The position numbers were made by a program, and so were the translations under genes. 64,000 bases of DNA from Alloascoidea africana (lineage: Eukaryota; Ascomycota; Alloascoideomycetes; Alloascoideales; Alloascoideaceae), in the NCBI GenBank assembly GCA_030581615.1, contig JAKTTT010000070.1:1-64000 (forward strand), in the 5' to 3' direction. The notes under the pieces are model-generated. The model had not been told where the DNA came from. It did not search any database and saw only the letters and a program-made list of their open reading frames with translations. Positions 1 to 64,000 of the stretch are shown here, piece by piece; position 1 is the first letter of the stretch, and each line of letters opens with the position of its first letter.

Positions 1-66
1 TTGGCAATCCGAGGTTAATCAAATCATACAGAGTGCGGTTTTCGCAGTATTCCATCTGAATAAACA

Positions 67-2313
67 ATGTACTCTTTTTTAATTTTCGCTTTTGCGCTTT
101 TCCCACACAACCATTGGCTTCACGCCATGGCCCCAGTGATCCTCTACCTGGCCCTCTCCAACGGCTCCAACGGCTCCAACGGCTCCTCCGCCTCTCCCGC
201 CGCCGCCAGCAAAGCCGCCAGCTTCACCAGCAGTTCTTCCGCCAGCCGCCTCCGTCCACGGGCCCGCTGCCACTCGCGCTCGCGCTCCCCGTCTCCTGCC
301 GCTGCCTCTCCTCCTGCCCACCATTTTCCCTTCCTCTTCTTCTCCTCGCTCGTCTCATCTGCGTCCTCCTCGTCCTCCTCGAAACAAGACCTGTCTCGCA
401 TCCCGGCCCAGCTCCAGACCTCGTTCCCACCCATAAAGCCCGTGTCCTCGCTTCGTCGGCTCCTGGGGCTCATCGCCTCTCTAAGTTCTTCCACGGCAGA
501 CCTGGACTCGCCAATCCTTCTCTTCATCCCTGATACCCTCAAACCCACCCCATCCTCACCTCCAAATCCAACGTCTTTGGACTCAATTACCCATGCAAAG
601 GACATCCGCCAACTGTTAGACACCTACTTCCCCTTCCTGCCCATAATCATCGTCACATTGACCCCAAACTTGTCTATAAACAATGCAAATTACCACACGT
701 TTCTACCCCTCGTCTCCCTGCCTTCCTCCTCTTCCTCCTCATTATTATCTTCCACCACATCTTTGTCCACAACCACTCCCACTGCTCTTGGTGCTGGTGC
801 TGGTGCTGGATCCGGTCCCGGATCCACACCCCTGGGCTCTACACTAGGTGACGACTCCAGTTGTAACCATTTTTCCCTCATTGCCTCTTACCCCCCATCC
901 CAAGAAAATCTACGTCTAATTAAAAAAATATACACAGATACTCAAAACTCGTTGCAAACGCGCTTCCAAAGAGTCATGAAATGGATAGGACTAGCTGGTT
1001 CTCGAAACAATTACACCTTCCATTTCCATTCTTCATCCCCTGCTCCTCTCATTTCAAGCTCTCCACTCAATTTATTACTGGAAATCGATTACAAGGATCT
1101 TCTCAACTGTAAATCTCAATCTCAATCGACATTTACATCTACATCTACATCATTATCATCGACTGCCCACCAGCAACAGCTAAAGCAACAGCAACAGCAA
1201 CATCTCGAATCGTTAAAGCAACTCATTGGGAAATGGGATTTCCACGCATCCTCTCTTTCCTCCGACGATCTGCTGCTTGTGGCCTCTCTGATTTTCTCCC
1301 ATGCGTTGACCGCTCCTCCCACAGGTCCTGGGGATCTCGAACCTTTACTCATATCAAACAACAATCTACTTGCCTTTCTCTTTGCCGTTAGAAATTCTTA
1401 CCATCCAGGAAACCCATTCCACAACTTTCGCCACGCAGTCGACGTTTTACAAGTGACTTTTTACATGCTTTTATCCCTTAAACTTCTCGAACCTTTCCCC
1501 TATTTCAAGCCTTATTATCCCCATCCTTTACCTGACGAAACTGCAAATGCAAAAATTGCAAATGCAGTAATTTCTCGTCGTGACGCTCTCACCTTGCTTA
1601 TTGCCGCTATTGGACACGACGTTGGACATCCGGGCGTCACAAACCCGTTTCTCGTTACACATAACACCCCACTCGCTCAACTTTTTAACGACAAGAGCGT
1701 ACTCGAATCCTTCCATGCGGCCTCGTTTTCCAGAATTCTGTCTCTTTATTGGCCCCGTACCCAGTCCGATAAAGACATTCGAGAATTGATAAACGAATCG
1801 ATACTTGCAACGGACATGGCTCTGCATTTTGAATACGTGAACAGAGCAGCTGCACTTAAAAAGGAAATTACTTCAAGTTCAAGACATCATGGCCATTCCC
1901 ATCCATACCCCCATTCACAACAGGACAGTGCGAAGATGAAGGCTCTGTTTTGCTCTCTAATAATCAAATGTGCTGATATTTCAAACGTTTCACGACCCAG
2001 AGACGTTTCAATCGATTGGGGAATTTTCTTACAACGCGAGTTTTGCGAGATTTTTGAATTTGAAATTGGTCTAGGTGCAAGAAAACCCACAGAGAGAAAC
2101 CAATTTAAAGAAAATTTACCCGAGAATAATGGTGGGAAAGAGGTTGGATCCTTAATTGCAAAAGGCCAAATTTTTTTCATTGATATGTTTGCACTAGGAT
2201 TGTTTAAAGCCGTTGCAAGTTTGTTACCGGCTACGCAATTCATGCTTGATCAGACCAATGAAAATCTGATCTACTGGAGGAGTTTTGAGAAGGAGAAAGA
2301 ATTGGCAAAATAG
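67..2313 (+). CDS. PDE2: high-affinity cAMP phosphodiesterase (PDE2-like)
   Basis: Class I cyclic-nucleotide phosphodiesterase that hydrolyses cAMP and so lowers PKA signalling. The C-terminal third (from about residue 430) carries the family signature HNFRHAVDV (His452, His456), the metal-binding HDVGHPG (His517, Asp518, His521) and KCADISN (Asp637). The N-terminal 430 residues are low complexity, rich in Ser, Pro, Asn and Gln, and much longer than in S. cerevisiae Pde2 (526 aa against 748 here). ATG 67 is the first in frame. ATG 127 (residue 21, starting MAPVILYLAL) has a better context and resembles the Pde2 start, so it is a real alternative. No intron is needed. The 66 bases before it are leader or promoter and show no clear site. 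Confidence 0.93.
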   Translation: MYSFLIFAFALFPHNHWLHAMAPVILYLALSNGSNGSNGSSASPAAASKAASFTSSSSASRLRPRARCHSRSRSPSPAAASPPAHHFPFLFFSSLVSSASSSSSSKQDLSRIPAQLQTSFPPIKPVSSLRRLLGLIASLSSSTADLDSPILLFIPDTLKPTPSSPPNPTSLDSITHAKDIRQLLDTYFPFLPIIIVTLTPNLSINNANYHTFLPLVSLPSSSSSSLLSSTTSLSTTTPTALGAGAGAGSGPGSTPLGSTLGDDSSCNHFSLIASYPPSQENLRLIKKIYTDTQNSLQTRFQRVMKWIGLAGSRNNYTFHFHSSSPAPLISSSPLNLLLEIDYKDLLNCKSQSQSTFTSTSTSLSSTAHQQQLKQQQQQHLESLKQLIGKWDFHASSLSSDDLLLVASLIFSHALTAPPTGPGDLEPLLISNNNLLAFLFAVRNSYHPGNPFHNFRHAVDVLQVTFYMLLSLKLLEPFPYFKPYYPHPLPDETANAKIANAVISRRDALTLLIAAIGHDVGHPGVTNPFLVTHNTPLAQLFNDKSVLESFHAASFSRILSLYWPRTQSDKDIRELINESILATDMALHFEYVNRAAALKKEITSSSRHHGHSHPYPHSQQDSAKMKALFCSLIIKCADISNVSRPRDVSIDWGIFLQREFCEIFEFEIGLGARKPTERNQFKENLPENNGGKEVGSLIAKGQIFFIDMFALGLFKAVASLLPATQFMLDQTNENLIYWRSFEKEKELAK

Positions 2314-2995
2314 ACCAATCTTTACCATTTTTTTTGTTTTGTTTTAAATTTACATTTATCGGTTTTTTACGGTTTATTTTCTATTTTGTTTTGTTTTGTT
2401 TTGTTTTCTATTTCATTGTTCATTTTTCTCTATTCTTCTACTTTTCTGATCATGATGATGCATACTTTTATCCAGGCACAAAACAAAACGGACAAATATT
2501 TATTCCTCATGTTAACCGTTTTCATTTGTTTGGTACCATTTACTTATTTTTTTTTTTTTGACCTTATCTGTCTCCCCTCACTTTTTGAGAATCGTTTATC
2601 TTTTTTTTTTTTTTTCTTCCTCTTGTCTTTCTTTCTCTATCTATCTTTACCCATCATCCGAAGCCGTTGTACCATATTGCCATACCATATCATACATACA
2701 CATATACATAGCACCGATCTGATGAAGAAGCATGCCAGAACTCTTTTTTGTCCCGTGAGGTGAGTGAAAACCCACCACAGCCAATAGCCAGCGCACAATT
2801 TAACCTTCCCTCCCTCCCGCGTATTCCCGGTACCGGCCCCACATCTACACCTTCGATCTTCGGTAACTACTTCAACAGGCCAAAATCCCCCGGCACTTCT
2901 CCATCCTCCTCCAACAACAACAACAGCGACTGACGTCCTCCTCTTCGTCCTCTCTTTCCTGCTGGATCCATTATAGTTATCTGTTGTTGCCGACA
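2314..2995. other. intergenic: PDE2 3' region and ATP1 promoter/leader
   Basis: The first 330 bases are very T-rich, with several T runs of 8 to 14, and look like a 3' region followed by a poly(dT) nucleosome-poor promoter. From about 2700 the composition becomes balanced. A 60-codon open stretch at about 2751-2933 has no ATG start and reads as untranslated ATP1 leader. An ATG at 2722 opens a 13-codon upstream ORF just before a GTGAGT, so a 5'-leader intron is possible but unsupported. Confidence 0.5.
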
Positions 2996-4847
2996 ATGTT
3001 TCGAACTGCTCTTCGTCAATCCATCGTTGTCCGTGCTGGTGCTTCGCTCGCCGCTAAGAGACTCGTGAATGCGGTATGTCCAATAGCCTCCACCAAACAG
3101 AAACTTCCGGATTTCTTTTTTTTTTCAAAATTTTTGGAAGGGATCCCGGTTTGAACGAATTGACCTATAGAGACCAAGATCTGGCTAACATTGACTCCTG
3201 TTATAGACTCGTCCAGCCCTTGTTGCTGCTACCCATTCTCGAGGATATGCCACTGCAAAGGCCTCGCCCACCGAGGTTTCCTCCATCCTCGAAGAGAGGA
3301 TCCGGGGTGTTTCCGAAGAGGCAAACCTGAATGAAACCGGTAGAGTTCTTTCTGTTGGGTAAGCCAATTGCCATTGATTAAAAGAAAGAAAAAATATTGG
3401 TATACTAACCGGTGGTTTTAAAAGTGACGGTATTGCCCGTGTTTTTGGTTTGAACAACGTCCAAGCCGACGAACTCGTCGAGTTCTCCTCCGGTGTCAAG
3501 GGTATGGCCCTCAACTTGGAACCCGGCCAGGTCGGTATTGTGTTGTTCGGTTCCGATCGTCTTGTCAAGGAAGGTGAAACCGTCAAGAGAACCGGCAAGA
3601 TTGTTGATGTCCCCGTTGGACCCAATATTTTGGGACGTGTTGTGGATGCTCTGGGAAACCCCATCGATGGTAAGGGACCTATTGAGGCCTCTTCTTACTC
3701 CCGTGCCCAGATTAAGGCTCCTGGAATCTTGCCCCGTCGATCCGTTTTCGAGCCCATGCAAACAGGTCTTAAGGCCGTTGATGCTTTGGTCCCCATTGGC
3801 CGTGGACAACGTGAGTTGATCATTGGTGATCGTCAAACCGGTAAGACTGCCGTTGCCATTGACACCATCTTGAACCAAAAGAGATGGAACGACGGTAATG
3901 ATGAGTCCAAGAAATTGTACTGTGTCTATGTTGCCGTTGGACAAAAGAGATCCACCGTTGCCCAGCTCGTCCAGACTTTGGAACAACATGATGCTTTGAA
4001 ATACTCCATCATTGTTGCTGCCACTGCTTCTGAGGCTGCTCCTCTTCAGTACTTGGCTCCTTTCACTGCCTGTGCCATTGGTGAATGGTTCAGAGACAAC
4101 GGAAGACACTCTTTGATCATCTACGATGATTTGTCCAAACAGGCCGTTGCCTACCGTCAAATGTCTCTTTTGCTTCGTCGTCCTCCTGGTCGTGAGGCTT
4201 ACCCCGGTGATGTCTTTTATCTTCACTCCAGATTGTTGGAACGTGCTGCCAAGATGTCCGACAAGCTCGGTGGTGGATCCCTCACTGCTCTCCCCGTCAT
4301 TGAGACCCAAGGTGGTGATGTGTCTGCCTATATCCCCACCAACGTCATTTCCATTACCGATGGACAGATTTTCTTGGAAGCCGAGCTTTTCTACAAGGGT
4401 ATCAGACCCGCCATTAACGTCGGTCTTTCCGTCTCCCGTGTCGGTTCTGCTGCTCAGGTCAAGGCTATGAAACAGGTTGCCGGTTCCTTGAAGCTTTTCT
4501 TGGCTCAATACCGTGAAGTCGCCGCTTTCGCCCAATTCGGTTCCGATTTGGATGCCTCTACCAGATCTACTTTGGCCAGAGGTGAGCGTTTGACCCAACT
4601 TCTCAAGCAGAAACAATACTCTCCATTGGCTGCTGAGGAACAGGTCCCATTGATCTACGCCGGTGTTAACGGATACCTCGATAACGTCCCACTTGACAAG
4701 ATCCAACAGTTTGAAGAAGACTTTTTGGCATATTTGAGAGATAATGAGGCTACTTTGCTCGATTCTATTGCAACTGAGGGTAAGCTTTCCGATGAAAACT
4801 TGGCCAAGTTGAAGGGTATCACCGAATCCTTTGTTGCTGCTTTTTAA
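2996..4847 (+). CDS. ATP1: ATP synthase F1 subunit alpha, mitochondrial (3 exons)
   Basis: Alpha subunit of the F1 sector of mitochondrial ATP synthase in the matrix. Exons 2996-3073, 3207-3358 and 3425-4847 join to 550 codons (S. cerevisiae 545). Intron 1 starts GTATGT and has a GCTAAC branch. Intron 2 starts GTAAGC and has a perfect TACTAAC at 3403-3409, 15 nt before its acceptor. The Arg- and Ala-rich start ([15 protein letters not shown]) is a mitochondrial presequence. The spliced protein is nearly collinear with yeast Atp1, with Walker [11 protein letters not shown] near residue 210, the [11 protein letters not shown]-type region and C-terminal ESFVAAF. Two CTG codons fall at conserved leucines (NLNETG and VDALGNP), showing standard decoding of CTG. 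Confidence 0.98.
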
Positions 4848-5325
4848 ATAAAAGCGTTGATAGCAGAAAAAAAAAAGGAATACTAAAAAAAATCCCATCC
4901 CCAGAAAATTTGCAAAGAAAAAATTGATGAAAGAAATGTTCATTTTCTTTCATTTCAACATCCACCATAGAATCGAACCATCAGTTCTTCCTTATCCCCC
5001 TTAGAACTAAAACTTTATAAAAAAAAAGAAAGTCAAGTTTTGTGTTTAATTGATTGAGAATTATAAAAAGAAAAATAAAACAAGTTTATAGAGATGTGAT
5101 GGTTCCGTTGTAGTTTTTGACAGTAAATTGACAAGATAACTTGATTTTCTCCATGTTTGTGAAAGCAGGGTAATATGCCCCCAAAGATCTGATGTTTGAG
5201 AGGTAGTAGTACCTTCCAGCCTTTTTACAAGTTTGGAATTGGGAGAATTCTCAGTCTTGGATTCATATCCATCTTCATCGAGAACAACAAAAGAGGTCAA
5301 GTGTATATATAACAACAGAGGGGTT
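4848..5325. other. intergenic: ATP1 3' region and promoter of the thioesterase gene
   Basis: A/T-rich 3' region with A runs after the ATP1 stop, then a region open on both strands but without ATG starts. TATATAT at about 5303-5310 lies only about 16 bases before the chosen ATG 5326, too close to act as a normal TATA box for that start. No RNA gene is seen. Confidence 0.4.
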
Positions 5326-6429
5326 ATGTTGATGAATAATAGTAGGAGTTTAACAAAGGGAAGTTTGCTTTCCAGGACAATGATAACTCGACAGATTTCC
5401 AAATTTTCTACCCCTTGTCCTTGTGGTATCTCCAGGTTTCAGTATGTTTTATCCAGATCTAGAAACTTATCAAGCACGACGAGTATTAGAGCCAGTAGCA
5501 ATAGCAGTAACAGTGGTAGTTCGACGATGAAGAATGCGACTGGTGGTGGTAATAACAAAAACAGAAGGAGCAAAAAAGGGAGACCTATGCGAACTTTAGG
5601 CACGAGCTTTTTCCTTTTTGCATTGGGATATGGGATTCAAGTACGTCCTTTCAGTGATGTTTCTCCAATTTCAATAACAGGTAAAAGCAAAAGCAATGGT
5701 GAAAGTGAAAGTGAAAGCGAAAGTGAACGACTTGGAAGAATGTTGGAAACTCTGCCTTTGGTCAATGAATTAGAACAAAGTCCACATTTTGAGAAAGTAC
5801 CTTTGGAAAAATGGATCCCGGACGAACATCGCTTTTCTCACGTTGCACTGGGGCTGTTATCTGGAGTTGGGCATTTGAGTATTCCTCCCGTCATGTTTTC
5901 CAAAGTCGATAGGTCAAGTGAAGGGACAGAGACCAAGACCAAGACCAAGACAGAAGAAGCAGGAGGAGACAAGGGACAAAAAGAAGGAACGCCAGGCGCA
6001 AACACCACTTTCTATTCTTTTTATCATCTAGGTCCTCAACTTGTGAATCACGATGGGATAATCCATAATGGAATTCTGGCGACAATCATGGATGAAGGAC
6101 TCTGTTTCGCGGGTTTCCCCAGTTTACCTAACAAGTATGGTGTCACAGGTACACTTGATCTTCAATTCCACGAGATTTTAAAACCAAAGCGGAAACAATT
6201 ACACGGATCAAGCATCAATGGTGATAATCTTCCATACGAAGGTGTTTTTGTAATGTTAACGGCAGAAATTGTTGAGATCAAGGGTCGTAAATGCGTGGTT
6301 AAAGGCAAGTTGGAAAGTTTACCTCCTCAAGGTACAAATCGAAAGGGTAAACTTATTGCAGAAGGAACGTGTTATATAGTTGAGCCCAAATGGATCAAAT
6401 ACGTTTCCTGGCTTTTACCAGGGGCCTAA
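5326..6429 (+). CDS. mitochondrial thioesterase-superfamily (4HBT/PaaI-like) protein
   Basis: Probable hotdog-fold acyl-CoA thioesterase-like protein of 367 aa, of the fungal group that includes yeast Fmp10 and is distantly like human THEM4. The hotdog core is C-terminal: LVNHDGIIHNGILATIMDEG (about residue 240), the substrate-side helix, then GTLDLQFHEILKP and a late strand around GKLIAEGTCYIVEPKW. The N-terminus (MLMNNSRSLTKGSLLSRTMITRQ) is basic and Ser-rich like a matrix presequence. A Lys/Glu/Thr-rich insert lies near residues 200-225. ATG 5326 was chosen because the longer reading starts only at a TTG. The DNA encodes (GAAAGT)n- and (ACCAAG)n-like microsatellites inside the gene. Enzyme activity and substrate are not shown by sequence. 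Confidence 0.82.
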   Translation: MLMNNSRSLTKGSLLSRTMITRQISKFSTPCPCGISRFQYVLSRSRNLSSTTSIRASSNSSNSGSSTMKNATGGGNNKNRRSKKGRPMRTLGTSFFLFALGYGIQVRPFSDVSPISITGKSKSNGESESESESERLGRMLETLPLVNELEQSPHFEKVPLEKWIPDEHRFSHVALGLLSGVGHLSIPPVMFSKVDRSSEGTETKTKTKTEEAGGDKGQKEGTPGANTTFYSFYHLGPQLVNHDGIIHNGILATIMDEGLCFAGFPSLPNKYGVTGTLDLQFHEILKPKRKQLHGSSINGDNLPYEGVFVMLTAEIVEIKGRKCVVKGKLESLPPQGTNRKGKLIAEGTCYIVEPKWIKYVSWLLPGA

Positions 6430-6732
6430 GCCATCTGACCTGTTATGTTATGTTCTGTTATGTTTTTAGTTTTGGTAGAATGGACCAAGATAACGAAAAT
6501 TATGTACGTTAGGTACTAAATCTGTGATTATGATGTTTCTCATTCCAACAATGGAAGAATCAAGTGATTGCATCTGTCTCTAAGCAGTGAAACAGAAACT
6601 TTTTTACGAGAAAACGGTACGGCATATACGAGGATCGAACAATATATCTTGAATAATAATAAAAGTTTATAATAGTTTAATAAATTATGGAAGCTGCCTC
6701 GCCATAAGGCTCATTCTATGGGATGCTCTTTT
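6430..6732. other. convergent 3' intergenic region
   Basis: Space between the plus-strand thioesterase gene and minus-strand LSC1. It is A/T-rich, with TAATAATAATAAAAG-type polyadenylation-like signals near 6655-6685. No gene or RNA is seen. Confidence 0.4.
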
Positions 6733-7749
6733 TTACAAGAGACCACGCTTCACAAACTCGCTATACATGGCGTTTCCAAGTCTTGCTGGAGAACGCTCAA
6801 CAATGACACCGGCGTTTTCCAATGCGGTAATCTTGGACTTTGCATCACCTTTACCGCCAGCTACAATTGCACCGGCATGGCCCATTCTTCGTCCAGGTGG
6901 AGCAGATACACCGGCAATGAAAGAGCAAACGGGTTTGGGAGAAGCTCGCGTCAGATTGTGCTCTTTCAAAAACTCAGCAGCGTCTTCTTCGGCTGTACCG
7001 CCAATCTCACCAATCATGATGATTCCCTCGGTGGCATCGTCTTCGAGGAAAAGAGTAAGAGCATCGATGAAATTGGTCCCTGGGAAAGGGTCACCGCCCA
7101 TGCCGATGACAAGGGACTGGCCGAGGTTGACATTTGTGGTTTGGTTCACGGCCTCGTATGTAAGAGTTCCAGATCTTGAAACGATACCGATACGGCCCCT
7201 CTTGTGGATGCTCTGGGGCATGATTCCAATCTTGCACTGCTCGGGAGCAATGATTCCAGGACAATTGGGACCGACGAGTCTTGTTTTGGACTGGGACTTT
7301 AGAATGTCCACAACCCTCAACATATCGTGCTGTGGGATACCCTCTGTGATGCACACGGCCAGCGGGATCTCGGCCTCGACAGCCTCCTCGATGGCCTTTG
7401 CAGCCACAGGAGGAGGCACAAAGATGCCAGTGGCCGTGGCGCCGGCTTCACGAACAGCCTCGGACACGGTGCTGAAAATGGGCAAGTCAAGATGGGTCTG
7501 GCCGGCCTTCTTTGGGTTCGTTCCGCCCACCACCTTGGTGCCGTACTCGATTGCCTGTGTCGCATGGAAAGTGGCCTGTTTGCCCGTGAAGCCCTGGTAG
7601 ATGACCTTGGTCTCCGAGTTGATGGCCAGGTTCTTGATCGTGTCCTGGTAGCCTGAGCGGGCCACGGTGCCTGTAGCAAAACCCCGCACAGCAGATCCGG
7701 CGCGAGGCCCAAGCGATCTGGTCAGTGAAGCACGCAAAAGAGAAGACAT
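6733..7749 (-). CDS. LSC1: succinyl-CoA ligase alpha subunit, mitochondrial
   Basis: Alpha subunit of succinate-CoA ligase (TCA cycle), 338 aa, unspliced, slightly longer than yeast Lsc1 (329 aa). The ATG at 7749 was chosen because it gives a typical matrix presequence ([18 protein letters not shown]). The open frame upstream is GC-rich promoter sequence. The CoA-binding Rossmann part has [12 protein letters not shown] (residues 51-62). The ligase-CoA part has the phospho-acceptor loop [12 protein letters not shown] with His291. The C-terminus ends [10 protein letters not shown]. It is divergently paired with the SMN gene, 376 bp between the ATGs. Confidence 0.97.
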
Positions 7750-8125
7750 TGGCTCGGACGGCGTAATTGGACGAGACTGGTGCAAAATAGAACTTTGGGG
7801 GATGCGGTTGCAAAAACAAGAGGATGGAGAGGAGCAAGAAAAATCAAAACCAGAATCAGAATCGACTTCCCAGCCGAACAAGGAGGGCGCGTCACGTGGG
7901 CGAGAGGAGCGCAGCCGCTGGACCGGGCGAAAATACTCGAGCACGGAGCATTGGGATTGGTACTGGGTGCTGGGTGCTGGGTATCGTTGGGGTCTGGGGC
8001 ATGGATCCTGGTCTGGGCGTGAACGGCCGATTCGATCGTGGGCGTGGTCGTGAAGCTGGAGCTGGAGCTGTTCTGCTGGTGGTTGAGATGGACTTTCCAT
8101 CTCTTCAATCCACGCATCCCCCACG
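7750..8125. promoter_or_regulatory. bidirectional promoter between LSC1 and SMN
   Basis: A 376 bp gap between divergent ATGs. It is GC-rich relative to the window and has a short run of TGGGTGC-type repeats near 7965-7985. No TATA box is obvious. Long open frames on both strands here lack conserved content. Confidence 0.5.
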
Positions 8126-8768
8126 ATGGAAGAGAGAATCGTAAGAACGGTCTTTGAGTTTGGGGGCTGGAATCCAGTGTACTAATTGGATCTGCGAAGG
8201 AGATAGACACAAGCTCGAAAGACGCTTGGGACGATTCGGTGCTGGTGGAGGCGTGGGATCGAGCCGTCGATGAGTATAAAGTGCGTGCCATAATGAGGGA
8301 GATGCGAGAGTGAACGCTAACGTGTTGGATAGAAATACCACAAAGACTGCGATGTAGATATGGAAAACGGAGCCGAGGACACGCATGAGGAGGATACAAA
8401 GCCCGATCAGCCAACCTCGGTGCAAAAAGACCAAGGCGAAGATGAAGATGAAGATGAAGATGGACCTGCCCAGGAAAGAGAAGAGGAAGAAGACATAGAA
8501 AATGAAACCCAGCCCACGCCAATTGACCCACAGCACAAGCCCAGTGCAAATGAAACTCCTCCTGATGTTTCATCGACCGGGAACAAGTCAAGCTCGTCCC
8601 CTGAAAAGTGAGTTGTAACGTTAGTCTTGTTTTTGTCCTTTCCTAACGCGTCTCTTGTCTAGAGAGCTCCTGTCGGGCATGGACGAGGCCACCAAAAACC
8701 TCGTCATGGCATGGTACTGGTCGGGGTACTACAAGGGATTCTACGACGGCCAGAAGGCAAACAAGTAG
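8126..8768 (+). CDS. SMN1: survival motor neuron (SMN) orthologue, 4 exons
   Basis: Core of the SMN complex that loads Sm rings onto spliceosomal snRNAs. Proposed exons are 8126-8140, 8200-8280, 8333-8607 and 8663-8768, giving 158 aa (S. pombe Smn1 152 aa). Exon 2 encodes the Gemin2-binding helix, [16 protein letters not shown], and runs into EYK-KYHK at the exon 2/3 junction, like S. pombe. Exon 3 is an acidic, Pro/Ser linker. Exon 4 encodes the C-terminal YG box, [17 protein letters not shown] (residues 137-153), which mediates SMN self-association. Introns start GTAAGA, GTGCGT and GTGAGT, with TACTAAT, GCTAAC and CCTAAC branch sites. The exon 2 acceptor could be AAG at 8199 or, 3 nt later, GAG at 8202; both stay in frame. 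ARP8 follows 163 bp downstream. Confidence 0.9.
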
Positions 8769-8931
8769 CAGTAAATACATGACTAAACGGACTAAATTCT
8801 GTCTTTCCATCTCCATAATGATATTGATATTGATATTGATATTCTTCAAAACACCCATGCATCAGTGCCTCTTCTTCTTCACCACTCTCCATCTCCATCA
8901 CAGGCCCAGTGTTGTGTGCGAGATACCTGCG

Positions 8932-11900
8932 ATGGCGGACCTGCCCCCTTCTTCTCCCATCCTGGAGCCCGTGCCGGTGCCGGCTCCGGCTGAGATACCC
9001 TCGTCTTCACAGCCACAGCAACAGCAGCAACAGCAGCAGCAGCAACAGCAACAGCAGTCACCGCAGTCAAACACTCCTCCTCCGAAAGATGCAGCGCGAA
9101 GACGAGCAAAGAGAAAGTCTTCCGCAGATTCAAATCCACGATGTATGCCACAGCTTCTTGTTTCCTTTGTCAGTTCATGAATGCCCGTATTAACAGTAAT
9201 TGCCTCATGAATAGCCAAGTCAAGCAGATCCAAAAACTCGGCCGATGGTGAACAAAACGGAACTGCTACAAATGGAGGTGCACCACCAACACCAGGAGCA
9301 ACAACAGCAGCTGGCGCAAATACCTCGACTCCGGCTACGACGGGCAAGAAAAGAGGAGGTTCAAAGCCTATTCTCAAGTATAGCGGAATCGACCGAGTGG
9401 AAAACTCTTTACGTGGGACACTTTTCACCCCAATAACCATGATTAACCAGAAAAACTACTACACGTATGCTCTTTCATTTGTGTGTATCATGCTCAATTT
9501 TTTAACCACGGAGTTTAATAGTGACTATTTAAAACGTGATGACCAAATTACTTTCTACCGCCAGGTTTCGGAAATGATCAAGAAACAAAAGGAAGCCAAG
9601 AAGGATACAGGCATGGTAATGGACGAAGAAGCTGAAAGCGGCGAAGAGGAAGAGGTGAGATAACTGCTAACAGTCTGCCTTTGACCGATTGCTAACAGTG
9701 GAAAATGAAGGAAGCGGCAGGTTCAAAAACAATTGTGCTACATCCAGGCTCTCGAAATCTGCGTTTGGGAGTGGCCTCAGACGCTTTCCCCAAAACAGTT
9801 CCAAACGTTATCGCAATTCGGCAAGATATACCTCAGAATACAACATCAAACCCAAAGTCATTGGACAAAACCCCCGTGAGAGAAGTTAAAGAAGATGGGA
9901 ATGTCTGGTTCGGACAATGCGTATGTCTCTCGATTATCGGCTTATGATATCTGTCTATTAACATGTGTCATCTCCCTAAAGTTTGAAAATGCAAAAGGAT
10001 TCGTTGCAAAAGATTTCCGAGAAAGAATGCGTTATTACAAGAGACGGATCTTACCAAACTCTCACGATATGGTTGTCAATTTCAACAAAAGAGCTTCACC
10101 AGAGATCATTGCCGATCACAACGATCCCGATAGGATCGATTGGAGCGATCTAACTTCCGAAAAGCCAAGATTCATCACTGGCTATGCTGTAAGTGCAATA
10201 ATATACTCATTTTTTTTCAAATCTGTTCACTGACTGGTTTTGTAGGCTTTGCAAATCCCACCAGATAGTGTGCCACAGTACAAACTCCGCTGGCCCATCC
10301 AAAATGGCATGTTTAATGAATGTGAATATTACAGATCCCAGCAAGAAATCTTGGGAGATCTGATGATTATTCTCACACAAAATCTAGAACAAGAACTGTC
10401 GATTCAAAAACAAGATTATAAACAGTACAATGTGATGCTGATCGTTCCGGATCTCTACGAAAAAATCTATATATCTAGCTTTCTCAACCTTCTGATCCAA
10501 ATGGGTTTTGCAAACGTTTGTATATTGCAAGAATCGATGGGTGCGACATTTGGCGCTGGTGTTTCTAGCGCTTGTGTTGTTGACATTGGCGCGCAAAAGA
10601 CAAGTATATGCTGCGTTGAAGAAGGCATGTGTATCCCTGATTCCCGAGTAAATCTCAAGTTTGGTGGAGATGATATTACTTTTTCATTTGCAAAATTACT
10701 ATTGCAGTCATTTTTCCCTTACAAAGAACTCAACCTAAACAGAAGTTACGATTGGACTCTGATGGAGGAATTAAAGGCAAAGTATGCAACATGTCAGGAT
10801 GCGGATATTGCAGTCCAGCTCTACTCATTTTACCAGCGTACACCGTTTAAACACACGAGAAAATTTGAGTTCAAGTTGTTTGATGAGGTGATGCTGGCTC
10901 CTATGGGACTTTTCTTCCCGGACATGTTTGTCATACCTGATGATAACCCAAATAGTAATGGAGACTCTCTGGATCCAAAGGATAAAGTAGAGTCTCGATT
11001 ACTCAAGTACGAATCAAGGATGAAATTTAAACACTGTCTATTCCCCAAGAGCGTGGATATGTACGATGAGGGTTTCAACGATCCAACATCCGAAGCTCAA
11101 GATAACGTCATTAAAGATGAACTTGTGGTTAACATGGAAGAACAACAATTGATCCGCTACATCACGCGGCTGGGCAGTGGGCAAGTCGGTTCATCTGCTA
11201 AACCGTCTACGGGGACATCAACCCCAGCAGTATTGGTAGGTGGCTCAACAACAGACACCCCAATGACTGCAACTCCATTACCCGAAGAAGATCCTTCCTC
11301 CTCTTTAAAACATGTTAATGCAAATTATACACTGGATAGATTGACGGGCGCACCAGAGGAAAAAACGCCTATCGCACCTTTGGATTATGCAATCATCGAA
11401 AGTATAACACAGGCAACGAAAACCGATCTTGCCAAATCGCGCAAATTTTACGAAAACATCTTGATTGTGGGAGGTGGTGCTGCAAAGATTCCTAGTTTTG
11501 ATCTTGTCCTTTCTGATCGGATTGGTATTTGGAGACCAGAGGTCTTGACCTCCACTGTTTTGGCAGATCTGGCTGCTACTGCCTCCACCGCAAGTGCTAC
11601 AGGCTCGGGCGCTCTGAAAGGTTTAAATGGTAACGGGAGCATTGCTGCTACGCCTACTCCCGATGGACTTGATCCGAACGACACAACCGGAACTACAACA
11701 CCTTCAGGTGGTGGGCCACCACTAAACTCAGATGCGATAGGTGCTGCTGCTGCTGCTGCGACATCAACAACAGTGGCTCCTGTGGTAATCCCACGCTCCA
11801 GCCTGATCCATATTCCAATTGCAGCAATGTCTTCTCCTCGAGAGATGGATCCCCAGGTGCTTACTTGGAAAGGTGGATCTGTATTTGCAAAACTGAAAAT

Positions 11901-11985
11901 TTGTAGCGAATTGTGGATATCCCAAAATGATTGGGATTTGTTGGGGAGTCGAGGTCTTCAGTATAAGACTTTGTTCAACTATTAG
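8932..11985 (+). CDS. ARP8: actin-related protein Arp8 (INO80 complex), 6 exons
   Basis: Nuclear actin-related protein of the INO80 chromatin remodeller, part of its nucleosome- and DNA-binding module. Exons 8932-9142, 9215-9464, 9522-9654, 9699-9920, 9982-10188 and 10246-11985 give 920 aa (yeast 881). All five introns are 44-73 nt, starting GTATGC, GTATGC, GTGAGA, GTATGT and GTAAGT. Diagnostic parts are the NQKNYYTDYLKRDDQ entry segment, VLHPGSRNLRLG (actin phosphate-1-like loop), RMRYYKRRILPNS, EIIADHNDPDRIDW, and C-terminal ILIVGGGAAKIPSFD and WKGGSVFAKL (actin-fold ends). A Gln run lies near residues 28-42, and Ser/Thr/Gly-rich inserts interrupt the actin fold near residues 650 and 800, as is usual for Arp8. 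ATG 8932 is preferred over an in-frame ATG at 8779, which lies just after the SMN stop. Confidence 0.95.
9014..9057 (+). repeat. CAG/CAA repeat encoding the Arp8 polyglutamine tract
   Basis: Interrupted CAG/CAA triplet run in ARP8 exon 1. The mixed codons suggest a tract that is partly stabilised against slippage. Confidence 0.85.
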
Positions 11986-12149
11986 AGGAATAAAACGTTT
12001 ATAAATTTTGTGTATGTATTTCTACTTTTTTATACTAAATGCAAAGAAAAGGACAACTTTTAGTTACACAGCCAAATACATGTATCTGAAGTGTTGGCAT
12101 ATATTTCTTGTAAAATTAGGATAGAAGATATACATGTGTTGGAGGATTA

Positions 12150-13391
12150 TCACAACGCTTTAACCCCAGCCTTTCCAATATGTTGTAGATTCTCTGTTCG
12201 GTTTGAAAAATCAGCCTGTGCAACTGAGATCTCATCATTTGTAAGATCAAAAACCGCGTATGTTGATCTTAGGAATGAATCACCTAGTATGATCGTATTA
12301 TCAAAATGTTCACTTGGAATTAGAAAAAGTGCACATAATCCTTGACTAGAAACGAAAAAGTTGGAAATTGGTGTTTTGATGGGCATACCACCAATAACAA
12401 AGTCAATTGTCTTTGTCAAGTCAATGTTGCAATCTTCAAGTTGGTAATAGCTGGAGAGTTTACGGTCAACAAATTTCCCTCCAAATGTACCACCAATCTG
12501 CTCAATTAGCGTTCTTGGTAGAACGCATGCAGTTGTACCAGTATCCAAAACTACTGGCTTGCCAATACCAAAAGTTTCGCCATTAACGGTCACGGAGTCA
12601 AGAACAACAGAGCTCACGGGTTTTGAAGCCACGGGGACAGTAACCAACTTTCCTTTGTACTTGGAATGGTCAAGTCCACCAAAGATTATTGATCCCGATT
12701 CTGCAGTTGGTGAGTTGAGAAATATTGAGTAAACATTGGACTCCAATAAACCTTGATCAACAAGAGACTGAGGGAAATTTGGATAATTCTCACGATCAAT
12801 CTCATTTCCAGGGTATCCAAGCCCAATGATTGATTTATTGTGCCCTCCCTGTTTTGCAACTCCAAGAATTTGATTATGAACTGTTGCACCAGCAAGAGAA
12901 ATTGTATCGGTGGCAACGTCACCCCAGATCATTTCATCATCTTCATACACCATAAAGAAAATATCATCGACATATTTGTAAGAGGATGATTTTGTTGGAT
13001 CGAAGGCCCCCAAAACTTTACAATTTCCTGTACATGATGGGTTTGAAATATCATTAACCCATAAATCAGAAGATCCGGTATCAATGTCAATGTTGATTTT
13101 CTGTGGAGGTGTTCCAATCTCCATTTCAATGGTGTACCAAACATTTCGATTGAGTATTTGCCCTTGAAATGTGTGCAAGCCCTTTTTGGAATTTTCAGAG
13201 ACATGTCCATTCTCCTTAACTCTTCTTTGGAAAGAGACGTTAATCATTCCTGTTGCATTTGACAAAGCGGTCATTCCTGTTGCATTTGACAAAGTGGTCA
13301 TTCCTGTTGCATTTGACAAAGTGGTCGTTTCTGTTGCATTTGACAAAGTGGTCAAGCAACAGAAAATAATCACAGAAAGAATCATGAACAT
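12150..13391 (-). CDS. secreted pepsin-like aspartic protease with N-terminal sequon repeats
   Basis: A1-family aspartic endopeptidase of 413 aa, probably secreted. A hydrophobic N-terminus (MFMILSVIIFCCL) is followed by four 9-residue repeats of the type TLSNATGMT (residues about 15-49), each bearing an N-glycosylation sequon. A short pro-region with RR and KK pairs (candidate Kex2-like sites) follows. The catalytic motifs are intact: DTGSS at Asp104 and DTGTT at Asp283, with the flap around residues 147-152 and paired cysteines at 120 and 124. There is no C-terminal GPI signal, unlike yapsins, so candidapepsin-like secretion is more likely. A TATA box sits about 85 bp upstream. The gene is convergent with ARP8 and the 3' ends are 164 bp apart. 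Confidence 0.9.
   Translation of the reverse strand: MFMILSVIIFCCLTTLSNATETTTLSNATGMTTLSNATGMTALSNATGMINVSFQRRVKENGHVSENSKKGLHTFQGQILNRNVWYTIEMEIGTPPQKINIDIDTGSSDLWVNDISNPSCTGNCKVLGAFDPTKSSSYKYVDDIFFMVYEDDEMIWGDVATDTISLAGATVHNQILGVAKQGGHNKSIIGLGYPGNEIDRENYPNFPQSLVDQGLLESNVYSIFLNSPTAESGSIIFGGLDHSKYKGKLVTVPVASKPVSSVVLDSVTVNGETFGIGKPVVLDTGTTACVLPRTLIEQIGGTFGGKFVDRKLSSYYQLEDCNIDLTKTIDFVIGGMPIKTPISNFFVSSQGLCALFLIPSEHFDNTIILGDSFLRSTYAVFDLTNDEISVAQADFSNRTENLQHIGKAGVKAL
13245..13352 (-). repeat. 27-bp minisatellite, 4 copies, in the protease gene
   Basis: Four head-to-tail 27-bp units inside the coding region. The inner copies are nearly identical and the outer ones differ by a few bases. The unit length keeps the frame and encodes a 9-residue Asn-glycosylation repeat. 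Confidence 0.95.
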
Positions 13392-15685
13392 TTTGGTGTG
13401 CTTTTCGTTGAAACCAGATAAAAACCAACGCTTGAAGTTTATGGAAAAGAATAGTTTGGAACCAACGGGGAATTATATATTTATCGATCTAAACTTTTAG
13501 TTAAACTCTTGATTAGTCCGAGATCTATGTTCTGGTTACAAATTAATTAGGCTCTTTTCCTTCCCATATTTGTTGTCGTGTCGATGTAACATTAACGATA
13601 GTTTTCGATAAATTTGGAAGAAAGTATGTGTTGACCCAATTTTTGAGTTGGATTGTCTACATTAAACTAGGATGGTAACTGTAAGCACTAATTGTCTTGA
13701 TCAAAACTTGGCTACAAACCACTGCGTCTCGTTAAAACCTGCTCGCTCCTCCTCTATTTATTCTGCCCCTACGTGTCACCACTCTCACAGGCAGACCAAC
13801 CCTTCCCCTATCTCACAGTAACACGAAAAATGGGTTTTTGCACTTTATGAATTATAAACTGGATACTATAGAAGATACGGAGTATTCTGGGACTATCTTT
13901 TCGTAGAAGGCACAGGAGTTATTATCACTAACAATGAGAGACGAGCTTTTATGTTAGTTCAATTAAAATTTACCATTCTTTACTGGCATAAATAGTATGT
14001 GGGTTGGAACACTAATACCATCTTCAAAATGCCGGAGAAAGCAAACTAAGAGATGATTAGTGGTGAAATTACTTGGCTTCTTTTTTTCCATGGTTTAACG
14101 AAATGTTTAGTTCTACAAAAGGTCCAAACCTTTTTAGAGAGTGAAATCAGCAGCTTTTCCCAAGTCTAAAAGCATACGCTATTTTTGTTTTAATTGAACC
14201 ATTTGATCAATGTCTTTGAAAAGGTGTCTTAGACAAGCTAGTTTATTTGTATTCGAAAGATTCTATTTTATGTTTCTTAATTCTTTAGTAGATCGATTGT
14301 TTCAGTTACAGCATATCATCCAGAAACTTCATTTTATAAGGTCATCATTAAGTAGAAAATTTCCTAGAATTACGCTTTTCTCAGTACTTTATGTCATCCA
14401 TTTTTTACAGATTAGCCCAAAACAATATTCCATAACGTCAGCCTCAAATCCGAACAAGTACAGAGTACAAGGACTGATCTGTCACAAGGAAGTTATTATT
14501 GAGACCTAGAGTGAATATGCCTGTTGCCGAATATTCTTCAGTGACTCCAAGAATTAGAAAGCCGCGCATGACCTTATGTGATTCGGATAAAGCTTCCCAA
14601 TTCTTTCTCAAGTCCTCTTTGTTGAGAAAAACATTCTTTCTTGGTTTTCTTCTGGGACGACTCAGGTACCAAACGAACCATTAACCCATCTCAGTACATC
14701 AAGCCGTTCTTATTTGAGGGCTGTAAAAGTAATCAATTGGTTCAATTCACTTTTTATCATCGCCAGTTGCATTCTTTATAGACACACATGTATACACCTC
14801 TCCTCATCCTTTTTGATGCCTCCCCAATACAGATGATAACAATTTTGCCCAAAAAGGGTATAATAGATTTGAAAAGAATTGGTATCGCATGATTAATGCG
14901 TATTTTCAATGCTGTAATCAATTCCAAAAAACAAGGTTTGGAAAAGTATTAGAAAAATGGAATCACTCTTGAGAAAAAGTGATCAACGAGAACCAGGCAT
15001 GTGATGTATGTGTGGATGGCGTTTCATAGTTGCCTAATTGGGCAGCCGTTAAATGGCGTTTTCCTTGATGATGTAGACATTTTTCATAAATCAACGTGTA
15101 GACCCCTGTTACAATTTAGGCTACATCTTTAATTGCTCTCTACTTTCTTGAAAGTTTCTGAATTGATTTGTACATCTCGAGTAATTTGCAAATAATCCGT
15201 GAACAAACACAAGAAATCTCAACGGCGAGGATTTATGTAATGCAGCAGCATCCCCCCCAATTCTGGAATCTTGCATATGATATTTTGATGCCGTGAATTA
15301 CAAAAGCTTCCAAAATGCAATAAGCTATACAAACATTTTACTTTGTCAACTGGGATAAAGAAAAGTCTGTGAAGATGCATAAAAATATATTAATTGCTAT
15401 AAGGATTTTGGCTACAAAAAACTTTTCCAGTACGTTTTTTTTCTGTTGTTTTGTGTTCTGTCATCTTCAACTAGCTGTATCTACTTCCTTAACCACGTTA
15501 AAACCAAACCATGTAAAGTCAAATGTAAACAATAAAATAAAACCAAAAAAAAAGGAATACAGTAAACACTTGGATATAGGTATCATAAAACAAATAATAC
15601 AATGCTAGTAAGAGTAAAGAGAGATCCAGAGTCGGAACAAACAATACAAATAATATAGGGGTATAAGTATGTCATAATGTTTAGT
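13392..15685. other. 2.3 kb intergenic region upstream of the protease gene
   Basis: A/T-rich stretch between the protease start and the SFL1 3' end. The longest plus-strand open frame (14210-14509, 99 codons) has no recognisable motif and no coding-like bias. I found no tRNA, 5S, snRNA or LTR signature. Its length fits a regulated promoter for the secreted protease. Confidence 0.4.
13473..13479 (-). promoter_or_regulatory. TATA box of the aspartic protease gene
   Basis: TATATAA on the minus strand, about 82-88 bp upstream of the ATG at 13391. Confidence 0.55.
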
Positions 15686-18309
15686 TTAACCTGGAGGATT
15701 TAACAAAGAATGAATATTACCACTGTTACTGCTACCGTTGGAATTACCACTGGAATTCGAGCTACTGGCCCCTGCACCTATGCCAGAGCCGGAAAATACC
15801 GAGTCTCCATTTAACACACGGGGCAGCTTTGAATGTTTCAAGTTTGAGACATCTTGCTTGGGCGCAGCAGACTCTCCATGTTGAACAGAAGTAGCAGCAG
15901 CTTCTGCACTTGTTGCAGTAGGGGTCCCTGATGAAGGATACTGGAAGTTGGACTTCATGCCAAGAGCAGCACCCATAGGTAGCTGTATAGTAGTAGAGGG
16001 GCGACGATTTGCATGGCTGAATTGAAAGACATCATTCGAGGTGTGCCTTCTCTTTGTAATTGAATGTTCAAAATCCGGAATAATACCGGTTGACCTTGTT
16101 CGAGTTTGTGGATGGTGTTGCGGAGCTTGCGAAGGAGGCTCTCTGTGCTGAATTTGAAACTGCGATGCCATTCCAGGAACAGGAAGAGACCCCAACCGAG
16201 GCTTTGGATCATGATGGTGATGGGGATGATGGGGAAAATATTTTCTATTGGAAATGCCGTTGCCATTTGTCAAAACCGAAGGATTCGGATTTGATGTTGG
16301 ATATGGGGTGACAAAAGGATTTGAATTTGACGTTGGAAAAGACCCTTGGGGCAGAAATGGCTGACTTGGGGAAGCAATACTCGAAAAAGACGACTTGATG
16401 CTGTTTCGGGAGCTGGGCATTGTAGACGGAGAGGAAGTGGTGGATGAAGAAGATGAGGAGCATGCAGCAGAAATACCAGGAGCAGAGGTGATAGAAACTG
16501 AAGTTGGCGGCGGCGGTGGAGGCGGTGGAGGAGGCGGACCTGGCGCGGGAGGAGCTGATGCCAAAGGACCAGCAGATGATGGAGCAATTGAAGCTTGAGC
16601 AGGTCCCGGAGAGGATAATGGTGGAGCAGGGGCCAGTGGATCGCACAAAACAGAAAGCGCTCGGCTCTTCGAGGCAAAATTCATGTTGAATGGAGAAACG
16701 TTGAGGTCACCCGAAGGGAAATGCTCTTTCCCAACAGTCCTCTGAATAATTCTGTTTTTCATCTTTTTCAATTCTATCTCGAGCCCGTTGTTATTGGGGT
16801 CTGATCGCGGCGAATCTATTTCAAAAGAAGGGGTCGTAGCGGTATTATTGTTTATTCGTGAGATCTGGTGAGCGATGCCCACAGGAGAGACATTCGAAGA
16901 ACCTTGTTTTGTCACCTCCAACATCTTTTGGGTTATATCCAGCAAATGTGCCATATCAACATTTGTCGAACGAAGCTCGTCTATGGCAGAATCGTATTTA
17001 AACTGGAGCCGGATGTAGTCTTCCCTCAGTCCAATCAGATGTTGATTTAACGCAGCTATACGAACGTCAATCTCATTCACACATTCCCCTGTAACATACC
17101 CCAGACCCAACCCTAGCCCGGCTGTGGACCCAGGCACAGGTCCATGTCCAGGCCCGTGCCCAGGTCCATACGAGAAGGGCCCAGAAGGACTGCCCTCTAG
17201 ATAGCCGCCAAAGTACCCATTGTGCATGGCTGAAGTTGGCGGAGGAGGAAATAGAGGATCATCCTGATCTCGCGGCGACGCAAACGGATAGGTATAGCCA
17301 TTCCCGTTACTGCTGCCGTTATACTCATCCATCAACGAGAGTTCACCTCTTGAGCCTGATCTGGCATTTTCTCCCTTTTGTGCTGATTTTGAAGACCTTC
17401 GCTTGATCTTCTTGAGAGACTCGATATCGCCTTTTTTGAAACAGCCATTGCTGTGTCTAAACTCCCAGGTTGCTCCACCTCCAACAGGACTTACTGAGTC
17501 GTTTTGATTTGCATTTGAATTCGTACCAGAACTAGAGTTTGAATTTTGATTTGAAGCCAACGCTGCGGTTGAACTTGCGGACGCTGAAGGGTAATAATTC
17601 GTATCGTTAACCTTGTGAAAGCCATACATGTTGAGCTGCCTCACAAACGATGCTATATTTGTATGCTTAAAGTACTGACTAAAAATAGGAAGGTTAGCAT
17701 GGGAAGCAAAAGTAATGAACAGAGAATGATAAAAATTAATAAAAGAAGCTTTTACGTATTTACCTCAACACTTTTGCAAACTCTCCACCTGGTAGCACTC
17801 CAAAACTGTCATTTGACTTTGTCCACCAAATAAGATGTGAGATGCTTTTGTCCTCCAACATACTATAGCAAAAGAGTTAGGAAAATAGTTAGGAATGTAA
17901 GAAAAATAACGAAAACAGTTGATTTAGAACGCGCCAAAACATACTGGTATAACTTGTGGATGAACACAGTGTTGCTCCCCTTATGATTCTTCAGGACAGA
18001 CATTATGCTCAAGTTCGGGTTTTTCATCGGGTTTGGCGCCACCTGTCCCCCTTCCTCTATACCCTCAGGAGGATTTGGAGCACTCTCAGCAGCATTTCCT
18101 GAACTAGAGCCCCCTGTGGTTCCTGGCGTGGTCTGTGGAGGCTGGCTACTCAGACGATCTACGCTTATCTGTTTTTGAGTTTGGGAGAGTAGGTTCGCGC
18201 CGGTGTTCTGAGATGAAGGAGAAGGCGTCCAGCCAGGGGCCGTCAAGGCCGCCACGGATACTGGCGCCTGTGCTGGGGCTGGAGTCAAACTGGACGAGGA
18301 CAGGGCCAT
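15686..18309 (-). CDS. SFL1: HSF-type transcription factor, Sfl1-like (3 exons)
   Basis: DNA-binding regulator with a heat-shock-factor winged helix. It is closest to Sfl1, a repressor of flocculation and filamentation genes. Minus-strand exons 18309-17945, 17862-17764 and 17678-15686 give 818 aa. The DNA-binding domain spans all three exons: TVFIHKLY, then MLEDKSISHLIWW and GVLPGGEFAKVLS, then YFKHTNIASFVRQLNMYGFH, and after a 40-residue Ser/Asn insert WEFRHSNGCFKKGD and LKKIKRRS. SHLIWW and KKIKRRS are Sfl1-like rather than Hsf1-like. A coiled coil follows (NEIDVRIAALNQHLIGLRED). The tail is Pro/Ser-rich with a proline run. Introns are 82 and 85 nt with CCTAAC and GCTAAC branches. Mga1 is the main alternative identity. 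Confidence 0.9.
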
Positions 18310-18544
18310 GGCTTGGGACAGTTGGAGGAAGATGGCCAGAAGTCAGAACTCAGCAATTCGGCGAGGAACAGAAGACTTTTATAATTTATGCACGGAGCTC
18401 CGTTTCGGAAGGGCGCATACGTATATGACGTCAGCAATTAGTCATCTATATGTCTTTCTATTTACACACATGGAAAAGTCTCAAGACACACACATCTCCA
18501 GTGAGAAAAGCGAGATTCTTGTGCTTGTGGGGCCTGTTCAATAT

Positions 18545-19102
18545 CTATGCGCCTCCAGCAGCTGCTAGTCTCTCACGCTCTTCCCGTCGTTTTTCCAGTC
18601 GGATCTTCGCCAGGGTTTCTTTCCTTTTTCGTTCTCCGCCAAACGATTTCTGGCCCACCTTGATTTCTTGCACCTTGACCCCTTGTCTGAAGCGTTCTCT
18701 CCAATTTAGAATGTACCTTTATGAAAGCTCAAAGTTAGTTTCCACGGGTAATCCAGATCACGACCATTCAAGAGCTTACCTTCTTTGAAAAGTGTCCACA
18801 CCCAGCTCTTTCATCTCTTTCGAAGACATAGAAAACAGCTGTTCCCAACTTTCAAATCTATCCGAGTGCTCTCCACAGCCACGTCCAATCTTCCCGAGAA
18901 ACGTTTTTACATCAGGAACTTCCTCTGTCGGCGTAGGAATCGGTCTGTTCTGTTTTATCTTCCCTGCTGTTGTTTCTGCCTCAGCTTGCACAGCGCCCAA
19001 AGTTGAAAACGCAGAACTGGAAATTGCGGTCCTCAATTGTCGCGATATTACAAACGAGTTGCGTAAGATATTATTATTCCGTAAAAGCGAGAAAGAAGAC
19101 AT
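18545..19102 (-). CDS. FYV4: mitochondrial small-subunit ribosomal protein mS41 (IGR motif)
   Basis: Mitoribosomal protein with the IGR domain. Minus-strand exons 19102-18780 and 18716-18545 give 164 aa (yeast Fyv4 130 aa). The domain reads [19 protein letters not shown], then [19 protein letters not shown] and, across the intron, [15 protein letters not shown]. The C-terminus is a basic helix. ATG 19102 was chosen over one 29 codons upstream because it opens a matrix presequence ([21 protein letters not shown]). The 63-nt intron starts GTAAGC and has an ACTAAC branch. Its stop is 236 bp upstream of the SFL1 ATG, so that gap is also the SFL1 promoter. Confidence 0.92.
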
Positions 19103-19779
19103 TTTGTCTTGGAGATTGGCTGCTGACAGTTCACTGTGAGTGCAAAGTGCAAAAAGTGTGCGTTGAGTGGACCGGTCCAAGTTTTCCATGTCCGGGTAAC
19201 CCTAAAGCAGATTGGGTGAGATTGACTATATTTCATTAGAAACCACCATCTTTCTCTGCACATATTATGTTTCAACGTTATAGTTTCTCGAACCATTTTC
19301 TAGAGCATGTATGGAATGCGTTAGAACTTGATAGGCATTAATACAACATTTGTTTACGTGCATTTGGAATTCTCATGTTTGAGTCTATCTATCATATTGC
19401 TTTTCGTCTTGCCGTGAGTGAAGATCCCAGATGCAGAAACTATCGAATCAAATTGCAGAAGGAAGAGAGGAATGCGCTGGTAATGAGTTAGATCGATGGA
19501 AGGTTCATTTTTGGAGATTTCTCCGTTTAGAGACATGCATGTTTGTATCTTGAACATGTGGGGTTTTTTATCTCTTGGCATACTACTTTTCCACTCTAGT
19601 TTCAATAAATGTATGCTTCAATTAATTGCTCAAATGTATTGCGACTCAATAAGCTCCATTACATTTATATTTACATTCAGCAGACACGGAGAACAGCAAT
19701 AGGGTAAAAAGAAAGAAATTTATTAATGCAAGAAAACTGGCGAAAAGAAAAAGAAAAGGCAAGACATTTCATTCCTCAT
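19103..19779. other. intergenic region between FYV4 and regulator A
   Basis: FYV4 promoter plus regulator A 3' region. I see no gene, RNA or strong repeat. Confidence 0.35.
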
Positions 19780-22536
19780 TTAGCTTTGAAATCTCTTTTC
19801 AGAATTAGCAAGGAAATTAAAATCACTTTGGTCATTAGGAAACAGCGGAGGAGCATTAGAGGGTATAGGCTCATTCAGTAAATCAGCTACAAGATCCATA
19901 CCAGATGGTGAAAAAAATTTGTAAAGCTCCTGGTCGTCTATCAAAAACGTTGGATCATTGGAATATATCGTCGGATCCAAATTGGGTTGCAACTGCTGAC
20001 CACTGATCGGGTCCTGTAGAGCCATTTGTGGTGGCATAGGATTGAACATTTGAATAGGATTGTACTGCTGCTGTTGCTTCTCCCTAGAAGATTGCGGTAA
20101 TTGGGAAGTGGCCTGTGGTTGTTGCTGTTGATGATCATACAATTGAGAGCTTCCCGCGGCCCACATTGGGGCATTACCCATCACATCGTAGTAATTGCCA
20201 GTTCTACCCGTTGAAATGGGTAATTGTTGCTGATAAGTCTGTTGCTGTTGGGGCTGTTGGGGATAGTTCATGCTCATATACATATCCTTGTCGACTAAAC
20301 ACTTTGGATCGTTATTTTGTAGTGACGAAGCCTTCATGCGCTCCTTCTCAATACCTTTTTCAATAATTCCAATTAGTACCCATAAGATGTGCGTCATCCG
20401 CCATGATTGAGAAAAGCGATCAGCGAGTCTTCTTGACACCATATAAAACTGTTTCACATAGTACATCAACGGATGCTCAATTGGCTTCGCTTCAGTAGAG
20501 CTATCACCAAATGGAATATGCTCAAAGAAATTGGACCGCTGGTACAAGAAATCTAGGTTTGGGACTGTGGCCTTGTACTTTTCCGAGTGGCTTCTAATCA
20601 AGATCGAAATGACCAATTGTAACGATCTTTGAGAAGTCCGTAGCACAACTGGTGCGATTAAAGACATTGACTCATTGCCGAAATAGCTCTCGCCCTTGCT
20701 GATAAACTCAATAGAGCAATTGAAGATTACCAGAGCGGCACAAACAGCATGCTTTAGGTACTTGTGGGTCAGCTCAATCTCCGAAGGGTCACAGTTAAGG
20801 TACAAGATGTAGTAGATTATGTAGATGTGACCGGTGATAAACAGCTTCATCTGTATAAAGCGTAATCTTTGAGAACGGAGTATCGCATCTTCGGGACGGG
20901 TATACACCATAACTTCCGAGAATCTGGGGGCCTTCTGAACGGCAAAATCCAAAACCTTCTGTGCATGTTTCTCTAATGTAGATCGCTTAGGCAGATCCTT
21001 CAGATTCATTAACAGTTCTGATCCTTCTCTGATCAGTAACGATACGTTATAATGCAGTTTGAAATATTCAACCTCGCTCACGTAGAACGGGTCATTTTCG
21101 ACTCCGGGGAACAGACAAGGAGGCTTTGTGTCATAAAATATGCTGTTAACAACAAGGGGTCTGCCGAGATTAGAAGATTGGAAAGCATCGCCCAGTAAAA
21201 TCATATGCCACAAAGACCGCCAAACAAATTTAAACCTCTCGTTCTTAATCTGAGGGAACATATCCGGATCACGATGACAACCTAGTGTGATTGCCATTTG
21301 TGAAATACAGCCAAGAAGAATAGTGCTATCCTCAACGTCTACACCATCTCCATCTTCCGGCGCCAATAAATGATATAACCGTAAATATATCAAATATTGA
21401 AGAGTAGGAAATGTGCCCTTACGCAGAACACGAGTATTTGACAGTGACTCCTTCGACAGGTCCACAAACTCTGGTCCAACTTCAATATTCATTTCGACTA
21501 GCGGTCTCAAGTACATATAGTGCGGTTGTCTCAATACTTTCTCAACGTCATACCCGTGGTACGGAAGTGTGATATAGGACAATCGAAGCATTATTAAAAA
21601 TGTAGAAAGAGTCACATATGAAGTCATTTTCCCTCTCATGTCAAACCTGTACCTGTCATCTGTGACGGTTGCTATCTGAGCGAAATCGCCCATAAAGGCT
21701 TCCTTATCGACAATACTCCATAAAGTGTGTATGTAACCCCAAAAGTTGTCCATCAGAATGTCACATATTGTTTTGTCAGGAATAAGCGACTCAACTCTCC
21801 GGATCAAATTTGTGGAATCTCCTAGAGTGAACAGGTCAGCGAATCCCTTAATTGCATATCCGGAAATGCTTTTGCTGCTAGTCATGCTCTTGGAAGAAAT
21901 GTTGCTAACAGTTGAAGACTTTGCGTCTGCCAGAGCCTGGTAGATCTGCGTCAGCACTGGATCGTTAAGGATAAAGGAAAGCCGACTTGTTGCCCCAAAA
22001 TGGGTTGTGAAATCTTTCCTCGCGTTGAGAGTTTGGAATTTAGTTGTGAGGTCGATTATAGGGTCATTTGGGTCATTTTCGGGCACTGGCTCTTTGTCAT
22101 TCAGGACTTGGGTGAGGGCTTGGAAGGAAGATCCCCCAATGGAATCATGAGGACTATTAGTCAAAAAAGAACTGCCTGATGGAGATGCATCACTACCAAC
22201 ATCGGCCAGGTCGCTTGCTAATTCGGATTCAAGTTGTAGTACACGATCCCTAAGCTTGGTATTTTCGCTTCTCAACTGCTCTTCAGAGGATGGACCAGAT
22301 GCCCAAGTCGGTTCGTCATATTTGCACAAGTGCTCGACCCCAAGGCGGACACAATTGGAGCATGTTGGCTTTCCCTTATCGCACTAGATACAAAACTTGT
22401 ATCAGTTGGGCAAATACTAAGAACTTGAAGGTCATTGCCAAGCGCCATAAAGCACACATACCTTGACTTTTCTCTTTCGGCATATATGACAAGATACCGG
22501 AGTTCTATTGCGGCCTTTCGGTTTGGAATTCAGCAT
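19780..22536 (-). CDS. Hap1-type Zn2Cys6 transcription factor A
   Basis: Fungal zinc-cluster activator or repressor of 892 aa. Exon 1 is 22536-22462 (25 codons) and exon 2 is 22383-19780, with a 78-nt GTATGT intron between. The joined cluster starts CHICRKRKVKCDKGKPTC and has spacing C-X2-C-X6-C-X6-C-X2-C-X8-C, as in Hap1. A coiled coil follows directly (LRSENTKLRDRVLQLESEL), which predicts dimers on CGG repeats. Later come THFGATSRLSFILNDPVL, then DGDGVDVEDSTILLG, LGCHRDPD and GRPLVVNSIFYDTKPP of the fungal middle-homology domain. The C-terminus (about residues 735-840) is Gln-rich, a likely activation domain. It is one of five paralogues in this segment. Identity to Hap1 itself is not proven: there is no series of CP haem motifs. 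Confidence 0.9.
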
Positions 22537-22591
22537 GCCTCTCAGTTTCACATACAAAAAGTAAAAAAGACCCCAGTCCCAATTGCTTCGG

Positions 22592-22601
22592 TATATATAT
22601 A
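22592..22601 (-). promoter_or_regulatory. TATA box of regulator A
   Basis: Ten-base alternating TA run about 56-65 bp upstream of the ATG at 22536. Confidence 0.5.
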
Positions 22602-22769
22602 GAGAGCCAACTTCCTGGTGGGCAATAACAATCAGGTGGAGAAGGGAGTGCTTGGAGAGAGGTGTGCAAGCACGGATCGTTTCCAGTATTATACTTCAGA
22701 TGAGGTAAGGATGCCGGGTAACCCTCCCCAAGAGCCCGCTGGCTGTGGCAAAAGCGCCCGGTGGCGCGC

Positions 22770-22781
22770 CGGAGATAGCGG
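22770..22781 (+). promoter_or_regulatory. exact Hap1-pattern site CGGnnnTAnCGG
   Basis: CGGAGATAGCGG fits the established Hap1 operator, a direct CGG repeat with TA in the six-base spacer. It is about 234 bp upstream of regulator A. The pattern fixes 8 positions, so about one chance match is expected in a window this size. The case rests on its position in front of a Hap1-type gene. Confidence 0.4.
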
Positions 22782-23187
22782 AGCTTCTTACGTTGACTCA
22801 TATTGATTGGCGCCCCGGGGCATTCCCGAATCCGGTCGTGCCGCAATGTACGCGCGCAGCCGAATATTTCAGCACTGAGGGCTCTGGAACAATGGGCGCC
22901 ACGATGGAGTTGCAACCTTATGCCGCTGGAGGAAAAAGCACGGACCGGCTGGTCTACGATCAATTGGCCGCCTTGTGTGGATGAATGATGCCTTGGTGGC
23001 CAATTCCCAGCCTACTGTTTATGCTGCTAGAGTACAGAATAATGGGAATGGAAAGTTCTCATTGCCACCAAATAATTGTTAGCTCTTGGCTTAAGCGCCG
23101 TATCCCAGAAAGCTATATGCTTCAGCGTTTTTGGCCATCGAAATTAAAATACGATTCGGGATTGTTGAACAAATCCCTGATTGTTTG

Positions 23188-25515
23188 TTAATCAAGACTA
23201 AAGTCTTCATCTAGATTCAAGCCAAGCGAATTGTGCTCTTTTCCCAATCCGCTTTGGTACAGAGCCTCCCAAAACGATGCGTCAGTAGGGAGCGATATTT
23301 CAGGCACATCATCACTATTAGTGAGTAGGCTGCTATAGTCACCGTCTTCTTCGCTCTTTATTGAATTGTTCAATCCCGGAGGTGATTTCAACGGCTTTTC
23401 CTGTTCCTCACCTCCTGAAATTTCTCCTTTTACAAAACTGTTATAGAATGCATTTGGTTTGAATGCCGTTTTGCCCATTCCCTTCAAACTATGCACAATA
23501 GAGAGCAGAAGCCATAGAATATGAGATAGCCTCCAGAAATAGAAATAGGTTTTGGAAAAATGCCGCACAAGGCTGTAGAGTTCTTTTAAAATGTCCAACA
23601 ATGATTTCTCAGAATGCTCAATTTCCAGCCCCAGCATATTGGAAGGCTTGTAAAGAAAGTCAAGTGGTGGCACAGAATACTTGTACTCCTCCGTTTGGCT
23701 CCGTACCATTATTGAAAACATGATCTGGATTGACCGTTGCGTACGTGCAATGATGAAGGGAACAATGATTGGCATATACTCAGGGCCAAAATACTCTGCT
23801 CCATTTTTCAATATCTTGTTTGACATTTGTAAACTTGTAAGCGACGTGCTTGCTGCGGACTTCAAATATCCATGTGCTTCGCCAACTTCGCTTCGGCTGC
23901 AGTTGAGATAAAGGGTATAGTATACAACATGCAGCTCGGTGATCAGGGCCATTCTCATTAGCAGCGCTCGAACTCGACGCTTGCATGCTAATCTATCGGA
24001 AGAAGGTGTTTTAACAAATATCTCAGAAAACAAAGGAAAGTTGGCTTGGATAAACGAAAGAATCCGCTCCCCATACTTTTCGATTGACGATCTTCTGGGT
24101 CGTTCTTTCACCGAAACAAGCAAATTAGCGCCTTCTCTAAACAGAGCAGACATTTGACATCCCAATCCAAAATGTTCAACGTCTGACTTGATATCAGGGT
24201 CATTTTCAACCCCTGGATAAGTCATCGGAGGCTTTGTGTCATACTCGACACTATTGATTATCAAAGGTCGACCCATGTTCATTGCATGCACTGCATCTTC
24301 GAATAGAACGAATGACCATACCATTCTCCACGTATACTTGAATCTTTCATCTGTTACATCCTTGTAGATATCTGGATCTCGGTGGAGTCCCTGGTCGATA
24401 GCCATTTGAAATACTCCTCCTAGGTAAATTAAACTGCTGTCGGAGTCAATGCCATCGCCATCGTCCGGTGACAGCATTCGACACAACCGTAAAAGTATTG
24501 CATGTTGTAAAGTAGCAATAGAAGAAGCGTGAAACGAATGTACCAGCGAAATTACCCTTTCAGAGAGGTCTATGATCGTGCTTTCGACCACAATCCCGTT
24601 CTCTGTCAATGGCTTGTAAACCTTATACTTTGATTCTGTTTCTTCGTTGAAATCAACTTTTGGAAGCGTAAAGTATCCAATTCGAAGCATTACAAGAAGC
24701 ATCGCTAACGTTGAGTAATCCGAAGGATCTGTCACCCAGATTTTGCAGTTGCCTTGGTCATTGCTGTGTAGAATCATGCCAAGACTCTTGAGAAAAAACT
24801 GTTTGTCGATTAGCGGGAAAACATAGTTTAGATTCTCAAAAAAGTTGTGTAACAAAAGATCGCAAAATTGCTTTTGGGGTAAATGGGATTCAATAGTAGA
24901 CAACAGCTCACCAGCACTAGAGGCTGCACTGTCTATATAGCCTAGAGTAAAAGCACTCTTAACCGGACCTTCAAAATCAACGCCTTGCTCGTTTTCAATG
25001 GTTCTCCTTGCTTTCAGCAGAGCTTCCAAGATCCCCATATGAATAGGATCGCTTAAAATTATCGAAAGTCGACTGCCAAACCCATAGTGAGACGTGTATT
25101 CTCTTTCAATGTTGAGAGAATCCAGTTGTTCTGTTAATTCGACAACTGGATCTACATCATCCCTGTTGTTTGCCCTTATCGTCTGTCTGCTTTTCAACTT
25201 CTTTTCTAGAACACGTAGCTGTTTTCTCAGTTTACGATTATCCCTTCTCAACTCATCTTGTATTTGAGAAGAACGAGGTGAAGATTCTTCTCCGTACCGA
25301 CACGAAGCCTTCACGCCCATGTGAACGCATGCAGAGCAAAATGGTTTCTTCCGATCACACTACATATTACTGGGAGATTAGCTACTGAAAAAAAAACAAC
25401 ACTTTTTTTTATTTTTGTTAAAACTAATAGTACAGGGCACGCTTACCTTAACTTTTCTCCTTCGGCAGATAGCGCATGGGATAGAATCATTCTTTATTGT
25501 CGTTTCAGAGGCCAT
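23188..25515 (-). CDS. Hap1-type Zn2Cys6 transcription factor B
   Basis: Second paralogue, 746 aa and the shortest of the five. Exons are 25515-25447 (23 codons) and 25359-23188, split by an 87-nt GTAAGC intron at the same codon as in the others, just before the third cysteine. The cluster starts CAICRRRKVKCDRKKPFC. The dimerisation coil is LRRDNRKLRKQLRVLEKKLK. Family blocks are HYGFGSRLSIILSDP, DGDGIDSDSSLIYLG, QGLHRDPD and GRPLIINSVEYDTKPP. The C-terminus is acidic with SLPTDASFWEALYQSGLG, a motif shared with paralogue C. Only 156 bp separate its ATG from the stop of C, so its promoter is very short and has no clear CGG pair. Target genes are unknown. Confidence 0.9.
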
Positions 25516-25671
25516 TGTCTAAGAAACCAGTGGACAAGAGTTGCAGCAGGTGGACATGGGGTAGAAAGGAGAAAAGAGCGAGAGGAGGCAGAGTAATAAA
25601 TAAGCGATAGAAATGCGATTACTCCGAAACAGCTGACCAACACTGGAAACTCGGACTGGGCATTCATTTAG

Positions 25672-28266
25672 TTAGCGCCCACCAATATTATTGTCCATGC
25701 CATTCCAAGGTGGCGTTGAAGAACTGGGCTGTCCAAAAGATTGAGCCAGGACGACTGGATTGGTGAACAGCTCTGTCAGAAGCTGTCGATCGGAAGGCAT
25801 CTCGACCATGCTAAGACTGGGGGGTTCATCTCCTATTGGCACATCGTTCAACTGGTATAGTTCCTCCCAAAACATTGGGTCGGTGGGGAGAGAAGAAACA
25901 GCTGGGAGTTGTTCAATCCAGTTGTATTGGTCATTATTAGGCATGTTTGGGGCTGGTCCCGGGAAAGGCAGGCCATTAGAGCTCTTGTGAGCGCTCTCTG
26001 GGTGAACGCCACCAGACGATTTGTAAGCATCAAACATCGGATCCCTTGGCAATGTAGAAGAAGCTGTGGTGGACTCCTGGGCGGCAAGGGTATGGAACAT
26101 GATGGGGTCAAGCTCTTGAGTGAACTGCTCAACATTAATCTTCTTTTCGATCAGTGCGATCAGTATTAGTAACACATGAGAAAACCTCCATAGTCCAATG
26201 TACCTTTTCGAGAGGGATTTCGTGACGTTATAAAACTGTTTGATGTAGTCCATTAAGGGGTTATCGGTGCTGTAGGAATCGTATCCAACACAACGGAGAA
26301 GGCAAGCTGGTTGTTGATAAAGAAAGTCAAGGGATGGTACAGTTTCTCGATATGCTTCATTCTGGCTTCTAATGAGAATCGAGACAATCAGTTGTAAAGC
26401 TCTCTGCATACTTCGCAAACTAATAGGACATAAAAACACCAAAGTTTCATAACCTAGGAATTCCTGACATTTTTCAATACAGCTAAGGCCCACATGGAAA
26501 ACCACCAAGGCTGCCGCAATCGCATGTTTGATATAGTTAAGTGACATTTCCAACTCATTCTTACTACAATTCAAATAGAGTACGTAGTAGCAGATTAACA
26601 GTTGGGTAGTGAGAACAAGACGGTAAATCAATAGCTGGACCCTCCTTCCCCTAAGTGCATATTCTTCAGGATTTGTAGAAACAAGTAGGACTTCTGAAAG
26701 GGGGAGTTTGTCGTAGGAGTGAAGAAACAATAAAAGATTGGAAGCGTGCTTTTCCAAATCCGATCTTCTTGGATAATCTGTCATTGTCATTAATTCAACT
26801 CCATCGCGAATGTAATGCGATATTTCGTGAAGCAGTTGGAAACCATCCGGTTGAAAAGTACCCCACATGGGATCACCAAATTCGCCAGAAGGAATGACAG
26901 TCGGCGGCTTTGTGTCATAATAGATTTTATTCAGTATTAATGGACGTCCTGTATTGCTTGCCTGTAAGCAGTCCATTGTGCACAGAATTGTCCAGCATCG
27001 CCTCCAGGTATTTTTGAAGTGAACGTCTTTAAAAGCTTTGACATCAGAATACCGGTCAGGGTCTCTATTCAGTCCCAAAGTCAATGCCATGTGGCATACT
27101 TTGCCCAGTAACAGATGTTCATCCACATCGTGCTCCATCCCACTTTGCTGATCATTGACGAGAAAGATGAGAGTACACATTTTTAAACAAATCAAGTATT
27201 GAAGAGTAAGCATGTTGACTTGTTCAGAAAGAGGTACACACGAGAGAGCATCTTCCGAGTAGTGTCTAAAAGTGGTCCCCACCACTATGTTATTCTCCAA
27301 CAGCGGTCTGTATTTGGCATATCTTGGAATAGAGCATATGAAATCCGGGTTGTCGCTGCCAATATAGGGCAGAGCTTGATAACCAAGATTCAGCAGTAGT
27401 AAGAAAATGGCCAACACGATAAAATCTTCGGAACTGACAACTTTTAATCTTGTTGAGCCGTCCAAATCCTGGAACGCTATTCTCTTAATTTTTTCTTCAA
27501 TAACGTCTCTTTCAAATACCGGCCAGAAAAGATGGAATGCCGTCCAAAAGCTATCAAGCAGTAGACTACAAAAATGCCATCTAGGGAGAGCTCTTTCCGC
27601 CGTGGCTCTCATCTCGAGCTTTTTCTGCTCCGTTATCCTCCTTCCCAATACGGTTAATGTGGAGAAAGAAAGTGGATCTTTATATCGACTTTTGCTGGGA
27701 TCTAGATTATTTGAGTGCTCGATACGTTTCCGGGCTTCTTTAAAAGCATCGGATACCATTACAAGTACTGGATCGTGTGCCATTAGCGTCAAACCGTTTG
27801 TAGCACCAAAATGCACAGTATACTCAAATTCTCGATGGACGCTCAGGGTCTGAAATTTTGTGCTTAACTCCAACATAGGGTCCTCCTCATTTTTCGGTCG
27901 ATTCATCATTTCCTCTTTCTGTTTGCGTTTTTTCTCGAGTTTTTCTTCTAGATAATGTACTTGTGTCTGCAACTGGAGATTTTCATGCTTCAGAGATAGC
28001 TCTGTTTCAGTATCGTTTGGATCTTCATATTTGCACATATGGGTAAACCCCAGGCGAGCACAATTCCGGCATGTTGGCTTCTCTAGGCCGCACTAAAAAC
28101 ATGAAATGGCATTAGGGAGGGGAGGGCAAAAGAAAAAAGAAGATGAGAGAATGCAATAGGTCTCATGGAAGCACAATTGACATGTCTGACTACTTACTTT
28201 TACCCTTCGTCGGCGACAGATACCACAAGCTTTGGATTTGCGGTATTTGCCTCTGGGCAGACCCAT
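25672..28266 (-). CDS. Hap1-type Zn2Cys6 transcription factor C
   Basis: Third paralogue, 829 aa, from exons 28266-28198 (23 codons) and 28092-25672, with a 105-nt GTAAGT intron at the shared position. The zinc cluster starts CGICRRRRVKCGLEKPTC, where Gly replaces the usual Asp after the third cysteine. The coiled coil is LKHENLQLQTQVHYLEEKLEKK. Family blocks are HFGATNGLTLMAHDPVL, LGLNRDPD and GRPLILNKIYYDTKPP. The DGDG motif of the others is replaced by SGMEHDVDEH. The C-terminus has SLPTDPMFWEELYQLND. It lies just downstream of YHB1 on the same strand, 287 bp away, and that gap has two Hap1-like half-matching sites. A single CP dipeptide aligns with non-CP residues in A, so it is not a haem-regulatory motif. 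Confidence 0.9.
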
Positions 28267-28448
28267 GGTGTAGATGTATAATGGTCAGTCAGTAGCGGTA
28301 GACAGTCTGAGAATCGAGTGAGAGTGTTTGCCAAAGACTATAAAGTTAGGTTGCTGGAAGAAGAGCAGGGCAAACCTCATCTAATTTAACATCAGCCCGG
28401 GATGGAACACGCGTAGAAGAAGCTTTGTGCACGTAAAAGCCGACTGGG

Positions 28449-28479
28449 CCGGTATAACCCTGCACTGCCGGTACTAACC
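28449..28479 (-). promoter_or_regulatory. two near-Hap1 sites upstream of regulator C
   Basis: CCGGTATAACCC at 28449-28460 differs at one fixed position from the reverse-complement pattern CCGnTAnnnCCG. CCGGTACTAACC at 28468-28479 differs at two. They lie about 180-215 bp before the ATG of regulator C, just past the YHB1 3' end. Confidence 0.25.
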
Positions 28480-28553
28480 AGTAATGGAAACCTCAAAGTA
28501 CTTGTAATTATCACATTCATCACGGTTTTTATTTCATTAGGTTTCTATATAGA

Positions 28554-29750
28554 CTAAAGCAATTTGGGAATGGCGGGTCCAAAGGACTCCAACTTGATAA
28601 CGCTGGGATCAACGCCCAGTTCGACAAGATTTGATTTCATAATTTCCATAAATGGAGCGGGACCAAGGAGGTAAACATCGGATTCTTTAAGTCCCTTGAC
28701 TTTTTCCAGGTCGGCCTTTTCAATGAATCCCTCTTTAAAGGCCCCAAATCGGCTGTCCTTAACATCATCAGAGTAAAACAAATCAAAGCTGAAGTTGGGA
28801 TTTACTTGAGCTTTCGAGGCTAGCCATTCTTGGAATGGATGTGAAGCGGGAGATCTATAGGCACCCAGGAATTTGACTGATTTGTTTTGTGCAAGCGCTG
28901 CTTCTGTGATTGGGATTAGCGGAGTGATTCCAATTCCTCCACATAGAACGAGGACGTTGGATCTGGGGGACTCGGCGTTGTATGTGAAAAGGCCGGCTGG
29001 AGGGAGAACGTCAATTACGTCGCCCTCAGAGAGGTCTTGGTGAATGAAAGAAGACATTTTGCCATCGGGAATTAGCCTGACCGAGATTCTGTAATGGTCG
29101 TCACTAAATGGCTCGGAGAGCGAGTATTCTCGTCTTTCCTCTTTACCCTTTGTGAAGACCTTCAATGTGACGTATTGGCCTGGCTGGGGCTTTAGCATTG
29201 GCTTGCCATCACCGGGCTTCAAGTATAGGGATTTAACATCTGAACATTCATCCACAATTTTGCTGGCAGTAAACTTTCTGAATCCGTCCCAGCCTCCAGT
29301 TTCGCTGGCAATTTTCTTGTACAAATCGGCTTCTGCCTTGATTAAAAGGTCGGCCAACTGTCCGTAAGCGGCGCCCCATGCTTCCAGGAATTCCTCAGTG
29401 GCAGCTTCGCCTAGAAGCTCTTTCAAAGTGTGCAGAATGCATTTGCCAACAATGGGGTACTGTTCGGGAAGAACTTTGAGTCCGACATGCTTAACCACAA
29501 TCTGGTTCACGAAAGCTGTCAAAGGTGTCAAGTCCTCGATGTTTTCGGCGTATTTCAGTAAAGAGTAAGCCAGTATACGGGGCTGGGCCATTGTCTTTTG
29601 ATGATGAGGGTTGAACAGCGGAACAACCTCGGGATAATTCTTGAACATGTACTGGTACATGGTCTTGGTGACCAACTCGCCGCTCTCTTTGAGAACGGGG
29701 ACGGAGGACTTGATTATCGCGATCTGTGCGGGTGTAAGAGGACCGGCCAT
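28554..29750 (-). CDS. YHB1: flavohaemoglobin, nitric oxide dioxygenase
   Basis: Converts NO and O2 to nitrate with NAD(P)H and protects from nitrosative stress. It is unspliced and 398 aa (yeast 399). The globin domain has the B10 Tyr in MYQYMF (Tyr32) and the proximal His in VVKHVG (His88). The FAD domain has RREYSLSEP, and the NAD(P) domain has CGGIGITPLIP and YLLGPAPFM, ending LESFGP. All key residues are present. A TATA box lies about 100 bp upstream and a CGG direct-repeat array about 460-485 bp upstream. The gene sits inside an array of Hap1-type regulators, between C and PSE1, which suggests but does not prove local regulation. Confidence 0.98.
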   Translation of the reverse strand: MAGPLTPAQIAIIKSSVPVLKESGELVTKTMYQYMFKNYPEVVPLFNPHHQKTMAQPRILAYSLLKYAENIEDLTPLTAFVNQIVVKHVGLKVLPEQYPIVGKCILHTLKELLGEAATEEFLEAWGAAYGQLADLLIKAEADLYKKIASETGGWDGFRKFTASKIVDECSDVKSLYLKPGDGKPMLKPQPGQYVTLKVFTKGKEERREYSLSEPFSDDHYRISVRLIPDGKMSSFIHQDLSEGDVIDVLPPAGLFTYNAESPRSNVLVLCGGIGITPLIPITEAALAQNKSVKFLGAYRSPASHPFQEWLASKAQVNPNFSFDLFYSDDVKDSRFGAFKEGFIEKADLEKVKGLKESDVYLLGPAPFMEIMKSNLVELGVDPSVIKLESFGPAIPKLL

Positions 29751-29846
29751 TTTTTTTTGTTTGGCTGTTTTGTACGAATTTAGGGGAGTGTATCAACTGT
29801 GAAGATTCTTGGTTTCTGATGAAAGGAGACGGACCTGGACATGGCC

Positions 29847-29853
29847 TTTTATA
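29847..29853 (-). promoter_or_regulatory. TATA box of YHB1
   Basis: TATAAAA on the minus strand, about 97-103 bp upstream of the ATG at 29750, a normal yeast spacing. Confidence 0.6.
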
Positions 29854-30207
29854 CAGAGCGCCATATCTGTTAAACTGCTCAGTCAAGTCGTTAGAGCCTC
29901 AGTCCTGGTGCCAACAGACCTTGTGCATTTACAACTGTGCATATTTAGAGTGCGATGAGATTCGGGCATCGATCGATAATGGATTTGGATGTGGATTTAA
30001 ATCATGGATCAGGAGATATATTAGCTCTCCCCGAACTGTAAAAACAATAGGTCTCCGAGACGCTCGGGATGATCCATCTGCATCGCTGGTCTCGCTTCGC
30101 CACGGCTGAACGCCTCCTCTGCTGGTTACACCAGGCCAGGAGCGGTCTTCCCGACCTGAAGACCAGGCTGGACTAGCGTGCCTGGTCCAGTCGTCCTGTG
30201 CGCTTGG

Positions 30208-30234
30208 TCCCGTATCCCGTATCCCGTATCCCCA
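30208..30234 (-). promoter_or_regulatory. CGG direct-repeat array upstream of YHB1
   Basis: On the minus strand the 7-bp unit CGGGATA repeats three times, placing three CGG triplets with 4-base spacers followed by GATA. Zinc-cluster dimers bind CGG pairs, and Hap1 uses direct pairs with a 6-base spacer containing TA, so the spacing here is shorter than the Hap1 consensus. Confidence 0.35.
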
Positions 30235-31111
30235 TTGCAGGGCTGGGCAGCCCTGCTGGGCGGCAGGGACCGTGCCCGTGCCCGTCCCGAGGCGCACCAG
30301 CCAATCAGCGTGCGCCTATTTTTCATTCGGGGCGTCTTCTGGAAACGCTGATTTTCCCAGCCAAATGGCCCCATTTTTTCGCGTCTCTGCCCACCTCCGA
30401 GAAAACGCTGGATTTTCACTCTGAGACCGGGACCTTGTGCATCCGCGATATGCACAAGGTCTGGCGCTCGTGGGCGGGTCACCCCCACAGAAACCTGGCG
30501 CTGCAAATTGTGGCCTGGTCGTCAGCAGATGCTATTCTCCACGGCATTCCATATGGCGATCTCGCGGACCCGATCTTATGGCATTTGATATCCAGCATCC
30601 GTGATTTGTCAACCAAGACTTTTGTGCCTTCACTCTCATTTCCTCTGCGAAAACAAGCGTGACAATACAAAAAGATCTTATAACTACAAACCTAGTATCT
30701 TTAACAACTTGGCAATTTCTAACTATGTATTAAGAAGCATAAAAACTTTCACAAAAAAAGGTAGGAAAAAAAAAATTAAAGATTCAGAAAAGAAAAAAAT
30801 AAAAGCAAAATACTGGTAGTAGTATGTATGTAACAGAGGATATTTCACCTATCCCAGACTCTGCTCCTTGTCACTATCACCAAAAACAGTAACACCTATT
30901 TTTGTCTTTTGTATTAGAAATCCACATTGTCTTGTCTCAGCTTTCCAACTTCAATTTCAATTTCAATTGCTCGAAAATCTACACTCAACAAAAGAGCAAG
31001 AACAAAACCATCAATCTTCCCAAATTTTTTTTTCCATGATATAACTTGGATATTTCCAAATGCATTTCTACCTATTAGTGCATCCCTTGTCGATTTGCAT
31101 CACTCTCATCT

Positions 31112-34100
31112 TCACTGGAAGAACCACGTTTGAATAGCCTGCTGTTCAGTTACACTATACTTGGAAGCAATTTGAACGAGATCTTGTTGAGGAATGCCCC
31201 CCACTATTCCTTTGGTGGCCGCAATCACCCTGTTGGCAGTTTGACCTTGCAAAGTGTGCGAAGTCAGAGCTGCAATAACATCCTCAAATATCTTCAAAGC
31301 GTTGGCAGAAACAGCAGGGTGGTTGCTGGAAATCAACTCGGCCAGGAACATGTAGGCAAACGGTGCAGCCTCTTCATCGTTTGTAATTGGTAAAGTCTTG
31401 ATCCACTCGTTTACCAAGGCATCAATGTTGGGGAAAGAAGAAGTATACGTCCTTAAAATCTTGGCAATAGAGGCACAGGCGTTTTCAGTCGCGTAAACGT
31501 TCTCCTCAGATCGGGCATCTGGAATAGTTGTGCTCTTGAACAGAAGCTCCAACGCTGCTTTACCAAATTCACTGTATACCTCACCTCCATGCTGAGCAGT
31601 TAGGCCAGTTCCGTATGCAGCTGATTGTCTAATGGCAGCATCTGGATGTATCAGATTCTCTCCCAATTTGTTTATAAAAACATTCTTGTATCTCCAAGAA
31701 TCTGCCCCGCAAAATTCAATCAGATCATCAACAACACCAAGAGCAAAACACTGACAGTCAGTGTTGGACTCGTTCAAGAACTCGCCAATGATAGGCAACA
31801 ACTTTTCAAAATGCGGCAAGAAACGCGTTGTGGAAATTTTGAACGCAGAATGAATAGACTTGTTCATCTCGCTAACCAAATCTTCATCCGATTCATCAAA
31901 TTCGTCTTCGTCAACCTCTTCTGTGTATTCATCGTCCTCTCCCTTGTTCTTGACGCGCTCGTAAAAATCTTTCAGATTCGAAATAACAGCTTGAGTAAAC
32001 GTCTCCAATTGCTTATCCGTGAGACTAAACTTGTGATCATGTAATACCTCGATAACCTGGTAAAGTGCAGAGTGGAATACGGCCTCAACGTATGGAACAG
32101 GCTCTATTCTGACACACTTTAGCAACTTATCCAGAAAGATTGTAGCCATCTCCAAAACCGGGGTAGAATTATTTGGATTCGCCTCTTTAGTGGAATCCAG
32201 CAATGCCAAAAGCGACTGAGCAGCAGCATATCTGACGCCATCGTGAAAGAAAAACTCGAGAGATTCTGCAGCAATTGTCGAAAACTCCTTTGTGTAAGGA
32301 TAGAAATCTCCTTTTAGAGAAGCAGTATATAGAGTGAGTAACTCGATCGCATTTGCCTTTTCATCCAAAACAGAGGTATGAACACCAATGTGCTTGCCCT
32401 TCAAATCAACAACCTCCCATCCTTCATCCTGGTCAAAGTTGTCAATCTCCGCTTCATCTTCAATAAGACGAAGATCCTGTTGGGCTTTAGCGGCTTCAAT
32501 TAGAGGTGGGATAACTCCTGGAAGATAGGGCAAAAATTCCTTGCCCAAGATCTGGCAAATTCTTGCCCATCCTTGTGTCAGATACGATGAGCACGGATCA
32601 TCGTCTTCAGAGATTGAAGTTTGAATCTGTGCAAAAAGTTCAATCAACTCTTGGCAATGGGGCAGGAATTTTTCCTTTCCTACAGCAACTGCTATAAGCG
32701 TTGAGCATTCAATACATTTTGCTTTCAAAAGACGGTGCTCTTTGCCGGTATCTGCTCTTAAAACGTTGAACAAAAGTGGCATCATCGTATCATAGTACTT
32801 GACAAACTTATTTTCAGCAGCATCGGCAATAACTGCAATAGTGGTCAAAACCTGCTCTTGAATATACTTCTTTTCTGAGTTCAAGAGCGTTAGCAAATGC
32901 TCGAGTAGTGTGTCAAGGAATGGCTCCAAAACATCCTTCCCAGCATTTTCTGCAAAATTGACCAATGCAGCTGCGGCATGAGATTGGACTCTATAGACGG
33001 ACTCGTTGGTCAATTTGGAAATGAGAGCTGGCAAGATTCGATCGCCAAACTCTCTTTGGATCTTGTCTGCAAAATCGGTTGAAATCTGACCAAGTAGGTT
33101 ACAGCAGGCATGTTGAACTCTTGGGTGAGGGTCATTCAATAGAGGTAGACACATATCCAAAATTCTTGGAATCTCGTTGATCAAAGTATCGCTACAACCT
33201 TCAGCAATTGAAGACAGAGCCATCAAGGCAGCCTGTCTTTCTCTCCATCCATCCGAAGAGATCATTTTTGGTAACCATTGGAATGTTGGCTCCAAAATAA
33301 CCGCACCCAGCCTCAAAGCAAGACGGTCAAGAGTCTGTCTAGCGGCGGCGTACTCGGGTTCTTCATCATCGTTATCGATATCATTCGAGTTGTTCCATTC
33401 AGCTGCATCCTCATCGTCTTCTCCAACTTCTGTCATCAGCATCAGAGATTGCAAAACCACACTGTTCAAATAATTCTGCTCCTTCTTGCACATGTTTGGA
33501 GAAACCTCACTAAAAGTTGTCAAGACCTCTAATCCTGCCAGTCTTGCTGACGATTCCAAATCTTTGTTCTTGGCGACAGAAATACAAAAGTTGATGAGAT
33601 CAGTAAACATGGATTTGAACATTTTAGGGGCTAATTCCACCAGTTCAATAAGCGACTCAAGAACCAGAGCTAATGAGGCATCATTACCATTAGATAGGAA
33701 TGGCGGTAAACCTTTCAGTAGACTGGGCAAAAGAGGATTCAAAGTAGGCCATGTCTTTTTAGGCAGCGTTTCGAAGAATGCAACAAAAGCCGTCACAGCC
33801 GCCACGCGAACATCATCTTCGCTATCTTCAAACCCAGAGTTGAAAATTGGGACGATGCTCTCAAGCAAAGACACGTCTATTAACTCGGGAATGGCAGAGA
33901 AAATTCTGTATGATGATTCTCTAAAGCTGGCATCTTCACTTTTACTGGCCTCAAACAGAGCAGGCAGAATATCTGACCAGATGTCATCTTTGTTTGCAGG
34001 TTTCGCCAACTCGGAAATGGCGTCTGCGATTTTGTGTCGAACTCCTGTCGATTGCGTACTTGCAAATCCCTGCAAATAAATCGATCTTATTTGCTGTTTG

Positions 34101-34509
34101 ACAGGTAAGGAGATGGTGTCGATGGTTTTGGACGTGACATCATTGCTGGAATCTGGTTTTCGAAGGGCTATTCGCCTGAACAATACAGCTGCGAAAGATC
34201 GGATCTGATTTTTCCCAATTATTTTGAGGTGTGGTCTCGTTAGTCCACAAAGTTCTTGTAGTTGCCTTCTATGCAAGATCGATCGAAGTGAAAGGTTTTT
34301 ATTTGGATACTTACCACGTCATCCTGTCCAATAACAGATTGCTCAGCAAGACCAAGCAGAAGGATCTCAACTCGGTCTGGCTTCAACCATTCTGTGTTGA
34401 GACTGTTCTCAGCTTGCGTACGAACATTGTTGTCTGAAGAAGATAGGCTCTGGAGCAGAGACTTGAGGGCACCTTCAGCTTCTGGGGGAAGTGAAGTATT
34501 TAAAGACAT
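31112..34509 (-). CDS. PSE1: karyopherin beta, importin Pse1/Kap121 (2 exons)
   Basis: Nuclear import receptor built of HEAT repeats. Exons 34509-34315 (65 codons) and 34204-31112 give 1095 aa (yeast 1089). The 110-nt intron starts GTAAGT, has a GACTAAC branch and ends CAG. Exon 1 has the importin-beta N-terminal segment (AEQSVIGQDDV) and exon 2 resumes with RSFAAVLFRRIALRK, matching yeast. Conserved parts are FRESSYRIFSAIPELI, WRERQAALMALSSIAEGC, DPHPRVQHACCNLLGQIS, KYYDTMMPLLFNVL and KHIGVHTSVLDEKANA. An acidic loop (EYTEEVDEDEFDESDEDLV) corresponds to the acidic loop of Kap121. It separates YHB1 from regulator D and has no obvious link to the cluster. Confidence 0.97.
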
Positions 34510-35370
34510 GACGGGCTATCTAAATAAACTGTTAGATGGGAGCCAAATCATGAGATGGTTCCAATATAGAGAAAAAATTTCAATCCAGAATGTACAGAGA
34601 AAACAAGGACGTGGAATCAAAACATTCATCATCATCATTGTTCACCACACATTTGTTCCACAACTTGATTCAAAACGAGATCTTTTGTTTCTTTCAACGT
34701 CGCAAAATGAATACAAAAAAAGAGTACCTCCAAACTTGTAAACAATAGCAATTAGAGTAGCGTTGTGAACAAGTATGAGCAAGGTTCATTCCTTCACCAC
34801 AGTGAATCAAAGTTGTTCTATAGCAGCCTGATCTGGCTTTTTGTGTACAGGACAGAGATGGGGAAAAAAAGGCACTTGCAATAGGCAAATAACACTAAAA
34901 ATTGAATCGCCGGAAAATGAGATCGAGGGTTCAGAATTGCAAACATACCTTTCAAATCTTCCTGCCGGGATGGGAAATGTCTAAAAGCGATTTGGAACAG
35001 TACAAGAATTTGTGTTTTACATTTTTTTTGTTCAAACATATAGATTTTTCTAGCCCCCTTCGCTGCGTACAACATAACACGGACTCATAAATACGCAGGG
35101 TCTGAAGGCTATGGAATCTATGGTGTGCTGCCATCACACTCATTATAGAGATAGGAATTATTGCCCAGATAATCTGTTAGCCGATGTTTTATCGCAGATT
35201 CATGGCAATTTTAAATTTCTAGTGTTGTTTCTGCTCAACCTTGTTCGTTGAGCTTGCATATTATAGTAGTTAAAGAAGTAGCAAAGCATCAAAGCTGGGA
35301 ACATGGCAAGAATGCAATTATTGACCGCCCAAAAATTCCTCAAAAGAATACAAAATATAGAAAAAACAAC
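34510..35370. other. PSE1 promoter and regulator D 3' region
   Basis: An 861 bp A/T-rich gap. Small open frames on both strands (to 85 codons) have no conserved motif. No RNA gene or repeat is seen. Confidence 0.35.
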
Positions 35371-37992
35371 CTAGGGTAATCCATCCGCTTCATACTTGAA
35401 ATTCAGTGACATATTCAGAGGGTTAACAGTGCCAAAGGAATAGAACATCCCTGCCACTTCTGAAGATGTTACTGGATCAAAGGCTTGAGGATCGCTAACA
35501 GAATAGTTAGAAGCTCCAGGATAGAAAAAATTGTTGTTGTGTGCATCGTTACTATTGAAATCTGTAAATTCTTGCCAAAATCCAGGCTCAAGGTGCACGA
35601 AGGGATCAACAATGCTCTTTATAGCATGTCTGGTATCCAACGCCAGGTCCTCGAACGTTGCGTCTTCTGGTTCATCAATGGAAGGAGATGAACCCGATTC
35701 TATCATTTCCGATTCCATAGTCTCGAAATCAGATGCCTTGTAGCAATATTCGTAATCATTCTGTTTCAACTTGGATTCGAGAAAATACGTCAGGGCAAAT
35801 AGCCTCTGAGCGTTTTTCCACTGCTTGGGATAAACCTGAGCCAGCAGAACGCTCCCGTTTTTCTGATAGTCTCTGATACAGTCGATTAGATTATGGCCAA
35901 GTGGGACAGTTCCTTCATCAAAGAGACTTGTGTCGTACAAAATTCCCAAGAGTATAACACGGTATTCCTTTATTGTATACCTCATCATTATTGAAAGAAC
36001 AATAAAGTGAACTCTCTGTAGTCCACCCATTATTGCAGCACTTAAAGGAAACAGACTTTCGCTACCAAATAGATCAACACAGCATTTGAGGCATTCATTA
36101 GCTGCAGAAAAGACTCTGGTAGATTCAATCCATACAATCTCTAGATACTTTTCACAAAGCTCCCGCTCTTGAGATAGATGACAGCTGAGTAGAAGGACAC
36201 TGTAAATTGTATGAAGATGCATTGAAATAGTAAATCTCATCAACAGGAGATGTATTCTTTTGCAACGCTCATATTCGTCTTCTGCGACGTTTAATTTCGA
36301 TAATAACATGGCAAAAGGAGGTAGTTCGGCGTTTAACAAAGCTGCTGTTTTAGTTGCCAGTGCCTCTACTTGAGATCTTCGTAATGGAGCTTTTACATTC
36401 ATAAACAGGTATGACGACTCTCTAATCAACCGAGTTACTTTCCTTAACCAGGTCAGATTCTGTAAATGAAGAAACTCGCGCTTATTTGTTATGTAGCTGG
36501 CAGGCGGCAGAACATCTATTCGAGTGTCAAACTCGCAGTCCTTCAAGACCAGTGGACGGCCAAGCATCACAGATTGCTGGGAATCGCCCATCATAACATA
36601 GCACCACGCTTTCCTCCGACTAAGTTTCAGTTTCTCATCTTTCAACTCTGAATAATGGTCGGGGTCAATATGGGCGCCAATGCTAATCGCAACTTGTGTG
36701 ATATATCCATTTATCAGAGAACAATCGTCTACTTCTATCTCATCAATCTCATCCAGTCCAAGACCGATGTATACTCGCAGCAGTAGCAAATATTGTAGTA
36801 ATTGCAAGCTGCCCTTGCGAATGATATATGACGACATGGCCAGATTTCTAGCGTATTTGGGATATTCCAGTCCGATGTGAATATTGTTATCAGTTATAAC
36901 TTTGAACTTTTCATTTCTTTTCAGGCTAAAAGTTTGCTTTTTGTTCTCTTCTGTTGTCCTTAATGGTAAAGTCACAAACGATATCCGAAGTATAAGTAAG
37001 AACTGTGCAATAATCACCAAATCATTCTTTATTGTTACTTTCCATTTGATAGATGTTCCCTGAACAACCATAACCCTCCCAAGAGCTTCTCTGAATAGCG
37101 ATTCGTCCATGATAGCGTACAGATTATGATAAAAGCTGAAAAAGTAGTCAACCAATAGATCACAAATATCCTTGGGAGGGAGCATTGCTTCTATCGCATC
37201 TAGTTCGTGGCGAAATTGTTCAGAAGCCACAGGAGGCTCCTTGGAGAGAAAGTATTCTCCTAGTGCAACGTATCTGTTTGCTGCAATGTTCAGGTCATCT
37301 TCCTCCTTTTTAGGCGAGTTTGTGGAAAGTTCGCTTTTTGCCAGTTTCATCGTCTCGTTGATTTCAGTCAAAGCTGCGTCGTTCAACAGTATGGAGATCC
37401 TGCTCGTACTGCCAAAATGAGTAACACTGTCGTTCTTGATGCTGAGGACCTGGAACCTATTCGATAAATCCAAAAGAGGATCCTCTCCCTTTGGCACGGC
37501 AATAGAACCAGGCTTTGAGTGACGATGCTGATGTTGAGGCTTCAGTTGTCGATCATCAGAAGTGGAAGACGAAGATGAGAAAGAAGAAGAGGACAAAGAC
37601 CAAGAAGACATAGTTCGTGAAATGGAATTTGCTTGGGACGTCGTCTTCTCAGCGATTCGGCTGGCCTTGGCAACTTGGACTTGAAACTCAAGAGTTTTGA
37701 CCATCTCCCTGAGCCGTTCATTTTCATCCTGAAGGGCCTCCTTTCTGCCCTCTTCCAGCTTTGAGTGGGCAATCCATTTTGGCTCCAGATACTGGCACTT
37801 TGAAGTAAATCCAAGCCGGACACAATTAGAACAGTGAGGCCTTACCAGATCGCACTATATATGCACCAGATATCATTAGTGATGAGAAACAAATCCCGGA
37901 TGGCGCCTCCAGCGAACAGACACACTAACCTTGACCTTCCTCCTTCTGCATACGGTACACGACTTTGAAGGTCGCTCTCGCTTTCTTGTCAT
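35371..37992 (-). CDS. Hap1-type Zn2Cys6 transcription factor D
   Basis: Fourth paralogue, 848 aa, from exons 37992-37930 (21 codons) and 37854-35371. The 75-nt intron starts with the less usual GTTAGT and lies at the shared codon before the third cysteine. The cluster starts CTVCRRRKVKCDLVRPHC, and the coil is LQDENERLREMVKTLEFQVQ. Family blocks are THFGSTSRISILLND, VAISIGAHIDPD and GRPLVLKDCEFDTR. The DGDG block is lost (EIDEIEVDDCSLING). The C-terminal motif is LEPGFWQEFTDFNSND. It diverges from TFS1, sharing a 592 bp promoter. It is separated from A-C by YHB1 and PSE1, so the array is not a simple uninterrupted tandem. Confidence 0.9.
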
Positions 37993-38584
37993 TTGTGAAA
38001 CTCAGCTATGATTGTTGTTGAAGTAAAAGCAAAGGGCTGAGGTATTGGGCGATGGACCAAAATATCTGGGGCTGATGAGCTGATGAGGAAAATGAAGAAT
38101 CTCTCAGATAAACGATGCAGCCATCCATCTTCATCGGCTAGTCACGCAGACTAACAGCAACTGCCGGCCTGAGAGCCGAAAGAGCTTTCACCATTGCAGA
38201 AGATGAAATAGGAACTTTGGCGAGCCCGAAATTAACAGATCGATAAGTATAAAATGAGAGCGGAGATATCTTGATGAGATGTGAGATCTCCCTGGATGAG
38301 CACTGAGGATGATAACCAGATCAGTATGGGCATTCCTAACACCGCGGTTGAAACCTACGCAAGGTCATTGTAATTGATATCCTCTCAATATCATTAATCT
38401 CCTACGAAAGAAAAATAAAGGGAAGGTCTCATCTATTTGAAAACTAGGGCCTAACAGGTTTCCTTGGGATAATGAATTGCGGGGGTTACCTGGCCATATA
38501 CCACCATATTTAAGCACATAGACCAAGCGTTTTTCGATTCGTTTGCTGTTTTCTTCTCTTTGCCACTTTCTATAGCAATTCGTC
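37993..38584. promoter_or_regulatory. bidirectional promoter of regulator D and TFS1
   Basis: A 592 bp divergent gap. GTATAAAATG near 38247 and CCATATTTAAG near 38504-38514 are possible TATA-like elements toward TFS1. Several single CGG triplets occur but no Hap1-spaced pair. Confidence 0.4.
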
Positions 38585-39465
38585 ATGGTTCTTGTAAGCA
38601 TCAATTGAATCCCTGTTTGTCTATACCGTTAGCAAAGATGTGCTGCTGCTTTCTATGCACAGTCAGGTCCGCCACTATTAACTCCATTATGTCCAGTTCA
38701 CTGCTGCTACTTCGTTAATTGAAGGATTCAAGAAACACGGCATAGTCCCTGATGGTATGCAACAATGCGTTTTGTTTAATCATCTGTTTACTATAATCCA
38801 GCTCTTACTAACTTTCCTTTAGTCGTTGATGAGCAAAAACTTGATGGGCAAGTTTGGTATTCCGTGTCTCCGCTTTACGCTGATCAGCCAATTCTAACTT
38901 TGGTTTACAACTCAATTGGTATTCTTACCATCTTGTTTCTAGACTCCTTGTAATATCTTATGGAAAGGATAAGGAGGTAGCTTGCGGAAATAACCTCGCG
39001 GTCGCCGAGACCCAGGAGACCCCAGAGATCCACTTTGTTCTTGATGGTGAGACCTCACCTTCCGATACCTACACCTTGGTGATGACGGATCCCGATGCTC
39101 CAAGCAGAACAGACAAAAAATGGTCCGAATACTGCCATTACATTGTTACCGGTTTGAAGGCACCCTCAGCTTCAATCTCTACTGCAGCCAATGTAGAGGG
39201 TACAAAGTTGAACTTTGACCAGGGAACTACCCTGATCCCATATATGGGACCTGGGCCTCCACCTGGAACCGGCTTCCACAGATATGTCTTTTTGTTGTAC
39301 AAGGAGCCCGCTGGAGCTGATATCAAGGCACCCTCTGATAGACCTAATTGGGGTACTGGCAAGCCTGCTACTGGGGTTCGAGAGTGGGCTTCAAAGTACA
39401 ACTTGGAACTTTTGGCAGCGAACTTTTTCTTTGCGCAAAATGTTGATCAATCCAGCAGCTTTTAG
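38585..39465 (+). CDS. TFS1: carboxypeptidase Y inhibitor, PEBP family (4 exons)
   Basis: Phosphatidylethanolamine-binding-family protein. Yeast Tfs1 inhibits carboxypeptidase Y and binds Ira2. Proposed exons are 38585-38593, 38697-38754, 38823-38918 and 38981-39465, giving 215 aa (yeast 219). Exon 1 is only 9 nt (MVL). Introns 1 and 2 are well supported: GTAAGC with TATTAAC, and GTATGC with TACTAAC, and exon 2 encodes LIEGFKKHGIVPD. Intron 3 (GTATTC to GTAG, 62 nt) is a best guess that restores the frame and the GN motif in ACGNNLAV; its donor is weak and the branch site unclear. The core is canonical: YTLVMTDPDAPSRTDKKWSE, GPGPPPGTGFHRYVFLLYK and NWGTGKPATGVREWASKYNL. Confidence 0.88.
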
Positions 39466-40039
39466 TTCGCAGTTTTTGGTTTTCAAGTACTAAGCTATCT
39501 TTTTACATATGACTAGTGAAAGATGAATTTTTTTTTTTTGACCTGAAGTTGTAGTTCCTGTAAATGCATTGAACCGACTCCAAGCGCATGTCTATACCTA
39601 AATCTATTGTAGACATTGAACCAAAGACAATCCAAAAACGTATAGCTCTTTATAAAGAATGTTTAAGCATCACCAACTGTTCTCCCTTGGGGAGGTAATG
39701 CAACCTACAAGTGACTATTTCATTGTTCCTAAACCAATGAACTTCATCCTCAGATTTGCACAATACCATTTTGAAACTCTGGTCTCATATTTAGGAACGA
39801 ATAAAACGTTTTCTTTTAGTGGAATAAATAAGACTCACAAGGTTCCAAAACCTTTGTAATAAACAAATCAGAATGATTTTTCATGCTGATAAAATTTAGG
39901 ATTCTGCAATGACTTTGCAGTGCAAGTGATAAATGATTGGCATATATGAAGTCGTGTTATACATTGTCAAAAAGACAAAACAAAAATAAAAAATCATTAA
40001 CAAATAGTCTATCAATTACAAAACATTTTTGAACATTGT
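39466..40039. other. convergent 3' intergenic region
   Basis: Gap between TFS1 and regulator E, whose 3' ends face each other. It is A/T-rich with a T run at about 39530. No gene is seen. Confidence 0.35.
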
Positions 40040-42771
40040 TCAAATCGAACCCAGGATTCCAGAATGAAGCTCTGGGAAAGTTGCTTCCCAATGGTCAAAA
40101 ACGGTGAAATCAGTTTGATCTAAAAACTCATTCCACAGAGAGTCTACACTGGAAAACTCGTTGATCACATCATTGTTTGAGTTTGGTATTTCCAAGGAAG
40201 CTGTTCTAGCCTCGGATGATTGCTGAGGTTGGGATACTGACTTTGTAGGATTGTCCATGTTTCCTATTGTAGTTTGTTTGCAATTTGTTTGCTCTACCTT
40301 ATCATCTTCCTTCACTGGAACCGCAATATCTTTCTCTGTAGATACTAGCCAGTGATCAGGGGGGAGCTCGAGGATTGCTGGAAGTCCAGCGTTCGCGGCA
40401 GACTCATTCAAACAGTGCGCCAAAGACTGGAAAGAAAATGATACTCTCCAAGCATGGTAGTAAGTGTTGGCTATGTTCAAAGTGTTGCTTACCATCCGTT
40501 TGTACGCCTCACATATTGTATAGTATTGTTGATGATTCCGCTCAATAAACGTTCTAAAACCACAGTTGTTGTTCTCATTCTGTTGTTCCCTTGATGAGCA
40601 GGAGTTTCTTTGTAGAGGTTTAAAAGGGCCTGCTTTGAGTAAATGTCTTAGAATAAAACTGGCAAAAACAATTAGCACACGGTGCGAGGAAATGAGTAGC
40701 GAGGGAACGGCATAAATATACACTCCATGCGGTATTGGAGATTTGGAATTTCCCAAGCACCAATTCAGCTTCTCCGATAGGTACAGGCTCGTATCAACCA
40801 TCTGATCAAAGTGTTTTGTGTCGTACTGCTCCAACTTGTTTTCGCTGTTTAGAAATATCAGAGAATGGATGGCTAAACGTAGGGTTAAAGTGTTGAAAAA
40901 ATAGATTGTGGTTTTCAACCGGCATAGCAACACCGTGAGATTTGTATTCTTAATATCGATCAGTTTGAAGATTGTGTCTCCTGCAATTGAATCCTGATAA
41001 CGTTGTAATTTTGCAAGTTGATTCTCCAACATAAATTTGGTCGGTGACAATTTCATACGGAGCAAAAGCCTTGATGTATCCCTCAACAGCTGATAGTACT
41101 CAAATCGATGTTTGTACGTCCCCATAACAATTCTTTCCATCTCGTCTTCCTCGTATATATCTGACATTTCTGGAAGCAACGTATCGTAATATTCATCAGA
41201 CTCAAAACAGAGTGGATTACCGAGTCTCAAAGACTGAATTGCATCGAGAAACAATATCTGGTACCATATCTTTCTCCGGACATTTTTAATCCTACCGCAT
41301 TTGACATGAGCAAAGTGATCGGGGTCTCGGTGCAGTCCAAAACTTATAGCCATCCTTGTTATCACGCCCATCAGGGATTGGCTATCAGATCCGCCATCTC
41401 CATCTCCATCTTCAGGGGCCAGCATCATGTATATTCTCAAGAATAAAAGACTTTGGATTACGTTAAGAGAAGCTCTTCGAAACTTGTAATAGGAGAGACA
41501 CTCTCTTGCCAAGCTGATGCACTCAGGACCAATTTTTGCTGTAGACATTTTCACAAGGTTTTCCGGCTTGTCCGTTTCTGAATAGATTGGATTTGTGCCG
41601 TTGGACCCGTCTTGAAGGGGCAGCGACAGGTGTGAAAGGCGAAGAACAATGAGAAGAGTTGATAAAATTGCCAAAACATCTTTGGTATTTGTTGGCGACT
41701 TCATTTGAAGTTCGCCATCTTTTTCTTCTGGTTCGATAATATCATCTAGCTTTTTCTTGAAAAGGACAAGGTCTATAATTGGAAAGTGGAAATAGCAGTA
41801 GTCGTGGTACCGCTGTATTAGTAGGTCTATAACGTCTCGTGAAGGAAGATATCGTCTAATAACGTCCATTAGTTCTTCTTCATTTTTCTTCTGATCGTTT
41901 AGAATAAATGAAAGCTTGACATGTAAATTCTCAAACTTTTTCTCAGCACCAGCTCGGATTTCATCCCGGTACCTAGCCTTTCGCGGAGATTGGAACTGTG
42001 CAATCAACTTTTGAAAAGACTCGTTCAGAACGGTATCTTTGGTACAGAACGAGAGAGAGCTCAAAGGACCACAGTACACTATTCGACCACGTTGTCGTAT
42101 CATCACTGAAAAATCCTTTGAGGCCTCTATGGTTGGGTTCCAGCAGGAATTACCGGTGGTAGTGGCTGCGGCGGTAGCGACTCTTTCATTACTGATCAGT
42201 TCCAAGGGCTGATTCTGGGGACCAAAAAAATTCGAAGCTCCGAGCCCTCTTCCTGCTCCTGCTGCTCCGATCGGGGGATTTGTGGCCAGGGTATCGCTCA
42301 AAAAGGGTCTGATCGGAGGTAGCATGAACTGTTGTGGAACCCCCGGGGGTATGTTCAGAGGCATGAATGGTGTAGGACCCGGAATAGACAGATTGGTTAC
42401 TGTAGGAGGCCCCTGTATCTTTCTGATCAGCTCCTTTAACGCACTGATTTCCGCCGCTAAAGCCTTTTCTGTTTCTGTTTGAACCGTGGCAGTCGGACTG
42501 GGCGTAGCTTGTTGCTTCACCCATATAGGTTCATCGTATTGACATCGGGTTTGTATTCCCGCCTTCAAGCAGGCAGAACATGTTGGTCTCTGGCGGTCGC
42601 ACTAAATAGATAGATTTGGTTTAGACCGTCAGGAACACGATTCGGAGATAAGGCAATTTTGCTTTGGGCTGTCACACTTACTTTGACTTTTCTCTTGCGG
42701 CAGATAGTGCAAGAAATCGCGGTGCGGTTCCTGGACTTTTTCGTGGGCCTAGGACTGTCAGATTCTGACAT
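40040..42771 (-). CDS. Hap1-type Zn2Cys6 transcription factor E
   Basis: Fifth paralogue, 883 aa, from exons 42771-42682 (30 codons) and 42601-40040, with an 80-nt GTAAGT intron at the shared codon. Its zinc cluster (RTAISCTICRKRKVKCDRQR) is the most like that of yeast Hap1. The coil is TEKALAAEISALKELIRKIQ. The following 90 residues are Pro/Gly-rich. The HFG block is altered to CGPLSSLSFCTKDTVL, while APEDGDGDGGSDSQSLMG and FGLHRDPDHF are kept and the GRPL block reads LGNPLCFESDEYYDTLLP. The C-terminus has VDSLWNEFLDQTDF, like the FWEELYQ motif of B and C. No CP haem motif is present. It lies at the edge of a 2 kb gene-free region that contains its promoter. Confidence 0.9.
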
Positions 42772-44821
42772 TTCTGTTCAGATTCGTGAAGAGGGAGGGT
42801 GAAAGATTCTGGGTGGCCAAATATACGTCAAAGCTGCTTCTGAGTGTGTCAAGTACCGTGGATTGATGTGTTTAGGAAGAAAGCTCTGGCAAAGTGGTGT
42901 TCCAGCAGTGTGATGATGTGATGAATGTAACAGATCCTCCCAGTGCTTTGAGTTTCATGGCCAGAAGCAGGAGCCCAGAACGGAACCTGCCAGCGTACCG
43001 GTCCTTCAACGGTCCTGGGCCTGTGCTCGGCACTCCGGGGACTGGAGTGGTATAGTTTGATCTACAGTTGTTGACTTGTCTGGACCACACTGTTCACAGG
43101 ATGTACGCTGGCTGGCTATAGAGCTCTTCAAGAGTAGATGAAAACGGCAGAAGCTTAGAACAAGACATAAAGAAGATAATGCCCAAAGCAATAAAATCAA
43201 GAGGTTCAAACAGATAACACCTTTATCCGATATTGTATCTTTTTTTTATGTATTCACGGGCCAAACCTCAAGAGATGTTGGCAAAGTCCCAATTCTCAGG
43301 AAAGATATAGCTGGACACAAAATGTCTTCTCAGACCTCGAAACCACTTTCTAGGTCTCAACACAATTGTTGTCTGGCACAAGTCTGTATGATTGCAAGTT
43401 CAGGAAACACTTTCTCCCTGACAATCTGTGTTCCTACCACAAAGTCTCAGAGCGTCTACTGTGGAAGAGCAGGAGTAATCACACACACTCCATGAAAGGC
43501 CAACTGGCAGTCAGAAACTATTCAAACTTGTAGAATTTCACACGAGGCAGACATGGAATACACAAATTATTACAGTTACAACTTCTAAGAGACCAGCTAC
43601 TTTAGACACCCAACAACACCAGCCACATACCAGTCTGGAGATTGGTCTCTTCACTGTAAGGGAAACAGGTCTTTATAACTTTTCCTTGGAAAATTTAATA
43701 ATAATATGTAAGTGAAAAATATGATAACAGTAACTAGCAACAAACCCTTTTTTGTGCTCGAGTTGAGCCATAGTCCCTAAGCGCTTCCCTTTGTTCTGAA
43801 GTAACCTTAAGTAAATAGGCTGGTTCAATCTCTAGATTTCTCAAGCAGTTGCCAGATTGTAGCAGCCATATAACGCTTTGTGTAATACACGTTTTCCCTT
43901 GGTTAACGAAATTCTATGGGTTCAGTTACTGCATTTTCCTTTAACCTGACGAAACGCAAGGTCTAGGGTAAATCTTGAGCATTCCCACACGGGTTCGGCT
44001 TTGTAGGCAAGTATTATTCAGTAAAACATACCAGTCTCTGGAACTCCAGGAACACCTTACAATTATATGCTTCTTAGAATCATTTTTTCCCTAAAAGACA
44101 CCATCTCAGGTTCTATTTGTAAAACAGGACTCACATAAAGAAGAGTTAAACAAACTTTGTTTGTCACACACCATCGATAGCCGTATCTAGAGTAACGTTC
44201 ATAGATAACAAATATCCAGCAAAAGCATATTGCCCACACCACACTCTTCTTCGGGGTGAATAAAGGTCCAACCTTAACTGCCGTTTGTGAGTAAACAAAC
44301 GCACAGGCGCACTTCCAGCTCGGGGGGTCTTGCTGTGCCTGGCATTAACGTTCCTGAGACTGCGCCAGAAATCTTTCAACGGCCGGGAGACAATAAACAG
44401 GATTATGCACATGTCTTTTCTTGTCCTTGCTGTGTCAAATATTCGAACCTGACCTTCGAGCGGGCCATATTATTTCCGGGGGAGGAAGGGTTCCAAGGGA
44501 AGGCAAGCCAGGGGCAACTTGGTATGAAGTAGCAGCACGAACACGCAATGATCATCGGCGTCTTTCACCGACGGGAAAACGTGCCCATTAAAATTTCCTT
44601 TTGCGCGTCCGATTTTCTCTCAGACAATGCCAGAAAAAAAAAGTTTTTGAGTTAAGTTTCTATCTCGATTGAAGAAAGAGGCAGTTTCGCTAAAGTTGAC
44701 ATAGCATGTATGGAGGCGGGGGAGCTGTTTTATCGTGATTCCCCTAGAGTATAAATACCCAGACATCCTCCGGTTTTGTACCTTTCCCTAGACATTCATC
44801 GGTCAATCGGATTTCGTTCAC
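42772..44821. other. 2 kb intergenic region, divergent promoters of regulator E and the UBC6-like gene
   Basis: No gene is supported. Minus-strand frames of up to 82 codons lack conserved motifs. The stretch 42970-43060 is GC-rich with CGG triplets but without a CGGnnnTAnCGG match. CCCCT at 44741-44745 matches the stress-response element core near the UBC6-like start. Confidence 0.4.
44750..44757 (+). promoter_or_regulatory. TATA box of the UBC6-like gene
   Basis: TATAAATA 65-72 bp upstream of the ATG at 44822, with a CCCCT core just before it. Confidence 0.6.
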
Positions 44822-45622
44822 ATGGCAGGTCTTCAGGCAATTCAAAGGCTAGTCAGAGACTACAAGTACATGGCGGAGCACCCTTCGCCATGGCTCATCG
44901 CTCACCCCACTGAATCCAACATGTTTGAATGGCATTTTGTCTTTATTGGCAAAGAGGACACTCATTACAAAGGGGGTCAATACCATGGCAAGATTATGTT
45001 CCCCCAGGAGTACCCCAATGAAATGCCTTTGGTTTCCTTCTACACGCCAAATGGACGATTCGAAACGAATTCATCTATCTGCTTTCGTTTCGCCAACGAC
45101 AAGTACTGGGGGGACGACCTCAGTGTAAACGCTGTTCTATTGGGGGTAGTGACCTTCATGACAACCTCAGAAGATACAACTAGAGGTGCTTTATTTTGCT
45201 CCGAGCAGGCAAGACAAGGGCTAGCCAAGAATTCCAAAGCCTTCAATAATACGAACAAGATATTTGTAAAAGAGTTTCCCGACCTTGCCAAGAGAAATAA
45301 GGAAGAATTGGAAAACAAGGCTCAGGGCGCAGAGCTTCTTCCACTAGCTGTCACAGAAGAGGAGAATACCCCAAAGGTTCAAACACAACCAGCCAAAAAA
45401 AGTAAACGTACGAAGAAAGCTAGAAAGACACAACCTAGACCGGAAGGGCAAGAAGTAGAAGCTGAAGAGGCTGGACCCGTCCAAGAACAAGCTGTAGAGG
45501 CTGAAGCAGCCGAGGCCGAAGCCCCAGGCGATAACCAAGGACAAGAAGTAGCTGAACAGAAAACCGCTCTGAGAAAGATGTTCTCCAAGATGAAGATAAA
45601 TATTGGCAAGAAAGCCAAATAA
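44822..45622 (+). CDS. UBC6-like E2 protein without a membrane anchor
   Basis: E2 ubiquitin-conjugating fold of the Ubc6 clade, 266 aa. The core (residues 5-125) shows NMFEWHFVFIG, HYKGGQYHGKIMFPQEYP, YTPNGRFETNSSIC with the position-equivalent cysteine, and LGVVTFMTTSEDTTRGA. Two things differ from Ubc6. The HPDTW segment after the cysteine is replaced by CFRFANDKYWGDDLSV, about two residues shorter. The C-terminal transmembrane anchor is absent: the tail is Glu/Ala-rich (about residues 180-245) and ends in a basic stretch (RKMFSKMKINIGKKAK). It is therefore probably a soluble paralogue of the ERAD enzyme. Catalytic activity is plausible but uncertain. No intron is needed. Confidence 0.85.
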   Translation: MAGLQAIQRLVRDYKYMAEHPSPWLIAHPTESNMFEWHFVFIGKEDTHYKGGQYHGKIMFPQEYPNEMPLVSFYTPNGRFETNSSICFRFANDKYWGDDLSVNAVLLGVVTFMTTSEDTTRGALFCSEQARQGLAKNSKAFNNTNKIFVKEFPDLAKRNKEELENKAQGAELLPLAVTEEENTPKVQTQPAKKSKRTKKARKTQPRPEGQEVEAEEAGPVQEQAVEAEAAEAEAPGDNQGQEVAEQKTALRKMFSKMKINIGKKAK

Positions 45623-46684
45623 GAGAATGGGCATAAGCCTACGGCGGTTTTTCCCTTATATTCATTTTTTCATTTTTGGTACTTTGCTTGCATTCTAAAC
45701 TCATGATTGTTTTTCTGTTTTCTTATTCTGTTTGTGTATAATCTTTTATAGTTCTATTAATCTAACATGCTCATACTTGCTAGAACCTTGCTCTTGGTAA
45801 ACTGTCTTTTGTAGTGTGGTTGCAGGAGAAATGAGGAACCAGTTTGATGCTGGTTTGCCTATTTTTTAAAAGTTTTTATACAAACGAAAATGAAAAGGAA
45901 AAGGAAAAGGAAAAGGAAAAGACAGAGGTTTAGCGCGATTAAAAAAGCTTCAAAAGCAATGGCTCAACTTGAAGACAAAAAAAACGGTTTAATTGAAGAT
46001 ACTGTCTATACTAATACCGGGAAAACGTTTTTCGCTTTTAAGAGATTAAGTTCACTTTTGACAGTCTTTTCATTTTTTACTTAGGAATACAGATTAGATT
46101 CTAGCTTACAGGCAGAACGCCATATTCGCCTCTCTATCATCACAATTATGTTCTCATGTTCTGGTTTTGCCACATTCTAATCCAATAAATTCTCATCAGG
46201 ACTGGGATTAAAATTATATTTGCAATCACCTTTGTTTTATTCTTTTGCCGCTTTCCTTCGTCAATCTAATGCGCATTATGTTTTTTACCGAAATTGGATA
46301 TCCTATAAAAAAACATTTGCCGATTTCATCCACTACACGTGTCCGCCACAAATACATCGGGTTATTGCCCTCTAAAGAGTCGTGGCGATTTTTGTATTAT
46401 GTTCACAACGGATTCCAAAAGAAAAAAAGAGTCCACAGAGAGAGTAGTTTAGCGGGATGAAGATGACCAGATTGATAACAACAGATAGAGGCCAGACATC
46501 TCGGATCATCTCTACATTCAAAAAATTAAACAGATGCAATAATTTAATTTTTTATTCCACAAATGAGAAACAAGTTTCTTATAAATTTTACTCTTATTCT
46601 TTTCTATTTTCATATTTGGAGGCCTATCTTCTTATTAAGAAGGTATTGGAATAGAAACCTGCGAAAATTTTCAAATTTTAAGTT
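45623..46684. other. intergenic region upstream of the tRNA
   Basis: A/T-rich region with no supported gene. It includes a GGAAAA microsatellite at 45892-45921. Small frames (to 71 codons) look random. Confidence 0.35.
45892..45921 (+). repeat. hexanucleotide purine microsatellite (GAAAAG)n
   Basis: About five tandem copies of a 6-base all-purine unit in non-coding DNA. Confidence 0.85.
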
Positions 46685-46766
46685 GGTTGTGTAGTGTAAT
46701 GGCTATCACTTCAGATTTTGATTAACAAGTTTTCTGACAATCCCGGTTCGATCCCGGGCACGACCT
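46685..46766 (+). tRNA. tRNA-Gln(UUG) with a 10-nt intron
   Basis: The cloverleaf is complete: acceptor GGTTGTG with CACGACC, D arm GTG...CAC, anticodon stem TCAGA with TCTGA, and T arm CCCGG TTCGATC CCGGG. The anticodon TTG sits at 46718-46720. The intron is 46722-46731, at the canonical place one base 3' of the anticodon. It contains CAA, able to pair with the anticodon as eukaryotic pre-tRNA introns do. A and B boxes (TAGTGTAATGG and GGTTCGATCC) and a T run at 46766-46769 for RNA polymerase III termination are present. The body closely matches yeast tRNA-Gln(UUG), which has no intron in S. cerevisiae. Confidence 0.95.
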
Positions 46767-48846
46767 TTTGTTTTTGCCAAAAATACAAGTAACGTAGACA
46801 ATGCTAGTCGCTCTTTTGATTTTTATTCCAAGCATATTACGAGGGTTGAATTTGATATTTATGCCCAGTACCAGGACCAGGTACATCAGGTCTAACCAAG
46901 TTGCATATTTGCAATGTATAGAATACTTTTTGCCAGCTTCCCCCTTGCATCATAAAATCCCCATCACATTTTGTGCTCAATTCACTTATTTGCTTTATCT
47001 TGAAACGTCGGATGGATATGTAGTTTCAACAAATGAATCAAAAAACTTGGATTCAAAGTATGTTCACCTACATTAAAGCATTGACAAACGAGAGTTTCAA
47101 ATCAGCGCTATCTTCATTGTTTAACTAAGGAATTACACATTAATGCTCTTCACTTGTTGTGCTTTCGTCCTTTGTCTAGCTACTGATTTTGAGAGATTTG
47201 ACATCTGCAGAGAAGACAGCTTTGCTGCATAAGACGGTTGTATTGATTCGTAGATGGAGAAACGATCGAGACACACGGAAAACAGAACAAAACCAAGGAA
47301 AGCAAACAGAATCAGAAAAACTCCTCCCCGGTCCCCTGAGATCTCAGAGAACCAGTAGCTTTTATATTCGTCTAGAAACAAAAGCTACTATGTTTGAGAT
47401 TACTGACACGCCTGTAATCGCGGACAAAGTTATTCATCTCGGTCTTGGCCTAATTTTGAGTGGCATAAGTTTGATGGATCACAAACACAATATATGACAA
47501 CTCCACTTGGCTAGGACTACGAAATGGAGTTTGGTTATTGTGTGCAAATAGAAGAAAAACGATTCATATTCGTTCCATAGATAATAAACTCCATCACAAG
47601 ATATACTGAAGTAGTAGATATTTGGTCACCTCATTGAGAGAATGCTAAACAAGATATATAGTGATGGCTTGTCTTCTGTAACAATCAAATAATCCTATGC
47701 GTTGGCGTTAAACCTCGGGTATACCTGAAAAAGTGCTAATCAATCTAAATAGATTCGCCTATAAAAGTAGTAAGCAATCGCCCCCTATATCTCATAAGTA
47801 ATCAACAATTGTCTTCTTTTTTTACCACTGAGTTCTCTTATGCCAGGGCTAAGCCCTGGCATTTCATTTTGTTAGAAGCAAATTAGGTTACCCGCACAAC
47901 ACTTGAACTTTTAACCGAGAATTCAAGTCTACACTCCACCATCCTTTTCCTTGTTCATGGGCATTGGAATGGGTATGTTGATTTTTGGTTTTTACAATTA
48001 CAGCAATTGTTGAAAATACGGATAGGCTATGCTATTGTTCAAAATGATGTTATAATTTGCGGTTGAGTTCATATCAGAGTCGGGACATGCCTAGTTCCAA
48101 TATGGCCTGTATGGGAAATGAAAGCAACACATCTTTGTCTGAATGAATGAAGGAAACAGCAGAAAGCTTTCCCTTTTCAATTCATTGCAACATATTGAAG
48201 GGCCATGTTACTAATAATTTTTCCAATTATCAGATTAAAGCAAACTTTGGAAATTGGATTAATCTCTCGCTGGCTCGAGAAATGGTATGTCAATAAATTT
48301 TTACAGCCATTATTGGATGAGGGGATTATCATGATGAAAAACATTATCTGCTACTTTTATTGAAGTTCATAATGAAAACTTTCTAATTATCACCAAGATC
48401 GCTGATGATTTTTCCCTCACTCTCTATCATATCTGTACTCTGTTCACTCTAAGTGAATTTAATCATGGTTACTAACTGGATTGTCTTATGACTAAAGTAT
48501 CAATTACTTTGCTTTTAAACTAAATAATCGAAATAAAATATACTGTTTTATCCTCCAAATTGCTCTGTAATCTTCTCGTAGCATTCTTTATAAGATTAGT
48601 TGGAAAACAAGTTCCCTTTTGTCTGACAAGCCACGAATCGTATTTCTCCCGAATAAACATCTATCCATAGAAGGTATTACTATATTTTTCAAGTAAAAGT
48701 AAAAGCCAAAGCTTCCAAGTTTCTATTCAAGACACAATCAGATGACCACGTGACTTCAATACATTGTGAGATAGCACACATTTCTGTTTCTCTGTCTGGA
48801 CATCAAGGCAAGAGCACTTTCCAGTAGAACTTCATAAAGAAACGTC
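46767..48846. other. 2.1 kb gene-poor region
   Basis: A/T-rich. The only suggestive frame is minus strand 47381-47133, a possible single-membrane-span segment followed by a basic tail, but it has no ATG and would need an unseen first exon. A strong hairpin lies at 47840-47862. A short TG...CA-bounded segment with a TATAAAAG near 47676-47807 was considered as an LTR but is not supported. Confidence 0.35.
47840..47862. other. perfect inverted repeat, 10-bp arms, 3-nt loop
   Basis: ATGCCAGGGC, loop TAA, then its exact complement. It is GC-rich in an A/T-rich surround and preceded by a T run at about 47815-47823. Function unknown; it could fold as an RNA hairpin. Confidence 0.8.
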
Positions 48847-49246
48847 ATGTCTCGATTAGCACAGTCTGAAGATGAGGTATGGAATTTGGGTGGTATATGC
48901 CAGGGATCTCTAGGTCTGCTTAGTCTTGGCCTTTTGTACTTGCTAGTTTTCTGAAGTTCATTCATATCTAACCACAAACGGGACATTATAGCACAACCAG
49001 CGGCTAGAACAACTGGCTTCAAAGCTATCTACACTTAGGTCGGTGACGAACGACATTCATCAGCAGGCACAGGATAGTGCTGTTATAGACAGCCTATCTA
49101 ACTCCATGACGGGGCTGTTCAGCTCGCTCAAGAGGTCGTCAAGTCATCTGGCCCGTTCTATCCAGGCTGGACATCCGCTATGGCGGACCGTGGGCCTTGC
49201 ACTGATTTTGTTTTTTGTCTTTTATACTTTGTGGAAGTTTATATGA
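48847..49246 (+). CDS. SFT1: Golgi v-SNARE-like protein Sft1 (2 exons)
   Basis: Intra-Golgi SNARE for retrograde traffic between Golgi cisternae. Exons 48847-48876 (10 codons) and 48992-49246 give 94 aa (yeast Sft1 97). The 115-nt intron starts GTATGG, has a TCTAACC branch and ends TATAG. The joined protein reads MSRLAQSEDE then HNQRLEQLASKLSTLRSV, followed by SNARE heptads to SIQAGHPLWR and the C-terminal anchor VGLALILFFVFYTLWKF, nearly the same as the yeast tail. The hydrophobic tail ends at the stop, as expected of a tail-anchored SNARE. Bet1 is the nearest alternative, but the tail and GLFSSLKRSSS favour Sft1. Confidence 0.92.
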
Positions 49247-49910
49247 GTTTGCTTTGTATACGACCTGATAGCATTGTGGGATAATACTGGAGGAGAGAAA
49301 CCACAGCCTAATTGATATTTTCCATTTATCCATTTGAACAGCAATCCGCATGTAGTTCCAATGTCCCATTCACTAGTCTCTCTGTCTCTCTGTCTCTCTG
49401 TCTCTCTTCCTGGGTTTCCAGGGCTGAAACCTTGGATGTGTCCCCAAAGCCCCGAATGCCCAACATTTCTGGATGTCTGCGTGCCACGGCCAGGGCGGCT
49501 GCCCAGGCCAGTTGCAAACAGCACACTCTTCGGAGCGCACGGACTCGACGAACGCCCAGGCGGCCTCCAAGAAGCCCAGTCCCGGCCCCCGGCCCCCAGC
49601 CCCAGACTCCAGCCCAGTCCGAGACCTTGGCTCGTGCTGGGATGGCGAGCACGCGGTTGCTCGGATGGACACAAACACCGTTTGGCGCGTAGCTCGGGCC
49701 CGTTTGTTCCCCATTTTGTTTGTCCTGCACTAGCCGGTTTTCTCACGCACACCCTTCATTTTCCTTCTTTTCTACCGCAACTCCAGTTCTTTTCTCTTCT
49801 CTTCTCTTCTTCAACTTGTCCATTTTTTCTGAAAAACCAGGAAGTTCACCCATAACCCTAATAATACCACTAATAATAATTATTTCAAGAATAATAGTAA
49901 CTTCTCTGTG
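49247..49910. other. ceramide synthase promoter with a pyrimidine microsatellite
   Basis: Contains a TCTGTCTC repeat (49377-49409), then a GC-rich stretch to about 49690 open in several frames on both strands with no conserved motif, and a TTCTC-rich leader near 49790-49810. Treated as promoter and leader. Confidence 0.4.
49377..49409 (+). repeat. TCTGTCTC microsatellite
   Basis: About four tandem 8-base pyrimidine-rich units with a G every eighth base, upstream of the ceramide synthase gene. Confidence 0.9.
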
Positions 49911-51197
49911 ATGTCCAGCTCAACCTCCACAGCCAGGTCGAGCTCCCGCTCCGGCTCCGTTCGAAGAAGGTCCTCTGTCGGACAGATAAATCTCGGAGAT
50001 AACTCTGTCCCGGCTCTCTCGACGATGAAAACCTCTGAAAGCCAGACACGAGCGAGCAAATCTCGAGTCAGATCACTGAGTGTTACGGTCAAGAGCTCTG
50101 GCGATCTGGTCAGCAGAATTTGGACAGCTTTTCGAGAGCTTGCCTACAGACAGACTTGGATCATTCCTTTGCTCATTCTACTCTCATTTGTTGCGCTTTT
50201 CTATCTGTCCAGTGATCACTCACCTTCCAACCCTCTTTACAAATTCATCTTCCTCTCGTACGAAATTCCAAATACAAACCCAGTTCTATATGGCAAGGGC
50301 CTTAATGATCTCTACTTTGTGGCCTTTTACATGGTGTTTTTCACCTTTTACCGCGAGTTTTGGATGCAGTGTGTGCTATATCCTCTGGCGGGATACTTTG
50401 GAATCAAAAAAGAAGGCAAGATCAAGAGGTTTATGGAACAGACCTATTCAATCGTTTACTACGGGGTTTCCTCTCCTTACGGCTTGTACATTCTATACCA
50501 TACCCCCATGTGGTTTTTTGAAACGAGACCCTTTTATGAAGCCTACCCCCACAAACAGCACGAGTACCACTTTAAGCAATATTACCTCTTGCAAGCGGCC
50601 TTCTGGGCTCAACAATCTGTTGTGTTGATGCTTCAGCTGGAAAAACCGAGAAAAGATTTCAAAGAGTTGGTTTTCCATCATATTGTGACCATCGCTTTGA
50701 TCTTCTGCTCTTACAGGTTCCACTTCACCTGGATCGGCCTAGAGGTTTACATCACCATGGATGTTTCCGATTTTTTTCTCGCCACTTCTAAAGCCCTAAA
50801 CTACATTGACAGCAGGTTTATCGAACCCTTTTTCGCGGCGTTTGTAAGTGTGTGGATATACACAAGACACTACCTCAACCTCAAGATATTGTGGTCTGTT
50901 TTGACCGAATTCCGCACCGTTGGACCTTATGAGCTCGATTGGGAAATGGAACAGTACAAATGTTGGATTTCCCAGACTATTACATTTGCGCTTATCCTTG
51001 CACTTCAATTGGTCAACGCCTACTGGTTATTTTTAATCCTGAGAATCGCCTACAGAATTGTACGTAGCGGCGAAAAGAGAGATGACAGAAGTGATGATGA
51101 AGACGAGGAAGAAGAGTATGATGACGATGATGACGAAGGCACGCAGATAGGAAGTGATGTGAACAGTGACACCGATCCTGATCTCAGCAAAAAATGA
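49911..51197 (+). CDS. LAG1: ceramide synthase, Lag1/Lac1 family
   Basis: N-acylates sphingoid bases with very-long-chain acyl-CoA in the ER membrane, 428 aa (yeast Lag1 411). The TLC domain carries the Lag motif FHHIVTIALIFCSYRFH with catalytic His256 and His257, then GLEVYITMDVSDFFLATSKA. Several membrane spans are visible (WIIPLLILLSFVALFYL, FVAFYMVFFTFYREF, ITFALILALQLVNAYWLF). The N-terminus is a Ser/Arg-rich cytosolic segment and the C-terminus is very acidic, like the yeast tail that is phosphorylated by casein kinase 2. ATG 49911 was chosen because the codon before it is GTG. No intron is needed. Lag1 and Lac1 cannot be told apart here. Confidence 0.95.
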   Translation: MSSSTSTARSSSRSGSVRRRSSVGQINLGDNSVPALSTMKTSESQTRASKSRVRSLSVTVKSSGDLVSRIWTAFRELAYRQTWIIPLLILLSFVALFYLSSDHSPSNPLYKFIFLSYEIPNTNPVLYGKGLNDLYFVAFYMVFFTFYREFWMQCVLYPLAGYFGIKKEGKIKRFMEQTYSIVYYGVSSPYGLYILYHTPMWFFETRPFYEAYPHKQHEYHFKQYYLLQAAFWAQQSVVLMLQLEKPRKDFKELVFHHIVTIALIFCSYRFHFTWIGLEVYITMDVSDFFLATSKALNYIDSRFIEPFFAAFVSVWIYTRHYLNLKILWSVLTEFRTVGPYELDWEMEQYKCWISQTITFALILALQLVNAYWLFLILRIAYRIVRSGEKRDDRSDDEDEEEEYDDDDDEGTQIGSDVNSDTDPDLSKK

Positions 51198-52039
51198 GAA
51201 TGACAACTCCTGAATTCAACCTTTACGATAAGGAGATAATAGTATAATAGTAGAGTCTATAGTATAGTATATTGGCTTAGTGGGTTTTGTACTGTGAGTA
51301 TAGTTTTAATAATGGGTTCACCCCCCGAGAGCTTTATCAGCTTCAACTTACCCAGATGCGTCTCAGAACATGGGTATTTGGATACACATACAATACTTCC
51401 ATGCTGGTGGTCTTCTACAGAATGAATGGATCTTAAGTAAATAGCTCAGTATTGAGTTCGTCTTTTCAATTGGCCATTATGTGATAAATGCCCTTTAACC
51501 GAAATCAAATTTTCAAAATGTCGTTGCTCTCTAATGGTCCCTGTTGTACTGCCCTGCATGTGCTTACCTCTTCTTGCCAATGATGATATCATAACTCTTG
51601 TTACATTAGCGAAATATCTAAAGTCTTGCATGGATATTTATCTAGAATACCTCCAACCTTTGCTTCTGAGCTGAGATTTTTTAGTGTCTCCACTCCTTAA
51701 GAAAGTTGATAACGTTATTGACACTTGCATGTATTTGTTGTTTACCGATTCGTCCGGTTTATTATTTCGATCTGGCTACCGGAGAATACCAGCAATTTAG
51801 AACAACTGGATCATCTTGCAATATCTTCGAACTATCATGTTGTCGGTCGATTTAAATCTTCAGATTCAGTTAGTTGCCTTTTAAGTAACCAATAGCTTCA
51901 ATTGCTCCCGTTCTATTACACACCGCGTTCGGCAAGAAGATGGGCTATATCTTCCACGTCCGCCGCCTTCCGCAGTAAAAAACCTCGATGTTTCAGATTA
52001 AGAATGCTCTTGATGGCCATCTCCCCCTCTTACTTTGAT

Positions 52040-52190
52040 AATTTTGAACTCAGTGATGCAGAATCTTGTAACCGTTCAAGTGCTGGTTTTCCTTGATTGT
52101 ATGGAGGGCAAGCAAAAGTTTATGTTCTTTCAAGTCGTCAGCGCCATTGCGCTATTGAGGGAAACAGGCACGCATCTGACAGTATCAAGC
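52040..52190 (+). mobile_element. decayed Ty1/copia RNase H fragment (fossil)
   Basis: Two adjacent short frames together resemble the Ty1/copia RNase H signature in the right order: an SDAE start, NRSSAGF (like RrStsGy), a GG pair, and SSRQRHCAIEG (like SSrkQ..vAls..EaE). The element is clearly broken and old, with no recognisable LTRs, integrase or polymerase around it. Ends are approximate. Confidence 0.35.
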
Positions 52191-53113
52191 ATAGATGGAG
52201 TCTAATTTGCACGAAAGGGTGTAGCTTTCAGGAACAGAGCTTACGGTCTTATCTAAGTATATGTAGGCGAAACGAAGGCGGTTACAAGAATCTAAGACTC
52301 ATAATGTAAAATAGCTTGGCAACGTATTGGTTGAAAACTATCTGGTCTGCCTGGAAAGACGCGACTCAAGGTCTGATAAGGGTCCTTCAGAATGACCTAA
52401 AACAGATTGATGGCAGTGTAGCACTTTTACTAAAGATTGGCACAAAGTAGAAAACTAGCAAATAACTTACGAGATTTTACAGGTATTTTTCCCAATCCTT
52501 TTATAAACCACTGTTCTGAGAGGCTGTTGAAACGTAGTTATTGGAGAAAATGTGAGGGTCCAACCAGGTTTCGTAAAACTGGTAAGCATTTCAAAGAAAT
52601 CACGCTCAAAAAACTCAATTAGTGATTGAAGAAGAACGTGCTTGGGTAATGCTCATTTTGCAATGTTCGTGGATCAACGACATGGGTTTTTCTTTGAGTT
52701 TTTTGGGAGAGGCAATGTTCAGGAACCTCATCAATTAGAGCTATTGGGGTGGGCTGATAAGCGCCGACAATTCAAGGATGTTTGAAAAGGGGCACTGAAC
52801 TATTCTGGATGATAGAAATTGACCTAGAAGTGTAGGAAAATAGAACGTCCATGCTTGAGCCGCTCATAATAGACCTTTCCTGTATTACAAAACGGTCTGG
52901 GGTACACATGAAGATTTTACAAAGTCAGGAAATTCCTCTTGAGGTATTTGGGGTGAGGCGTTGTTTATTTACCTTTTGGCGGTTTTGTCTTGTTATTTTC
53001 TCAAAAATGCAAAAGTTTCCAAGAAGAGATAACCCAAGAAGAAGATAAAAAAAGGCATGATAATTACCTGAGAAAAGCCATTTGATCTCCTACATTATTA
53101 ATTCTCAACAGCA

Positions 53114-53127
53114 TGTGTGTGTGTGTG
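53114..53127. repeat. short GT microsatellite
   Basis: Seven TG units. Confidence 0.9.
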
Positions 53128-54288
53128 AAAATGTCTTTATTTGTGTATCACGAGCAGGTACAGCGCAGGAGCAGAACAGGACAGATGGTTAGGATGACTA
53201 CATTATCTGCAAATGAGGGACAGGGACAGGAAGAAAATACCCAGTAATAGGGAAAAAATTACTAGCATACAGATATAAAGTGAATTGAAATGGTCAGAGA
53301 ACGGGCAGAATGTGAGGTTTGGGTATGATTCGCAAAGCGTGTAAGAGAATGATAGGCAAAAGGCAGTGTCTCATCGTTATTTAAGAGAGCCCGTGAGCAG
53401 ATTTACTTCCAAAGTCCCCAGCTTTTCTCTGTGCATAATCTGAAGTTTGTAAAGAAGGAAATAGATAATGAAAAGGCTAATATAGTTAAGCGCTAAGAGT
53501 TTTGTCTAGTGGCTTAAGAAACCTCAAAGCAGGTAAAAGACACTCTAGCTCGCGAGCTTTATACCGTCTTTTACTCTAAAAATCCTCCATCTTCGCATCA
53601 TGTTGTATTTGCTTTGCTACAGCCTATATGTCCATCTGACCGCATAGTGAAGGTCTGGGAGGCAAGCACAAATCGGGACCAAGGGAAGGAGCATATAACC
53701 GCCAGCCAGCCGTATGACCGAAACCTGGAGAAGCAACTTGAGAGTTAACCTTGGAAGGTTTATCCGGGGGACGGTACCCGAACAAGATTAGACTGTGCAG
53801 GAACCGTTACCTTACATGCCACGAAGAGTAGGCCAGACGGAGAGAGAAACAGCAGTTAAATGGACAGTAAAAAGTGAAGTAAACAGGGATCGTCTAGAAG
53901 GTGGAAGAGCGATACACACGAGCCCGGAAGAGCCCACAGGGATTGGTTAACCGGCCCATCCGGCAAGAGCCATGGTGATGGGGATGGGTGTGAGTGATGC
54001 TTGGAAGCGGTCCAGCGATGACGTTGACTGCAGACGGAGGGCTAGATTGGATGCTTCCGGCTGTTTCCTCAAGTTAGCCCCCGTTGCCTCTTGTTTTATT
54101 TTTCATTTTCCCATCTCTTATGCTTTCGGCTAATGCGTGTCAAGCGATGAGCGAGTCAGAGCGCTCAAAGTCGCAGTGTTCTCTGGAGAAGACAAAAAAT
54201 ATGGAGGAAAAGAAAACGCAGTAACAAATTCTTACTTTGCGCCTTGATCGTAATTTAAAGTTCTAAACTTGAACCTCATCGACAACAA

Positions 54289-54322
54289 GATTGATTATCA
54301 ATCGATCGTTTCGATCGATCAA
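54289..54322. other. nested inverted repeats in the PH-gene upstream region
   Basis: GATTGA-TTA-TCAATC (54289-54303) overlaps ATCGATCG-TTT-CGATCGAT (54301-54319). An outer TTGAT also pairs with ATCAA at 54318-54322, so alternative hairpins or a cruciform are possible. Confidence 0.75.
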
Positions 54323-54917
54323 TAGATTCATCAGCGTTCTGATCGTGCCCGTAGAGAGGCTCTAGAGAGGAGAATCACTCAAAAAAAAAATTCTCTCCAT
54401 ATTCTTCTTCCAAATTTCGCTCTTTTCCCTGTTTCCCTAGCTCTCTCTTCTTCGACTCCTCATATTCACAAAGAACCTCTTCTTTCTTTCAAGGTCCCGA
54501 TCGATCTTGCAAGTTTCAACCAGGCGTGATAACCAATTCCGCCATTGCACGCAGAACGAGTCGAGCCTAGACGGGACGGGTAGAAACTTTGTAGGAGCGC
54601 GAATTTCACGTCTCTATTATTTTCTGACTTGAGACTCACCAGATAAAGAGATCAGATCTAAAACAGAACAGGTCTGCACTGGTGCTTGCTCATAAAAGGG
54701 AAATAATCTGGATTTCTCTGGCCAGGCCCACTTGTCTGGGCAAAACTTGGTGCTTCAACCTTCGTCTCTTTTTACCCTGTAAGGTTCACAACTGCATTCT
54801 CCAGGAAGACGCCGGCAGAACAACAAAAAGCTCAAAGCCAGGAATACCGAGAACAAAGCTGAATTTCAAAACGGGCACCTTCTATTATCATTTTTTTGAT
54901 CTCATCATAATTGCCTT

Positions 54918-54926
54918 TATATATAT
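54918..54926 (+). promoter_or_regulatory. TATA box of the PH-domain gene
   Basis: TATATATAT about 104-112 bp upstream of the ATG at 55030. Confidence 0.5.
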
Positions 54927-55029
54927 CCTTCATCTGGGTGCATTGCCACTAAAAGGGTCTTTCATTTTTTTTTCCCCTTCCCCAATCGGCTTTTACTCTT
55001 CAACCTTCTACTCCATACATATCTGAAAG

Positions 55030-57387
55030 ATGGGTCTCTTCATACAGTCACCATCCGTAGACAAAAAACAATCTCAGAATCAACGGTCAAATTCTCAGAC
55101 TACAGTAGAAACAATTGTCAGCTTTCGAGACTATACAAGAGATCTGAACAGAAGAAGGATTCTCGATCCTACACCAATCGAGCCGCCAGAGTATGACTCC
55201 CTCACCCGTGGATCGGCTCCGATACTCCCGAAATGCCCTGTTTTCCCCCGACGAGAAGAAACCTATGAAAAGCTACCCTCTTACACAACAACAGTTTACA
55301 AGTCGAGTATCTTACAGAGGAAGACTGAGCTCAGAGCACCTTATGACCCGTGCCATTCGCGGAACTGGAAGTGGTGCTTTATAGAGTTGAATAACACGCA
55401 GCTGAACCTTTATAGCCTAGATTCACCGGCTGATACTCTTATAAATGCGAGTCTGAACTCTGACGGATCAATATCTACTTTCAATCCAACTGATGACTTT
55501 AGCTGTCTTGGCGCTAGTCACTCCAATGACAATAACCTTGAGTGTGGAGATGAAAATGAAAATAGCGAGATCCAACCCCAGAATGGGTCCCTGCCTCGTG
55601 CTCCATCAACTTCAACAACTATTTTGAAGCGAGGGTTAAAATGGATCAATCGTAGTTCCAGATCAAGGCCTGCATCAATGGCCTCCAACATTAACGCGAG
55701 CAATGCTGAAACGTCTGCTTCATCTTTTTTCTTACCACGGAATTCTTCTGTTGCCTCAATCAGATCTGCCGCTGGTCCCGATCTTGTTTCGTACTGTGCA
55801 CAGCAACAACCACGAACCCTTATCCGGTCCTACACTCTTCAATATGCAAAAATTGGCATCGCAAGAGATTACAGGAAAAAAAGGCATGTGTTGAGACTAA
55901 GAGTCGAGTCTGAACAATTTTTGCTCAACTTTGCAGAGCAGATAGACATGATTGACTGGTATAATTCTCTCTGTATTGGACGAGATGTCGCTTTAGCGCT
56001 GGAGGATAGATTGATGCCCAATTATATGACTATTCCAAGAAGACGGAGACGAAGACAGACAGCAAGACCAACGACTTCTTCGAGCAGGAATACCAATAAT
56101 AGAAATGCGAGCTCTGCTAATTCTAGCAACAATGTAGCGGCTCAAAGTATTTCCCAAGATGCCAAGGGCCATGCACGACGGCCTCTCAGTCTAAGTTTGC
56201 CGAGAAAGAACAGTAGTGCTTCGGATAACAAGCTTTGGAAAACTCATAGACAGAGCAGCTCACTGACGCCGGTCTCTCTAAGGCAAAGAATTTCACATAT
56301 TCGGATGGGCAAAATGAATGGATCGAGCGCTAGTATATGTACAACAGCCAGCGCTATTGGCGATGATAGAGAGGGTGCCGAAAACTCAAGTATTTCCGTT
56401 TCGAATCCTTCCCAAGGTCAAACCGGAACTTCCGATCCCGCTGAAGAATTCCCAAGTCTAGATAATGACCAAGTGGTTGAAGAAGAGGAGGAAGAAGAAG
56501 AAGAAGAAGAAGCACGAGATGAAGGCCAAATGGAAGAGGATTATGACGCAAATGTGATATTTGGCCTTGATCACAACCAATCCCAGTCTGGCACAGACGA
56601 CGACAGCTCTGATAATCATTTGATTGTAAATGAAAACTATAGTCTTACAGTTGGAAATGGATCAAGAGCTCATCCTCGTCGTGAAAGCCAGGCTATTGAC
56701 CCCCGAACCCCAATGCAACGCGTATCATCTTCTCTAAGCTCAAACTCTAGTGCCAATTCAATGAGATCAAATAACACTTCCACAACCACTATTTCAGGTG
56801 CTTCTTCTACTACCCCTAACCAAACAGCTGATGGAGCGCCTAATGGGAACTCAGAATGTAAACATGGCAAAGACTCCAGGCCCAAAATACAGATAATGAA
56901 GTCCGCTCAAGAAAGCAAACCAAACTCTTCCAACTCGAATTCACGATTGAACGAAACAACGAGAGAGAAGCCTGAATGGGCACCTGGACGGAGACAGATC
57001 GCCATGCCCAGATTACTATACTATGCTGAACAATGTATCCCGTCTTTGTTAAACTCGGAACCCTGGGGTAGGCAACCCGTTGTTCGGTCATTTTCTGTGT
57101 CTGTTGAAGATATTGTGAACTCTAGCGAGAAGTACGCGAAGGAATGTATGGAAGAATTTATCAATATCCTTGGTTACTCGTCTCCGGGTTCTCCAACTGA
57201 TGACAAGAACATAGAGAGACTTGACCAACAAAAGAAGTCAAATTCGATGTCTGATGCCCATCGACTTTCGCATTCAAATCCACTTCCTCGTTCTAATTCT
57301 AATTCTTACCCCCGATCGCCATCCTTCCAGTTCTGTCGAAAATATGCTCTTGCGAAGAACGGCAAGCTCATTCCTTGTGGCTTGTAA
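55030..57387 (+). CDS. PH-domain protein of the YHR131C/YNL144C family
   Basis: Fungal pleckstrin-homology protein of unknown role, 785 aa. The N-terminal part has a PPEYD motif and LPSYTTTVYKSSILQRKTEL, which leads into the PH domain. The first PH half is NWKWCFIELNNTQLNLYSL (about residues 115-135). A Ser/Asn/Glu-rich insert of about 110 residues follows. The second half is LIRSYTLQYAKIGIARDY...HVLRLRVESEQFLLNFAE...DMIDWYNSL (about residues 260-315). Split PH domains of this kind are typical of the Yhr131c family. The rest is low complexity with an Arg run and an acidic Glu run. It ends FCRKYALAKNGKLIPCGL, probably conserved. Phosphoinositide binding at membranes is inferred. Confidence 0.85.
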   Translation: MGLFIQSPSVDKKQSQNQRSNSQTTVETIVSFRDYTRDLNRRRILDPTPIEPPEYDSLTRGSAPILPKCPVFPRREETYEKLPSYTTTVYKSSILQRKTELRAPYDPCHSRNWKWCFIELNNTQLNLYSLDSPADTLINASLNSDGSISTFNPTDDFSCLGASHSNDNNLECGDENENSEIQPQNGSLPRAPSTSTTILKRGLKWINRSSRSRPASMASNINASNAETSASSFFLPRNSSVASIRSAAGPDLVSYCAQQQPRTLIRSYTLQYAKIGIARDYRKKRHVLRLRVESEQFLLNFAEQIDMIDWYNSLCIGRDVALALEDRLMPNYMTIPRRRRRRQTARPTTSSSRNTNNRNASSANSSNNVAAQSISQDAKGHARRPLSLSLPRKNSSASDNKLWKTHRQSSSLTPVSLRQRISHIRMGKMNGSSASICTTASAIGDDREGAENSSISVSNPSQGQTGTSDPAEEFPSLDNDQVVEEEEEEEEEEEARDEGQMEEDYDANVIFGLDHNQSQSGTDDDSSDNHLIVNENYSLTVGNGSRAHPRRESQAIDPRTPMQRVSSSLSSNSSANSMRSNNTSTTTISGASSTTPNQTADGAPNGNSECKHGKDSRPKIQIMKSAQESKPNSSNSNSRLNETTREKPEWAPGRRQIAMPRLLYYAEQCIPSLLNSEPWGRQPVVRSFSVSVEDIVNSSEKYAKECMEEFINILGYSSPGSPTDDKNIERLDQQKKSNSMSDAHRLSHSNPLPRSNSNSYPRSPSFQFCRKYALAKNGKLIPCGL

Positions 57388-57727
57388 TTAAGAATGGTTA
57401 CAAAGCCGCCACTTGGAAACCAATAGTAGGCTAAGGTCAACTTAACTTGCTCTTCTGCCAGATCATTCCTTTAATTCACCCTCTTTACATCTCCAAAACC
57501 CCTACTCCTTCGCTTGCTGTCTGTGTTAATCTTTGTAATCATTTGCATAAAAGCAATCTCATATAGTTGTCATTGTTTAATTCATCTCTATGACTGATGT
57601 GGACAAAAGTGAATGAATCCTAAACTTTAGATTAGAATAGCTAGTTTACCCTACGCGTTCTTTTTTAGTCGAGCTTATTTTTGGCTTAGTGCATTTACTC
57701 TTTGCTGAAGCTAGTGAACTTTGACTC
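57388..57727. other. intergenic region between the PH gene and the ATL gene
   Basis: A/T-rich 3' region and short promoter. Nothing else is recognised. Confidence 0.35.
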
Positions 57728-58260
57728 ATGAGAGGACCATCCGAGGAATCAATCACTTTCCACTATTCAGTCTACTTTTTGGCACAACAGATACCGTATG
57801 GCCATGTAACAACATATGGCAAGTAAACGCTGTAGAATTGGTACCCTGAAGATCTCCATGAGAATCGAGTCTTGGAGTGCCACTCTTTCTCCGATTATTA
57901 ACCTCTGTTCTTTTCAATTCAGGCCACATTGCTCGACTTTTGGGTGCACCGAGCAACTCAAGACAGGTAGGATATGCTCTGAAGCATCTCCCACGGGATG
58001 TCCAAGATAATCAAGCTACCGCTCCTGAAACACCTGCGGGAGAATCGCAACCGCCTCGGTTACACACAGGCAATGTGCCCTGGTGGAGGGTCATTTCGTC
58101 ACAGGGCAAAATATCAAAGCGAGAGTACAGTACTGGCGAAGTGATGCAAGCGGATAGGCTTCGTAACGAGGGCGTTGCTGTTAGCGACTCACATAGAGTT
58201 GACTTGGATGAGTTTGGCTGGTTCCCAGAGGAGGTTGGCGATTTTGATGTTGGCAATTAA
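57728..58260 (+). CDS. alkyltransferase-like protein (Atl1/MGMT C-terminal fold), GC-AG intron
   Basis: Alkyltransferase-like proteins bind O6-alkylguanine without repairing it and hand it to nucleotide excision repair. Exons 57728-57818 and 57923-58260 give 142 aa. The only join that keeps the conserved TYG-HIARLLGAP reading uses a GCAAGT donor, so this is a GC-AG intron (104 nt, TATTAAC branch, CAG acceptor). The fold is clear: IPYGHVTTYG, SRQVGYALKHLP (DNA-binding helix and arginine finger), VPWWRVISSQGKISKRE and LRNEGVAV. The acceptor motif PCHR of true transferases is PWWR here; S. pombe Atl1 has PWHR. Cysteine loss makes methyl transfer impossible, and the change of His to Trp is unusual. 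An insert of about 25 residues precedes the active site. Confidence 0.88.
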
Positions 58261-58368
58261 TCTACTGTTAGTGGAGCATGGGACTGTAAATTAGTCCTCT
58301 CGCTTCAACCACATCAAGTCATAAAAAATACATCAAACAAACAGAGTCTTGTTGATCCATACCAGGGC

Positions 58369-59453
58369 ATGATTCGTCCTAATAGAAATGTTGATACTGC
58401 TACCACTGGATCCCTTTTTAGCATCCCTGAAGCCATCGAGGACCAGCCCTTCAAGGCACGCCGCCCGGCCACTGTGTCCACACATATCCAGCCTTCTTCC
58501 TCACCATCGGCATTCACAGCTCCACCGTCTAATCAGCCAAAAATAAGAACCAGCAGTTTTCAGCGGATTATCCCAAAGCTGAAAACAGTTTATGCCGATG
58601 CGTATCTTCGATTATGGCAGGAGGGCAGAGATCACAATGGAGTTCCTATTCAAAAACACAAAAGCTTGCTTTATGGTGAGATGATTAAAGTGCTCAGACC
58701 TATAGACCCAACCATCACCATCGCGATGATAAAAAGATATGAAGACGAGGTAAGTTTGTTCTCCAATATTTTCTCTTGTTTACGATATAGTGCTGATAGA
58801 GTCTTAGTTGTTTCAAAATTGGAAGGTTTTCCGAAAACTATATAAATTAAAGGGACAGACGATAAAAGAAGGCAAATTTCAACTTTCCGAGTATACATGG
58901 AGACAATATGAATCAGATGTAAGTCTAGTTTGAACACAAGCTCGCAATTTTTGGCTATAATTATAACCATTAACTTTATAAGCAATTCACTGTTTCATTC
59001 CTTTTTTTCAAAAACCGCAATATAGAGATCTACCAAACACTGGATCCTGTATTTTCAGATCCAGAATTTCACCAGCGGTCCTCAAGAAACACAATAGATT
59101 GGCTTATGAAGCCACTTGACATTACACCTACTCCCCATACTCTCTCTGCCGATTACAGAAACATCGACAGAGAAGCGGGGATTACATTTCAAACTTTTGC
59201 TAAAAGCCCGTTGGAGGCCCAGAAACGACAGGAGGACTTTGAATTTGACAAGACTTTTAACGAGTCAGTAATGGACCTGAAAACCTTCATAACGCTTGGG
59301 TTTGATGTTAATGTTGAAATGGAAATGTTGGATCTGCAAGGCAGGAAACGACTCTTACGGAGCCTTGAATATCTGGAGGTCATGAGATATTTTGAATGCG
59401 ATGAGACAAAGGTAAATCGGTTTTTAAAGAAAAGATTAAAGAAGTTGCTTTAG
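58369..59453 (+). CDS. unrecognised basic protein, 3 exons
   Basis: I do not recognise this gene. Exons 58369-58749, 58808-58918 and 59028-59453 join in phase 0 to 305 aa. Donors are GTAAGT twice. The second acceptor is taken as TATAGAG, two bases past the nearest TAG, because only that keeps the frame. The N-terminal 70 residues are Ser/Pro/Thr-rich. The middle is a helical, Lys/Tyr/Trp-rich block (YADAYLRLWQEG, LFQNWKVFRKLYKLKG, SEYTWRQYESD). The C-terminus is acidic then strongly basic (RYFECDETKVNRFLKKRLKK). A mitochondrial translation or respiratory-assembly role is conceivable from composition only. It lies 108 bp after the ATL gene and is convergent with SAD1 (48 bp). Confidence 0.7.
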
Positions 59454-59501
59454 ACCATTCATAAGTCATTGGAGCTATCCTATACACTAGACTACCTCTT
59501 G

Positions 59502-61274
59502 TCAATCCTTTAGCCGCTCCCATATCTGGATATAGCATTCACTTAAAAACATGAGTTCCTTTTGCACAGATTGTACAATAAGATCTTGAATCTGAAACCA
59601 ATTTGAGCCGGCTTTATCATAGAGATAAACCTTCCAAACATGATTTGTAATTGTATCATCGATAATAACAGACTTGTAATCAGCAGAACCCGTTCCACCA
59701 TTCCGATGACCTGAACCTGAACTTGAGCTCAAACTCGACGAAGTTACTCCTGCAGTCGAAGCAGAAGAAGCAGTCGATGAAGACGCAACATCACGGAGCT
59801 CATGGGCAATGTTTGCGACGAGTCGGTAATGCGTGCCCTTTTGAGGCTTCTTATCTACAAGATATGGCGACATGTCCAATCTGTCAAGGGTTTCAACAGA
59901 GGGGAAAGTAATAACTGTTCTGTTAACCTCATCCACAAGACTATTTTCGTTAAACCGCCGAATGTGGAATATGAGATACGGTGGGAGTGTGACCAATTGG
60001 TATCGGTTTATTGAAGTTGCTGTATCGTGTACCTTTTCCCCGTTGTATTTCGCAAGCAGTGAAAGAAATGAAACTTGAGATATGCTATCGCTATTTTCAG
60101 ACTTGAACAAAGGAATATCTGGGAGATCCAAGGAGAGGCACAAGAATGGCATCGTCTTAACGGACGTGTGGGTTTCCACTTTATTATTCACAATCTTTTG
60201 TGTCATTACTTCAAGCTTACCTTGGAAGATCGAGTGCAGAAAGCTTGACATTGGTTTTGTCCTTGAGCCTCCAAGAGCAAGATGCATCACGTTCAGGAAC
60301 CACATTAGAAACAAGAATGGATCTGATTGTGTTATTAATGAGAACTTCTTATTCGAGTAAAAAGAAACGTGTTGCAGGAGCTCGTGTGGTGAGACGTGCG
60401 ACTTGAAAGCTTTTGAGCTCCATAACTTGGAAACTAGGGTGCTAAATCTCTTTAATAGTTCTCTTGCGCTTGAATTTGAAACTCCTTTGGCCAGAAAACG
60501 CTCATAGTCTCTAGAAATGATAAAATTCCGGAGCGGTGTTATATGGGCAAGAGAATGTAATACTACATTGCTGTAATCGTTTTGTCGAATATTATTCATC
60601 CCAATGAAGCCAGGTCTATATGGTCGATGGTTTAAATCGTAAGCCAAATCTGTCGACTTGTCTAGCATCTGGATCTGTTGTTTTGTGTATGTCGGATTGA
60701 CCTGGTACTTTATGTCATTCAATGCATGCGCTTCTACCTCATATCCCTCTGGTAGAACATAAATCTTGAGCGTTGTAAGATTTATAAAAACATGGTGAGA
60801 CTCGTCCACAGAATGAAGGTAAGCATAAGAAGTTTTACCTCGGCCTTGGAGATATCGTCCGCACTGAAGACAGGCATAAATGTTCGTACTAGCAAGACTT
60901 ATCGAACACAGCTTTTCAAAATCAAAGTCGAGGCGGGTTCGGTCCACTGTTTCTAAATAGAGGTTTTGCAACTGAGATGGTTCTTCCTCTTCTACTTGCA
61001 ATTCGTGGTCCTCGCCATCCGAAATGCCGTTCTCAACATTAGCTCCTCCATCTGCGTTGTCCAAACTCAGCTGATGTCTCGGTAAAGTTCTTTGTCGTTT
61101 CTGAGCCCGTTCATTGTTGTCACCATTTTCCCTATCTACTGCTGTTGTCATCGCTTTTCCACTAGTATCGTACCCTACTCGCAGAAATTCTTGAGAAGGT
61201 TGGCGTTCGGGTGTTGTTAATGAAACAGGGTGTGAGGATGTTACTTTTGGCCATATTATTTTGGTACGGCTCAT
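59502..61274 (-). CDS. SAD1: tri-snRNP assembly factor Sad1/USP39, catalytically dead USP
   Basis: Splicing factor needed for U4/U6.U5 tri-snRNP assembly or stability, 590 aa, unspliced. After an acidic N-terminus comes a UBP zinc finger (YACLQCGRYLQGRGKTSYAY, about residues 130-200) and a USP fold: GFIGMNNIRQNDYSNVVLHS, FKSHVSPHELLQHV, LMWFLNVMHLALGG, FLCLSLDLPDIPLFK, LPPYLIFHIRRF and a C-terminal YIQIWERLKD. The catalytic cysteine of active USPs is Asp here (NIRQND), as in human USP39 and yeast Sad1, so ubiquitin cleavage is not expected. A Ser/Gly-rich loop of about 45 residues interrupts the C-terminal part. Its ATG is only 38 bp from that of the divergent prolidase gene. Confidence 0.95.
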   Translation of the reverse strand: MSRTKIIWPKVTSSHPVSLTTPERQPSQEFLRVGYDTSGKAMTTAVDRENGDNNERAQKRQRTLPRHQLSLDNADGGANVENGISDGEDHELQVEEEEPSQLQNLYLETVDRTRLDFDFEKLCSISLASTNIYACLQCGRYLQGRGKTSYAYLHSVDESHHVFINLTTLKIYVLPEGYEVEAHALNDIKYQVNPTYTKQQIQMLDKSTDLAYDLNHRPYRPGFIGMNNIRQNDYSNVVLHSLAHITPLRNFIISRDYERFLAKGVSNSSARELLKRFSTLVSKLWSSKAFKSHVSPHELLQHVSFYSNKKFSLITQSDPFLFLMWFLNVMHLALGGSRTKPMSSFLHSIFQGKLEVMTQKIVNNKVETHTSVKTMPFLCLSLDLPDIPLFKSENSDSISQVSFLSLLAKYNGEKVHDTATSINRYQLVTLPPYLIFHIRRFNENSLVDEVNRTVITFPSVETLDRLDMSPYLVDKKPQKGTHYRLVANIAHELRDVASSSTASSASTAGVTSSSLSSSSGSGHRNGGTGSADYKSVIIDDTITNHVWKVYLYDKAGSNWFQIQDLIVQSVQKELMFLSECYIQIWERLKD

Positions 61275-61312
61275 CTCGACAAATCAAACTGGTACAGACA
61301 ATATTCAATATC

Positions 61313-62728
61313 ATGAGCCAACAAACTTACGAAATCTTGGATGGCAAGTACCCAGCAAAGAACCATGCTCGCAAAGTCGTTTCAAATTGGCGAGAATTGG
61401 CCAAGTCAAAAACTGGCGATGGAGATTTTGATTTGAAGATAGATTCTGCTGTTATCTACTCAAAGGGGGAGTCTCTTGTCTACTATCCTTACTGCGATCA
61501 GACAATGCCTTTTCGACAGGACAGATATTTTTTTTATTTGACAGGTGTGAACATTCCGGATTCTCATGTTACGTACAATATTGGAAAGGACAAATTGACC
61601 TTGTTTTTGCCTCCTGTGGACCCCGATGACGTAGTTTGGAGTGGTCTCCCGTTGACGTTAGAAGAAGCACTGGAAAAGTTTGACGTTGACGAGGTTAAAT
61701 ATTCAAATGACTTGAGTGCAGAGACAACCGGAGGAAATGTCATTGCTATTGAGAGTTACAAGGGAGTCACTACAATAGCAGATGAGAATTCCCAGAAATT
61801 GTTGTTGGAGGCCTTTGATGAAGCCAGAATGATTAAAGACGAATTCGAGATTGCTCTTATCAGGAAGGCAAATGACATTAGTTTCAAGGCACATATGCAG
61901 GTTATGGCAACAACTCTCACGAAGAAAAAGAAAAACGAGACCGAGGTTCATGGCGAATTTATCTATCACTGCATCTCTGAGGGTGCAAAAAGCCAGGCTT
62001 ATGACAGCATTTGTGGTTCTGGCCATAACTGTTCGACGCTCCACTATGTCAAAAATGATGATTCATTGGAGGGCAAGCAGCTCGTATTGATCGATGCCGG
62101 TGCTGAATGGCAGAACTACGCATCCGATGTTACGAGAACGTTTCCTATTGACGGCGTATGGACCCCAGAGGCAAAAACTATCTATAATATTGTCTTGGAT
62201 ATGAATTTGCGTACTATGGCTGGCATCAAAGAAGGCGTCCTATGGGATGATCTCCATTTGCTAGCCCACGATATTTTAGTGGAGAACTTTTTAAAGTTGA
62301 ACATTTTCAAATCTCAGTTTTCAAAAGAAGAGATCCTAGAGTCTCGTGTCTCTGCTATTTTTTTGCCGCATGGTTTAGGACATATGCTCGGTATGAACAC
62401 GCACGATACTGGTGGTCGTGCCAACTATGACGATCCAGATGCCCTTTACCGTTATCTTAGGATCAGAAGAACACTGCTTGAAGGCATGATTGTGACTATT
62501 GAGCCTGGCATTTACTTTTCCCAATTTGTCCTAGACCATTTCTTAGAAGATAAGGAAAAGGACTATGGCAAGTATATCAATTTTGACATTTTGAAAAAGT
62601 ATTGGGACGTTGGTGGAGTACGTATAGAGGATGATGTCTTAGTTCTCAAGGATGGATTTGAAAATTTGACAAACGTTCCAAAGGATGCAGACGAGATTGC
62701 GAGAATTGTGAGAGAGGGGACCTACTAG
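61313..62728 (+). CDS. Xaa-Pro dipeptidase/aminopeptidase, M24B family (YFR006W-like)
   Basis: Metallopeptidase of the prolidase group, 471 aa, probably cleaving Xaa-Pro bonds and using two Mn or similar ions. All five pita-bread ligands are visible: both Asp in DAGAEWQNYASDVTR, His in LPHGLGHMLG, Glu in VTIEPGIYF and Glu in VGGVRIEDDVLV. The N-terminal aminopeptidase-P-like domain includes FRQDRYFFYLTGVNIPDSH. ATG 61313 was chosen: an open frame extends upstream with a hydrophobic stretch, but that runs into the SAD1 coding region. Yeast YFR006W is 535 aa, so this start gives a shorter N-terminus. It is divergent from SAD1 with an extremely short shared promoter. Confidence 0.93.
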   Translation: MSQQTYEILDGKYPAKNHARKVVSNWRELAKSKTGDGDFDLKIDSAVIYSKGESLVYYPYCDQTMPFRQDRYFFYLTGVNIPDSHVTYNIGKDKLTLFLPPVDPDDVVWSGLPLTLEEALEKFDVDEVKYSNDLSAETTGGNVIAIESYKGVTTIADENSQKLLLEAFDEARMIKDEFEIALIRKANDISFKAHMQVMATTLTKKKKNETEVHGEFIYHCISEGAKSQAYDSICGSGHNCSTLHYVKNDDSLEGKQLVLIDAGAEWQNYASDVTRTFPIDGVWTPEAKTIYNIVLDMNLRTMAGIKEGVLWDDLHLLAHDILVENFLKLNIFKSQFSKEEILESRVSAIFLPHGLGHMLGMNTHDTGGRANYDDPDALYRYLRIRRTLLEGMIVTIEPGIYFSQFVLDHFLEDKEKDYGKYINFDILKKYWDVGGVRIEDDVLVLKDGFENLTNVPKDADEIARIVREGTY

Positions 62729-64000
62729 AAAACATTCGTAATGATACACATTAACCTCATTATTGCTCATTTGTAAGTTTCCGAAGATTTTTATCCCCTA
62801 TTCATGTTTCTTTGCAATTGTAGCTGACCATGACGAGTGTGAGACATCTGAAGCCCTTTGAATAGAGGGTCTGCTGCCAGGGTGTAGGTTACACAGACTT
62901 ACGTTTAGTGAAACTACTAGAAATTACGTAGAAATTTCATTCAAATGCTAACGGCATTGTAAAAATGTGCCTATTCTAAATACCCCGATTAGATTTGATC
63001 TGAAAGAAGGCGACTTATCACGAGGAATTTAGTTTTATCTCTTTCCTTCAACAATTTTGGGTTTTTGTATTTCCAACACTGTTGAACTGATAGAAAATCG
63101 ATATGGGGTAATACCGTCGATTGCCGAAAGACTAATAATATCCGATCGAGGAAGACAACAACTATTTTTCACTCAAACTAGACGGATAGTAGATAATTCT
63201 TATACTGTTAATGGACCATTATACAGCCCATCCACTTTGCATTTAGAAAACTCTGATACCCTTCCGTGTGTTTGTATTTTGTACTTACTGCTTTGTTTGT
63301 TGTCAGCTCTAAAGAGTTTAAGGTTTTGAAGGTAGAGGACTCATGTGTGTGTGTGTGTGTCTCGATTATTGAAAAGGGTTTAAAAGGGTCTCCTATTGTG
63401 ATTCTCCATTCCTGTTTCTTTGAGGGAATTTTTTCAACTCAGTTTATCCTCATAAGACTTGCTTTCATGTTTTAGTTCTTTTTGTAAAGTATTGGTGAGC
63501 TATCAAAGCATCGGGGCCAACTTGTCAAAGTTGTGAAGTCTTATTGAGCTTCATATGTTGGAAAACTTCATGCAATATTTATCTTTATTCTTGTAGTAAT
63601 GCTCTTGAATTCAGCAGCTTCCTCGGAAAAACCAAAAAAACAAGCCTTTAAGTTGTAAATCCTATCTGCTTAGATGACCGTTTTTACTTTAGAGAGTGCC
63701 AAGAAAACTCAATTAAGCTGGGGATACGCCCTCTTTTGAGGTAAAGGTAAATATAGTTACAATTATTCCTGCATGTTGTATCATCGCAGGGACACATTCG
63801 GAATATGTTCTCAGTAATTGCCGTGCGATCAATTCACTGATAAGACTTAACATTCTTCATGATATGGAAACAGTCCCAGTTAAATTGAATCGTGTTCGCT
63901 ACAGAAAAGAAGCAGCTTATCTGAAAACACGAGCCCTAGCCGTTGGGAATCATTACTATCAATGAAATTTGATGTCAAAGCTGCAATCTTGCTTCTTGCA
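62729..64000. other. terminal intergenic region
   Basis: A/T-rich, with a GT run at 63344-63360. A 90-codon plus-strand frame (63057-63329) has a vague RLIISDRGRQQ segment, too short to assign. No gene or RNA is supported before the window ends. Confidence 0.35.
63344..63360. repeat. short GT microsatellite
   Basis: About eight TG units. Confidence 0.9.

Follow-up and report, generated by a model that had tools for sequence, protein, structure and literature searches.

Does a genome that looks like that of a budding yeast keep SMN, a protein that baker's yeast has lost and that in people causes spinal muscular atrophy when it is in short supply? A sequence-only reading of the first 64,000 bases of an Alloascoidea africana contig (C70:1-64000, hereafter the window; the genome comprises 23,180,953 bases in 138 contigs) had proposed an SMN orthologue hidden in four small exons, with a Gemin2-binding helix at one end and a C-terminal YG box at the other. 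SMN has been described as lost from budding yeast, and fungal SMN consists of only the Gemin2-binding helix and the YG box, neither of which is dispensable in S. pombe, the Tudor domain being missing in fungi (PMC8287954, cited throughout, like PMC8287938, from excerpts).

We rebuilt the gene from the DNA letters, keeping the donors fixed and enumerating 80 combinations of acceptors. When spliced, the four exons on the forward strand (Table 1) gave an open frame of 158 aa that ended at a stop codon, or of 157 aa with acceptor 8203 in place of 8200. Eight of the 80 combinations were free of internal stops, and only two of these (8333 and 8663, with either 8200 or 8203) read the YG box and reached the stop codon at 8766-8768 in frame. 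The proposed structure was borne out, the two SMN domains being correctly ordered, and we infer that the gene is transcribed and spliced in this way. The three introns would measure 59, 52, and 55 nt. The TAG end of introns 2 and 3 was shared by eight other introns of the same genome that we placed by eye in five zinc-cluster genes, an HSF-like gene, the ATP synthase alpha gene, and an Arp8-like gene. The join between exons 2 and 3 is supported by the residues YKKYH, which match FKKYH of S. pombe SMN across the junction. Intron 1 is a probable prediction and the least certain of the three, with an AAG or a GAG acceptor; a further possible intron of the Arp8-like gene (GTATGT donor) would likewise have an AAG end. 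Acceptor 8207 (TAG) would be more typical for intron 1, but it places exon 2 out of frame with exon 1 (8126-8140), and use of an upstream ATG at 8088 as the start does not rescue it (worked by hand). It had also been claimed that an annotation restricted to ORFs would miss the gene, which is fair, as the two ORFs of at least 120 aa that overlap it are both antisense. Four tandem GATATT units are found in the raw sequence just 3' of the stop codon (window 8820-8843).

Table 1. Predicted elements of the A. africana SMN gene, in window positions
Feature	Position	Strand	Remarks
SMN exon 1 (MEERI), start codon	8126..8140	+	Weakest exon; 5 residues without homology
Intron 1, GTAAGA donor, TACTAAT branch-like, AAG end	8141..8199	+	GAG at 8202 possible; atypical acceptor
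SMN exon 2, Gemin2-binding helix at 8221-8268	8200..8280	+	Pfam PF20636, 32.4 bits; genome-wide E 1.5e-6
Intron 2, GTGCGT donor, CGCTAAC branch-like, TAG end	8281..8332	+	Joined YK/KYH resembles S. pombe FKKYH
SMN exon 3, mainly acidic low-complexity linker	8333..8607	+	No Pfam Tudor match at E 1
Intron 3, GTGAGT donor, TCCTAAC branch-like, TAG end	8608..8662	+	Read from DNA
SMN exon 4, YG box at 8700-8750, stop	8663..8768	+	Pfam PF20635, 20.2 bits (cut-off 21.3); S. pombe SMN

A profile search of the joined protein, named beforehand as a test that could refute the proposal, was positive. The SMN_G2-BD model (PF20636) matched above its cut-off (32.4 vs 22.2 bits), and the SMN_YG-box model (PF20635) matched with an E value of 0.0005 and 20.2 bits, 1.1 bits under its cut-off of 21.3. 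No Tudor domain was matched by Pfam in the joined protein at E 1, and fungal members do not require one. Among the PDB sequences the top match, first of 13 at E ≤10, was 7bb3_A (E 4.5e-9), aligned at both ends; 7BB3 is a structure of S. pombe SMN (PMC8287954). Other SMN entries followed at 0.01 to 0.09 (5xjl, 4rg5, and 2leh) and at 1.1 (4gli). As a control, we searched six-frame translations of the window and of other loci of the genome (284,196 bases, 11,503 stretches of at least 15 aa; L002 was excluded because it duplicates part of the window) with three SMN peptides, for all of which the SMN locus ranked first. Its E value was 1.9e-6 with the S. pombe YG peptide (runner-up, 0.86), 0.0018 with the S. 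pombe G2 peptide (runner-up, 2.5), and 0.0006 with the human G2 peptide (runner-up, 0.58). At E ≤1, the G2-binding model matched the SMN locus and nothing else in the whole genome, where the product of exon 4 likewise matched only itself. The YG-box family model found no match in a six-frame scan of the whole genome, although the YG box of exon 4 exists.

Each of the two Pfam matches is short (26 and 27 aa) and the linker is compositionally biased, so that one might think of a chance likeness, in which an acidic low-complexity stretch happens to lie between two short helices resembling the ends of SMN. We consider this very unlikely, because the G2-binding model by itself reached an E value of 1.5e-6 against the whole genome. 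Furthermore, the two ends share a strand and are no more than 640 bases apart, each was clearly first in the 284 kb six-frame test, and the match to S. pombe SMN has an E value of 4.5e-9. Judged by its sequence, 8126-8768 is a real SMN orthologue of the ordinary, Tudor-less fungal type.

The sequence-only reading had called for a search for partners of SMN in the same genome. Five of the eight SMN-pathway family searches were positive (SIP1/Gemin2, G2-binding domain, Gemin7, PRMT5, and pICln/Voldacs). Gemin2 was matched by Pfam SIP1 with 118.5 bits; the match spans positions 2-215 of the 215-position profile and lies in a single open frame on contig C82. Profile searches also matched Gemin7 (42.1 bits), PRMT5 (210.4 bits), and pICln/Voldacs (51.8 bits). 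The family models for Gemin6 and Gemin8 gave no match in the whole genome. These negatives carry no weight, because the YG-box model also missed an exon that exists; in S. pombe, Gemin6, 7, and 8 are described as weakly conserved (PMC8287938). We tentatively infer that both proteins are present in A. africana. The search for U2 snRNA found two divergent copies with the same score (137.5 bits), both of them aligned to the full length of the model, and the RNA carries a Sm-site-like AUUUUUGA at about position 96. The two copies, at G000:C3:335870-336822 (L029 and L030), are divergently oriented and about 570 bases apart. Mago nashi was matched in four pieces (G000:C42:174117-174793) and is therefore kept along with SMN; an excerpt of PMC6351623 describes Mago as an exon-junction component that some budding yeasts have kept and others have lost. 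Both SMN domains are found in order, on one strand and at one locus, in a genome that also has matches to Gemin2, Gemin7, PRMT5, pICln, and U2.

We then compared the YG box, which consists of interleaved YxxxYxxxY and GxxxGxxxG motifs, with its homologues by eye on the PDB and Pfam alignments. GxxxGxxxG is intact, with all three glycines of the YG box, and the Trp is preserved, as is the WDD motif of the protein. The third Tyr of the Y-motif is replaced by Phe. The positions of the s-motif, SxxxSWxxSxxxT (PMC8287938), are occupied by Asn, Ala, Ser, and Lys, i.e., by small residues at two of the four; S. pombe SMN too has Lys at the first of them (PDB alignment). The Lys of A. africana SMN is found at the position of human Thr274 and S. 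pombe Thr138, and a Tyr, in FYDGQ, at the position of human Tyr277 (equivalences for Thr274 from PMC8287954). The fungal consensus at the latter site is LYEGQ, from which S. pombe departs by having Ala (PMC8287954). In S. pombe, the T138I mutant shows defects both in growth and in oligomerisation (PMC8287954), and the human change T274I, found in spinal muscular atrophy, disturbs oligomers, one of the two papers grading the human effect as only moderate (PMC8287938 and PMC8287954). In view of these effects, and of the grading of the human one, the Lys is a point to test and not proof of altered function.

The same Lys at the Thr position of the s-motif would suit a decaying gene, in which the domains are still legible but correct expression has ceased and Gemin2 works alone, as proposed for Brr1 of S. 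cerevisiae. The atypical acceptor of intron 1 (AAG or GAG vs TAG in the eight introns placed by eye) and a YG box under the Pfam cut-off point in the same direction. We nevertheless regard decay as improbable, since no stop interrupts the spliced frame, the WDD motif and all three glycines of the YG box are unaltered, and the genome also keeps Gemin7, a protein known to act in the SMN complex. A functional SMN gene is therefore the reading that we retain below.

The description of the genome as budding-yeast-like was supported by the similarity of two proteins. ATP synthase alpha scored 927 bits with 5lqx, 905 with 2hld, and 885 with 5fl7 in the PDB sequences (which we take to be Ogataea, S. 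cerevisiae, and Yarrowia, respectively) and at most 791 bits with everything below these three yeast entries among the best 60 listed. Importin beta-3 scored 1025 bits with 3w3z, presumably S. cerevisiae, as compared with 546 bits with 6xte, presumably human. Across residues 38-641 of the importin, 9 of 13 CTG codons were aligned with Leu and one each with Ser, Thr, Met, and His; the one CTG available for comparison in ATP synthase alpha was also aligned with Leu. CTG thus appears to be read as leucine, which makes the CUG-Ser and CUG-Ala clades unlikely, and the host genome is best read as belonging to a budding yeast that uses the standard code. A likeness to Geotrichum, for which 24.2 Mb, short introns, and little conservation of splice signals are described (PMC4479816 and PMC5499181), was considered, but ATP synthase alpha scored higher with 5lqx and 2hld than with 5fl7, the presumed Yarrowia entry. 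The presence of SAD1 'beside' SMN had also been put forward as informative. The SAD1/USP39-like gene, with UCH and zf-UBP domains (Pfam), is at 59502-61280, and it says nothing on the retention of SMN because it is 50 kb away and SAD1 also exists in S. cerevisiae.

Another claim had been that the genome contains many introns. This rests on individual genes, in which introns were placed by eye; a scan for splice motifs (donor GTRNGW, CTAAY within 200 bases, first AG within 30) over the window and 20 genome stretches, 264 kb in all, did not show an excess, with 201 matches as compared with 285 in the control, a single first-order shuffle. With the five strong donors alone, there were 55 matches in the same 264 kb and 74 in the shuffle. 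Introns may be few, or their signals may be too loose to be caught by such a scan. On the reverse strand of the window, at 19780-42601, we also noticed by eye five ORFs that start inside a Zn2Cys6-like motif. In each of them an apparent intron occupies the equivalent position, immediately ahead of one of the Cys codons of the cluster. This looks like a local family expansion, and other genes lie between some of the five ORFs.

Taken together, it is very probable that the locus is the single-locus SMN orthologue of a fungus of the budding-yeast lineage, with the two-domain fungal layout, and that it most likely works as S. pombe SMN does. The working proposed for it is drawn from this homology. 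pICln and PRMT5 would prepare the Sm proteins; the N-terminal helix of SMN would bind Gemin2, which would hold the SmD1/D2/F/E/G set, and an acidic, flexible linker would separate this helix from the YG box. The YG-box helix would self-associate, giving rise to SMN oligomers, and would dock a Gemin6/7/8 module. The complex would finally close the Sm ring around U snRNAs, U2 of this genome being an example.

SMN is already known in other fungi, and the interest of the A. africana gene lies in its lineage. Among the papers listed and the excerpts consulted, with few subscription journals covered, there was no report of SMN in a Saccharomycotina species, and we make no claim of priority; the word SMN does not occur in the main text of PMC10581693, PMC6351623, PMC4479816, PMC5499181, or PMC8476143. 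Retention of SMN and several of its partners in a budding-yeast lineage bears on when the protein was lost and on whether the loss is tied to that of introns, which can be tested by genome comparison. A more specific proposal, which we advance tentatively and consider somewhat doubtful, is that SMN, Gemin2, and Gemin7 form a working complex that has been kept, as has Mago, in a budding yeast whose CUG code is standard, so that SMN would have been lost inside the budding yeasts, and that the YG box, with Lys at Thr274 and Tyr at Tyr277, oligomerises through an altered dimer-dimer contact. If this were true, the altered contact would be a natural experiment on the disputed parallel and antiparallel models of the SMN oligomer. 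In addition, the A. africana protein is a naturally small SMN in which a position related to disease carries an unusual residue.

Among the known systems, S. pombe SMN (7bb3 and 4rg5) provides the best PDB match at both ends. It has the same arrangement of a Gemin2-binding helix, an unstructured middle, and a YG box, with no Tudor domain, and a similar length, the S. pombe constructs being numbered to residue 152 (PMC8287938). It differs in having Ala141 where A. africana has Tyr (human Tyr277) and Thr138 where A. africana has Lys, while A. africana SMN has an acidic linker and a predicted four-exon gene. Human SMN shares the G2-binding helix and the YG-box glycines (entries 5xjl, 2leh, and 4gli were matched), but no Tudor domain was detected in the A. 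africana protein. The latter is about half as long as human SMN. The Brr1-only system of S. cerevisiae resembles that of A. africana by the presence of a Gemin2-family protein, and differs from it in that A. africana keeps SMN and Gemin7.
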